Below, piece by piece: positions 1 to 50,764 of a DNA stretch of 50,764 nt (position 1 is its first letter; each line of letters starts with the position of its first letter). Made by a program: the position numbers and the translations under genes. Location of the stretch: assembly GCA_016223045.1 (NCBI GenBank), contig JACRPT010000055.1, positions 1 to 50,764 on the forward strand, given 5' to 3'. The notes under the pieces were generated by a model that worked only from the letters and a program-made list of their open reading frames with translations, was not told the DNA's origin and made no database searches. The DNA comes from Candidatus Eiseniibacteriota bacterium (GTDB lineage Bacteria; Eisenbacteria; RBG-16-71-46).

Positions 1-2
1 TG

Positions 3-1061
3 TGCCCCGACGAGGAGCACGCGTCGGCCGGGATGCTGGCCGCGGTCGGCGAGCTGGCGCGGCTGCGCGAGAGCGAAGGACTCGAGCTGGCCGGCGCGCT
101 CAACCTCGACTACGCGAGCGAGCCGGTCGCCCACGCCGGCGTGATGGGCAAGGCGCTCGCCGGCATCTACGTGATCGGCAGGCCCACGCACGCCGGCACG
201 CCGTTCGAAGGCGTGGACGCCGCGCAGCTCGCCGCCGCCATCGTCTCGCGCGCCACCGCGAGCCGAAACCTGGTGGACCAGTGGCAGGGCGTCGCCGGCG
301 TGCCGCCGGTGGCGCTGCGGCTGCGCGACCTCAAGGCCGGCTACAACGTGCAGACCGCGGTCGAGGCCGAGGTCGAGCTGAACCTGCTCGCCTTCGCGCG
401 CCCGCTGGCCGAGACCCTGGAGGCGCTGCGCGCCGAGGCGCTCGCGGCGCTCGAGGACCTGGTGCGCGCGATGCGCGAGCTGCGCGCCTGGGTCGAGCCC
501 GGCCACACCGCGCCCGGCGAGCCGGAGCTGCGCTCGCGCGTGCTGCTGTGGCCCGAGCTGGTGGCGCGCGCCGGGGAGCCCGGCGAGCTGTTCGACGCGG
601 AAGGCCGGTTGGACCCGCGCGCTGCCTCGCTCATGCGGGTGCGGAAGCTCGCGCGCGCGGCGCGGCTCGCGGGGCCCGCGGTCGTGATCTACCTGCTGCC
701 GCCCTTTCACCCCCATGCCGCGCCCGGCGACGGCCCGCTGGTGCGCGCGGCGCGGCGCGTGCTCGCGGGCGAAGGGATCGAGGTCAGGCCCTTTTACCCG
801 TACATCACCGACGCTTCGTACGTGGCGTGGCGCGGCGAGCCGCCCGAGGCGCTCGCCACGTTCATGCCCTCGTACGGGCAGGAGTACCGGCTCCCGATCG
901 AGGCGATGCGCGCGCTCGACCTGGACGTGGTGAACCTGGGCCCGTGGGGCCGCGACGCGCACGGCCTGTTCGAGCGCGTGCGCGCCGACTGGGCGTTCGG
1001 CAAGCTGCCGGGCGTGCTGGCGGAGGTGGTGAAGGCGGCGCTGACGAGCACGGCGCCATGA
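3..1061 (+). CDS. M20-family metallohydrolase, RocB-like (5' end missing)
   Basis: The reading frame is already open at the left edge, so the start and the first zinc ligands (HxD) lie outside the window. The visible part opens with the CPDEEHASAG stretch, where the paired acids match the catalytic base and a zinc ligand of M20 peptidases. The dimerisation-domain motif GRPTHAGTPFEGVDA follows. The later FYPYITDASYV stretch resembles the arginine-utilisation protein RocB more than ArgE or DapE. RocB-type proteins occur with arginine/ornithine catabolism, and rocD and argF lie at the far end of this window. The substrate is not known; a deacylase or amidohydrolase role is inferred from the family. 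It ends about 650 bases before the low-GC accessory block. Confidence 0.75.
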   Translation, partial: CPDEEHASAGMLAAVGELARLRESEGLELAGALNLDYASEPVAHAGVMGKALAGIYVIGRPTHAGTPFEGVDAAQLAAAIVSRATASRNLVDQWQGVAGVPPVALRLRDLKAGYNVQTAVEAEVELNLLAFARPLAETLEALRAEALAALEDLVRAMRELRAWVEPGHTAPGEPELRSRVLLWPELVARAGEPGELFDAEGRLDPRAASLMRVRKLARAARLAGPAVVIYLLPPFHPHAAPGDGPLVRAARRVLAGEGIEVRPFYPYITDASYVAWRGEPPEALATFMPSYGQEYRLPIEAMRALDLDVVNLGPWGRDAHGLFERVRADWAFGKLPGVLAEVVKAALTSTAP

Positions 1062-1708
1062 CGACTCGGACCGGGACCGCGTTGGCAGCAGTCCTCCTGG
1101 GGGAATCCAAGCGGAAGGCTGCCACCGAGCGCGCTCAACCCGATCCGCGATCTGGGTTCATGCGTCAGTGGCGGTTGTGCGAGCTGGACGCGCACTGGCG
1201 GAGACCCAGGGGATTCGGTGCAGCTCGTTCGACCATGTCCCATCTCTCCGGGGAGGACGAAGGGACGTGGGGAAGCCAGGCTCCCTCGCGTTGCCAAGCC
1301 CTCCGCCGCCCCAGCCTCGCTGCGGCTTTCGCGGAAAGCGGGAGGACCCAGAGACGTGACAACGGAGTTGACACAGCTAGTGGTTGATGACCCGGTCGGG
1401 CCGCGGCCGAGCCAAACCCAACCACGCTTGGCAGTTGGCCGCTGTCTGCGCGGAACTCGAGAACACCGGGAGCCGCACGGGGAGAAAAGCGGCCGGCGCG
1501 AAGCCATGCCGTGCAGGCCTCCCTGCTTGGGGGGCGGTCGTCGGGCTCACGGCAACGCTGCTAGTGCGGCGAGGGCTCCACACGCCGGGCACCAGCTCGG
1601 GGATGCCCTCGCGCGTGCTATTCTGTTGCCGGGCTGATAGGGGGTTTCACCGGCAGCCAGCGTTGGCCGAGGACTTGCTTGATTCAACCGCGTGAAAGGA
1701 GGGGCACC
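1062..1708. other. Gene-poor stretch at the left edge of the accessory block
   Basis: No convincing gene was found in these 647 bases. The open frames here show no recognisable motif, signal peptide or ribosome-binding site. A small hairpin, GCTTTC-GCG-GAAAGC, lies near 1325-1340. The stretch marks the change from the GC-rich M20 gene to the lower-GC accessory genes, so it may hold an old insertion junction. I could not identify direct repeats that would define one. Confidence 0.5.
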
Positions 1709-2293
1709 ATGGAACAGCGGCCGAGTGCGATGGACCCCATCCGCTTCACGTTCGACGAGCGGAAGGCGACGGCGGCTGCGGCCGTCTTTCTCGTCGAACA
1801 TGGCGGGCGCATGCCCTACATGAAGCTCGTCAAGCTCCTCTACATGGCCGAACGGGAGAGCCTCCGAAGACATGGACGGCCTGTGTTTGGCGACAAGTAC
1901 TTCTCGCTCCCACTTGGCCCAGTGGTCAGCACAGTGCTCGATCTCATCAAGCGGGAAGCGGACCCCTTCGACGAGCACAGGAACGTGTGGAGTGCCCACG
2001 TGCAACGACAGGGCTGGGACGTGGCCCTCGCCACGCAGCCGGACCTCGGCTGCCTCAGCGACGCTGAGTTGGAGATGCTGCGCGAGATTGCGAGCGTTTT
2101 TCGTGCCCTCGACCAGTGGCAACTGAGCGACCTCACTCACGCGCTCCCGGAGTTCAGGGACCCGAGCGGCTCCCACCTGCCGATTTCCCCAGAGGACATT
2201 CTGCGCGCTCTCTCCAAGACCGACGAGGAGGTCGAGGAAGTCCGGGAGGACGCCATCGAGCGGAAGCACTTCGACTCCATCTTCGGGGCGTAG
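1709..2293 (+). CDS. Panacea-domain (SocA-like) antitoxin candidate
   Basis: A 194-residue protein carries the Panacea/DUF4065 hallmarks: the MKLVKLLYMAERESL helix near residues 34-48 and YFSLPLGPVVSTVLDLIK about 20 residues later, followed by an acidic helical C-terminus. Panacea proteins include SocA, the proteolytic adaptor antitoxin of Caulobacter, and many antitoxins paired with unrelated toxins. The ATG at 1709 is chosen because a strong AAGGAGG lies about 7 bases upstream; an upstream in-frame start at 1679 has no such signal. The next gene starts 3 bases after the stop, on the same strand, which fits a toxin-antitoxin operon. Antitoxin function is inferred from family and pairing. Confidence 0.82.
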   Translation: MEQRPSAMDPIRFTFDERKATAAAAVFLVEHGGRMPYMKLVKLLYMAERESLRRHGRPVFGDKYFSLPLGPVVSTVLDLIKREADPFDEHRNVWSAHVQRQGWDVALATQPDLGCLSDAELEMLREIASVFRALDQWQLSDLTHALPEFRDPSGSHLPISPEDILRALSKTDEEVEEVREDAIERKHFDSIFGA

Positions 2294-2295
2294 AG

Positions 2296-2679
2296 GTGCT
2301 TCGCCAAGGGCAAGCGTTCTTCACTCCGGAGGCCGAGGACGCGGGAGTTGGTCGGCATCTGTGGGTCGTTCTCTCGGACCCAGCGAAGCACGTCCAAGTT
2401 GTCATCGCGAACTTGAGCACCCTTCGCCCGACGAACAGCCACCTCGGATGCACTGTCGACAAGGGCGAGCACCCCGGCCTCTCGCGCCCCTCGGTGCTTC
2501 GCTGCGACAGGGCTCGGCTTGCCGAGGGCAAGGACATCGAAGCCCTGATCCAGCGCCGCGCGGTTCAGGGCACAACCGAAGCGAGCGACGACCTCGTCAG
2601 GAAACTCCAGAGGTCGTTGTGTCAATCCCCACACACCCCGAACGAAGTGAAGTCGCATCTGCGCACACAGGGCCTCTGA
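2296..2679 (+). CDS. Small PemK/MazF-like protein, putative toxin partner of the Panacea protein
   Basis: A 127-residue protein reads from a GTG three bases after the Panacea stop codon. Its core, RHLWVVLSDP, then VQVVIANLS, then CTVDKGEHPGLSRPSVL, follows the beta-strand order of small SH3-like toxin-family proteins (PemK/MazF type). The C-terminus has an SPHTPNEVK stretch that I associate with the same family of small partners. The catalytic residues of MazF are not clearly identifiable, so ribonuclease activity is not established. The start is uncertain: no ATG is available, and the GTG at 2296 is the one that fits tight spacing. Tight coupling to a Panacea gene is the main functional clue. 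It could instead be a non-toxic partner or a different toxin fold. Confidence 0.6.
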   Translation: MLRQGQAFFTPEAEDAGVGRHLWVVLSDPAKHVQVVIANLSTLRPTNSHLGCTVDKGEHPGLSRPSVLRCDRARLAEGKDIEALIQRRAVQGTTEASDDLVRKLQRSLCQSPHTPNEVKSHLRTQGL

Positions 2680-2710
2680 TAGTCGGAACGGAACAAGACC
2701 AACGCTGGCC

Positions 2711-5700
2711 TCAGAGCGACAGCAGCGCCTTCACGGCCTCGTCGATTCGCTCCACCGTGGCCTTCGTCGCCTGCCGCACGAGCGCGCGACGGCGGGCGAG
2801 CGAAGCCGGGAGTTCGCCGGCCGCAACCACCTTCGCCGCCTGCGCTCGCGCCTCAGCGCCGAGGCGCGCAAGCTTCGCATGCGCCGGCTTGCTCGACTCG
2901 AAGAACGGAATCGGTGCCTCCAGGACCTTCTTGTGAATGTCGCGCTCGCCGATGAGGCCCATGCTCTGAAAGGGCTTGATGAGCCTGTCGAGCGAAGGCG
3001 CGTTCAGCACCGCGGCCAGGTAGTCCGCTTCCTCACGTGACCGGCAGGCCGCCCAATAGGTCTTGTGGTCCACGACGAACGATTCGGGCAGTTCTTGGCA
3101 GTCGACCGCGGCCGCGCTCAGGTTCGAGCCAGCCGCGTTGTAGAGCACGAAGAACCGGGAGCGCAGGCTCTGGTCGCTCAGCTTGTGCCCGTAGTCGAGC
3201 CACTGGTAGACGTTCTGCTTGCTCGCCTTCCCTCGACGCTTCTCCGCCCAGATGCGCTCGGCCTCCGCCATCCACTTCGCTGACTCGCGATACCCGCCGG
3301 CGCGTAGCTCCTCCGCCGTGAACACCCGGACGCCTTCGTCTGTGCCCTCAATGGGCAGGAATACGATGGGCGGCTCGACGAGCGCGAAGGGTAGCAGGTG
3401 CTTCGAGAGCGCAGACGTGAACAGGAACCGACCCTCGATGCGCCCCGTGAGCCGCACGTCGTCGTAGGGCGGTTTCGCCGACTCTGCCTGCTCCGGGTCC
3501 GTCTCGGCCCAGTAGACGCGCTCGGGGTCCACCTTGCCGGCGAGGTCCTTCACGCGCACGAAGTAGAAGCTGCGCGGAACGATCGTCGCACCCTGGCGAA
3601 ACAGCTTCGCGTAGGGGCTGGCCGGCGCAGCCGCCGCCGACTTCGCGGTGGTCGAGTATGCGGTTCGTGAGCCGAGATTGACGAGCTTTGCCGTTCGAGA
3701 GGTCTCCGAGAGCTGTGGCCTGGCCTCCGAGAGCGGGGCGTCGCGCACGAGGAGCTTCCCCTCGAACTCGACCGCCGGGAGGATCGAGTAGCTCGTCGGT
3801 CGCTCACCGCCGCCCTTCGGGTCAATCGCCACGTGTGTCGCCAGCACTACGCACGACGGCACGTTGAACAGGGGCGAGACACCGAACAGGTCCCAATAGG
3901 CGTCGAGCCGGATGGGCGCCGCGTGAGAGCCGTCGCGGAAGCTCGCGTGCTGGTCCGCGCTGAGCACGCTCCTCGGCATCACGAATCCGAGCCTCGCGCC
4001 CGGTCGCCCGAACGTGGACAGCGTGTGGACGAGGAACACGGTGGCAAGCTCCATCTGCGTCATGAGCTTCTGCGACTTCGGGGCGACCTTGTATTCCACG
4101 AGCGCCCGGCGCTTCACCTCCGCCTGGTAGTCGGGATCTGCGATGTAGCGGTACGAGAGCCACGGCGGATTGCCGACGACGAAGTCGAAGCGCGCTCGAA
4201 GCATGGCCGGCCGGTAGGCGTTCCGGATGATGAACGCCCAGATGGAGTTCTTCTGCCTGCGGATGAGGTCCGCCAGCTCGCTCGTGAACCGCCAGAGCGC
4301 GCGCACCATCATGTCGAAGTCGGCGCGCTCAGCCAGACTCGGAACCGAGCGTCGCAAGTAGACGCGCAGCGTCTTGTCCGATTCCTTGCTGCCAGCGGCG
4401 AACTCGGTCGCGACCTTCGTCGCCGCTTCGATGGCCGGGTCGAACAGGTCGGGGTCCTTGACGAGTTCTCCTGGAATCGAGACGGACCGGTCGCCGCCGA
4501 AGCGAATCTCGTAGCCCGGCGCGTCCCACATCGTCGTCTGCTTCACCTCGCTGGGGAGGAACAACGAGTCCGCGAGGTAGACGGGAATCTGTACGGGCCG
4601 CTTGGCCTGCCGAACCAGAGGGCTCACGGCGAGCACGTAGGTCGCCCGGGCGATGATGACGGCGAGCGGGTGGATGTCGATGCCGACGACGTGTTCCAGC
4701 ACGTTGCGAAGCTGCCCCGTCTCCCCGCGGTTGGCGTGAAGCAGGTGGGCGATGGAAGCGCGAAGGAAGCTGCCCGAACCGCACGTCGGGTCGAGAACGC
4801 TCACCCAGCCGCGCCCGGGCAGAAGCTCACGAACCACGCGCTCGCAGAGCCACTCGGGGGTGTAGTACTCGCCCAGGTCGTGACGGTCCTTCGGGTCGAC
4901 CAGCTCCTGGTACACGCCCTTGAGCACGTCCTCGTCGAGTCGGTCGAGACTGTAGGTGAGCACCTGCGCGAGCAGGCGCTCCCAGACGGGCGCGAGCAAC
5001 TGCGCCGCCTCTCGACGCCGGACCCACTGGAAGAAGTCGTCCTCGGTCAGGTTCTCGATGTTCCGCGCGCGAAAGAAGTCGCCGGCGAGGATGCTCCGTG
5101 CCTCGTCCTGCAGCGTGCCATCGAACTGGCCGCGAGAGAGTGCGCCCCACACGAGGAAACGGGCGATCGTCGCAAGGTACGTGTGCTTGAGGAACAACTC
5201 CTCGAGTTGCGTCCGCTGGCCGTTGTCGCCCAACTGGCCGTAGGTGACCGCGAGGTACCGCTGCCACGTCTCGAACGCGAGCTGCGGCTCGGGCAGCTTG
5301 CGCGCGATGCCCCACACTTCCCGCAGTGCAGCCATCGCGTCCGCGAACGCCGGGCTCGTCGCACCGAAGTCGTTCTTGAATCGGTCGGCCGTAGGGTTCT
5401 TGCCGCCGCCACCGAAAAGGACGCTCGTGAGCCACAACCAGAACTCCCTGACGGCGTCGTCCGACAGGTTGAGCGTGTGCAGGTGCTCCAACTCGATGTC
5501 GCTTGGTCGGGGTCGGGCCGCAGAAGCGCTGCGGAGCTGCGGTCTGTAGACCTCCCACACCGCACCATCGGCGGCGATGCACACGAGCGGGCGGTGAGGC
5601 AGCTTCTCCTCGCTCCAGATGGCCGCGGCGTACTCGCGAAGCTGGCCGAGCGCGATCTCCCCGGTCGCCTTGAGAGAGTTCTCGAACTCGAAGATGGCGT

Positions 5701-5950
5701 TGCCGTGGTAGGCGTCAATCTTCCGCCGCGCCCGTCCGCCATCGCCCGACTCAACGTGGACGAGCTTCTCGATTCCCTCGGCCACCTTGGCGACGGCATC
5801 CGGGAACAGCTCGCCGACGAGCCCCATGAACAGGTGCGTCTTGGCGCTCTCGTTGGGGAGGTCGCGAACGGCGCGGGCGAAGCGAAGCAACGCCGTGCGG
5901 GTCTTGGCATCCAGTCCGTCGGTCTGTTTCGGTCGAGTTCCGGCGTCCAT
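2711..5950 (-). CDS. One-chain restriction-modification enzyme (type IIG-like N6-adenine methyltransferase)
   Basis: A 1079-residue protein. An N-terminal PD-(D/E)XK-like segment has KIDAY near residue 76 and IFEFENSLK near residues 85-93, followed by a GQLREY helix as in type IIG nuclease domains. The usual EFK is EFE here, so the nuclease catalytic set is altered or uses the later lysine. The methyltransferase core has EYYTPEW near 365, the SAM motif DPTCGSGSFL near 385-395 and the catalytic NPPW near 593. The C-terminal 400 residues would hold target recognition. No separate specificity or restriction subunit is seen. It runs convergent to the toxin-antitoxin pair, and its GC content is lower than that of the flanks, which suggests a small transferred defence block. 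A PglX-like methylase without BREX partners is the main alternative. Confidence 0.82.
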   Translation of the reverse strand: MDAGTRPKQTDGLDAKTRTALLRFARAVRDLPNESAKTHLFMGLVGELFPDAVAKVAEGIEKLVHVESGDGGRARRKIDAYHGNAIFEFENSLKATGEIALGQLREYAAAIWSEEKLPHRPLVCIAADGAVWEVYRPQLRSASAARPRPSDIELEHLHTLNLSDDAVREFWLWLTSVLFGGGGKNPTADRFKNDFGATSPAFADAMAALREVWGIARKLPEPQLAFETWQRYLAVTYGQLGDNGQRTQLEELFLKHTYLATIARFLVWGALSRGQFDGTLQDEARSILAGDFFRARNIENLTEDDFFQWVRRREAAQLLAPVWERLLAQVLTYSLDRLDEDVLKGVYQELVDPKDRHDLGEYYTPEWLCERVVRELLPGRGWVSVLDPTCGSGSFLRASIAHLLHANRGETGQLRNVLEHVVGIDIHPLAVIIARATYVLAVSPLVRQAKRPVQIPVYLADSLFLPSEVKQTTMWDAPGYEIRFGGDRSVSIPGELVKDPDLFDPAIEAATKVATEFAAGSKESDKTLRVYLRRSVPSLAERADFDMMVRALWRFTSELADLIRRQKNSIWAFIIRNAYRPAMLRARFDFVVGNPPWLSYRYIADPDYQAEVKRRALVEYKVAPKSQKLMTQMELATVFLVHTLSTFGRPGARLGFVMPRSVLSADQHASFRDGSHAAPIRLDAYWDLFGVSPLFNVPSCVVLATHVAIDPKGGGERPTSYSILPAVEFEGKLLVRDAPLSEARPQLSETSRTAKLVNLGSRTAYSTTAKSAAAAPASPYAKLFRQGATIVPRSFYFVRVKDLAGKVDPERVYWAETDPEQAESAKPPYDDVRLTGRIEGRFLFTSALSKHLLPFALVEPPIVFLPIEGTDEGVRVFTAEELRAGGYRESAKWMAEAERIWAEKRRGKASKQNVYQWLDYGHKLSDQSLRSRFFVLYNAAGSNLSAAAVDCQELPESFVVDHKTYWAACRSREEADYLAAVLNAPSLDRLIKPFQSMGLIGERDIHKKVLEAPIPFFESSKPAHAKLARLGAEARAQAAKVVAAGELPASLARRRALVRQATKATVERIDEAVKALLSL

Positions 5951-6165
5951 GCGGCCTCCGCTTCAACCCGTGGTCCGTCGAGAGTGTGCCCGCGACACTA
6001 CCAGAGTGCGGCGATCATCGGTGCCTGGAATCAGCGGCTCGCCTTCCGGCTTCTCGGTGTTGCTGCGGCCCGGTGGCCACGCAGATGTTCGCCGTCCACG
6101 GCGCCGGGGCACCTCCAGTGCAGTCAGAGTCGCCGGCGCGGGCCATCAAGCGCCCGCCACCCGCC

Positions 6166-6672
6166 TCAGTTCGTGCGGTAGTTGCCGAACTTGAGCTCGA
6201 CGCCGAGGTCCTGCTGTTTCAGCAGCGCGATCACGGCCTGCAGCGCGTCCTTGTCGGGCGCCGAGATGCGCACGGTGTCGCCCTGGATCGCGGCCTGCAC
6301 CCTCCTGAGCTTCGCGTCCTTGATGACGCGCACCACCTCGCGCGCCATGTCCGACGTGAGGCCGTCCTGGATCTCGATCGTCTGGCGCACGCTGGCGCCG
6401 GCGGCGGGCTCGATCTCGCCGGGCTTCAGGTTCTGGAGCGGCACCTGGCGGCGCACCATCTTGCCCTGGAGCGAGTCCCACATCGCCTTGAGCTTGAACT
6501 CGTCGGGCGCGGCGAGGGTGATCCTCTTCTCCTTCTGATCGAGCTCGATGCTCACCTTGAGGCCCTTGAAGTCGTAGCGCTGGGTGATCTCCTTCACGGC
6601 CTGCTCCACGGCGTTCCTGACCTCCATGAAGTCCACGCCGGTGGTGACGTCGAACGAGCTGGTGCTGGCCAA
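6166..6672 (-). CDS. yajQ: YajQ-family nucleotide-binding protein
   Basis: A 168-residue protein of normal length for YajQ. It starts MASTSSFDV and carries NAVEQAVKEI and RYDFKG in the first ferredoxin-like half. LTSDMAREVVRVIKD and VRISAPDKDALQAVI lie in the second half. It ends with ELKFGNYR, as family members do. YajQ proteins bind cyclic di-GMP in some bacteria and nucleotides or RNA in others; which applies here cannot be read from the sequence. It is the last gene of a minus-strand run and lies 12 bases after the glycosyltransferase stop, so it is probably co-transcribed with it. The start is supported by a GAGGAGGCAG-type signal upstream. Confidence 0.93.
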   Translation of the reverse strand: MASTSSFDVTTGVDFMEVRNAVEQAVKEITQRYDFKGLKVSIELDQKEKRITLAAPDEFKLKAMWDSLQGKMVRRQVPLQNLKPGEIEPAAGASVRQTIEIQDGLTSDMAREVVRVIKDAKLRRVQAAIQGDTVRISAPDKDALQAVIALLKQQDLGVELKFGNYRTN

Positions 6673-6684
6673 GACTGCCTCCTC

Positions 6685-7917
6685 TCAGGATGTCGCGGTG
6701 CTCTGCCGCTGCTGGATGACGCGCTGGTAGACCTGCTCGAGCCGTACCACCACGGCCTCGCGGCCGTAGCGCTCGAGGCACCGCGCGCGGATCTTCGCGG
6801 CGTCGTAGCCGCGGGCGTTGCGGAGCATGAAGTCGAGCGCGCCGGCGATGCCCTCGATGTCGGCGACCTCGACCAGCACGCCGTTCTCGGGGGTCACGAT
6901 GACCTCAGGCCCGCCGCAGCGCGTGGCGATGACGGGCTTGCCGGACGCGGTGGCCTCGACGTAGACGATGCCGAACGACTCGTGCCAGCTGGTGAGCGCG
7001 AAGGCGTCGCAGCGGCTGAACTCCTCGCGCGCGCGTTCGTGCGGCACCTGCCCGAGCCACGTGACGTTGCCGTCGAGCCCGAGCCGCGTGGCCTCCCGCC
7101 GCAGCGCCTTCCACTGCGGGCCGTCGCCGCCGAGCCGGAAGCTCACCAGCGCCCGGTCCGCGGGCCGCAGCCCGGAGAGGAAGCGCGCCGCCCCCTTCAG
7201 GAGGTCGCTCACGCCCTTGCCCGCGTCCATGACGCAGAGCGTGAAGAACGTGAATCGCTCGGGGTCGGCGGGCGGGCCGGGCCCGTAGAGCCGCTCGTCC
7301 ACGAGGTTGGGGATGAACTCGGGCTCCTCGATGCCGAAGCCGGCGATGGTGCGCGCGAGCATCGGGCTCACCGCGATGCGCGCGCCGGCGCGCTCGAGCG
7401 GCTCGCGCAGCACGCCCTTGAGCCTGCCGTCGCGCCGCGCGTAGACCGGGAGCGGGAACGGGCCCATGTGCTCGGTGATGACGTAGGGGATGCCGGTCTC
7501 GTCCGCGAGCTTCATCGCCAGCCAGCCGGCGGGGTAGCTGACGTGCGCGTGGATCAGGTCCACGCTGCCGAAGCGCGCGACGGCGCGGCGCAGGCTCTCG
7601 CGGTTCGCGGCGAGCAGCGCCGGCTTGTTGCCGCCGAAGGTGCGCTCGGGCCACCACAGTGCGGGCGTGACGAACTCGACCAGGTTCGGGAGCAGTACCC
7701 GCTCCTCGCGCTTCATGGCCTGCGCGTCCAGCAGGCAGCGCGGCGACTTGACGAGGTGTGCGCTCGAGAGGAAGCCCTCGCCCTGTCCCCACAGGGAGAG
7801 CCCCACGTTCCAGCCGGGCCGCCGCTCGGCGATGGCGCGCGCCTGCTCCTGCAGGAAGACGCCTTCCCAGGGCAAGCAGCGGTGGGGATACCAGGACGGA
7901 ATGATGAAGAGATTCAT
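6685..7917 (-). CDS. Family 4 glycosyltransferase (GT-B)
   Basis: A 410-residue GT-B glycosyltransferase. The N-terminal domain begins NLFIIPSWYPHR and includes IHAHVSYPAGWLA. The C-terminal domain has LGGDGPQWKALRREA, then VTWLGQVPHE, and the donor-site signature HESFGIVYVEATASGKPVIA, which contains the E-x7-E pattern of GT4 enzymes. The SWYP opening occurs in enzymes that build polysaccharide or glycolipid chains. The sugar and acceptor are unknown. The start is fixed by its ATGA overlap with the end of the Nudix gene, so translation of the two is probably coupled. Confidence 0.9.
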   Translation of the reverse strand: MNLFIIPSWYPHRCLPWEGVFLQEQARAIAERRPGWNVGLSLWGQGEGFLSSAHLVKSPRCLLDAQAMKREERVLLPNLVEFVTPALWWPERTFGGNKPALLAANRESLRRAVARFGSVDLIHAHVSYPAGWLAMKLADETGIPYVITEHMGPFPLPVYARRDGRLKGVLREPLERAGARIAVSPMLARTIAGFGIEEPEFIPNLVDERLYGPGPPADPERFTFFTLCVMDAGKGVSDLLKGAARFLSGLRPADRALVSFRLGGDGPQWKALRREATRLGLDGNVTWLGQVPHERAREEFSRCDAFALTSWHESFGIVYVEATASGKPVIATRCGGPEVIVTPENGVLVEVADIEGIAGALDFMLRNARGYDAAKIRARCLERYGREAVVVRLEQVYQRVIQQRQSTATS

Positions 7918-8597
7918 GCGGAACGCCTCGCGCGGCGCGCGGCGCGGCGCGGACGGGTGGCTCGGGTCCCGCCGCGGCGTGGGAGCCGGGCGGCGCGCCG
8001 GGGCGCCGGCCGCGGGCGCGGCGCCGCGCGCGCGCCGCGCGCGGCCAGGTCCGTCACCTCGAGCACCGCGGCGAGCGCACCGCCCGCCAGCACCTCGCGC
8101 CGCACCGCCGCGAGCCCGAGCTTCTGCGCCAGCCACAGGTAGCGCCGCGCCGCGGCCGTGGCCGGCAGGAAAGCGTGCGCGTCGTGCTCGGGCGAGAGCT
8201 TCACCTCGTCGCCAAGCCCGATCTCGGCGGCGAACAGCGGCAGCAGGTGGACGGTATCGCTCGCCGGGTCGAACCAGGTGGTCATGCTCTCGAGCGCCCA
8301 CCAGCGCCGGGGCGAGAGCCCGGTCTCCTCGCGCAGCTCGCGCACCGCCGCGGCGAGCGCGGCCTCGCCCCGGCGCAGCCGGCCCGTCACCGGCTGCCAG
8401 ACCCCGCGCAGGCGCCGGCCGGGGGCGCGGCGCAGGGCGAGGAACTCGACGCGGCGGGCGCGGCGGAACACGTAGACCTCGACCTGGTCGCAGCGGATCG
8501 CGGGCACGGGACGGCAGGATAGGCGAGGCGCCGGCCATCGGCCAGCGGGCACGGGGGCGGACGACGCAGCGGACGACAAGCCGTTGCTGCTCGTCAC
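7914..8597 (-). CDS. Nudix hydrolase with basic C-terminal extension
   Basis: A 227-residue protein with a complete Nudix box near residues 72-94: G then E six residues later, followed by RELREETGL, matching GX5EX7REUXEEXGU. Residues 38-47 (VEVYVFRRAR) form the first strand of the fold, so the first 30 or so residues may not be part of the protein; the GTG start at 8597 has no good ribosome-binding site and a later GTG is possible. The resemblance is to the dihydroneopterin-triphosphate or dATP pyrophosphohydrolase branch, but the substrate is unproven. The last 45 residues are almost only Arg, Ala and Pro, which is unusual for the family and may be low-complexity extension. Its stop overlaps the glycosyltransferase start as ATGA. 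Confidence 0.85.
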   Translation of the reverse strand: MTSSNGLSSAASSAPVPAGRWPAPRLSCRPVPAIRCDQVEVYVFRRARRVEFLALRRAPGRRLRGVWQPVTGRLRRGEAALAAAVRELREETGLSPRRWWALESMTTWFDPASDTVHLLPLFAAEIGLGDEVKLSPEHDAHAFLPATAAARRYLWLAQKLGLAAVRREVLAGGALAAVLEVTDLAARGARAAPRPRPAPRRAARLPRRGGTRATRPRRAARRARRSA

Positions 8598-8644
8598 GCA
8601 GGTCGTCTCGGCTTGGCGAGTCCGGCTGCGCCGGCGCGCTGCCC

Positions 8645-11167
8645 TTATCGCACCACCACGGCCTTCTGCGTCCGCACCACGCCGCCGGCCTCGAGCCGGT
8701 AGAAGTAGCAGCCTATTGGCAGGTGCTCGGCGCTCACGCTGAGCTGGTGTTCTCCGGCCGCCTGGACCTGCTTCTCGAGCAGGCTCTCGACCCGCCGGCC
8801 CTGCAGGTCGTAGATTGCAAGGCTCACCGATGTCGCGCTCGGCAACGCGTATCGGATCACCGCGGTCGACTGGATCGGGTTCGGACGAATCGGCGCCATC
8901 GCCACCGTCGGCCCGGGCGGGAGGGAATCGCCCGGGACCGGCGGCTCGGCGCCCGGGAACGTCACCCCCATCAACGCCAGGTGCGGCAGCCCCGAGGCCG
9001 CTTGGAAGTATCCCCCCGCGTACAGCCGGTCGCCGCTCACTTCCAGCGCATGCACCGACTGGTCGGGATTCGGATCCCAGTCGAGCAGTTCTCCGGTCAC
9101 GCCGTCCAGCGCGGCCAGGCTCGCGCGCTGCTGGCCGGCGATCGTGGTGAAGTCGCCGCCCACGAACACCGTGTTCCCCCGAGTCGCCAGCACGGCGACG
9201 CTCGCGGTGTAGTAGTCCTCCCGAGGACCGTTCGGCGACGGCGCCCAGTCCTCGAGCGTGCCGTCCGTAGCGTCGAAGGCCAGCAAGTTGAGACGATTCT
9301 CGCCGTTGACGTGCTGGAACACGCCGCCCGCATAGACGGTGCTGTCACCGGCCGCGAGCGTGTTCACGACCCCGTCGGTGTCCAACTGCCACGGCAGCAC
9401 CGCGCCGCTCACGGCATCCACTGCCGCCAGCGAGCGGTGAATCTGTCCCCCCATCTGCCAGAACCAGCCCCCCGTGTAGAGCGTGTTGCCGCGCGCCGCA
9501 AGCGCGGTCACCCAGTCGCCAGCGTCCGGGTTCCAGTCGCGCACCGCACCGGTCACCGCATCGACCGCGGCGAGATAGCGTTGGGCCTGGCCGCCGATCC
9601 GCTGGAACAGGCCGCCCGCGTACACCGTGCTGTCTCTGACGAGGAGTGTGGCTACCACCTGGTCGGCGCCCGGGTTCCACCCGGTCGCGAGCCCGGTTCG
9701 CGCATCGAGGGCGGCGAGATCCGCGCGCGGCTGGCCGCCGATCTGGCTGAAGTCCCCGCCCACGTAGAGCTTCCCCTCGCTCGCCGCCAGCGCGTAGACG
9801 ATCAGCCCGTCGGGGTTCGGGTTCCAGTCCGTCACCCTACCCGTCCTCAGGTCGAACGCCGCCAGGTTGCGGCGCGCCACCATGCCCAGGCTCTGGAACC
9901 AGCCGCCGAGATAGACCGTGCTGTCATCCACGGCCACCGCCCAGACGTTGTTGAGCGGATCGGGATTCCAGTCCGTCGCCTCCCCCGTCAGCGCGTCGAG
10001 CTCGGCGACGAAGTTGCGCGGCTTGCCGCCGACCGAATTGAAGAAACCGCAAACGTAGACCGAACGTCCATCCGGGAGAAGACTCGTGACGAGCGGGATC
10101 CCCCTCGCGGTTCCGGGTTGTGGATCCCAGGCCGTTGGCCGGCCGCTCGTCAGGTCGAACGAGGCAAGACACCGGCGAGGCTGGCCGCTCAAGGTGTCGA
10201 ATTCCCCCCCCACATAAAGTTGATCGCCGAGGATGCACATCGCATCGATCTCTGCATACCCCGGACCTGGGCTGGGATTCCAGTTGGTTGCGAGGCCCGT
10301 CTCGAGATCCAGCTCGGCCAGGCCCGCGCGCTGCTGGCCGCCGATGTGGGCGAACTGCCCGCCAACATAGGCGCTGCTGTCGCGCAGAATGAGCGACCCT
10401 ACGCCCCCATCCGCATCGGGATTCCACGGCGTCGCATCGCCCGTCGTCGCGTCGAGGGCGGCGATGTTGTTGCGCAACTGGCCACCTATCTCGCTGAAGT
10501 ATCCTCCGACGTAGAGGGTGTTCCCGCGGATCGCCAGTGGCGCCACGAGCCCGTTCGAGTGAGCATCCCAGTCGAGCGCCTCGCCGGTCGTGGCATCCAG
10601 AGCGGCGATATACTGGCGTGGCTTGCCCGAGATGGTGGCGAACCCGCCAGACACATAGACCGTGTTGCCCGAGACGAGCAACCCGCCGCCAGCGCCGTAA
10701 GGGACGTGGTTCGGGTTTGGGTTCCACGGTGCCACGGTCCCATCCGCCAACACGTGCGCAAGCGAGTAGCGCGGCACCCCTCCCACCACCGTGAAGTTCC
10801 CGGAGAGAAACCAGCCCCCGTGGCCATCGGAAGCGATCGAGTACACGTACCCCGCCACCTTGGGGAACGGCTTGCGCCGATCCGCGCAGTGATCCGCGCA
10901 GTGCTTGGGCAGCGCGACCGCGCTGCCCGTACTCGGCCCGGCTCCTCGAAACGCCCCGCCCGCGTACAGCGTGTCTCCGATGCGCGCGAGCGCGAACACG
11001 CGGTTGTCCGTGCCCCACAGGGCCGCGTCGATCGTCTGGGCACACAATCGGCTCGGCCCGGAAGCTCCGGCGAGGGTCGCGAGACACCACAGGACCATGC
11101 AGGACCGGCGTGCGCCGGACCTCGCGACCACGGACCACGCGGCTTCGCGACGGATGATGGGTCCCAT
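8645..11167 (-). CDS. Secreted beta-propeller-like repeat protein with FlgD-like sorting tail
   Basis: About 840 residues. A signal-peptide-like segment (MVLWCLATLAG, ending at LCAQ) is followed by roughly 14 copies of a unit of about 50 residues. The unit reads (V/L)Y.GG.F..IGGQ.R..LAALD..TG....WNP..D, as in delta-60-type or WD-like repeats that form propellers. After the repeats comes the tail: N-P-I near 775, then VSLAIYDLQGRRV and TQKAVVVR at the end, like the FlgD/T9SS C-terminal domain. The protein is probably exported and surface-attached; the ligand is unknown. The ATG at 11167 is chosen because GGGAG lies just upstream and it falls 16 bases after the previous gene's stop; 11098 is an alternative start. 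Confidence 0.82.
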   Translation of the reverse strand: MGPIIRREAAWSVVARSGARRSCMVLWCLATLAGASGPSRLCAQTIDAALWGTDNRVFALARIGDTLYAGGAFRGAGPSTGSAVALPKHCADHCADRRKPFPKVAGYVYSIASDGHGGWFLSGNFTVVGGVPRYSLAHVLADGTVAPWNPNPNHVPYGAGGGLLVSGNTVYVSGGFATISGKPRQYIAALDATTGEALDWDAHSNGLVAPLAIRGNTLYVGGYFSEIGGQLRNNIAALDATTGDATPWNPDADGGVGSLILRDSSAYVGGQFAHIGGQQRAGLAELDLETGLATNWNPSPGPGYAEIDAMCILGDQLYVGGEFDTLSGQPRRCLASFDLTSGRPTAWDPQPGTARGIPLVTSLLPDGRSVYVCGFFNSVGGKPRNFVAELDALTGEATDWNPDPLNNVWAVAVDDSTVYLGGWFQSLGMVARRNLAAFDLRTGRVTDWNPNPDGLIVYALAASEGKLYVGGDFSQIGGQPRADLAALDARTGLATGWNPGADQVVATLLVRDSTVYAGGLFQRIGGQAQRYLAAVDAVTGAVRDWNPDAGDWVTALAARGNTLYTGGWFWQMGGQIHRSLAAVDAVSGAVLPWQLDTDGVVNTLAAGDSTVYAGGVFQHVNGENRLNLLAFDATDGTLEDWAPSPNGPREDYYTASVAVLATRGNTVFVGGDFTTIAGQQRASLAALDGVTGELLDWDPNPDQSVHALEVSGDRLYAGGYFQAASGLPHLALMGVTFPGAEPPVPGDSLPPGPTVAMAPIRPNPIQSTAVIRYALPSATSVSLAIYDLQGRRVESLLEKQVQAAGEHQLSVSAEHLPIGCYFYRLEAGGVVRTQKAVVVR

Positions 11168-11183
11168 CTCCCGCACGCGCGCC

Positions 11184-13370
11184 TCAGCGAAGCAAGGGGA
11201 TCCGGACCACGGACCGCCCGCCTGGGCCGGTCGCACGCGCGAAATAGATCCCGCTGCTCGCGACCGCGCCCTGGTCTCCGCGGCCATCCCAGGCCAGCGT
11301 CGTCATACCCGCGGGCAGCCATCCGTCCGCGAGTGTCCTCAACCGGCGCCCGAACAGGTCGTAGATCGCGACATGCACCCGGCCGCCACTGTGGAGCGCC
11401 AGGCGCAACGGTGCCGCTCCGCGAGCAGGACACGGACCTGCCAGCATCAGGACGACGGGCGCGGCGGCGCCCGTTCCGAAGCCCTGCTCCACGCCCGTCC
11501 ACACGTCCGGGCAGTCCAGCCGGATGCTGTCCGTGGGGCACGTGCCGTCCGGCGGCTGGATCTGCGTGAACTGGATGACGCCGCCACCGAACAGGTTGTC
11601 GGCGAACGCGGCCAGGTACTCGTGGCCCACCACGTCACGAACGTACTCGGTGGCGTGCCACTGGTTGAGCGAGGTCGGGAAGTCGTGCTCGCCGCAGGTG
11701 ATCGCCTTGAGCGAATCCGGCCGGCTCCAGGTCGAGGAGTCGGTCGGGCTGGTGGCGTTCAGGGAGTACGTGATCTGGTCGCCCCAGTAGTGGTTCGAGG
11801 TGTAGAGCAGCCACCAGTTCCCGTTGCGGAACAGCACGTGCGGCGATTCGTCGCGGTCGGCATTCATGAACGCGGCGGAGGTGCGCCGCAGCGGCCAGAC
11901 GTCCTGCCAGGCGCGGAGATCCGTCCCGGCCGTTCGTGCGACCCCGACCACGTACTTGTTGAGCGTGGAGTCGATGGTCACGAAGTACATCAGCCACTTG
12001 CCGGCGTTCTCAGGATCCGGCATCACGAACGGATCGCGGAACTGCCAGGCGTCCGAGTAGAACTGGCCTCCGCCTATAGGTACGACATTGCGGCTCGAGT
12101 CCTGAAACGTCCATGACGCCTTCTTGTTGAAGTACACCGCCACCGCATCCTGCGTCCACGTGTTCAGGTCCACGGACGTCGCGATACCGATCCGCTGGAT
12201 CTCGGAGGTCTTGAGATTTGGGGGTGGCGTGAGCGTGTCCAGCTGCACGCCGGTGTAGAACATGAAGTAGGTGATGTCGCCGGGCTTGCGCACGATGGTC
12301 GGCGCCCACACGTGCAGGTTGTCCCAGATCCGGCCGTCGCGCACCTGGATGGCGTTGCGATCCACCACCGTCCACGAGCTCAGGTGCTGGTCGGTCGAGA
12401 CCGCGTGCCCGATCCGGCGCGTGTTCGTCCGGTCCGTGTAGTTCGTGGTCTGGTACTGCCGCGTGTAGAAGATGTGCCACGAGTCCCCGGCGTTCACGAA
12501 CTCGAAGTCCTTGGGCTGCATCCCGCTCGTATCCTGCGCGCCGCTGAAGGTCGAGAAGCAGCTCTGCGGCGAGAGCGGCGGGAAGCTGTCCGCAGGCACC
12601 GAGGCGGCGCCCAGGCCGCCGCTCCCGTCGGCCGCGCCGACCACGATCTCGGGCAGCGGCGCGGCCAGCACCGCCTGCGCTGTGATCCGCTCGTTCGACT
12701 TGGAGACCAGGGTGAGCGGGTAGCTCCACGAAGAATCGGGCGCCGAGATCGGGACCGCGCTGACGCCGTCGAGGTTCGCCCCGACGAGTCGGACGTCGAG
12801 TTGCCCGAGGCGGTGTGTGGAGGCGGCGCGGAAGATGACTGGCGGGTAGGCCTCGGCGCAGCCGCCGTTCAACGTGATCCCCGAGGAGCGCAGGGTCGTC
12901 CCCTCCATCGAATCCGTCCCCGCTGACACGAAGGTGACGACCTGGAGCCTGGCCTTCGCTCCGGCCGGCGCCTCCAGAATCAGCCGGGCACTCGTGGCGG
13001 CGCCCGGCATCGCGGAGCAGAATCTGGCGCTCACTGCCCTCGACGCCACGGCGGCCGGGTCGGCAGGCTCGACCATCTCGCACGCCGCGGCCGGATCGCC
13101 GCCGGCACCGGATTCAGCCTGGAATACCAGCGGTGGAGGGGGCCCGGAGTCACTGGCGCTGACCCACAGCAATCGCCAGTCGGCCGGCAGCGCCCCGCCG
13201 GGCTCCGCTTCGACCAGCAGCGTGCACCGGCGGGCTTCGGTGAAACTCAGGTCGGATGCGCCGGAACTCCATCGCAACTGGATCGCTCCCGAGGGGCGTG
13301 GCATGAGCGCGAACAGCACGATCAACGAAACGAGGACGATTCTACCAGGCGGAATCGGGTGGGCGGACAT
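11184..13370 (-). CDS. Secreted five-bladed-propeller glycosidase-like protein with FlgD-like tail
   Basis: A 728-residue protein. The start at 13370 follows AAGGAGGT by 7 bases and gives a clean signal peptide (MSAHPIPPGRIVLVSLIVLF... ending at SGA). Residues near 300-620 carry blade-like stretches typical of GH43/GH32 propellers: WHIFYTRQY, HVWAPTIVRK, YFMFYTGVQL, QFRDPFVMPDPENAGKWLMYF, DESPHVLFRNGNWWLLYTSN. The RDPFV and DESPH segments sit where such enzymes keep acidic catalytic residues. I cannot confirm that all three are present, so it may be a binding protein rather than an enzyme. The C-terminus (VHVAIYDLFGRRLRTL) is the FlgD-like tail. It is the first gene of the minus-strand run and is divergent from the ATP synthase operon. 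Confidence 0.75.
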   Translation of the reverse strand: MSAHPIPPGRIVLVSLIVLFALMPRPSGAIQLRWSSGASDLSFTEARRCTLLVEAEPGGALPADWRLLWVSASDSGPPPPLVFQAESGAGGDPAAACEMVEPADPAAVASRAVSARFCSAMPGAATSARLILEAPAGAKARLQVVTFVSAGTDSMEGTTLRSSGITLNGGCAEAYPPVIFRAASTHRLGQLDVRLVGANLDGVSAVPISAPDSSWSYPLTLVSKSNERITAQAVLAAPLPEIVVGAADGSGGLGAASVPADSFPPLSPQSCFSTFSGAQDTSGMQPKDFEFVNAGDSWHIFYTRQYQTTNYTDRTNTRRIGHAVSTDQHLSSWTVVDRNAIQVRDGRIWDNLHVWAPTIVRKPGDITYFMFYTGVQLDTLTPPPNLKTSEIQRIGIATSVDLNTWTQDAVAVYFNKKASWTFQDSSRNVVPIGGGQFYSDAWQFRDPFVMPDPENAGKWLMYFVTIDSTLNKYVVGVARTAGTDLRAWQDVWPLRRTSAAFMNADRDESPHVLFRNGNWWLLYTSNHYWGDQITYSLNATSPTDSSTWSRPDSLKAITCGEHDFPTSLNQWHATEYVRDVVGHEYLAAFADNLFGGGVIQFTQIQPPDGTCPTDSIRLDCPDVWTGVEQGFGTGAAAPVVLMLAGPCPARGAAPLRLALHSGGRVHVAIYDLFGRRLRTLADGWLPAGMTTLAWDGRGDQGAVASSGIYFARATGPGGRSVVRIPLLR

Positions 13371-13731
13371 GATGGCGACCTCCTTGGACAGCATGCGGTG
13401 GCGGCGGAACCGCTGATTCCGGCTCGCCCGGCACTGCGGGCGTGGTCAGCCGTCGCGGCGTTGGCCTTGGCGGATCCTGCTCCTCCCCCCTATGCAGCGC
13501 AACGGGTCAGGGCGGCGGGGTGACGAGATCGCCGCGGCGCCGGGAGACGAGATGGTCGCCGGGCGCGGGCGGACTGCAGGCGGGCGCGTCATCCCCCCGG
13601 CGAAGATGCGCCGCGCACGCGGCACCCGGCGCCGCCGCGCCGCCTCTAATGTGGTGGCGTCGGCCCGCCCTCCGCAGCCCGCTATCCCCGCACGGGCCGG
13701 GGAGACTTGTCATCATCCGAACAGTTTCCGA
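13371..13731. other. Divergent intergenic region
   Basis: No gene is supported here. Short frames on both strands are compositionally biased, rich in Arg, Ala and Pro, and lack ribosome-binding sites. The region must hold the promoter of the secreted-protein run to the left, but no clear -35/-10 pair stands out on the minus strand. The stretch is extremely GC-rich between about 13500 and 13650. Confidence 0.5.
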
Positions 13732-13761
13732 TTGACCGCTCCGGACGCCATTGACTAGAGT
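13732..13761 (+). promoter_or_regulatory. Possible sigma-70-type promoter of the ATP synthase operon
   Basis: TTGACC at 13732-13737 and TAGAGT at 13756-13761 are separated by 18 bases and lie about 75 bases upstream of the atpZ start. The -35 box matches the consensus at five of six positions and the -10 box at four of six. This is the only AT-richer patch in the intergenic region. The assignment is by eye. Confidence 0.4.
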
Positions 13762-13837
13762 GCTCCGTCCGCTTGTCGCAGGTGTTGCGACATCGGCACT
13801 TGGCGGTTCTTGTGAAAGCTTTACCGAGGCCGGGCTG

Positions 13838-14089
13838 ATGGCGACACCGCCGGACAAGGACTCCTACTCGGCGCTGCGCTCGGCCGGCCTCCTGCTGGCC
13901 ATTCCCACGCTGTTGATCGTTTCACCCCTCGTCGGGTTCTTCGTCGGCACCTGGGTGGACCGCTGGCTGGGCTCGAAGCCCTGGTTCACCATCATCGGCC
14001 TGATCCTGGGCTTCGTGGCTGCCGGACGTGAGACCTGGGTGATCTACCGTCGTTCGCTGAAGGAAGAGGAGAACGCCCGGCGCCGCTGA
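13838..14089 (+). CDS. atpZ: AtpZ, ATP synthase accessory membrane protein
   Basis: An 83-residue protein with two transmembrane helices (SAGLLLAIPTLLIVSPLVGF and WFTIIGLILGFVAAGRETW) joined by a short loop containing GTWVDRWLGSKPW. This is the layout of the AtpZ family (Pfam ATPase_gene1), which starts many F-ATPase operons and acts with AtpI in c-ring assembly or Mg2+/Ca2+ transport. The C-terminus is charged (RRSLKEEENARRR). The ATG at 13838 is preferred over an upstream TTG at 13751 because it places the hydrophobic domain at the usual distance and leaves the promoter-like site outside the gene. Confidence 0.85.
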   Translation: MATPPDKDSYSALRSAGLLLAIPTLLIVSPLVGFFVGTWVDRWLGSKPWFTIIGLILGFVAAGRETWVIYRRSLKEEENARRR

Positions 14090-14105
14090 TGGCGCACGCC
14101 GCCCC

Positions 14106-15449
14106 ATGGGTCTCGAGTTCCTCGCACGGATCCGCCGCACCACCTTCTGGCTCGCCGCGATCGGCGCGCTGGTGACGTCCACGTACGTCGCCCCGGCCTT
14201 CGCGGTCGGCCTCGCCGCGGGCGCGCTGTGGTCGCTCGCCAACCTGTTCCTGATCGAGAAGCTGGTGGTCGGGCTCACCGGGGCGGACCGCGGCACCGCG
14301 CCGGCGCTGCGCCGCGTGGCGCTCGGGGCGGGCGGGATGCCGCCGCTCCTCGGCCTCGGCGCGCTGCTGCTCGCCCGGCTGCCGATCCCGGCGCTCATGA
14401 TCGGCTTCCTCGTCCCCTTCGCGGTGCTGACGCTGAAGGCCGCGTCGCTGCTGCTCATCCCGACCGCGCTGTGGCGGCGCGTGACGCGCGACCCGAAGAT
14501 CGCGGCGCTGCTCGTGATCGCGGCGATCGGGTTGATCTGGGCGGCGCTCCCCGCGCGACACCTGGGCGGCGCGACCGGGGCCATCGCCGCCGCCGAACAC
14601 GCCACGTCCGCGCCGGCGGAGGCCGGCGGCGGGCACGCGGCCGGCACCGGGGGCGAGGAGTCGGGCCCGCAGAAGTTCCCGAACTTCATCACCGTGCTCC
14701 ACCGCGCCTTCCCCGGCGCGGCGTGGGTGACGTTCCTGCACCACTACGAGGTGATCTTCTTCTCGCTGCTGGTCGCGCTCATCCTGTGCGTGCTGGCGTG
14801 GGCGGCGAGCCGGGACGCCCGGCTCATCCCGCGGCCGTTCCAGAACGCGGTCGAGGCGATGGTCGAGGCGCTGCACGACTTCATCGTCGGCATCCTGGGG
14901 CCCAGGCACGGCCCGCGCTTCGTGCCGTTCCTGGGGAGCCTGTTCCTCTACATCCTGTTCATGAACCTGTTCGGCCTGATCCCGTTCATGGAGTCGCCGA
15001 CCTCGAACCTCAACGTCACGGTGGCGCTCGCGGTCACGGTGTTCCTCTACGCGCAGTTCATCGGCCTGCGGGAACTCGGCCCGGTCGGCTACGTGGACCA
15101 CCTGCTCGGCTCGCCGCGCGACGTCACCGGCTGGATCCTCGCGCCGCTCATGCTGCCCATCCACATCCTGGGCGAGCTGGCCAAGCCGATCTCGCTCTCG
15201 TGCCGACTCTTCGGCAACGTGTTCGGCGAGGACATGCTGCTGGTCGCGTTCGTGTCGCTCGGCATCACCACGCTGGCGTTCACGCACCTGCCGATCGGGA
15301 TCCCCCTGCAGCTGCCGTTCCTGTTCCTCGCGCTGCTCACCAGCACGCTGCAGGCGCTGGTGTTCACCGTGCTCAGCACGATCTACTTCCTCCTCATGCT
15401 CCCGCACGACGATCACGGGCACGAGGAGGCAGTGCAACACGCTCACTAG
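14106..15449 (+). CDS. atpB: Fused AtpI-AtpB: subunit I domain joined to ATP synthase subunit a
   Basis: One uninterrupted 447-residue frame. Residues 1-125 look like AtpI: four hydrophobic segments including STYVAPAFAVGLAAGALWSL and LMIGFLVPFAVLTLKAASLL. From about residue 135 a further hydrophobic stretch (KIAALLVIAAIGLIWAAL) and a His/Gly-rich linker lead into subunit a, starting with FPNFITVLHRAF near 196. Subunit a keeps NLFGLIPF, SPTSNLNVTVALAVT and SCRLFGNVFGED, whose Arg is the essential proton-path arginine. It forms the proton half-channels beside the c-ring. Stand-alone subunit a is usually 230-290 residues and AtpI about 125, so the length fits a fusion. An in-frame GTG at 14481 could allow internal initiation of subunit a alone. 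Confidence 0.88.
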   Translation: MGLEFLARIRRTTFWLAAIGALVTSTYVAPAFAVGLAAGALWSLANLFLIEKLVVGLTGADRGTAPALRRVALGAGGMPPLLGLGALLLARLPIPALMIGFLVPFAVLTLKAASLLLIPTALWRRVTRDPKIAALLVIAAIGLIWAALPARHLGGATGAIAAAEHATSAPAEAGGGHAAGTGGEESGPQKFPNFITVLHRAFPGAAWVTFLHHYEVIFFSLLVALILCVLAWAASRDARLIPRPFQNAVEAMVEALHDFIVGILGPRHGPRFVPFLGSLFLYILFMNLFGLIPFMESPTSNLNVTVALAVTVFLYAQFIGLRELGPVGYVDHLLGSPRDVTGWILAPLMLPIHILGELAKPISLSCRLFGNVFGEDMLLVAFVSLGITTLAFTHLPIGIPLQLPFLFLALLTSTLQALVFTVLSTIYFLLMLPHDDHGHEEAVQHAH

Positions 15450-15467
15450 ACCCAAGGAGGAAACGCC

Positions 15468-15698
15468 ATGGATTTCCACGCAGCACTCGCGCTTGGTCTT
15501 CCCCTCGGCATCGGCATCGCCGCGATCGGCTCGGGCATCGGCCTGGGCCTGATCGGCCAGGGCGCCATGCAGGCGATCGGCCGCCAGCCGGAGGCGACCG
15601 CGAAGATCCAGCTCGCCATGATCATCATCGCGGCACTCGCCGAGGCGCTCACGATCTACGCGTTCGTGACCATGTTCCTCCTGAATTCCCGGATCTGA
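15468..15698 (+). CDS. atpE: ATP synthase subunit c
   Basis: A 76-residue hairpin protein that forms the rotary c-ring. Helix 1 is Gly-rich (GIAAIGSGIGLGLIG), the polar loop is GRQPEA with R39-Q40-P41, and helix 2 carries the ion-binding Glu59 in IIIAALAEALTIYAF. At the positions where sodium-type c subunits have Gln in helix 1 and Ser after the Glu, this protein has Leu and Ala, so proton coupling is inferred. A strong CCAAGGAGG precedes the start, as expected for a subunit made in many copies. It lies 18 bases after the atpI-atpB stop. Confidence 0.95.
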   Translation: MDFHAALALGLPLGIGIAAIGSGIGLGLIGQGAMQAIGRQPEATAKIQLAMIIIAALAEALTIYAFVTMFLLNSRI

Positions 15699-15748
15699 AA
15701 CGCAGATGAGCGGCGTGCGGGCCCCGGGCCCGCGCGCGGGGAGTACGC

Positions 15749-16237
15749 ATGAACCTGATCGACGTCCGGCAGGTCCTCACCCAGATCCTCGGCTTCCTGC
15801 TGATGCTGTGGATCCTGCGCAAGTACGCGTGGGGTCCGCTGCTCGCGGTGCTCGAGGCGCGGCGCGAGAAGATCGCCGGGGAGTTCGACGAGGCCGAGCG
15901 CCGCAAGGCCGAGGCCGACGCGACGCGCGCGAAGTACGAGCAGGAGCTCAGGAACATCGAGACCCAGGCGCGCCAGCGCATCAACGAAGCCGTGGTCGAG
16001 GGCCAGAAGGTGGCGGCCGAGATCAGGACGCAGGCCCAGGCCGACGCGGTCCAGCGCATGAAGCGGGCCGATGACGACATCGAGCGCGAGCGCGAGAAGG
16101 CGAAGGAGCTGCTCAAGGAGCAGGTCGTCGCGCTCTCGATCCGCACCGCCGAGAAGATCCTGCGGCAGAAGCTCGACGACCCGGCGCAGCGCAAGCTCGC
16201 GTCGGCGTTCATCGACGAGGTGGGGACCCTGCGTTGA
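15749..16237 (+). CDS. atpF: ATP synthase subunit b
   Basis: A 162-residue peripheral-stalk subunit. One N-terminal membrane helix (LTQILGFLLMLWILRKYAW) is followed by the PLLAVLEARREKI segment and a long, highly charged coiled coil rich in Glu, Lys, Arg and Ala that would reach up to F1. The C-terminus (LSIRTAEKILRQKL) matches the delta-binding end of bacterial b subunits. Its stop overlaps the atpH start as TTGA, so translation of the two stalk subunits is probably coupled. Confidence 0.93.
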   Translation: MNLIDVRQVLTQILGFLLMLWILRKYAWGPLLAVLEARREKIAGEFDEAERRKAEADATRAKYEQELRNIETQARQRINEAVVEGQKVAAEIRTQAQADAVQRMKRADDDIEREREKAKELLKEQVVALSIRTAEKILRQKLDDPAQRKLASAFIDEVGTLR

Positions 16238-16779
16238 GAGACACCACCGTCGCGGCGCGCTACGCCCGGGCGCTCTTCATCGCCACCGAGCGGCGCCAGG
16301 AGACCGAGCGCGCGCTCGAAGACCTGAAGGGCGTGCTCGAGGTGGTGCGGCCCGGCACCCGCGTGGCCTCCTTCCTGGCGACGCCCGAGGTGCGCCTGCC
16401 CGACAAGCGCCGGGCGCTCGACGGCGCGTTCCGCGGCCGCGCGCTCCCGATCGTGGCCGTCTTCCTCGACCTGCTGCTGCGCAAGAAGCGCCTGCCCGAG
16501 TTCCCGGTGGTGGTCACGGAGTTCGAGTCGCTGGTCGAGACCAAGCAGGGCATCCAGCGCGCAGAGGTCGTGAGCGCGGTGCCGCTCACACCGCCCGAGC
16601 TCGAGCGGCTGCACCGGGAGCTGGAGCGCACCACGCGGCATCACATCAGGCTCACCACCCGGGTGGAGCCGGAGCTGGTCGGCGGCGCCTACGTGCGCAT
16701 CGGCGACCGTGTCCTGGACCGCTCGGTCCACACCCTGCTCGGGAGCATCGCCAGGCAACTCTACGAGGTCAGCGTCTAG
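16234..16779 (+). CDS. atpH: ATP synthase subunit delta
   Basis: A 181-residue protein of usual length for the F1 delta subunit (OSCP). It begins VAARYARALF, the conserved opening of the family, and ends with VGGAYVRIGDRVLDRSVHT and LLGSIARQL, matching the conserved C-terminal G-G-x-x-(V/I)-(R/K)-(I/V)-G-D. It joins the peripheral stalk to the top of F1. The start is a TTG that overlaps the atpF TGA; no other in-frame start would keep the full N-terminal helix. Confidence 0.92.
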   Translation: MRDTTVAARYARALFIATERRQETERALEDLKGVLEVVRPGTRVASFLATPEVRLPDKRRALDGAFRGRALPIVAVFLDLLLRKKRLPEFPVVVTEFESLVETKQGIQRAEVVSAVPLTPPELERLHRELERTTRHHIRLTTRVEPELVGGAYVRIGDRVLDRSVHTLLGSIARQLYEVSV

Positions 16780-16824
16780 CCGCCGCGGGCGGCCCGAACC
16801 CTTCACGAAGCGGAGCTGCGGTCC

Positions 16825-18333
<1,509 letters not shown>

Positions 18334-18337
18334 GGCG

Positions 18338-20702
<2,365 letters not shown>

Positions 20703-20817
20703 GCGTGGCGCACGGGAACGCAGCGGCGGGTGAAAGGGCGCGGCGCGCGCAGCGGCCGACGATGGCGCGCGAGACCGGAGCGGTGCGCGCGGCGGCCCAG
20801 CGGGGACCGAGCTGACG

Positions 20818-21096
20818 ATGGCGGCCACGTTCGAGCTCTCGATCCTGACCCCCGAGCGCGCGGTGTTCGAGGGCAAGGTGGAGTACGTGCAGGTGCCCGG
20901 GAGCGAAGGCTACCTGGGCGTGCTCGCCGACCACGCGGCGCTGGTCACGGCGCTGGCGTCGGGGACGCTGACCGTGCGGCGCCCCGCCGGGCGCGAGGAG
21001 AGCTGGCAGGTGAGCGGCGGGTTCTTCGAGGTGAGCCGCAACCGTGCCACCGTCCTCGCGGACGCGGCGAGCACCGTCGCGATGCCCCTTGCCTGA
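20818..21096 (+). CDS. atpC: ATP synthase subunit epsilon, short form
   Basis: A 92-residue protein with only the N-terminal beta-sandwich of epsilon: SILTPERAVFEGKVEYVQVPG, EGYLGVLADHAALVTAL and a last strand ending in ATVLADAAS. The C-terminal helical hairpin that most epsilon subunits use to inhibit ATP hydrolysis is absent. Similar short forms occur naturally, for example in green sulfur bacteria, so truncation by the insertion that follows is possible but not needed. A 115-base Arg/Ala-coding-like filler separates it from atpD. Confidence 0.9.
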   Translation: MAATFELSILTPERAVFEGKVEYVQVPGSEGYLGVLADHAALVTALASGTLTVRRPAGREESWQVSGGFFEVSRNRATVLADAASTVAMPLA

Positions 21097-21166
21097 TGCT
21101 CCAAGACATCGCAGATTGACATTGAGTGCGTCCGGCCCGGATGCAATCACAAACGCAGGTGGTCGG

Positions 21167-22447
21167 ATGAATCCGCCGAGCGGTCGACGTGACAAGTCCG
21201 CCCTCAAGGACCTCTTGCTCGTCGAATACCGCCTTGATCCAGGGGCTGTCGAGTACCTCGTTGAGGTGTCTCGGAACCTCGGCATTGATGCCGGTGCATC
21301 CGTCGTGTGTGACGTCCTTCGTGCTGACAGGCTGAGGACGGAGGTGCAGCGACTCAACCTCGCGGATTTTGTTCGACGAGCGTGCCGTGATGACTCTGTT
21401 GCTCGTGTCTTTAGGAAGACCTTGGTCCACAAGGTCGGCCGTTGCGTAGGCCATGAGCGTCGGTGGCTGTCGGCGCAGATAGGCCCGAGAGGGAGTCAAC
21501 GCACTGAGCCTCCGGCGTTTCTGGCGAAGCCTGCGCAACCCGGCGAACTCGAATTGACGGACCTGACGGGCAGCGTAGAGACACTTCCCGAGGTGCTCAA
21601 TCGAACTGCTCGGGTTCCGTCAGATGTCCCCTCATTGGCCATTCGTCTCGGGGATTTCACCTACGCGACGACCTTGGCGATTCTCGCTCAGTTCATCCTG
21701 TCCCGGCACCTTCAGGGGCAGTACTCGGTCGAGTGCGGCGCCGAGATGCATGCGTACTTGGAGCGGATTGGATTCGAAGATGTGTTGCGAAACCGACCTC
21801 GGACGATTTCTCCGGATCCGATGGACTGGGCCGTCGGACTCACACGCATCTCGACTGGGAGTGCGACCGAGACGGTGAGCGAGAAGATCGTCGACATCAT
21901 CGCGACGTTCGCCAATCTCGAAGCGCCTGAGCGGAGCTCGCTCTTCATTCTTGTGGCAGAGATGATCGAGAACATACACCGACATGCATGCGCGCCTGTC
22001 GATGGGTTCGCGGTGGCTCAGGTGTACCCGCGGAAACTGAAGATGGGCATCACGTTTGTGGACGGCGGGATCGGCATCCGAAAGAGCTTCGAGGAGGGCC
22101 AGCCTTCCGTCGACGTGAGTCAGTTGAAGGAAGATGCCGATTTCCTTGAGCGAGCATGTGATCTGCACGTGACAAGCAAGGCATCGGGACACAGCGGCTA
22201 CGGGCTCTACCTCTTGAGCCGTGTGGTCGCAAACAACCGGGGAACGTTTGTTCTGACGTCCGGCAGCGCCACCGTGGTAGCCTACTTGCGACGTGGAGAA
22301 GTCAGTTTTGACCGCTACGTGCACAGGCCTTGGCAGGGAACCATCGTGAGCGTGATTCTCGACCTCAATGAGCGAATCTCTACGCGCGATGTGTACAAGA
22401 CCATGCCAGTGCCTGAGGACTGGGAAATCGATGAACTTTTCGAGTGA
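21167..22447 (+). CDS. STAS-like/GHKL ATPase of a two-gene switch-like module
   Basis: A 426-residue protein unlike its neighbours in base composition, with clearly lower GC. The last third has the GHKL nucleotide-binding boxes: N-box EMIENIHRHA near 265, G1-type DGGIGI near 298 and G2-type GHSGYGLYL near 341. There is no histidine phospho-acceptor domain, so it resembles anti-sigma-factor kinases rather than sensor kinases. The middle part, with LAIRLGDFTYAT and MHAYLERIGFEDVL, has the order of a STAS-like fold. The first 120 residues (LLLVEYRLDPGAVEYLV...) are unrecognised. It overlaps the next gene by 17 bases. Inferred role: partner switching or sensing; a defence role is possible. The ATG at 21167 follows an AGGTGG. 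Confidence 0.75.
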   Translation: MNPPSGRRDKSALKDLLLVEYRLDPGAVEYLVEVSRNLGIDAGASVVCDVLRADRLRTEVQRLNLADFVRRACRDDSVARVFRKTLVHKVGRCVGHERRWLSAQIGPRGSQRTEPPAFLAKPAQPGELELTDLTGSVETLPEVLNRTARVPSDVPSLAIRLGDFTYATTLAILAQFILSRHLQGQYSVECGAEMHAYLERIGFEDVLRNRPRTISPDPMDWAVGLTRISTGSATETVSEKIVDIIATFANLEAPERSSLFILVAEMIENIHRHACAPVDGFAVAQVYPRKLKMGITFVDGGIGIRKSFEEGQPSVDVSQLKEDADFLERACDLHVTSKASGHSGYGLYLLSRVVANNRGTFVLTSGSATVVAYLRRGEVSFDRYVHRPWQGTIVSVILDLNERISTRDVYKTMPVPEDWEIDELFE

Positions 22448-22763
22448 GAGAAGCCTTGACCCTGTGACTATTCTCGGCGCCCGCGTTTTGGCAACACGCG
22501 ACCAGGGCAAGAAGCTTCGCGAGTTGGCAATCGGGAGGCTTCGGCAACCTGGGGTGCTGGAGGTTAGTCTCGAGCGCGTTGAGGCTGTGTCGCCGTCGTT
22601 CGCTGATGAGTTCTTCGGCGGTCTGATGGAAGAGCTCGGTAGGGACGAGTTTCTTCGACGAATCCGTGTCGGGAACGCTTCAGAGGAGATTCGCCTGCTG
22701 ATTCGGAAGGTGGTCTCACACCGAGAGCAATCGCCGCATACCAAGCGATCGGGGTCGGACTGA
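22431..22763 (+). CDS. STAS-like DUF4325 protein
   Basis: A 110-residue protein that starts inside the end of the GHKL gene. Its centre, VLEVSLERVEAVSPSFADEFFGGLMEELG, is the DUF4325 signature: a strand, then the S-P-S-F-A-D-E-F turn. A second strand, FLRRIRVGNAS, follows. STAS-like proteins often act as anti-anti-sigma factors, being phosphorylated by a GHKL kinase on a Ser or Thr; here the Ser residues in SPSF are natural candidates. The 17-base overlap implies that the two proteins are made in a fixed ratio and act together. Low GC is shared with the partner. Confidence 0.78.
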   Translation: MNFSSERSLDPVTILGARVLATRDQGKKLRELAIGRLRQPGVLEVSLERVEAVSPSFADEFFGGLMEELGRDEFLRRIRVGNASEEIRLLIRKVVSHREQSPHTKRSGSD

Positions 22764-22863
22764 CGGGGTGGCCCCCGACGCTCGCTTCCCGCGCCGCAGC
22801 GCGGCGCCCTCGTGCATGCCACGCGGCGTGGGTGATCGGGTGCTGCGCCCCAAATCTTGGACA

Positions 22864-22893
22864 GCGTTGACCCCCAGATTGTGTGGTCAGCGC
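22864..22893. promoter_or_regulatory. Inverted repeat upstream of the DUF362 gene
   Basis: GCGTTGACC at 22864-22872 and GGTCAGCGC at 22885-22893 form an inverted repeat with one mismatch and a 12-base centre. It lies about 45 bases upstream of the start at 22940. It could be an operator, or the end of a lost mobile element at the right edge of the low-GC insertion. Confidence 0.3.
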
Positions 22894-22939
22894 CGCCGCG
22901 GCAACGCGGCGCTCCGTCCGTGCCGGCAGGAGCACCGAG

Positions 22940-24766
22940 ATGAGCCGCCCTCGCACCGGCCACGCGCACGCCCCGCGCGCGGGATCGCGGGGGGCCCCGG
23001 GCGCCCCGGGACCCCGTCCCCCTCATGCCGCGACCAGGTCCTGCTGGAGCGCCTGGCTCCTCGCCCTCCCCGCGCTCCTCTGGCTCGCCGTCCGCTCGGG
23101 CAGCAAGCCGTCGCGCCTGAGCTACCCGTGCCAGCGGGCCGCGCTGGGGAGCGTCGCCCTCCTGCTCGCGCCCGCGCTCGCCCCGGCGCTCCTCGCCCTG
23201 GTCCGCCCGCTCCGGAAGCGGTGGGCTCGTGCCTCGGCCGCCGCGTGCGTCGCCGTCGCGGTCGCGATCGCGGCGGGCACGTCGCCGGGCCCGGCGGCGC
23301 CCGGACGTGGTCCCGCGCGCGACACGGCGCGCCCGGGCTCCGCGGCGCCCGGCCGGGCCGCCGCCTTGATCTCCGAGATCTTCGCGGTCCGGCAAGCGGG
23401 CGGGCCGTCGGGCGATCACCACCTGGGAGTGGACCAGCTCCTCGCCTGCATGGCGCTCGACTCGCTGTGCTTCTACCGGTCGGCGCAGGCCGGCTTCGAA
23501 CGCGGCCCGGACGGGATCGTGAGGGCGGACGGCGTGGTCCTCATCAAGGTCAACGCCCAGTGGCCCGAGCGCGGCGGGACCAACACCGACGTGCTCAAGG
23601 GGCTGATCGCCCGGATCCTCGAGCATCCCGACGGCTTCACCGGCGAGGTCGTGGTGGTCGAGAACACCCAGGGGGCGGGCACGCTCGACTGGGCCCAGGC
23701 CAACGCCGAGGACCACGCCCAGTCCGCGCAGGACGTGGTGGATCACTTCGCGGCCCTGGGATGGCCGGTCTCGAGCTGCCTGTGGGACTCGCTGCGCACC
23801 CGGAGCGTGGGCGAGTACGCGGGCGGCGACCCGGACAACGGCTACGTGGTCGGCGACTGGCAGGCCGACGTCCAGATGAAGGTCTCCTATCCCAAGTTCC
23901 GCACCGTGCGCGGGCGCCGCGTGAGCCTGAAATACGGGCTCTGGGATCCGGCGGCGGGCGCGTACGACGACAGCCTGCTCACCTTCCTCAACCTGCCGGT
24001 GCTGAAGTGCCATGCGGGCTACGGGGTCACCGCGGCGGTCAAGCACCACGTCGGCACGATGACCACCGCGCTCTCCACCTACACCCACGGCGCGGTGCGC
24101 TACGGCGGGCTCGGCGCGTTCCTCGGCGAGGTGCGGCTGCCCGACCTCAACATCCTCGACGCCATCTACGTCCTGGCGATCCCGGGGGCCGGTCCCGCGG
24201 CGAGCTACGCGCAGGCCACGCCAGCGGACTGGCTGCTCGCGGGGCGCGACCCGGTGGCGCTGGACATGTGGGCGACCGCGAACGTCCTGGTCCCGGCCAT
24301 CACCGCGAACGGGTACACGAGCTACCCGATGCAGGATCCCGGGAACCCGTCGAGCATCTTCCGCACCTATCTCGACGCCAGCATGTCGGAGCTGCTCGAG
24401 CGCGGCCGCACGGTGACGAACGACCTCTGCCAGATCGACGCCCACGTCTGCGACGGAGACTCCATCCGGGTGGATCCCCCGGGCGGGACGCCGCACGGCA
24501 CGACCCTGAGCTTCCCGAACCCGACGGCCGCGGCCGTGACGATCCGCTTCGATCTCCCCGCATCGGGTGAAGTGAGGCTCGAAGTGTTCGATGCGGCCGG
24601 CGCGCTGCTGCGGACGGTCCGGCGGTCCCTCGGGGCGGGGCCCGGCCGCGAGCTGTCCTGGGACGGCCGGGACGACGCGGGGCGGGCCGTGGCCTGCGGC
24701 AGCTACTTCTATCGCGTGAGTGCCGCGGGCTTCGCCGCGACGGGGAAGATCGTCACGGTGAAGTGA
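22940..24766 (+). CDS. Membrane-anchored DUF362 protein with FlgD-like tail
   Basis: A 608-residue protein. The first 115 residues contain two or three hydrophobic helices (WSAWLLALPALLWLAV, VALLLAPALAPALLALV, AACVAVAVAIAAG). Residues of about 150-480 form a DUF362 domain, including VVLIKVNAQWPERGGTN, the FLNLPVLKCHAGYGVTAAVK segment and DWLLAGRDPVALDMWA near its end. The last 85 residues are a FlgD-like tail (FPNPTAAAVTIRFDLP, VRLEVFDAAGALLRTV). DUF362 proteins are often found with iron-sulfur or redox functions, but no ferredoxin cysteine cluster is visible. The ATG at 22940 follows AGGAGCACCGAG; an earlier start at 22883 is less likely. Confidence 0.8.
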   Translation: MSRPRTGHAHAPRAGSRGAPGAPGPRPPHAATRSCWSAWLLALPALLWLAVRSGSKPSRLSYPCQRAALGSVALLLAPALAPALLALVRPLRKRWARASAAACVAVAVAIAAGTSPGPAAPGRGPARDTARPGSAAPGRAAALISEIFAVRQAGGPSGDHHLGVDQLLACMALDSLCFYRSAQAGFERGPDGIVRADGVVLIKVNAQWPERGGTNTDVLKGLIARILEHPDGFTGEVVVVENTQGAGTLDWAQANAEDHAQSAQDVVDHFAALGWPVSSCLWDSLRTRSVGEYAGGDPDNGYVVGDWQADVQMKVSYPKFRTVRGRRVSLKYGLWDPAAGAYDDSLLTFLNLPVLKCHAGYGVTAAVKHHVGTMTTALSTYTHGAVRYGGLGAFLGEVRLPDLNILDAIYVLAIPGAGPAASYAQATPADWLLAGRDPVALDMWATANVLVPAITANGYTSYPMQDPGNPSSIFRTYLDASMSELLERGRTVTNDLCQIDAHVCDGDSIRVDPPGGTPHGTTLSFPNPTAAAVTIRFDLPASGEVRLEVFDAAGALLRTVRRSLGAGPGRELSWDGRDDAGRAVACGSYFYRVSAAGFAATGKIVTVK

Positions 24767-24782
24767 TGGGATCACTGCGACG

Positions 24783-24930
24783 AGGGCCGATCCCGAGGCC
24801 CGCTTCGATCACACCGCGATCCTCGACCCGATGTGCGACCGGATGGTCGTCCTCGGCTGCGACGGGGGGCAGCGGTCTGCGGCTGAACGACTGCTGGGCG
24901 CTGGACGCCGTTACGCCCGCGGATGCGCCG
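24783..24930 (+). pseudogene. Remnant of a Kelch-repeat protein
   Basis: One frame reads ARFDHTAILDPMCDRMVVLG and the next frame, one base shifted after the G-run at about 24866-24869, reads GLRLNDCWALDAVT. Together they form a single Kelch motif of the usual order H-T-A-I-x-D-P-x-x-D-R-M-V-V-x-G-G ... N-D-x-W-A-L. There is no start codon, no second motif and a frameshift in the middle, so it is a decayed fragment. Kelch proteins with sorting tails fit the secreted repertoire of this genome. Confidence 0.6.
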
Positions 24931-25147
24931 ATGGGCTGATCCGCCGCCGCGGCCGCGCCCCCTGGCTGCTCCGGCGGCGAGCCACGAACCGGCGTGCGAG
25001 CGTCGTCCTGCCCATCTGGCGGGCGCCCAGGATCGCGACCACCGGGAACTGGCGGAGCAGCGCGCCGAGTCTCTGCAGGTGTCCGGGGCGCTCGATCACG
25101 CCCCGGACGGCACCATGAAATCCGAGCGGTTGCCGCTCAGATGTCAT
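24911..25147 (-). pseudogene. N-terminal remnant of a DUF4143-type AAA ATPase
   Basis: Read on the minus strand, a 78-residue frame includes LLRQFPVVAILGARQMGRTT. This closely follows the opening of DUF4143 ATPases (FPVVxLLGPRQVGKTTLA), but with Arg in place of the Walker-A Lys. After LARRFVA the sequence turns into Arg/Ser/Ala-rich text and stops, so the remaining 300 or so residues of the family are missing. This is a fragment without expected activity. It partly overlaps the Kelch remnant on the other strand, consistent with stacked decay. Confidence 0.6.
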
Positions 25148-25193
25148 GGTCCGCGACTGGGCGCCGCGGCGGCTACCGCGCGCCAGGGCGGCC

Positions 25194-26816
25194 TCACTCG
25201 AGCAGGACGAGCGTCCGCACGCGGACCTCGCCGAGCGCGACCAGCCGCACGAAGAAGACCCCGGGCGCCAGGCGCCGGCCGCGGTCGTCCGTTCCGTCCC
25301 ACCGGAGCGTGGCGGCCCCGGCGGCCAGCGGGCGATCCAGCAGCACGCGCAGGGTGCGGCCGGCCACGTCGCAGACGGCGAGGCGCACCGCTCCGGGCCG
25401 CGGCAGCGAGAACTCGAGCGACGCGCCACCCGTCGCGGGGTTCGGACGCGGCCGCCCGAGCCGGGGCGCTTCGGCGGTCGCGCGCGGCTCGACCCCGGCG
25501 GTACCGATCCAGGTCAGGATCTGCGCCGAGTTGGGGGGAAGCATCACGCTCCCGTGCACGGTCGCGCCGTCCAGGTCGCGATAGTACGAGGCCGAATCGA
25601 GCGTCGCGATGCGGCCCGTCGGCGTCGGGTTGACCAGCACGACCCCGTCCTCGTAGTCGCGGCGATACACTCCCTGCGCCAGCTCCATCGCGCCCGTCGG
25701 CGCGCCGAGATCGAGGTCGTAGAGAGGGTGGTAGACCGCGGTGTCCAGCGAAGCCGCGGTGGTGAAGGTGAACAGCGACGCATCGTCCGTGCGGCGCCCG
25801 AGCAGGTAGGAGGCCAGGGAGAAGCGGAGCCAGCGCGTCACGTCGGAGGTGTCGGTCGCGCCGCTCAGGATGAGAGCCGTGCGCCCCGCGAGCGAGGGAT
25901 CGGCGAGCTTCTGGACATGGCCCAGCCACTGGCTCTCGAGGTAGTAGGGGAAGTCGCCCCAGAAGGACGGATGGAACATGTGCTCACCGAGCGCGCCGTC
26001 CATGACCGCGTTGAACGGGGCGTAGAGGAAATCGTTGCCCAGGACCAGCGCGCCGGTGAGCGCGGTGCGCAGCGCGGCGAGCGCCGGGACGTAGAGCGCG
26101 TCCCATGCGGGCTGCGAGCGGAACGCGACGGGACAGGAGTCCGGCACGCAGGACAGCGCGTGGGCACCATCCGGGACGCAGGGCTTCAGCGGGTCCGCCA
26201 GGCACGTGTCCGGGTAGCAGGGCAGGCAGGGCAGCGTGTAGCGGGCGAAGCCTTCGCCCTGCGGCCCCGGTGTGCCGTAGGCGGGCGGGCCGTCCAGGAA
26301 GAAGCCGTCGAGCCCGGGATGATCGTCCCGGATCTTCTGGTACTGGGTGATCTTGAACTGCATGTAGTCCGGGTTCGCGACGTCCATGTACCAGTACTTG
26401 AGCGGCACGCCGGGGAACCGGATGCGGTTGCCGGCCGCGTCGTGCAGGAACCACTCCTCGTGCTGGTTCACGGTCGGCCATTCGTAGAAGGGTCCGTTCT
26501 CCACGCAGAAGTCGAGCAGGTGGTAGTAGAGGACGATCGTGTCCTCGTCGATCCCCGGCAGCATGCCGGCGAGCTGCCAGTCCTGGTTCAGCACGACCAG
26601 CGCGTGCCGGTTGATGACGGGGAGGTCGGCAGGGTCGTTGCCCTGGTAGTAGAAGAGCGCCGGGCAGACCGTGCGCGTCGAGCAGGCGGGAGCGGGCTTG
26701 GACGCCGTGCTCGGCAGCCCAAGGAGCGTGGCGGCCAGCGCGGCCAGCACCCACGGCGCCGCCCGGGGGCAAGAGCCCCGGTCGCGACGGATCGGCAGCG
26801 ATGTCCGGGTCGGCAT
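25194..26816 (-). CDS. Secreted glycoside-hydrolase-like protein (GHL15-type) with FlgD-like tail
   Basis: A 540-residue protein. A signal peptide (APWVLAALAATLLGLPSTAS) is followed by a TIM-barrel-like region with ALFYYQGNDPADLPVINRHA, LKYWYMDVANPDYMQFKITQ and HPGLDGFFLDGPPAY, resembling hypothetical glycosyl hydrolase family 15 and related putative glycosidases. D and E residues at strand ends (MDV, FLDG) are candidate acids. A Cys-rich insert of about 40 residues (CLPCYPDTC, KPCVPDG, SCVPDSC) interrupts the barrel. The C-terminus (VRLAVCDVAGRTLRVLLDR) is the FlgD-like tail. The start at 26816 gives a proper export signal; the longer frame upstream is Arg-rich noise. Confidence 0.7.
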   Translation of the reverse strand: MPTRTSLPIRRDRGSCPRAAPWVLAALAATLLGLPSTASKPAPACSTRTVCPALFYYQGNDPADLPVINRHALVVLNQDWQLAGMLPGIDEDTIVLYYHLLDFCVENGPFYEWPTVNQHEEWFLHDAAGNRIRFPGVPLKYWYMDVANPDYMQFKITQYQKIRDDHPGLDGFFLDGPPAYGTPGPQGEGFARYTLPCLPCYPDTCLADPLKPCVPDGAHALSCVPDSCPVAFRSQPAWDALYVPALAALRTALTGALVLGNDFLYAPFNAVMDGALGEHMFHPSFWGDFPYYLESQWLGHVQKLADPSLAGRTALILSGATDTSDVTRWLRFSLASYLLGRRTDDASLFTFTTAASLDTAVYHPLYDLDLGAPTGAMELAQGVYRRDYEDGVVLVNPTPTGRIATLDSASYYRDLDGATVHGSVMLPPNSAQILTWIGTAGVEPRATAEAPRLGRPRPNPATGGASLEFSLPRPGAVRLAVCDVAGRTLRVLLDRPLAAGAATLRWDGTDDRGRRLAPGVFFVRLVALGEVRVRTLVLLE

Positions 26817-26978
26817 GGAGGCGAAGCGGGCCCGGCCGGCATGGCCGGCGCCGCGTGCCCTGGAGTGTAGCCGCCGCGCGCGGCCCGGGCACGGAGAGAT
26901 TGCGGAGACCGTGGAAGTGGCGGGCGCGGCGACCGTCTGACGCGGATCCGGGCGTCCCCTCGGGCGCGAGATCGTCGC

Positions 26979-27004
26979 GCAAGATTGTGGTGCAAGATTG
27001 TGGT
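26979..27004. repeat. Perfect 13-base tandem repeat in a divergent promoter region
   Basis: GCAAGATTGTGGT occurs twice head to tail at 26979-26991 and 26992-27004, between the divergent genes starting at 26816 and 27095. A 13-base direct repeat in this position could be a protein-binding site. A similar CAGATTGTGTGG lies at 22875-22886, upstream of another tailed secreted protein. Confidence 0.55.
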
Positions 27005-27094
27005 TCCCACGCCTCGGCTGCGAGTCGTATCCTGCGGCCCAGCCAGAGGCACCGCAGCCCGCGCACCCAGTCATCGGTCGTCATGGAGGTCGCC

Positions 27095-29035
27095 ATGATC
27101 ATGCGCTGCGCAGTGGTCCCGCTTTCCCTCGCCTGTCTCCTCCCGCTGTTTCTCTGCTCACCCGCCCGCGCCCAGTGGACGAAGGACGGGGTCGCGGTCT
27201 GCACCGCCGCGGGATCGCAGTTCATGATGCAGATCGCGGAGGACGGCAGCGGCGGCGTCTTCGTGGTGTGGAGCGATCCCCGCGGCGGCGGCGGCACCAA
27301 CGACATCTACGCCCAGCGCTTCGACGCCGCGGGCGTGCCGCAGTGGACCGCGAACGGCGTCGTGGTGTGCGCGGCCACCGGGATGCAGTGGTTCCCGCGC
27401 GTGGTCGCCGGCGGCTCGGGCAGCGCGATCGTCGCCTGGCAGGACAACCGTTCGGGCGGGGCGGACACGTACGCTCAGCGCCTGGACGCCGCGGGCGCGC
27501 CGCAGTGGACCGCCGACGGCGTCGCGGTGTGCACCGCGACCGGCACGCAGGCCGCGCCGCTCATGGTCCCCGACGGCGCCGGCGGCGCGGTGCTCGCGTG
27601 GGGCGACTTCCGCTCCGCCATCGCCGACGGCTACGCCCAGCGGATCAACTCCAGCGGCGTGCCCCAGTGGACGGCGGACGGCATCGTCTGGTGCCGGCAC
27701 CCGGCGAGCCTGACCCTCAACGGCATGGTCTCCGACGGCGCGGGCGGCGCCATCGTGGTCTGGTACGACGATCGCGTACCGCTCGTCACCAGGGTGTACG
27801 CGCGGCGGATCGACGCTCTGGGCGACACGCTGTGGGACGGCAACGGCGTGGCGCTCGCCGGGACTTCCGGGTGGCAGGACGCGCCGGTGATCGTGCCCGA
27901 CGGCGCGGGCGGCGCGCTGGTCGGCTGGGCGGACGACCGCACCGGGTCCTACAGCGAATACATGCAGCGCCTCACCTCGCTCGGCGCGGTCGCGCCCGGG
28001 TGGCCCGCGGACGGCCAGCTGGTCTCGGCCTCCGACGTGGACCACTACGACGACATGGCGCCGGACGGCGCGGGCGGCGCCGTGCTGGTGTGGAACGAGA
28101 CCGGCTCCGGAGGCCCTGGCAAGGTCCACGCCGCGCACGTCACTTCCGCGGCGGTCGTGGACTGGAACCACGACATCGCCACGCCCGAGAACAACCCGGC
28201 CTTCCCGCGGGCGGTCTCCGACGGAGCGGGCGGCGCGATCGTGACCTGGAGCGACTCGCGGAACGGCGTGGACAACGACGTGTTCGCGGTGCGCTTCATC
28301 AGCACCGGGGTCGCGCCCGGCTGGGGAGCGGACGGCGACACGCTGTGCGGCGCGAGCGGCCAGCAGACCAGCGGCGTCATCGCCAGCGACGGCGCGGGCG
28401 GAGCGGTCGTGGCCTGGGGCGACACGCGGAACTACGGCGCCACGCAGAGCGACATCTACGCCGGGCGGGTGCAGAACGACGGCACGGTGGCCGCCCTGCT
28501 CGCGCTGGCGAGCGCGAGCGCGGAACCGGGGCGCGTGCGGCTCGAGTGGTACGCGGCGACCGGGGCCGGTCTGATCGCGACGGTCTATCGCCGCGCTCCC
28601 GGCGGCGCGTGGGAGGCGCGCGCGACGGCGAGCCCCGACGGCACCGGGCGCCTGCGCTACGAAGACCGCGCGGTCACGGCGGGCGCCCGCTACGGCTACC
28701 GGCTGGGCGTCGGCAGCGGACGGGACGAGCGCTTCTTCGGCGAAGTGTGGGTGGACGTGCCGGTCGATCTCGGCTTCGCACTCGGCGGCGTGCGGCCGAA
28801 CCCGTCAGCGGGCGCGCTGTGGGTGTCGTTCTCGCTGCCGGACGGCGCGCCCACGGAGCTCGCGCTCTTCGATCTCGCCGGCCGCCGGCTCGCCGCGCGC
28901 CCGGTCGGGAGCTTCGGGTCCGGGAACCACGTGGCGCGCCTCGAGCCCGCTCTGCGCCCGCGGCCGGGCGTCTACATCGTGGCGCTCACGCGCGGCGCGA
29001 GGTCGCTCACCTCGAGGGCGACGATCGTGAGGTAG
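27095..29035 (+). CDS. Secreted repeat protein with FlgD-like tail
   Basis: About 646 residues. The signal peptide (CAVVPLSLACLLPLFLC, ending at ARAQ) is followed by about eight imperfect units of about 50 residues. Each contains DGAGGA(I/V)VVW.D.R, (D)IYAQR.D..G...W, and (T)ADGV.VC. This is a beta-rich repeat pattern common in secreted proteins of related uncultured bacteria. A fibronectin-like stretch (RVRLEWYAATGAGLIATVYR) comes next. The FlgD-like tail has VRPNPSAGALWVSFSLPDG and LALFDLAGRRLAARPVG. Function is unknown; probably surface-exposed. GGAGGT at 27085-27090 supports the ATG at 27095; 27083 and 27101 are alternatives. Confidence 0.78.
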   Translation: MIMRCAVVPLSLACLLPLFLCSPARAQWTKDGVAVCTAAGSQFMMQIAEDGSGGVFVVWSDPRGGGGTNDIYAQRFDAAGVPQWTANGVVVCAATGMQWFPRVVAGGSGSAIVAWQDNRSGGADTYAQRLDAAGAPQWTADGVAVCTATGTQAAPLMVPDGAGGAVLAWGDFRSAIADGYAQRINSSGVPQWTADGIVWCRHPASLTLNGMVSDGAGGAIVVWYDDRVPLVTRVYARRIDALGDTLWDGNGVALAGTSGWQDAPVIVPDGAGGALVGWADDRTGSYSEYMQRLTSLGAVAPGWPADGQLVSASDVDHYDDMAPDGAGGAVLVWNETGSGGPGKVHAAHVTSAAVVDWNHDIATPENNPAFPRAVSDGAGGAIVTWSDSRNGVDNDVFAVRFISTGVAPGWGADGDTLCGASGQQTSGVIASDGAGGAVVAWGDTRNYGATQSDIYAGRVQNDGTVAALLALASASAEPGRVRLEWYAATGAGLIATVYRRAPGGAWEARATASPDGTGRLRYEDRAVTAGARYGYRLGVGSGRDERFFGEVWVDVPVDLGFALGGVRPNPSAGALWVSFSLPDGAPTELALFDLAGRRLAARPVGSFGSGNHVARLEPALRPRPGVYIVALTRGARSLTSRATIVR

Positions 29036-29352
29036 GACGCGGCCGGGCCACGGCACGCGCAGCATCGAGCGACCATCCTCGCGTCCCGGGGGTGGTCGCC
29101 GGCTATCCGGGCTCGATGAGGACGCGGCGAAGGAGCCCGGCCGCCTCGACGACGAGCCGCGCCGATGCCCGCCGGCCGTGCTGCGACCCGCCAGCCGCGC
29201 CGCAACCCGCCGGTCGCGCCGGCGTCCGGACCGGCCCGCTCTCATGTGACCGGCCGCGACTGCCGATAACGACCCCGATCCTCCGCGTCTCCACGCAGGC
29301 CCGCTCGCGGGAGGACGCCGCGTCCCGGGCGCCTCCGCCAAGGATGGCCGTC
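29036..29352. other. Intergenic stretch without a supported gene
   Basis: These 317 bases between two same-strand secreted-protein genes hold no frame with a recognisable motif or signal peptide. AAGGA just before 29353 serves the next gene. I saw no convincing hairpin terminator or promoter. Confidence 0.5.
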
Positions 29353-31242
29353 ATGACGAGACCCGCTGCGCGCATCGGCTTCGGCCTCATCCTGGCGCTG
29401 CTCGTCGCTCCGGCGCCCGCCCACGCGCAGGACTCCATCTCCCCGGCCGCGCAGGAGGTCGTGGAGCGCTACCTCAAGGCCAGCGGCGGCCGCGCCGCCT
29501 TCGAGGCGGAGAGCACGCTCCACGTGAAGGGCCGGGTCGTCGCGGCGGGCCTCAAGGGTCGGTTCGAGGCGTGGCTCGGCTATCCGGACCGCCGGGTCAC
29601 GAACCTGACGCTCGGCTCGCTCAAGCGGCGCACCGGGTGCGACGGGATCGCCGCCTGGCAGACCGATCTCAGCTCGCGCAAGGTCCGCCGGCTCGACGGC
29701 AAGGACCTCGAAGCCGCGCTCGCCGACGCCTGGTTCCAATGCGAGAGCTGGGCGCGCCGCGATCAGGGCGGGGGCCGCGTGACGCTCGGCAGCAAGTCGT
29801 TCGGCGCCGAAGGCACGCTCCAGTCGCTCGACGTCACGCCGCCGGTGGGCCAGTCGCGACGGCTCTGGTTCGGCACCCGCACCGGCCTCCTCGCCCGCGT
29901 GCGCGCACAGCGCGACCAGCACGCCTGGGACGAGCGGATCTCCGAGTACCGCAGGCTGGGCGGTCGCAAGCGGGCCACGGTGAACGAGGCGGGCAGCCCG
30001 GACTTCGCGGCTTCCTACGAGTGCACCACGCTCGACTCGGCATGGTCGGACGTGCCGCTGGCCGCGGAGTTCTTCGCGCCGCCGCCGTCGAAGGAGAGCC
30101 CGATCTCCTGGCTCGGGACGCCGCGAGTGGCCAGGCTCCCCATCCGCTACATCGGCCGGCACGTCTGGGTGCGCGCCTCCCTCGACGGCGCGCCTGCCGC
30201 CGACTTCCTCCTCGACACCGGGGCGAGCCTCACCGCTCTCGACGAGCGCTACGCCGCGGGCCTCGGCCTGGCGCGCGAGGGAGCGCTGCTGGCCGAGGGC
30301 GTGGGCGGGGTGGGAGGCGCGTCGTTCGCGAAGCTCAGGCGCATCCGCGTCGCCGGCCCGGGCGGCGACGGCGTCGAGGTCCACGATTTCAAGGTCGGCA
30401 TCGTGGACCTCGGCGAGGGCCTGGAGGAGGCGATGTGGCGCCGCCCGGCGGGACTGCTCGGCTCCGACTTCATCAGCCGCTTCGTGGCGGAGATCGACTA
30501 CGACCACGAGACCCTCACCCTGCGCGACCCGCAGGGCTTCGCGTACCAGGGGAAGGGAGCGGCCGTCCCGATGGGGCTCGCGGGCGGCATCCCGACCGTG
30601 AGCCTGGCGCTCGACGAGGCGTGCGCGGGCACGTTCCTGGTGGACGTGGGCAACGGATTCCACCTGAGCCTGCACGCGTCGCTGGCGCGTCGCTGCCGGC
30701 CGTTCCGGCTCGGACGCAGGGAGCTCGAGGTGTACGGCGGCGGCATCGGCGGCGGGTTCGTCTCGACGTTGTGCCGGCTCGACAGCCTGCGCATCGGTCC
30801 CTACGGCTGGAACGGGCCGCTGGTCGCGATCTCGCTCCACATCCGCGGCATGGTGGGAAGCCAGGACTACGCCGGCAACATCGGCAACGGCGTGCTCGAG
30901 CGCTTCAAGTGCACGTTCGACTACGCGCGCGGCCGGCTCTACCTGGAGCCCGGCGCGCGCTACGGCGAGCGCGACCACACCTCGCGGCTGGGCGCGTGGT
31001 TCGTCCGCCTGCAGGACCGCGTCGTGGTGGCCGACGTGGCGCGCGGGTCGCCGGCCGAGGAAGCCGGGCTCGAGCCCGGCGACGAGCTCCGGGAGATCGA
31101 CGGCAAGCCGGTTCGCCGCCTCGCGCGCGAGGAGCTGAAGCGCGTGCTCGACGACGGCGAGCCCGGGAGCACGCTCACGCTCACGGTGGCGCGCGAGCTG
31201 CACGAGCGGCAGATCGAGGTCACGCTCGCGGACATCCTGTAG
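29353..31242 (+). CDS. Exported retropepsin-like aspartic protease with C-terminal PDZ domain
   Basis: A 629-residue protein. The signal peptide (RIGFGLILALLVAPAPAHAQ) precedes a lipoprotein-carrier-like region of about 230 residues. A retropepsin-like domain carries FLLDTGASLTALDE, with the catalytic Asp near residue 289, and the later GLLGSDFISRFVAEIDY. A second related half has TFLVDVGNGFHLSLHA near 430, where the D-T-G is degraded to D-V-G-N-G, and IGNGVLERFKCTFDY. A PDZ domain (SPAEEAGLEPGDELREIDGK) closes the protein. Proteases with this layout act in the periplasm or at the cell surface. One active site seems intact and one degenerate. The ATG at 29353 has AAGGA eight bases upstream; 29344 is an alternative. 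Confidence 0.82.
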   Translation: MTRPAARIGFGLILALLVAPAPAHAQDSISPAAQEVVERYLKASGGRAAFEAESTLHVKGRVVAAGLKGRFEAWLGYPDRRVTNLTLGSLKRRTGCDGIAAWQTDLSSRKVRRLDGKDLEAALADAWFQCESWARRDQGGGRVTLGSKSFGAEGTLQSLDVTPPVGQSRRLWFGTRTGLLARVRAQRDQHAWDERISEYRRLGGRKRATVNEAGSPDFAASYECTTLDSAWSDVPLAAEFFAPPPSKESPISWLGTPRVARLPIRYIGRHVWVRASLDGAPAADFLLDTGASLTALDERYAAGLGLAREGALLAEGVGGVGGASFAKLRRIRVAGPGGDGVEVHDFKVGIVDLGEGLEEAMWRRPAGLLGSDFISRFVAEIDYDHETLTLRDPQGFAYQGKGAAVPMGLAGGIPTVSLALDEACAGTFLVDVGNGFHLSLHASLARRCRPFRLGRRELEVYGGGIGGGFVSTLCRLDSLRIGPYGWNGPLVAISLHIRGMVGSQDYAGNIGNGVLERFKCTFDYARGRLYLEPGARYGERDHTSRLGAWFVRLQDRVVVADVARGSPAEEAGLEPGDELREIDGKPVRRLAREELKRVLDDGEPGSTLTLTVARELHERQIEVTLADIL

Positions 31243-31248
31243 GTGCGC

Positions 31249-31276
31249 GGCGCCCGGGCCGGCCGGCCCGAGCGCC
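31249..31276. terminator. GC-rich hairpin between convergent genes
   Basis: CGGGCC at 31255-31260 pairs with GGCCCG at 31265-31270 around a GGCC loop. The outer GGCGC (31249-31253) pairs with GCGCC (31272-31276) across one mismatch. It lies just after the protease stop and before the convergent aminotransferase. There is no T-run, so it could end transcription only weakly or from both sides. Confidence 0.35.
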
Positions 31277-31368
31277 TCGAGATTGCGGCGAAGGGCGCTG
31301 AGATTCCGGGCGGGCGGTGCGGCCGCCGCGCGTCGTGCGGGGGCGTCCGCGGCGACCGCTCGTGCCGC

Positions 31369-32592
31369 TCAGCGGCGCGCGACGCCCGCGATCTTCCCCG
31401 GGTACGCGGCGAGCGCGGCGGTGAACACCTCCATCGCGCGCCGCAGCTTCGTCTCCTCGAGCACGTAGGCGATGCGCACCTCGTCCCGGCCCAGGCCCGG
31501 CGTGGCGTAGAAGCCGTCGAGCGGCGCCACCATCACGGTCTCGCCGTCGAGCGCGAAGTCCCTGAGCAGGAACTCGGCGAAGCCGTTCGCATCGTCCACC
31601 GGGAGCCGCGGGCTCAGGTAGAACGCGCCCTCGGGCCTCCGCGCCAGCACGCCGGGGACCCCGGCGAGCGCGTCGCACACGATGTCCCGGCGCTTCTGGT
31701 ACTCGGCGATGACGCCCGCGGTGTAGCCCGGCGGCACCTCGGTGAGCGCGGCGCACGCGACCTGTCCGAGCGTCGGCGGGCAGAGCCGGGCCTGGCCGAA
31801 GCGCAGGACGGCGTCCATGAACGCGCGGTTGCGGCACACGATGTTCCCGATGCGCACGCCGCACAGCGAATAGCGCTTGGAGACCGAGTCCACCACCACG
31901 AGCTGCTGGTCGAGGTCGGGGAGCGTGAGCACCGAGCGGTGCTTCCGTCCGTCGTAGACGAACTCGCGGTACACCTCGTCGGCGACCAGCGTGAGCCCGC
32001 GCTCGCGGCAGATCGCGGCCAGCATCTCGATCTCGGCGTCCGAGTAGACCGTGCCGGTCGGATTGTTGGGCGAGCAGATGAGGATGGCCCGCGTGCGCGG
32101 TCCGATCCTGGCCTCGATCGCCGCGCGCGACGGCAGGTGATAGCCGTCCTCGGCGCGCGTCGTGACCGGCACCGGCTCGACGCCCATCATGGCGGCGAAG
32201 CCGTTGTAGTTCGTGTAGAAGGGCTCGAACACGATCACCTGGTCGCCGGGGTCGCACAGCGCACCGAGCGTGAACAGGATCGCCTCGCTGCCGGCGGTGG
32301 TGACGAAGATCTCCTCCGCCTTCACCTCCAGCCCGGCGCCCGCGTAGTACTTGCGCAGCGCCTCGACGAACTCGGGCAGCCCCTGTGAGGGGCCGTACGG
32401 GATGTACTGCGCGTCGTAGGAGCGCAGACGGTCGAGGATGGCGCGCGGCGTGGGGATGTCCGGCTGCCCGATGTTGAGCGCGTAGATCGTCTTCCCCGCC
32501 CGGCGCGCCTCCGCGGCGAGCGGCGCCAGCCGCCGGATGGGCGAAGCCGGCATGACCTGCGCGCGCCGGGAGAGCCGGGATGAGTCGGACAT
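31369..32592 (-). CDS. PLP-dependent class I/II aminotransferase
   Basis: A 407-residue fold-type I aminotransferase. Recognisable sites are NIGQPDIPTP near 40, YGPSQGLPEF near 66, SPNNPTG at 174-180, ADEVY at 204-208 and the PLP lysine K239 in DSVSKRYSLCGVRIG. The C-terminal VRIAYVLEE carries the substrate-carboxylate arginine. The family transfers amino groups between amino acids and 2-oxo acids; aspartate or branched/aromatic substrates are possible and not resolved. GGAGG six bases before the ATG supports this start; the much longer open frame upstream belongs to other genes. Confidence 0.92.
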   Translation of the reverse strand: MSDSSRLSRRAQVMPASPIRRLAPLAAEARRAGKTIYALNIGQPDIPTPRAILDRLRSYDAQYIPYGPSQGLPEFVEALRKYYAGAGLEVKAEEIFVTTAGSEAILFTLGALCDPGDQVIVFEPFYTNYNGFAAMMGVEPVPVTTRAEDGYHLPSRAAIEARIGPRTRAILICSPNNPTGTVYSDAEIEMLAAICRERGLTLVADEVYREFVYDGRKHRSVLTLPDLDQQLVVVDSVSKRYSLCGVRIGNIVCRNRAFMDAVLRFGQARLCPPTLGQVACAALTEVPPGYTAGVIAEYQKRRDIVCDALAGVPGVLARRPEGAFYLSPRLPVDDANGFAEFLLRDFALDGETVMVAPLDGFYATPGLGRDEVRIAYVLEETKLRRAMEVFTAALAAYPGKIAGVARR

Positions 32593-32825
32593 CGGAGCCT
32601 CCAGGGGTGGTGAAGACCCGGGGAGTCTAGCGCATGCGGCGCGCGCCGCGGAAGCGGGCTGCGCGGCCGAACGGGCTGGAACGGACGTTGACCGACATGG
32701 ACGGTCATATGACCGCGAAACGCGGTCGATCTCGACGACCAGGCGCCGGCGGTCTCGCGAGATGGCCCGCATCAGCGGGCGGACGAGCGCGATCCCCGGT
32801 CGCCGGCGCCGCGCCTGCTTGCGCC

Positions 32826-34193
32826 TCAGTGCGGGCGCCCGAACGCGTAGTAGACCGCGCACAGCAGCGCGAGCGCGACGCCGCCGCCCCTGACCTCGCG
32901 CGCGCGGCCGGTGAGGAGCTTCAGCACCGGGTGGAGCACCAGCCCGGCCGTGAGCCCGTTCGCGATGTTGTAGGTGAAGATCATCATCGCGATGGTGGCG
33001 AAGGCGGGGATGAGCTCGGTGAGGTCGCCGGTCTCGATCCTCGCGAGCGAGCCGACCATGAGCGCGCCCACCACCACCAGCGCCGGGCCGTAGGCGTACC
33101 TGGCGTGCTGCACCGCCTCGACCAGCGGCACGAAGAACAGCGACGCGGCGAACAGCAGCGCCACCACCACCGCGGCGAGCCCGGTGCGCGCACCCTCGCG
33201 GATGCCGGTCGCGGACTCGATGTAGGCGCCGCTCGTGGTGGTGCCGGCGAGCCCGGCGAACATGCAGGTGAGCGCGTCCACCAGCATCGGGCGCTCGACC
33301 TGCGGGAAGTCGCCCTTCTCGTCCAGCATCCCGCCCGCGGCGCCGACGCCGACCAGCGTCCCCAGCGTGTCGAGGAAGCTCATGAGGAAGAGCGTCAGCA
33401 GCACCGGGATGAAGGAGAGCCGCAGCACGCCGGGGAGGTCGAGCTTGAAGGCGATCGCTCCCCACTCGGAGAAGGCCGGCATCGCCAGCACGCCGCGCGG
33501 CGCCTGGCCGAGCCCGAGCATCCCGCCCGCGATGGCGGTGGCCGCCATGCCGAGCAGGATGGCGCCTCGCACGCGCCTGGCCATGAGCAGCGCGATGAGC
33601 GCGAAGCCGCCGATCGCGAGCAGCACCTCGGGCCGGTGCAGATCGCCGATCCGCACCGGCACGTCGGGCGCGCGCAGCGTCCGCGCGCCGGGCAGCAGCA
33701 GGGCGGCGGGCGGCAGGCCGGCCGCGGCGCTGGTCACGATGCCGGTCTCGTAGAGCCCGATGAAGGCGAGGAAGAGCCCGATGCCGACGGCGAAGCTGTG
33801 CTTGAGGCTCGTGGAGATCGATCTCGCCAGCCAGGCGCGGATCCCGAGCAGGGTGATCACCAGGAACACCGCGCCGCTCACGAACACCGCGCCCAGGCAC
33901 TGGGTCCACGCCACGCCGAGGCCGGCGAGTCCGAAGGCGACGAATGCGTTCTCGCCCATGTAGGGCGCCACCGCGATCGGGCGGTTGGCGTGGAGGCCCA
34001 TGAGCAGCGAGCCGAACACCGCGGTGAGGATGGTGGCGATGGTGCTCGGGCCGATCGGGACACCGGCGAAGCTCAGGATGGCGGGGTTCACCACGATGAT
34101 GTAGGCCATGGTGAGGAAGGTGGTCGCCCCGCCCAGCACCTCGGTGCGGACGCTGGTGCCGCGTTCGCTCAGCCGGAAGAGCCGCTCGAACAT
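32826..34193 (-). CDS. AzgA-type purine permease (NCS2/AzgA family)
   Basis: A 455-residue integral membrane protein with about 12-14 hydrophobic segments. It begins MFERLFRLSERGTSVRTE and has LGGATTFLTMAYIIVVNPAI, VAPYMGENAFVAFG and SFLDTLGTLVGVG, with SGAYIESATGIREGARTG near residue 310. These are hallmarks of AzgA/PbuG-like adenine, guanine and hypoxanthine transporters. It imports purine bases by proton symport. An ATG four codons earlier (34205) is possible. It is divergent from the amidase pair across a short repeat-rich region. Confidence 0.9.
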   Translation of the reverse strand: MFERLFRLSERGTSVRTEVLGGATTFLTMAYIIVVNPAILSFAGVPIGPSTIATILTAVFGSLLMGLHANRPIAVAPYMGENAFVAFGLAGLGVAWTQCLGAVFVSGAVFLVITLLGIRAWLARSISTSLKHSFAVGIGLFLAFIGLYETGIVTSAAAGLPPAALLLPGARTLRAPDVPVRIGDLHRPEVLLAIGGFALIALLMARRVRGAILLGMAATAIAGGMLGLGQAPRGVLAMPAFSEWGAIAFKLDLPGVLRLSFIPVLLTLFLMSFLDTLGTLVGVGAAGGMLDEKGDFPQVERPMLVDALTCMFAGLAGTTTSGAYIESATGIREGARTGLAAVVVALLFAASLFFVPLVEAVQHARYAYGPALVVVGALMVGSLARIETGDLTELIPAFATIAMMIFTYNIANGLTAGLVLHPVLKLLTGRAREVRGGGVALALLCAVYYAFGRPH

Positions 34194-34234
34194 GGGCGCG
34201 AGCATAGCGGAGGCGCCCCGCGAAGGCGACTGCC

Positions 34235-34333
34235 AAGGCGCGGGTGTGCGAAGGCGCGGGTGAGAAAGTGCGGGTACGCAAGCGCGGGGGTGTCGCGCGG
34301 GGGCGAACGTGCCGGTGCGAAGGTGCGGGGGCG
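34235..34333. repeat. Degenerate tandem repeat, unit about 14 bases
   Basis: About six or seven imperfect copies of AAGGYGCGGGTGCG run between the divergent permease and amidase-operon genes, for example at 34235, 34251, 34265, 34280, 34306 and 34320. Copies differ by substitutions and small length changes. No coding pattern is apparent. The location suggests either slippage-generated DNA or an array of binding sites. Confidence 0.6.
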
Positions 34334-34365
34334 TTGCGCTATGCTGCGCGGCCACGGAGGCCCCC

Positions 34366-34644
34366 ATGCCCGATGCTCTGCACCTCACCGAGACGTTCCT
34401 GATCGAGCTCGCCCGCACGCGCGGCCTGGCGCTCGACCCGGCTCGCGCGGCCGCCCTGTGCCCGCAGGTCGAGAGCCTGCTCGGCCGCCTCGCGCGCTTC
34501 GCGGACCTGCTGCCTGCCGACACCGTCCCGGCTCCGCCGGCGCCGGTGCCGTCCGGGCCAAACTCCTTCGCGCCTGGCTCGTCCGCGCCGAACCCCTCCG
34601 CGCCCGGCTCCTCCGCGCCGCCCGCGCCGCACCCCGCACCTTGA
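34366..34644 (+). CDS. Small GatC/AtzG-like partner of the amidase
   Basis: A 92-residue protein. The first 50 residues form two helices (LTETFLIELARTRGLALDP, ARAAALCPQVESLLGRLARF) followed by ADLLPADTVPAPPAPV. This is the layout of the small GatC or AtzG (DUF4089) partners of amidase-family enzymes. The last 40 residues are Pro/Ala/Ser-rich and include an exact ten-residue pattern twice (NSFAPGSSAP, NPSAPGSSAP), encoded by a 30-base tandem duplication at 34561-34620. GGAGG precedes the ATG. Its TGA overlaps the amidase TTG as TTGA, so the two are probably made together and form a complex. Confidence 0.65.
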   Translation: MPDALHLTETFLIELARTRGLALDPARAAALCPQVESLLGRLARFADLLPADTVPAPPAPVPSGPNSFAPGSSAPNPSAPGSSAPPAPHPAP

Positions 34645-36041
34645 GTGCCGGCGCGCTGGCGTTCCTTTCCGCGGCGGAGCTGGGGCGCCGCATCGCACGG
34701 GGCGAGGTTTCGCCTGTCGAAGTGGTGGGGGAGCTGCTCGGGCGCATCGAGCGGCTGGACCCGGGCCTCGGCAGCTACCTGCTGGTGACGGGCGCGCGCG
34801 CGCTCGACGAGGCGCGCGCCGCCGGGACCGAGATCGCGGCGCGCGGCGCGCGCGGTCCGCTCCACGGCGTGCCGGTGGCGCTCAAGGACCTCTTCGACAC
34901 TGCCGGCGTGCGCACCACCGCGGGCTCGAAGATCCTCGCCGACCGCGTGCCGGCGCGCGACGCTGCCGTGGTCGAGCGCCTGCGCGCGGCGGGGGTGGTG
35001 CTCCTCGGCAAGCTGGCGATGCACGAGTTCGCCTATGGCACGACCACCACGAGCCCGCACCGGGGCGCTTGCCGCAACCCGTGGGACCGCGCCCGCGTGC
35101 CGGGCGGCTCGAGCGGCGGCAGCGGCGCGGCGCTCGCGGCGGGACTCGCGCATCTCTCGCTGGGCACCGACACCGGCGGCTCGATCCGCATCCCGGCGAG
35201 CGCCTGCGGCGTGGTCGGGCTCAAGCCCACGTTCGGGCGCGTCAGCCGGCGCGGCGTCATCCCGCTCGCCTGGTCGCTCGACCACGTCGGTCCGATGGCG
35301 CGCACCGTCGAGGACGCGGCGCTGCTGCTTAACGCCATCGCCGGGCCGGACCCCGAGGACCCGTGGTGCGCCGACGTTCCGGCCGGGGACTTCACGCGCG
35401 ACCTCGAGCGGGGCGCGCGCGGGCTGACGATCGGTGTGCCGGAGCGGTACTTCTTCGAAGGGTTGGAGCCCGACGTCGCGGCCGCCGTGCGCGCCGCGGT
35501 CGCGACGCTCGGGCAGGAGGGGGCGCGCCGCACGGCGGCGGAGATGCCGCACGTGACCGAGGCGCACACCGCGCTGCACGCGATCCTGGCTGCGGAGGCG
35601 GGCGCTTACCACGCGCCCTGGCTCAGGACGCGCGCGGAGGACTACGGCGAGGACGTGCGGCGCGCGCTCGAGCTGGGGCATTTCATCCCGGCGGTGGAGT
35701 ATGTCAACGCGCGCCGCATGCAGCAGATCGTCCGCGAGGAGTTCGTGGCCGCGCTGCGCGAGGCCGACGTGCTGGTGGCGCCGAGCCTGCCGCGCACGCC
35801 GCCCGCGATCGGCGAGCCGATGTCGCGCGAGCCCGGGCGGGCCTGGAACCGGCTGATGACGCCGGCGAACCTGACCGGGCTGCCCGCGATCTCGCTGCCG
35901 TGCGGCTTCGACCGCGCGGGGCTGCCGGTGGGCCTGCAGATCATCGGGCGGCCGTTCGACGAGGCCACCGTGCTGCGCGCGGCGCGCGCCTTCGAGCGCG
36001 CGACCGACTGGCACGAGCGGAGGCCGCCGGGGACGGGATGA
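34641..36041 (+). CDS. Amidase-signature hydrolase
   Basis: A 466-residue enzyme with the Ser-cisSer-Lys triad of the amidase family: Lys in VALKDLFDTAG near 78, cis-Ser in PGGSSGGSGAALAAGL near 155 and nucleophile Ser in GTDTGGSIRIPASACG near 178. The KDLFD and AGVRTTAGS wording is closer to AtzE-like and general amidases than to GatA, which usually has KDNI, and no gatB is present in the window. It cleaves amide bonds; the substrate is unknown. The start is a TTG coupled to the small upstream protein. It neighbours a purine permease in divergent orientation, which hints weakly at nitrogen salvage. Confidence 0.88.
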   Translation: MSAGALAFLSAAELGRRIARGEVSPVEVVGELLGRIERLDPGLGSYLLVTGARALDEARAAGTEIAARGARGPLHGVPVALKDLFDTAGVRTTAGSKILADRVPARDAAVVERLRAAGVVLLGKLAMHEFAYGTTTTSPHRGACRNPWDRARVPGGSSGGSGAALAAGLAHLSLGTDTGGSIRIPASACGVVGLKPTFGRVSRRGVIPLAWSLDHVGPMARTVEDAALLLNAIAGPDPEDPWCADVPAGDFTRDLERGARGLTIGVPERYFFEGLEPDVAAAVRAAVATLGQEGARRTAAEMPHVTEAHTALHAILAAEAGAYHAPWLRTRAEDYGEDVRRALELGHFIPAVEYVNARRMQQIVREEFVAALREADVLVAPSLPRTPPAIGEPMSREPGRAWNRLMTPANLTGLPAISLPCGFDRAGLPVGLQIIGRPFDEATVLRAARAFERATDWHERRPPGTG

Positions 36042-36144
36042 GCGCGGCCGGGGCGCCCGCAGTGGCGCGGAGCGGGACGGCCGCCCGGCCTCCGGCGTCG
36101 AGACTTCGCAGCGGTGGGCCGGAGCGCCACGCGCCGCGCGTCCC

Positions 36145-37692
36145 TCAGCCCGCGCGCCTGCCCGCGAGCGCGCCGGGCTGCTCGCCCGCGAGCCCGTAGA
36201 GCGGCTGGTACTTGCCCCACAGGTAGGCGATGTAGGGCTCGATGGTCATCGGCGACCCGGTGGCGCGCTCGACCAGCTCGGCGGCGGTGAACCTGGCGCC
36301 GTGCTGGTAGACGTGCTCGCGCAGCCAGCCGTGCAGCGTGTCAAACTCGCCGCGCGCGATCTCGGCGCCGATCCCGGGATGCGCCGCGATCGCCGCGGCG
36401 AAGAACTGGGCGCTCAGGATGTTGCCGAGCGTGTAGCCCTGGAACGCGCCGCCGATCGGGCCGCTGAACCAGTGGACGTCCTGCAGCACGCCGTCGCGGT
36501 CGTCGGGCACCGGGATGCCGAGGTCGCTCTCGAAGCGCGCGCGCCACGCCTCGGGCAGGTCGCGGACCGCGAGGCGCCCCTCGAGCAGGTCGAGTTCGAG
36601 GTCGAAGCGCATCATGACATGCAGGTTGTAGGTGACCTCGTCGGCGTCGGTGCGGATGAGCGAGCGCTCGACCCGGTTGATGGCCCGGTAGAAGGTGTCG
36701 AGCGGCACGGGCCGGAGCTGCGCCGGGAACGCGGCCTGGAGCTTCGGGTAGAAGAACTCCCAGAAGCCGCGGCTCCGGCCCACCAGGTTCTCCCACAGCC
36801 GCGACTGGCTCTCGTGCACGCCGGCCGAGGCGCCGTCGGCGAGCGGCGTGCCCTCGTGGTCGCGGCGGATGCCCTGCTCGTACATCGCGTGACCGGCCTC
36901 GTGGAGCGTGCTGAACAGCGCGTCGGTGAGGTCCTGCTTGCGCACGCGCGTGGTGATGCGCACGTCGCCGAGCGAGAACTTGGTCATGAACGGGTGGTGC
37001 GTGAGGTCCTGCCGGCCGCGCTCGAAGTGGAAGCCGAACTTCCGGAGCACCTCGAGCCCGAAGGCGAGCTGATCGGCCTCGGGCGCGCTCTGCCTGAGGC
37101 AGCGGTCGTCGGGCGCGGGCCGCTCGGTGATGGCGCGCACCAGCGGCACCAGCCGCGCGCGCAGCTCGGCGAACACCGCGCGCACCGAGGAGGCCTTCAT
37201 GCCGTAGTCGGAGTAGTCGATGAGCGGGTCGGCAATGCTCTCGTAGCCGGGGAAGAAGTCCGCGAGCCGCCGGCTCATCTCGAGCGTCTTCTCGAGCAGC
37301 GGGCGCACGCTCGCGAAGTCGTTCCGCGGCCGCGCCGTGGTCCACGTCTGGTAGGAGAGCGATGCGTGCTCGTCCAGCTCGGAGACGAATGCCGAGGGGA
37401 CCTTGATCGCGCGGTCGTAGGCGCGGCGCGTGACCCGCACCAGGCACGCTTCGTCGGAGTCGTGCGGCAGCCCCGCGGTCCACGGCTCGAGCCGGTCGAG
37501 CAGGCGGCCCATCCCGGGCTCGGTGAGCCTCTCGTGCGCGATGCGGCTCAGCGTCGCCATCTGTCGCCCGCGCGCCCCGGCGCCGCCGGGCGGCATGTAG
37601 GTGGCCTGGTCCCAGCGCAGCACCGCGGCCGCCATGGAGAGGTCGTAGATCTCGAGCAGACGGCCCTTGAGCTCCTTCAGCGTCTCGTGCAT
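36145..37692 (-). CDS. M32 metallocarboxypeptidase (carboxypeptidase Taq family)
   Basis: A 515-residue protein of usual family length. The zinc site HEAGH near 262-266 lies in LFSTLHEAGHAMYEQGI, and the conserved HESQSRLWEN about 25 residues later supplies the third ligand. Other family marks are WDQATYMPPGGAGARG near 27, DDRDGVLQDVHWFSGPIGG and YTLGNILSAQFF. M32 enzymes remove C-terminal residues with broad specificity in the cytoplasm. The ATG at 37692 is chosen over the one at 37698 because GGAGG then sits six bases upstream instead of touching the start. Confidence 0.95.
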   Translation of the reverse strand: MHETLKELKGRLLEIYDLSMAAAVLRWDQATYMPPGGAGARGRQMATLSRIAHERLTEPGMGRLLDRLEPWTAGLPHDSDEACLVRVTRRAYDRAIKVPSAFVSELDEHASLSYQTWTTARPRNDFASVRPLLEKTLEMSRRLADFFPGYESIADPLIDYSDYGMKASSVRAVFAELRARLVPLVRAITERPAPDDRCLRQSAPEADQLAFGLEVLRKFGFHFERGRQDLTHHPFMTKFSLGDVRITTRVRKQDLTDALFSTLHEAGHAMYEQGIRRDHEGTPLADGASAGVHESQSRLWENLVGRSRGFWEFFYPKLQAAFPAQLRPVPLDTFYRAINRVERSLIRTDADEVTYNLHVMMRFDLELDLLEGRLAVRDLPEAWRARFESDLGIPVPDDRDGVLQDVHWFSGPIGGAFQGYTLGNILSAQFFAAAIAAHPGIGAEIARGEFDTLHGWLREHVYQHGARFTAAELVERATGSPMTIEPYIAYLWGKYQPLYGLAGEQPGALAGRRAG

Positions 37693-37840
37693 CCGCATCC
37701 TCCGGCAAGCGGGGTCGTTCCGCAGCGATCCTCGGCGAGTGGTCGAGCCGCGGCGACGGTGTGCTCGCCGGGGGCTCGGCCGCCGCAGTATACAGGGCGC
37801 TCCAAGCGGAGCGCACGGTCCCGCCCAGGGAAGGAACGAC

Positions 37841-38575
37841 TCAAGGAAGCAGCAGCGCGGGCACCGCCTCGCCGGCCGGGAGCGCGACGGAGACGTCGGC
37901 AGCCAGAGCGCTCCGGGCACCCGCCGAAGGCGGGTCCGGATTGACGTCCACGACCTTCGCCCCGTGTCGCCGCGCCACCTCGACGAAGCCGGCCGCGGGG
38001 TAGACCACGCCGCTGGTGCCGATGACCAGCGCCACGTCCGCCCGTTCGGCCCCGGTGATCGCCGCGGTGATCGCCTGCTCGGGCAGGCTCTCGCCGAACC
38101 AGACCACGCCGGGCCGTTCGGGTGCTCCGCAGCACGGCGAGCGCGGCAGCTCGGAGTACTCCAGCGCGTCGGCCGCGCGCTCGGCGCCGCAGCGCATGCA
38201 GCGATTGCGCCACAGCGAGCCGTGGACGTGGACCGCGCCGCGGTGCCCGGCGCGCTCGTGCAGGTCGTCCACGTTCTGCGTGACCAGCAGGCCGGCCCCG
38301 CGAACCGACCACTCCGCGAGCGCGCGGTGCGCCGCGTTCGGCTCGCAGGCGCGCACGGTGCGGCGCCGCTCCAGGTACCAGTCCCACACCAGCCGCGGGT
38401 CGCGCGCGAACGCCTCGGGGGTGGCCAGTTCGGTGAAGCTGCGGTTCCTCCAGTAGCCGCCCGCGCCGCGGAAGATGGGGACGCCGCTCTCGGCCGAGAT
38501 GCCGGCGCCCGTGAGCACGAACAGGTAGCGCGCGCCCCTGAGCAGGGCGCGCGCGACCTCGAGCGGAGCTGGCAT
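37841..38575 (-). CDS. cobB: Class III sirtuin NAD-dependent deacylase (CobB-like)
   Basis: A 244-residue sirtuin. The NAD site is LTGAGISAESGVPIFRG, the catalytic region is TQNVDDLHERAG and the active-site His is in VHVHGSL. WYLERRR near 67-73 contains the Tyr-x-x-Arg pair that marks desuccinylases and demalonylases of SIRT5/CobB type. The zinc module has CMRC as first pair, but the second reads S-P-C-C where C-x-x-C is usual, so one ligand is shifted or missing. It removes acyl groups from protein lysines using NAD. Its ATG overlaps the stop of the upstream DUF1579 gene as TGATG, indicating coupled translation. Confidence 0.92.
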   Translation of the reverse strand: MPAPLEVARALLRGARYLFVLTGAGISAESGVPIFRGAGGYWRNRSFTELATPEAFARDPRLVWDWYLERRRTVRACEPNAAHRALAEWSVRGAGLLVTQNVDDLHERAGHRGAVHVHGSLWRNRCMRCGAERAADALEYSELPRSPCCGAPERPGVVWFGESLPEQAITAAITGAERADVALVIGTSGVVYPAAGFVEVARRHGAKVVDVNPDPPSAGARSALAADVSVALPAGEAVPALLLP

Positions 38576-39228
38576 CACATGCGCGTGTAGGTGATCTCCA
38601 TCATGAGCTGCTCCTGGCCGCCCATGATGCCGTACATGGAGAAGACGTGGGTGTTCTCGTCCACGATCTTGTTGACCATCCTCATGTCCATCGGCTTGCC
38701 GTCGGGCCCGGGCGCGGTGGCGGTCATGGTGAGCGTCTTCCCCGCATCGTCCATGGCGCCCGCGCTGGTCATCATGGATGTGCTCATGTTGTCCACCCAG
38801 AGGGACTGGTAGCGGTGGCTCGCGTTGTCGTAGCCGGTGAGGCCGTAGCCCTCGAACGGCATCTGCATCATCGTGCTCTGGAAGCGTTCCTCGAGGTAGC
38901 GCCCGCCGAGGATCATGCGGTTCTCGGCCGTGCCCTCGCTCACGCTGGGCTCGCCGGGCCCGTTCCAGGACTTCACCACCGCCTTCCACTTCCCCTCCAT
39001 CGCCTTGAGCGTCGCGTGCGCGGGTCCGGGCGTGGCGAGCTTCATCATCTCGGCCATCATCGAGTCCGGGGCGGCAGGGGCGCTGGCCTCGGGCTTCGCC
39101 GCGGCCTTCGCGGCGGGTTTCGCCTTCACCGCATCGCGGGCCCACGCGGCCGCCGGCAGCGCGGCCAGCAGGCAGACCGAAAGGGCGAGCGCCGCCCGGT
39201 GGCGGCAGGAGCTGGGTCGGGGGTTCAT
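38575..39228 (-). CDS. Exported DUF1579 protein
   Basis: A 217-residue protein with a signal peptide (AALALSVCLLAALPAAAWA). A Lys/Ala/Pro-rich linker follows, then a DUF1579 domain: LKAMEGKWKAVVKSW, ILGGRYLEERFQSTMMQMPFEG, YGLTGYDNASHRYQSLWVDNMSTS and a C-terminal MEITYTRM. The fold is a lipocalin-like barrel and the function is unknown; it may bind a hydrophobic ligand. Methionine is unusually frequent. GGAGG eight bases upstream supports the start. It is translationally coupled to the sirtuin, although the two act in different compartments. Confidence 0.88.
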   Translation of the reverse strand: MNPRPSSCRHRAALALSVCLLAALPAAAWARDAVKAKPAAKAAAKPEASAPAAPDSMMAEMMKLATPGPAHATLKAMEGKWKAVVKSWNGPGEPSVSEGTAENRMILGGRYLEERFQSTMMQMPFEGYGLTGYDNASHRYQSLWVDNMSTSMMTSAGAMDDAGKTLTMTATAPGPDGKPMDMRMVNKIVDENTHVFSMYGIMGGQEQLMMEITYTRM

Positions 39229-39334
39229 GCGCTGACCTCCTCTGTTGAGGCGTGTGTGGGACGGGCGGCCATCTGCGTGCCTGCCCTCCGGCGCCGGACC
39301 CGCCGGCCGACCGCGGGGCGGCTCGGACACCGGG

Positions 39335-39904
39335 CTACCTGACCTCGATCGTCACCTTCTCCATGGCCAGCTTCTCGCTCGTGCGCCCGCTCTGCGAGCC
39401 CGCCGCCTCGAGCTGCTTCAGCACGTCCTTGCCCTCGACCACCTCGCCGAAGATGGTGTGCTTGCCGTCCAGCCACGGCGTCGGCACGAAGGTGAGGAAG
39501 AACTGGCTGCCGTCGGTCCCGGGGCCGGCATTCGCCATCGAGAGCAGGCCGGGCCGGTCGTGCTTCACGCCCGGCTTGAACTCGCCCGCGTAGGTGTAGC
39601 CCGGGCCGCCGGTGCCGGAGCCGAGCGGGCAGCCGCCCTGCGCCATGAAGCCGCTGATGACCCGGTGGAACGCGAGCCCGTCGTAGAAGCCGAGCCCCGC
39701 GAGGTAGGCGAAGCTCGTCACGTGCATGGGCGCGACGTCGGGGAGGAGCCGGATGACGAGCGGGCCCTTGCTGGTCTCCATGCGCGCGAACCACTGCTGC
39801 GCGGGGTCGAAGTCCGCCGGCTCCGGTTTCGAGAGCGTGGTACGCCAGCTCGGCTTCGATTTGTCCACCGCGGCCGCGGCGATCATCTGCTGGATTTGCT
39901 GCAT
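39335..39904 (-). CDS. Cyclophilin-type peptidyl-prolyl isomerase
   Basis: A 189-residue cytoplasmic protein without a signal peptide. A helical N-terminal extension of about 40 residues precedes the cyclophilin domain: [21 protein letters not shown] with the catalytic Arg, [20 protein letters not shown] and [14 protein letters not shown]. These match the active-site set R, F, Q, F, W and H of PpiA/PpiB proteins. It speeds proline isomerisation in protein folding. GAGAGGA about six bases upstream supports the start. It stands 106 bases from the DUF1579 gene on the same strand. Confidence 0.93.
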
Positions 39905-40115
39905 CGCTCATCCTCTCGGGCTTGCGTCGGGTCGGGCCGGACTCCGTGGGGCGGTCCGGGGGGCGCGCTACGGTAGCACCGGACGCGGGTCGGAAGCGAG
40001 GCGGCGGATCGCGCCGGCGGGCTGCCGCCGTTTCGCTCCTGGAGGATGTCCGCATCGGGGCAAGTGGCCGGGTCTTACGTGCATGCCTCAGGTCAGGCGC
40101 GACCCTCTCCTGACT

Positions 40116-41323
40116 CTAACCGCGCGCGAGGTCGAAGCGCTCGAGCGCACGCACTGCCAGCGCGCGGCCCATGGCGATCGCGGCGGTGGCGGCGGGCGAC
40201 GGGGCGTTCAGCACGTGGATCATGCGAGCGGCCTCGACGATGCGGAAGTCATCCACCAGCGTCCCGTCGGGCTCCACCGCCTGGGCGCGCACGCCAGCGC
40301 CGGCGCGTCGATCTCCGGGACCAGCTCCCCGCGCGGCGCCACGAACGCGGCCGTGCTCCACGAGCGCCACGACTCCATGAACCCCATGCGCCAGTTCCGC
40401 GCCGCCATGCGCCAGAAGCCCGGGAACGCCGCGAGCTGCGCCACGTCGCGAAGCGAGAAGCTCGCGCGGGCGTAGCCCTCGCGCTTCAGGGCGAGCACCG
40501 CGTTCGGGCCGGCCTCGATCCCGCCGCGGACCATGCGCGTGAAGTGGACGCCGAGGAACGGGAAGCGCGGGTCGGGGACCGGGTAGATCAGGTTCCGCAC
40601 CAGGTGCGCGCGCTCCGGCGCCAGCTCGTAGTACTCGCCGCGGAAGGGCACGATGGCGAGCCCCGGCTCGACGCCGCACAGGCGTGCGACGCGGTCGGAG
40701 TGGAGCCCGGCGCAGTTGACCAGGCCGCGGCACTCGACCGCGCCGCGCGGGGTCTCGATCACGAGTGCGTCCGCCAGGCGGCGTACGCGCCGCACCCGCG
40801 CGCCGGTTTCGATCGCGCCGCCCGAGGCGCGCACGCGCGCCGCGAACGCCTCGGTCACCGCGGCGTAGTCCACGATGCCGGTCTCGGGCACCAGCAGCCC
40901 CGCGATCCCCGCGGCGTGCGGCTCGTGCTCGCGGATCTCGGCCGCGGAGAGCCGGCGCAATCCGCCGAGCCCGTTCGCGCGTCCGCGCCGCTCCAGCTCG
41001 TCCAGCGCCGCCAGCTCGCCCGGGTGCGTCGCCACCACCAGCTTGCCGCAGCGCTCGTGCGCGATGCCCTGCTCCGCGCAGAAGCGGTAGAGCGCTTCGC
41101 GGCCCGCGACGCAATTCCTGGCCTTGAGTGAGCCGGGCTTGTAGTAGAGGCCCGAGTGGATGACGCCGCTGTTGTGGCCGGTCTGGTGCGCGGCCAGGCG
41201 CTGCTCGGCCTCGAGCACGACGAGGCTGAGACGCGGCCGCTCCGCGAGCGCCATCGCGGTCGCCATGCCCACGATGCCGCCGCCGATGATCGCGACGTCG
41301 AGGCGGTGGGGGCTCAAGGACAT
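40116..41323 (-). CDS. lhgO: L-2-hydroxyglutarate dehydrogenase, interrupted by a frameshift
   Basis: The first frame (41323 down to about 40310) reads as LhgO: FAD motif AIIGGGIVGMATAMA near the start, GHNSGVIHSGLYYKPGSLKA, and YPVPDPRFPFLGVHFTRM. The rest of the protein lies in another frame ending at 40116: GVRAQAVEPDGTLVDDF, then HVLNAPSPAATAAIA. Both halves are well conserved, so the shift near 40296-40320 is either a recent mutation or a sequence error; a few residues around PEIDAPALA also seem missing. The intact enzyme oxidises L-2-hydroxyglutarate to 2-oxoglutarate at the membrane. It starts 34 bases after the GH13 gene's stop on the same strand. Confidence 0.85.
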
Positions 41324-41357
41324 GGGATCGGCGCGGCAGGGAGCGCGGTTCCCACGC

Positions 41358-44300
41358 TCAGTCGTCGCGCCTCGCAGTCGGTGTGACCGCAGCGTCGTCG
41401 GGGGCGCTCCGCACTTCCACGCCCTGGAGCGCCTCGAGGCGCCATCCCCCCGCCTCGGCCTCGGCGAGCCGCGCGGCGATGCCGCGCTCGATCGCACGCA
41501 GCGCGCCGGCGTCGGGCCGCGGTTGCGCCGCGTTCCGCAGCAGCGCGCGCAGCGACATCCACCACAACGTGCACTCGTAGGGCTCGCGCACGACGTACTG
41601 CACGCCCTCGTGCTCGTGGGCGCCGATGAGCCACAGCACGTCCGCGTCGTCGAGCCACGCGGGGCGCGCGGCGGCGTGCGCCACGGCAGGACCGGGTCCT
41701 GCGCCCGCCGCCGTCTCGTCCGCCCGGACGCCCACCACCGCGGAGCGGGCGGACTCCTCCTCGCGCGCCGCGGCCGAGGTCTCCTCCGCGCGGGGCGCCG
41801 CGCTCACGCCCGCCTCCTCATGCGCCGCGGCCGCGGCCGGCTGCCACTCGTGATGCGCGAACGACGCGCGTGCGCGGGCGGCGGCGCGCCAGCGCTCCTC
41901 GCCCCGGAGTCCCAGCACCTCGAACGCGCTGGCCAGCACGCCGCGCAGGTGGAGCGCGTCGAACAGCTCGACCGCGGCGCGCTCGGGCTGTTCGGGATCG
42001 CGCAGGCGGCCGAGCGCCAGCAGCGTGGCCCACGCCAGCAGCGCGCCCCACACCGCCTCGGCCGGGGCCGGGGCGAGGCTGCTGCTCGGCAGGACCGCGC
42101 GCGCCTCCTCGGACCACGGGGCCGCGCCCAGCGCTTCGAGCGCCGGCAACCGCAGCGCGGCCTGCAGCACGAGCCGCAGCGCGCGCGCCGCCACCGCCTC
42201 CTCGCCGTGCCACCCGGCCTCGCCTCCCAGCCCCGCGGCGAACGCGCCGCCGCACACCGAGAAGCGCCGCGCCTCGGCGCGCAGCGTGCGCGCGCGATCC
42301 TCGAGGTCGTCGAGCACCGCCTCGGCCGGCGCGGCCGGCTCGGGCGCCGCCGCGGTCTCGGCGAGCGCGCGCGCCGCGGCCGGCGCGAGCAGCAGGCGCA
42401 GCGCGCGGTGCACCGGCCGCAGCTCCAGCGAGAGCAGCGAGGCGTCGAGGCTCGGCACGCCGCGCCCGGCCAGCTCGTGAGCGAGCCTGGCCCACGGGCG
42501 GATCCCGTCGTCGCGCACCTCCTGCCAGTCAAGGAACACGAGGCAGCGGTAGGCGTCGAGTTCGAGGTGGAGTCCGCGCTCGGCCAGCTCGCTCGCGCTC
42601 CACAGGTGCTCGAGCCCGCTGACCGCGTCGCGGCAGCGCACGAACAGCGCGGGATCGGCCGCCAGCCCCAGCGCCTCGTCGAGCGCGCGCCGCTTCAGCG
42701 CCTTGCCGCCGCCCGGCGTCTTCTCCGCGTAGGCGCACGAGAGCCGGATCCAGCCGCGCGTGGTCGCGTAGCGGTTGTGGTAGGCCACCAGCGCGCGTTC
42801 GCCACCGCGGCCGTTGGAGTACGCGAACACGTCCTCGTTGACGTGGCCGCTCTCGGTGTGGAAGTCGTAGAGCAGGAAGTCGCGTGCCTCGGCGAACAGC
42901 GCGCGGCGATGGAGCAGCGGCGCGATCTGGCGTTCGTGGCGCTCGACCATCCACGGGTCGGGCCGCTCGTCATGGTAGGCGCGCCGGTACTCCATGCCGT
43001 ACTTCTCGGCCAGCCCCTCCACCTGGCCGTGGCCGAACATCGGCAGTCCGGGCAGCGTGACCATCAGGGTGCAGATGCCGAAATACTTGTCGCCTCTCCC
43101 GAACTGGTCCACCGCGGTGCGCTCGTCCGGGTTGTTCATGAAGCTGACGTAGCGCTTCAGGACCTCGGGGTCGAACTCGAGCGTGTTGCGGATGACCAGG
43201 CGGTAGTTCGCGTTCTGCTCGTCGCGCAGCATGTTCATGAACGCGCTGTTGTAGACGCGGTGCATGCCGAGCGTGCGGACGAAGTAGCCCTCCATGAGCC
43301 AGAACGCCTCGGCCAGCAGCAGCGTGTCGGGCGCCTCCGCGGCCACGCGGTCCACCACCTCGCGCCAGAACTCGACCGGCATCGCGGCGTCGAACTGCGC
43401 CTTCGTCAGGCCGTGCTCGGCGCGCGTGGGGATCGCGCCGCCGCCGCCGGGCTCGGGGAACCACAGGCGCTGGTAGTGGCGCTTGGCCAGCGTCATCGCG
43501 GCGTCGAAGCGGATGATCGGGAAGCGCCGCGCCACGGCGAGGATGGTCTGGATCACCGCCTCGCGCACCGCGGGCTTCAGGTAGTCGAGCTGCGCGGTGT
43601 CGTTCCACGGCATGCTCGTGCCGTCGTTGCCGTGGTAGATCCAGCGCTGGTCCCCGGTCCAGCGGTCGGTGCGGCGGAACACCACCGCGGCGTCGCTGCG
43701 GTCGTAGTAGTGGTCCTCGATCTGGACCGCCACGCGCCCGTCGCTCGACAGGTCGGGCCCGTTGAACGAATAGGCCGGGAACGGACTGTGGTCGAGCGAC
43801 AGGAACCAGTCGGGATGCTCGATCACCCAGCGCGAGTCCACCCCCATGTGGTTCGGCACCATGTCGCTCGCCAGCCGGATGCCGCGCGCCCAGGCGCGCT
43901 CGCGCAGGCCGGCGTACGCCGCCTCGCCGCCCAGATCGGCGGCGATGGCGTAGTCGAGCAGCGAGTAGGCCGAGGCCACCGCCTCGGGATTCCCGGTGAG
44001 CTGCTTGACGCGCTGCGAGGCGCGGCTGCGCTCCCACACGCCGATCAGCCACAGCCCGGTGAAGCCGCGGCGCCGCAGCGTGTCCAGCTCCTCGTCGGGG
44101 ATCTGGTCGAGCCGCGTGATGGCCCGCTGGTGGCGGCGCGAGAGCTGGTCGAGCCACACGTAGACGCTCTTCGCGATCAGCACCACGTTCGGCATCCAGT
44201 CGAGGTCGGCGCTGAAGCGCTCGTGCTCGTGCTCGTGCGCGTCGAAGCGCAGGATCGCCCCCGGCCCCGAGTCGCCCACCGCGAGCGCGCCGGGCGCGTG

Positions 44301-45098
44301 GAAGGCCGGCGGGTGGTAGCGCAGCCACACCGCCAGCTCCTCCTCCTTGAGCACGTCGAGGGCGGTGAGGAAGCGCGCCATCAGGTCGCCGAGCAGGAGA
44401 CCCCACCGCTCGCGGATGAAGGCGAGCTGGCCGGAGAGCGAGTCGGGCGCCGCGAGCGCGGGCGCGCGCAGCAGGTCCACCAGGTTCTGCTGGTCGGGGC
44501 CGAAGCGCGGGCGGGTCTCGAAGTAGTCGCGCAGCGCGCGCGTGATGCCCGGGTAGGCGGTGAGGCGCGCGAGATCCCGGTCGTCGAACAGCTCGGCGAA
44601 CGGCTTGAATGCCGGATTCGCGTTCGCCAGCCACAGCATCATCAGCTCCTCGAGCGCCACCGCGCGGTGCGGCGTGCCGCCACTCTCGCCGGCGAGCCAG
44701 GCGCGCGCGGTGAGCCGCCCGCGGTGGACCGCCACGGTGGGGAAGCTCCCGGCGAAGCCGAGCAGCGTGCGGTCGAGCGCGTCGCGCCCCAGGCGGCGCT
44801 CGAACCAGGCCAGCGCGTCGGTGATGGCGCGCGGGTCGCGCTGCGCGCGGAAGGCGGCCACCACCAGGTGCAGCGCCTCGTCGATCAGCCCCATCGCGTT
44901 CAGGGCGCCCGCCTGCACCGCGCGCTCCGGCTGCTGCTCGAGATCGCGAGCGGCGTTCATCTTCTGCGCGAACGCGCGGGCCGCCGCCAGGTTCGCGAAC
45001 ACCACGTTGCCGGTGAGCGCGAACAGCGTGTCGTCGAAGCCGTAGCGCTCGCGCGCGGCGCGCGCGACGTGGAACTCGAACGAGGGCAGGCGGCTCAT
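41358..45098 (-). CDS. Very large GH13 alpha-amylase-family protein
   Basis: A 1246-residue protein. A helical N-terminal region of about 350 residues precedes a GH13 barrel with DMVPNHMG near 413, the nucleophile in IIRFDAAMTL near 529 and the acid/base Glu in LLLAEAFW near 593. The fourth motif reads FMNNPDERT near 656, with Pro where most GH13 enzymes have the His of the HD pair. About 350 residues after the barrel are Ala/Glu-rich, with low-complexity text near 1090-1160. No signal peptide is seen, so it is probably cytoplasmic and acts on a storage glucan or related sugar. The ATG at 45098 is chosen at the first residues that look structured. It is followed closely by lhgO. Confidence 0.85.
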   Translation of the reverse strand: MSRLPSFEFHVARAARERYGFDDTLFALTGNVVFANLAAARAFAQKMNAARDLEQQPERAVQAGALNAMGLIDEALHLVVAAFRAQRDPRAITDALAWFERRLGRDALDRTLLGFAGSFPTVAVHRGRLTARAWLAGESGGTPHRAVALEELMMLWLANANPAFKPFAELFDDRDLARLTAYPGITRALRDYFETRPRFGPDQQNLVDLLRAPALAAPDSLSGQLAFIRERWGLLLGDLMARFLTALDVLKEEELAVWLRYHPPAFHAPGALAVGDSGPGAILRFDAHEHEHERFSADLDWMPNVVLIAKSVYVWLDQLSRRHQRAITRLDQIPDEELDTLRRRGFTGLWLIGVWERSRASQRVKQLTGNPEAVASAYSLLDYAIAADLGGEAAYAGLRERAWARGIRLASDMVPNHMGVDSRWVIEHPDWFLSLDHSPFPAYSFNGPDLSSDGRVAVQIEDHYYDRSDAAVVFRRTDRWTGDQRWIYHGNDGTSMPWNDTAQLDYLKPAVREAVIQTILAVARRFPIIRFDAAMTLAKRHYQRLWFPEPGGGGAIPTRAEHGLTKAQFDAAMPVEFWREVVDRVAAEAPDTLLLAEAFWLMEGYFVRTLGMHRVYNSAFMNMLRDEQNANYRLVIRNTLEFDPEVLKRYVSFMNNPDERTAVDQFGRGDKYFGICTLMVTLPGLPMFGHGQVEGLAEKYGMEYRRAYHDERPDPWMVERHERQIAPLLHRRALFAEARDFLLYDFHTESGHVNEDVFAYSNGRGGERALVAYHNRYATTRGWIRLSCAYAEKTPGGGKALKRRALDEALGLAADPALFVRCRDAVSGLEHLWSASELAERGLHLELDAYRCLVFLDWQEVRDDGIRPWARLAHELAGRGVPSLDASLLSLELRPVHRALRLLLAPAAARALAETAAAPEPAAPAEAVLDDLEDRARTLRAEARRFSVCGGAFAAGLGGEAGWHGEEAVAARALRLVLQAALRLPALEALGAAPWSEEARAVLPSSSLAPAPAEAVWGALLAWATLLALGRLRDPEQPERAAVELFDALHLRGVLASAFEVLGLRGEERWRAAARARASFAHHEWQPAAAAAHEEAGVSAAPRAEETSAAAREEESARSAVVGVRADETAAGAGPGPAVAHAAARPAWLDDADVLWLIGAHEHEGVQYVVREPYECTLWWMSLRALLRNAAQPRPDAGALRAIERGIAARLAEAEAGGWRLEALQGVEVRSAPDDAAVTPTARRDD

Positions 45099-45118
45099 GA
45101 GGCGGCGAGGATAGCAGG

Positions 45119-45153
45119 GCGGGGGCGGGGCCGGAACCGCGGCCCGCCCCCGC
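45119..45153 (-). terminator. Strong GC hairpin between secretin and GH13 genes
   Basis: A stem of about 13 base pairs with one bulge joins 45119-45132 to 45141-45153 (GCGGGGGCGGG on one side, CCCGCCCCCGC on the other). It lies 18 bases after the secretin stop and 20 bases before the GH13 start, both on the minus strand. There is no clear T-run, so it may attenuate rather than fully stop transcription. Confidence 0.4.
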
Positions 45154-45171
45154 ACTGTCGGAGGCCGCGCC

Positions 45172-46251
45172 CTACTTCCCTTCGATCAGCCCGCGGGTCT
45201 TCTCGTCCACCGCCGCGGCGAGGTCCACGACGCGCGGCGTGATGGCGATGAAGGTCTGGGTGCGGGAGTGCTCCACGATCTCGCGCGAGAACAGGAACGG
45301 CAGCGCGTGACCCAGCACCGGGAAGCGGCGCTTCACCTTCCGGTCCGTGCTGCGCTGGAATCCGCCGAGGAGCACCGTCTCTCCGTCCTTGACCACGACC
45401 GTGTTCTCGACGATCTGCCCGTCCTTCACCGGGCTTCCCGAGATGTCGCCCCTGAGGGTCGTGAGCTCGGCGCGGATCTCGAGCGTCAGGTAGCCGCTCT
45501 CGCCCAGCGAGGGCAGCACGCTGAGCGTCAGCCCGGCGTCCATCGAGTCGGTCGCGAACACGTTCGCGTAGCTCGAGTACCGCGTGACGTAGGTGACGCG
45601 CTGGCCGTCGAGGATGGTCGCGCGACGGTTGTTCAGGGTGAGGATGCGCGGCGCGTCGCGCAGGGTCGCGGCGCCGGCCTCTTCGAGGAGCTTGAGGCTG
45701 TTGTAGAGGGCCGCCGAGGAGCTGACGTCGAGGCGGTCCTGCGTGGCCTCGTCGCGGTAGGGGCCCGATGGGCCGTAGGGAGTCCGCGTGCTCCGCTCGA
45801 CGACGCTCCGGGCGTGTTCCTGCCGGAGCGCGGCGCTCGTGGACAGCGTGCTCCAGTCGATCCCGAGGTCGCGCGTGCGGCTCTCGTCCACCTCCACGAT
45901 GCGGGCCTCGACGGCGATCTGGCGTGGCGCGACGTCCGCCGCCCGGACCATGGCCTCGACCGCCTCCACGTCCGCGGCGCCGCCCGAGAAGATCAGCAGG
46001 TTCGCCGCGTCGTTGCGCCGCACCTCGACCGCGTGCATCCCGTCGGGTGCCTGCCACTCGAGCACGCCGCGCGCGTCCACCTGTCGCACGCCGAGGACGC
46101 GCCCCAGCTCGGCGGGCGGGAGGTACTGCGGGCGGACGTAGACGACCCGCGAGGCCGCGACTCCGGCCGGCGCCGGGGCCTCCGCGGCCGCGACCGGCCG
46201 CGCGAGACAGCACAGCGTGAACAGCAGCGACATCGGCCTCGGAACGCGCAT
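45172..46251 (-). CDS. Short secretin-family outer-membrane protein
   Basis: A 359-residue protein with a signal peptide (MSLLFTLCCLARPVAAAEA). A small N-domain region (ADVEAVEAMVRAADVAPRQI, then VEARIVEVDESRTRDLGIDW) precedes a C-terminal secretin domain: LRDAPRILTLNNRRATILDG, DAGLTLSVLP, VVVKDGETVLLGGFQRS and TFIAITPRVV. These are the PilQ/GspD secretin marks. It is shorter than PilQ or GspD, lacking most periplasmic N domains and the AMIN region. Secretins form the outer-membrane ring of type II, type III or type IV pilus systems; no partner genes are nearby, so the system is unknown. GAGAGGGG upstream of the ATG supports the start. Confidence 0.88.
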   Translation of the reverse strand: MRVPRPMSLLFTLCCLARPVAAAEAPAPAGVAASRVVYVRPQYLPPAELGRVLGVRQVDARGVLEWQAPDGMHAVEVRRNDAANLLIFSGGAADVEAVEAMVRAADVAPRQIAVEARIVEVDESRTRDLGIDWSTLSTSAALRQEHARSVVERSTRTPYGPSGPYRDEATQDRLDVSSSAALYNSLKLLEEAGAATLRDAPRILTLNNRRATILDGQRVTYVTRYSSYANVFATDSMDAGLTLSVLPSLGESGYLTLEIRAELTTLRGDISGSPVKDGQIVENTVVVKDGETVLLGGFQRSTDRKVKRRFPVLGHALPFLFSREIVEHSRTQTFIAITPRVVDLAAAVDEKTRGLIEGK

Positions 46252-46639
46252 CGTGCCCCTCTCCGGATGGTGCGCCGCTGCGGTGCGGCCGGCGCGGTCG
46301 TGGGTGTGACTCGGTGGCGCGGGAGAGTGCCTCAGGGGCGCCGGGGGGCACAAGGCGGGCGCCCTCCCGTTTGCCACGCCTGGCAGGCGCGCCACCACCC
46401 CTGTCAGCATTCGCGGCGCCGCATGCATCGCGGGATCGAACCCGGCGCGCGGTCGGACAACGACCTCGCCATGCAGGGCCGCAACTCGGCCGGTGGTATG
46501 CTATTTGCCGACTTGCCAACCACCGGCCGTCCGGGATCGGACGCCGACCAGATTCGCGTGCAGGGGTTTCCTTCCCCGGGTCGCGGCCACCGCCGCGGCT
46601 GGCGGGATGCGGGACCGGCCTCCGGCGACGCACGCCAGA
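46252..46639. other. Divergent intergenic region
   Basis: No gene is supported. A weak extended -10-like TGGTATGCT lies at 46492-46500 on the plus strand, but without a matching -35. The region lies between the secretin gene and the palindromic element and must carry promoters for both directions. Confidence 0.4.
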
Positions 46640-46762
46640 GCAGGCTGCTGAAGGCTCCGAGGACAAGGCGGCGAGGAAGCGACGAGTGAGTCGTATCCGC
46701 AGGATACGTCGCAACGAGGAGCGACCGAGCCAACGCAGTGATCGGGGCCTTGAGCAGCCTGC
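46640..46762. repeat. Palindromic element of 123 bases with nested hairpin
   Basis: GCAGGCTGCT at 46640-46649 is perfectly repeated in inverse at 46753-46762 (AGCAGCCTGC). Pairing continues inward for about 14 more bases with few mismatches. The centre holds a second hairpin, CGTATCC (46692-46698), loop GCA, GGATACG (46702-46708). The flanks of this hairpin are rich in short GCGA-type motifs. The shape resembles the structured inverted-repeat elements ending in GCAGGCTGCTGAA that are scattered in many bacterial genomes. It ends 22 bases before the next gene's start and would form part of its leader if transcribed. Confidence 0.75.
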
Positions 46763-46784
46763 AGCGGGGAGGATGGGCACCACC

Positions 46785-48131
46785 ATGGACCGCTCGAAGA
46801 AGACCCGCGTCATCATCATGGGCGCGGCCGGCCGGGACTTCCACGACTTCAACGTGTACTGGAAGCGCCTGCCCGGCGCCGAAGTGGTGTGCTTCACCGC
46901 CACGCAGATCCCGGACATCGCCGGGCGCACCTACCCGCCGGCGCTCGCCGGCCCCGACTATCCGGACGGCATCCCGATCTTCCCCGAAGAGCTGCTCGAA
47001 CAGCTGATCGCGAGATACCGGGCGGACGTGGTCGCCTTCGCCTACTCCGACGTCTCGCACGAGCACGTGGTGCACCAGGCCTGCCGCGCGCACGCCGCGG
47101 GCGCGGAGTTCCGCCTGCTCGGCGCCGAACAGACCATGCTGCGCGGCACCAGGCCGGTCATCGCGGTGTGCGCGGTGCGCACCGGCTGCGGCAAGAGCCA
47201 GACCTCGCGGCGCGTGACCCGCATCCTCAGGGAGCAGGGCAGGAAGGTCGCGGTGGTCCGCCACCCCATGCCCTACGGCGACCTGGTGAAGCAGGCGGTG
47301 CAGCGCTTCGCCAGCCTGGCCGACCTGGACGCGCACGACTGCACCATCGAGGAGCGCGAGGAGTACGAGCCGCACCTGGCGATGGGGAACCTGGTGTTCG
47401 CCGGCATCGACTACGAGACCATCCTGCGCCAGGCCGAGCGCGAGGCCGACGTCATCCTGTGGGACGGCGGCAACAACGATCTGCCTTTCTACCGGCCCGA
47501 CCTCCACATCACGGTGGCCGACCCGCACCGGCCGGGGCACGAGCTCTCCTACTACCCGGGCGAAACCAACCTGCGCATGGCGCACGTGGTGGTGATCAAC
47601 AAGGTGGACACCGCGGACCCGGCGGGCGTCGCGGCGGTCGAGGCCAACGTCCGCCGCGTCAACCCGCGGGCCGTGATCGTGCGCGCGAACTCGCCGGTCA
47701 CGGTCGGGGAGCCGGGGCTGGTGGAGGGCCGGCGCGTGCTGGTGGTCGAGGACGGCCCGACTCTCACGCACGGCGAGATGCGCTACGGCGCCGGCCTGGT
47801 GGCGGCGCGCCAGCTCGGGGCCGCCGAGATCGTGGACCCGCGGCCCTGGGCGCAGGGCTCGATCAAGGCGGTGTTCGAGAAGTACGCGCACCTGACCCAG
47901 GTGCTGCCGGCGATGGGCTACGGCGAGCGCCAGGTGGCCGAGCTGTCGGCGACCATCCGCGCGGTCCCGTGCGACACCGTGCTGATCGCCACACCCATAG
48001 ACCTGGGGCACGTGCTCACGATCGACAAACCCTCGACGCGGGTCCGCTACGAGCTCGAGGAGCACGATCCGACGCTGCTGGAGCGGGCGGTCGCCGGGAC
48101 CGACGGCGCCACGCCGGCGCCGCGGCGCTGA
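46785..48131 (+). CDS. Cyclic 2,3-diphosphoglycerate synthetase-like GTPase
   Basis: A 448-residue protein. The N-terminal Rossmann-like part ([20 protein letters not shown]) and the P-loop [13 protein letters not shown] near 133 are followed by [25 protein letters not shown] with an NKxD guanine-binding motif, and [15 protein letters not shown]. This is the arrangement of the cyclic-2,3-diphosphoglycerate synthetase family first known from methanogens. Bacterial members often sit next to ornithine-metabolism genes, as here, and their reaction is not settled. GGAGG at 46768-46772 lies 12 bases before ATG 46785 and directly touches ATG 46773, so the start is slightly uncertain. rocD follows after 11 bases. 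Confidence 0.85.
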
Positions 48132-48142
48132 AGGGAGGACCG

Positions 48143-49381
48143 ATGGACCGGACGGAGACCGCGGGGAACGCCCGCGCGCCGGGCGCCGAGACCGCGCGGC
48201 ACGACGCGCTCGTCCAGCGCTACAGCGCGCGCAACTACGCGCCGCTCCCGGTGGTCATCGCGAAAGCGAGCGGCTGCTGGGTCGAGGACGTGGACGGGCA
48301 CCGCTACCTGGACATGCTGAGCGCCTACTCGGCGCTCAACTTCGGGCACGGACACCCCGAGATCGTCGAGGCGTTCGTCGCCCAGGCGCGCGTGCTCGCG
48401 CTCACCTCGCGCGCGTTCCAGAACGACCAGTTCGGACCGTTCTGCGAGGAGATCACCCAGCTCGCCGGACAGGACCAGGTGCTGCCCATGAACAGCGGGG
48501 CCGAGGGCGTCGAGACCGCGCTCAAGACCGCGCGCAAGTGGGGCTACCAGGTGAAGGGCGTCGCCGCGGACCGGGCCGAGATCATCGTCTGCGCAGGCAA
48601 CTTCCACGGGCGCACCATCACCATCGTGAGCTTCTCGGACGACCCGCAGTTCCGCGAGGGCTTCGGGCCGTTCACGCCCGGCTTCCGGCTGGTGCCCTAC
48701 GGCGACGCGGCGGCGCTCGAGGCCGCGATCGGCCCGAACACGGTCGGCTTCCTGGTCGAGCCCATCCAGGGCGAGGGCGGCATCGTGGTGCCGCCGGCCG
48801 GCTACCTGAAGCAGGCGCGCGAGATCTGCGCGAGGCACCGCGTGCTCTTCATCGCTGACGAGATCCAGACCGGGCTCGGCCGCACCGGCCGGCTGTTCGC
48901 CTGCGATCACGAGGGCGTGAAGCCCGACGTGCTCATCCTCGGCAAGGCGCTCGGCGGCGGCCTGATGCCGGTCTCGGCGGTGCTGGCCTCGCGCGAGGTG
49001 CTCGGCGTGTTCCGGCCCGGCGACCACGGCAGTACCTTCGGCGGCAACCCGCTCGCCTGCGCGGTGGCGCGCGTGGCGATGAAGGTCCTCACGCGCGACC
49101 GGCTGGCCGAGCGCGCCGCGTCTCTGGGCGCGGCGTTCCTCGAGCGGCTGCGCGGCCTGCGCTCGAGTCGGGTGAAGGAAGTGCGCGGCAGGGGGCTGCT
49201 CATCGGCATCGAGCTCCTGCCCGACGCGGGGCCGGCGAAGGACTTCGCGAAGCGGCTGAAGCAGGAAGGCATCCTGTGCAAGGACACGGTGGAGAGTGTG
49301 CTGCGCATCGCGCCGCCGCTCGTGATCGAGCAGAAGGACCTCGACTGGGCGACCGAGCGGATCGCGAAGGTGCTGGGTTGA
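48143..49381 (+). CDS. rocD: Ornithine aminotransferase
   Basis: A 412-residue class III aminotransferase that converts ornithine and 2-oxoglutarate to glutamate semialdehyde and glutamate. Sites visible are [13 protein letters not shown] and [16 protein letters not shown] at the start, [26 protein letters not shown] and [30 protein letters not shown] follows, and the PLP Lys is in [15 protein letters not shown]. The [11 protein letters not shown] and GAEGVE wording is specific for RocD rather than ArgD. A strong AAGGGAGG precedes the ATG. Confidence 0.95.
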
Positions 49382-49517
49382 CGATGGAGCCGCGCGGCGC
49401 AAATCCGTCCTCCGCGGCGGAGCGTGGCGCGCAGGACCGACGCGCGCGACCGGCCTGCACCGCGCCGCGCGAGGTCGCGGCGGGCCGCGGAGAGCGCGGG
49501 CGCATGAGGGAGGCGAC

Positions 49518-50495
49518 ATGGTGAGACTGGATGGCCGCAGCTACGTCTCGGTGAAGGACTTCAGCGCCGAGGAGACCCTGGAGGTCCTGCGCACCGCGGC
49601 GGCCTTGAAGCGCGAGCGGAAGGAGGGACGCGCGCGCCGCCTGCTCGCGGACCGGACGCTGGCGATGATCTTCCAGAAGCCCTCGCTCCGGACGCGCGTG
49701 TCGTTCGAGGCCGGCATGACCCAGCTCGGCGGCCACGCCATCTACCTCGGGCCTTCCGACATCCGGCTCGGCGAGCGCGAGACGGTCGAGGACATCGCGC
49801 TCACGCTGTCGCGCATGGCCGACCTCATCATGGCGCGCGTGTTCGGGCACGACCTGGTGGTGGACCTCGCGCGCCACGCCACCGTGCCGGTGATCAACGG
49901 GCTCTCCGACCGCGAGCACCCCTGCCAGATCCTGGCCGACCTGCAGACCATCCACGAGCGCAGGGGCCGCTTCGAGGGCCTCAAGGCGGTGTTCTGCGGC
50001 GACGGCAACAACGTCGCCCACTCGCTGCTCTACGGCGGCGCGCAGCTCGGCATGGGCGTCACCGTGGTGACGCCGCCCGGCTACGAGCCGGCGCCGGACA
50101 TCGTCGCCGAGGCCGCGACGATGGGCCGCGCCACCGGCGCGGCGATCGCGGTGAGCAACGACCTGGCCGCGGCGTGCCGCGGGGCGGACGTCCTCTACAC
50201 CGACGTGTGGGCGAGCATGGGGCAGGAGGCCGAGGCCGAGAGGCGCAAGCGGGACTTCCGCCCCTACCAGGTGAACGACGCGGTGATGGCGCTGGCGCGG
50301 CCCGACGCCGTCGTCCTCCACTGCCTGCCCGCGCACTACGGCGAGGAGATCGACTACGCCACCTCGCGCCGGCCGGGCTCCGCGATCTTCGACCAGGCGG
50401 AGAACCGGCTGCACGCGCAGAAGGCGCTCATGGTGCTCCTGGCCGGCGCGCTGCGCGCGAGCGGGGCATCGGCCACCGCCGCGGAGGCCCGATGA
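49518..50495 (+). CDS. argF: Ornithine carbamoyltransferase
   Basis: A 325-residue enzyme. The carbamoyl-phosphate loop is FQKPSLRTRVSFEAGM, with Leu in place of the usual Thr of STRTR, as in some OTCases. The ornithine side has REHPCQILADLQTI and the active-site loop VLHCLPAHYGEEI with the catalytic Cys. It makes citrulline from ornithine and carbamoyl phosphate, or runs backward in arginine fermentation. The rocD/argF/GTPase set suggests ornithine use, but biosynthesis cannot be excluded. GGGAGG before the ATG supports the start. A 136-base filler separates it from rocD. Confidence 0.95.
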   Translation: MVRLDGRSYVSVKDFSAEETLEVLRTAAALKRERKEGRARRLLADRTLAMIFQKPSLRTRVSFEAGMTQLGGHAIYLGPSDIRLGERETVEDIALTLSRMADLIMARVFGHDLVVDLARHATVPVINGLSDREHPCQILADLQTIHERRGRFEGLKAVFCGDGNNVAHSLLYGGAQLGMGVTVVTPPGYEPAPDIVAEAATMGRATGAAIAVSNDLAAACRGADVLYTDVWASMGQEAEAERRKRDFRPYQVNDAVMALARPDAVVLHCLPAHYGEEIDYATSRRPGSAIFDQAENRLHAQKALMVLLAGALRASGASATAAEAR

Positions 50496-50599
50496 CACCG
50501 GTGCGGCGCGGTCGCGATCGCGACCCGCGCGGCGGAGCCCCGATGAGGCCGGTGCGGCGCGCCGTCGGGACCGCGGCCCGCGCGGGGGTGACCCGATGA
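50481..50599 (+). repeat. Tandem duplication carrying ribosome-binding site and start codon
   Basis: A unit of about 51 bases beginning GCGGAGGCCCGATGA at 50481 recurs imperfectly at 50532 (GCGGAGCCCCGATGA), and a third partial copy begins near 50584. Each holds a purine-rich site followed by CGATGA. The first ATGA overlaps the argF stop. A 35-codon frame results with two similar halves (MTPVRRGRDRD, MRPVRRAVGTA), probably not a real protein. Confidence 0.5.
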
Positions 50600-50685
50600 G
50601 CGGGACCCTGCGCGGCGCGTTCGCCATCGTGCTGATCGGCGCGGCGCGCGGGCGCGGCTACAACGCGCTCGGGCTCGCGAGCCGG
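50596..50685 (+). CDS. Possible start of an unidentified gene cut by the foldback
   Basis: An ATG at 50596, in an ATGA overlap with the preceding small frame, opens MSGTLRGAFAIVLIGAARG and runs for 30 residues before the foldback arm begins. It is too short to identify. Its position right after argF makes a further arginine/ornithine gene plausible, but nothing in the residues proves it. Confidence 0.25.
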
Positions 50686-50764
50686 CCGCCGCGCGGGTCG
50701 CGATCGCGACCGCGCCGCACCGGTGTCATCGGGCCTCCGCGGCGGTGGCCGATGCCCCGCTCGC

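Follow-up and report, generated by a model that had tools for sequence, protein, structure and literature searches.

CapKS and VapKSC, the closest described relatives of the pair analysed here, are systems in which the controlled gene or genes are encoded next door (Chambers et al. 2026, EMBO J; PMC13373217). In CapK-CapS, which is located upstream of immune operons, an HTH-STAS-GHKL kinase is activated by ssDNA and phosphorylates a STAS-wHTH repressor, and the N-terminal HTH of CapK is dispensable (PMC13373217). In VapK-VapS-VapC, the same kind of kinase releases the PIN toxin from its STAS antitoxin; VapKSC provides approximately 2-log protection against phage Bas42, and the Phe residue at the proposed ssDNA site of Escherichia VapK is needed for protection (PMC13373217).

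The window (the whole 50,764-nucleotide stretch of DNA that was analysed) contains a two-gene locus that is probably a horizontally acquired, stand-alone phosphorylation switch of the CapK/CapS-VapK/VapS kind, with an unlinked partner and a probable role in phage infection or DNA damage. The original prediction regarded this pair as the strongest candidate in the window for an undescribed system, which does not hold for the parent kind, already published in 2026 as CapKS and VapKSC; it is the stand-alone variant that is absent from the systems described in that work (PMC13373217).

Gene 1 (21167..22447, + strand) is an intact open reading frame running from an ATG at 21167 to a stop at 22447 and encodes P0001, a predicted STAS-GHKL protein kinase of 426 residues. 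Gene 2 (22431..22763, + strand), also intact, starts with an ATG at 22431 that is preceded by a GAGGA Shine-Dalgarno-like site, and encodes P0002, a DUF4325 STAS-like protein of 110 residues. The two genes overlap by 17 nt (22431..22447, + strand), as read directly from the sequence. The GC content is 58.9% for gene 1 and 58.3% for gene 2, and their GC3 values are 0.69 and 0.65, whereas those of the flanking atp genes and of the gene that follows the pair are 0.94-0.98. The lowest-GC 1.6-kb bin of the window, which starts at approximately 21101-21151, is that of the pair (0.59, compared with a window mean of 0.712 and an sd of 0.032). The module as first proposed, with its 17-base overlap, the SPSFADEFFGG stretch in the small protein and a base composition unlike both flanks, is therefore borne out. 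Its proposed insertion after atpC stands as to location, but an empty site could not be demonstrated: 18 of the 20 genomes searched within the family have atpC, and the comparison at atpC is uninformative because its right neighbour differs between genera.

Approximately 80 bp to the right of the end of gene 2 begins an IS-end relic of about 55 bp (22842..22896, unstranded), which is approximately 93% identical to two copies in this genome, each at the end of a contig (G000:C163 and C108). The next gene to the right of the pair (22883-24766) encodes a DUF362/FlgD_ig protein according to Pfam, and the downstream genes scanned with Pfam and PADLOC include no toxin, immune operon or defence gene. 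Elsewhere in the window, a type IIG restriction enzyme-methyltransferase-like gene (2711-5950, - strand; PADLOC PDLC03630, E 7e-71) lies approximately 15 kb from the pair, and a protein with a Panacea (SocA-like antitoxin) domain is encoded at 1679-2293 (+ strand).

Residues 1-125 of P0001 form a helical extension in which no fold is recognised by AlphaFold, Pfam or comparison with the PDB; this segment of approximately 125 residues is predicted by AlphaFold to be all-helical, with confidence values under 50 over most of its length, and has no HTH match in Pfam or the PDB. The extension is followed by a STAS domain (approximately residues 125-210; 21539..21796, + strand), delimited from the AlphaFold secondary structure with pLDDT values of 72-91 over most of its length, and then by a GHKL ATPase/kinase domain (approximately residues 222-400; 21830..22366, + strand), which is defined by its boxes, AlphaFold and Foldseek. 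The residues of the N box (E265, N269 and H273), the G1 box (D299-G301-G303) and the G2 box (G344-G346-L347) are invariant or near-invariant in the alignment of homologues. No HisKA domain is detected in P0001 by Pfam, and the phospho-acceptor domain of two-component histidine kinases is thus absent, with a STAS domain preceding the GHKL domain. The original prediction had already described the three boxes without a phospho-acceptor His and the unrecognised first 120 residues, and both descriptions remain accurate after the Pfam, PDB and AlphaFold analyses.

P0001 matches phrog_3364 (E 6.5e-26), and its match to Pfam HATPase_c_2 is sub-threshold (E 0.031). In a Foldseek search with the AlphaFold model of P0001 (16 sequences, pTM 0.69), no match is obtained at E 0.001 or better; SpoIIAB (1th8_A) has the best target-normalised TM score among the matches listed (TMt 0.65, E 1.1e-2). 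F164 of P0001 aligns with a column that is W or F in the VapK relatives examined and that appears to correspond to the ssDNA-site Phe column of Escherichia VapK, and P0001 would accordingly resemble VapKSC in having an aromatic residue at the proposed ssDNA-contact column. The nearest kinase relative of P0001, L020 from Phycisphaerae, has a Gln at this aromatic position. An N-terminal domain common to P0001 and L020 was suspected from the alignment and was rejected, as BLASTP shows no similarity.

The C-terminus of P0001 (approximately 22409-22444) is acidic and aromatic, with the sequence PEDWEIDELFE, and a VapK relative ends in SEEDLF. Kinases with a separate STAS partner often end in this manner, with a mean net acidity of 1.56 over the last 14 residues compared with 0.03 (sd 0.29) for random segments. 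Such a tail may mimic DNA and thereby be autoinhibitory, or it could partly be an imprint of the ribosome site that serves the following gene.

P0002 matches DUF4325 (PF14213) with 42 bits and an E value of 7.8e-11, which exceeds the curated 23-bit cut-off. PF14213 and phrog_3364, matched by P0002 and P0001, respectively, are sequence families only, and no mechanism is assigned in them. A profile built from 12 relatives of P0002 has a sole significant match in the PDB, which is Escherichia VapS (9z7o_A, E 1.6e-9), and an hhalign comparison of P0002-type with VapS relatives gives 97%. A difference between the two proteins lies at the acceptor site: the S48 column of VapS is P55 in P0002, with hydroxyl residues at -1 (S54) and +1 (S56), and the motif that follows within SPSFADEFFGG is F57-A-D-E60 (F-x-D-E) in place of the F-(L/F)-N of VapS. 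The STAS match of P0002 stops at residue 98, only 12 residues before the C-terminus, which leaves no wHTH.

Four relatives (L012, L024, L025 and L031) are single-chain STAS-GHKL-DUF4325 fusions. The model of the L024 fusion (pTM 0.84) contains a SpoIIAB-like domain (1til_E, TMt 0.73) and also a SpoIIAA-like domain (1thn_B, TMt 0.67, rmsd 2.5). Natural fusions of this kind are evidence that the kinase and STAS parts act on each other, and the best-supported assignment, drawn from homology and the fusions, is that P0001 is the likely kinase and P0002 its partner. Another single-chain architecture, winged-helix-GHKL-DUF4325 (L119, L126, L129 and others), mostly carries G-Q-(A/G)-F-(A/V)-D-E; these chains mostly have no Ser or Thr at the acceptor site and therefore may work without phosphorylation.

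A comparison with the described systems reveals likenesses and differences in each case. In the window pair as in VapKSC, the gene for a STAS-GHKL kinase precedes that for a small DUF4325/VapS-like STAS protein, and the genes overlap or are tightly spaced, whereas no VapC/PIN gene accompanies the window pair and P0001 carries an extra N-terminus of 125 residues. CapK-CapS also comprises a STAS-GHKL kinase and a STAS partner, with an extension N-terminal to the STAS domain of the kinase; however, the extension of P0001 is not recognisable as an HTH, P0002 has no winged-helix domain, and no immune operon lies downstream. The pair shares with SpoIIAB/SpoIIAA and RsbW/RsbV the fold of a GHKL Ser kinase without HisKA and that of a STAS antagonist, and by analogy phosphorylation of a STAS Ser residue would be expected. 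In contrast to these pairs, it has no adjacent sigma factor, its kinase has a STAS domain of its own, and it is mobile and patchily distributed across phyla and phages.

Gene 1 is absent from all 58 other genomes of a 59-genome search, including 19 of the same family, and a kinase profile run against 385 genomes, most of them distant, detects relatives of the kinase in 33. Relatives were sought through the DUF4325 motif and through an alignment of a narrower set of kinases, the broad kinase alignment having given no searchable stretch, and a scan of viral contigs with the single P0001 sequence gave no match. Pairs are present in Streptococcus phage LYGO9 (between the lysin and the integrase), in Marinitoga phage MPV1 (between the repressor and the integrase) and in Clostridioides and Bacteroides phages, and Francisella phage KIRK has a DUF4325 gene between its repressor and integrase. 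In the inserted fragment IFa of the archaeal prophage Methanothermobacter psiM100 (L008), the kinase, the STAS protein and the PADLOC defence candidate PDC-M11A are arranged in a row. Plasmid-borne pairs occur beside IS elements, one of them with a sigma-like HTH gene upstream. At two loci (L030 and L032), the pair lies directly 3' of a type I restriction subunit, and L030 also has a GmrSD gene; defence-gene neighbours are found at only part of the related loci. Restriction neighbours and cargo positions in phages suggest a defence role.

Two further candidates were set aside. Three ORFs that precede the L020 pair (489, 248 and 125 aa) were considered as operon partners, but they have no family match, look spurious and were not counted. 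A PADLOC match to DrmA (PDLC02567) was rejected as an indication of DISARM: the DrmA proteins of the 385 genomes match this model only from approximately position 550-646 onward, and the window match therefore falls in an N-terminal region that those proteins do not have. The first approximately 400 positions of PDLC02567 include a STAS-GHKL-STAS module that matches both window proteins. This N-terminus may stem from a rare fusion or from contamination of the model, and such kinases may be mislabelled as DISARM.

The patchy distribution, the carriage by phages and plasmids, the low GC content and the nearby IS relic are the basis on which the window pair is judged to be horizontally acquired and mobile. 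The relatives occupy varied sites (phages, plasmids and, in some cases, the neighbourhood of restriction genes) rather than one fixed place, and the earlier proposal of a mobile, self-contained pair of the SpoIIAB/SpoIIAA type is supported by the fold, the profile homology to VapS and the fusions in addition to this patchiness and phage and plasmid carriage. Its statement that no sigma factor is adjacent also agrees with the window genes examined, among which no sigma factor gene is present, and with the annotated relatives, which have no sigma factor beside them except in the one plasmid case.

The homology of P0002 to VapS and the STAS-GHKL layout common to P0001 and the VapK relatives would be expected of a decayed VapKSC, in which the kinase and the STAS antitoxin are kept and the VapC toxin gene is lost. 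This explanation is nevertheless very unlikely, considering the neighbours of related pairs, the kinase tree and the acceptor site. In a survey of 42 unfused pairs, all followed by 400 bp of sequence or more, none of the 22 pairs with F-x-D-E adjoins a PIN gene, compared with 10 of the 20 pairs without F-x-D-E (Fisher p=1.3e-4, a value that ignores kinship, the effective number being smaller because several loci are related). In the gene maps, most F-x-D-E pairs are without any closely spaced downstream gene on the same strand. The maximum-likelihood tree places P0001 beside L020 (99/91) and not in the supported clade of PIN-linked VapK kinases (97/84), and P0002 has Pro at the column of the VapS acceptor. 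Judged by these sequence characters, the window pair is of the stand-alone type rather than a decay product.

A partner switch of the SpoIIAB/RsbW type, with its sigma factor encoded elsewhere on the chromosome, is likewise most improbable. The SpoIIAB-like and SpoIIAA-like folds in the models and the sigma-like HTH gene of one plasmid pair are consistent with such a switch, but that plasmid is the only instance among the annotated relatives and the window genes examined, the kinase has the extra STAS domain seen in CapK and VapK, and related pairs are cargo of phages from unrelated hosts. CapK provides the precedent of an N-terminal HTH (PMC13373217) for a transcriptional regulator similar to CapKS, in which the all-helical N-terminal extension of P0001, rather than P0002, would contact DNA. 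The lack of an HTH match in Pfam or the PDB, the low model confidence over most of the segment, the DUF362/FlgD_ig gene in the place of a downstream immune operon and the dispensability of the HTH of CapK (PMC13373217) make this regulator improbable. A complete abortive-infection or superinfection-exclusion module, in which P0001 or P0002 strikes a host or phage target directly, would fit the stand-alone occurrence at cargo positions in temperate phages and beside restriction genes in Flavobacteria; it is unlikely, as the kinase is the sole enzymatic domain and nothing in the pair resembles a toxin.

In the stand-alone phosphorylation switch that is preferred here, the signal would be received by P0001's own STAS domain and the adjoining groove, and by analogy with CapK it is probably single-stranded or damaged DNA. 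Activated P0001 would then phosphorylate P0002 where helix 2 begins, on Ser54 or Ser56, and this may change the binding partner of P0002. Since P0002 lacks both a DNA-binding domain and an adjacent toxin gene, it would exert its effect by binding or releasing a partner whose gene lies elsewhere. The setting is most likely a phage or DNA-damage stress response, and the ATP-dependent defence pair of the original prediction is plausible by kinship with CapKS and VapKSC, although the neighbouring effectors by which those systems are defined are missing here. Tentatively, the F-x-D-E stand-alone pairs may form a class of their own among phage-stress switches, widely mobile and with a STAS protein whose conserved cellular target is reached in trans; if so, this action would explain both the lack of a partner gene and the carriage by temperate phages and plasmids across phyla.

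The sequence signature, F-x-D-E as opposed to F-(L/F)-N, told the stand-alone form from the toxin-linked form in the survey. Kinase switches of the CapK/VapK kind travel as phage cargo, and from a common subtype that lacks a target next to it, it follows that the output acts in trans or that there is a new conserved partner.
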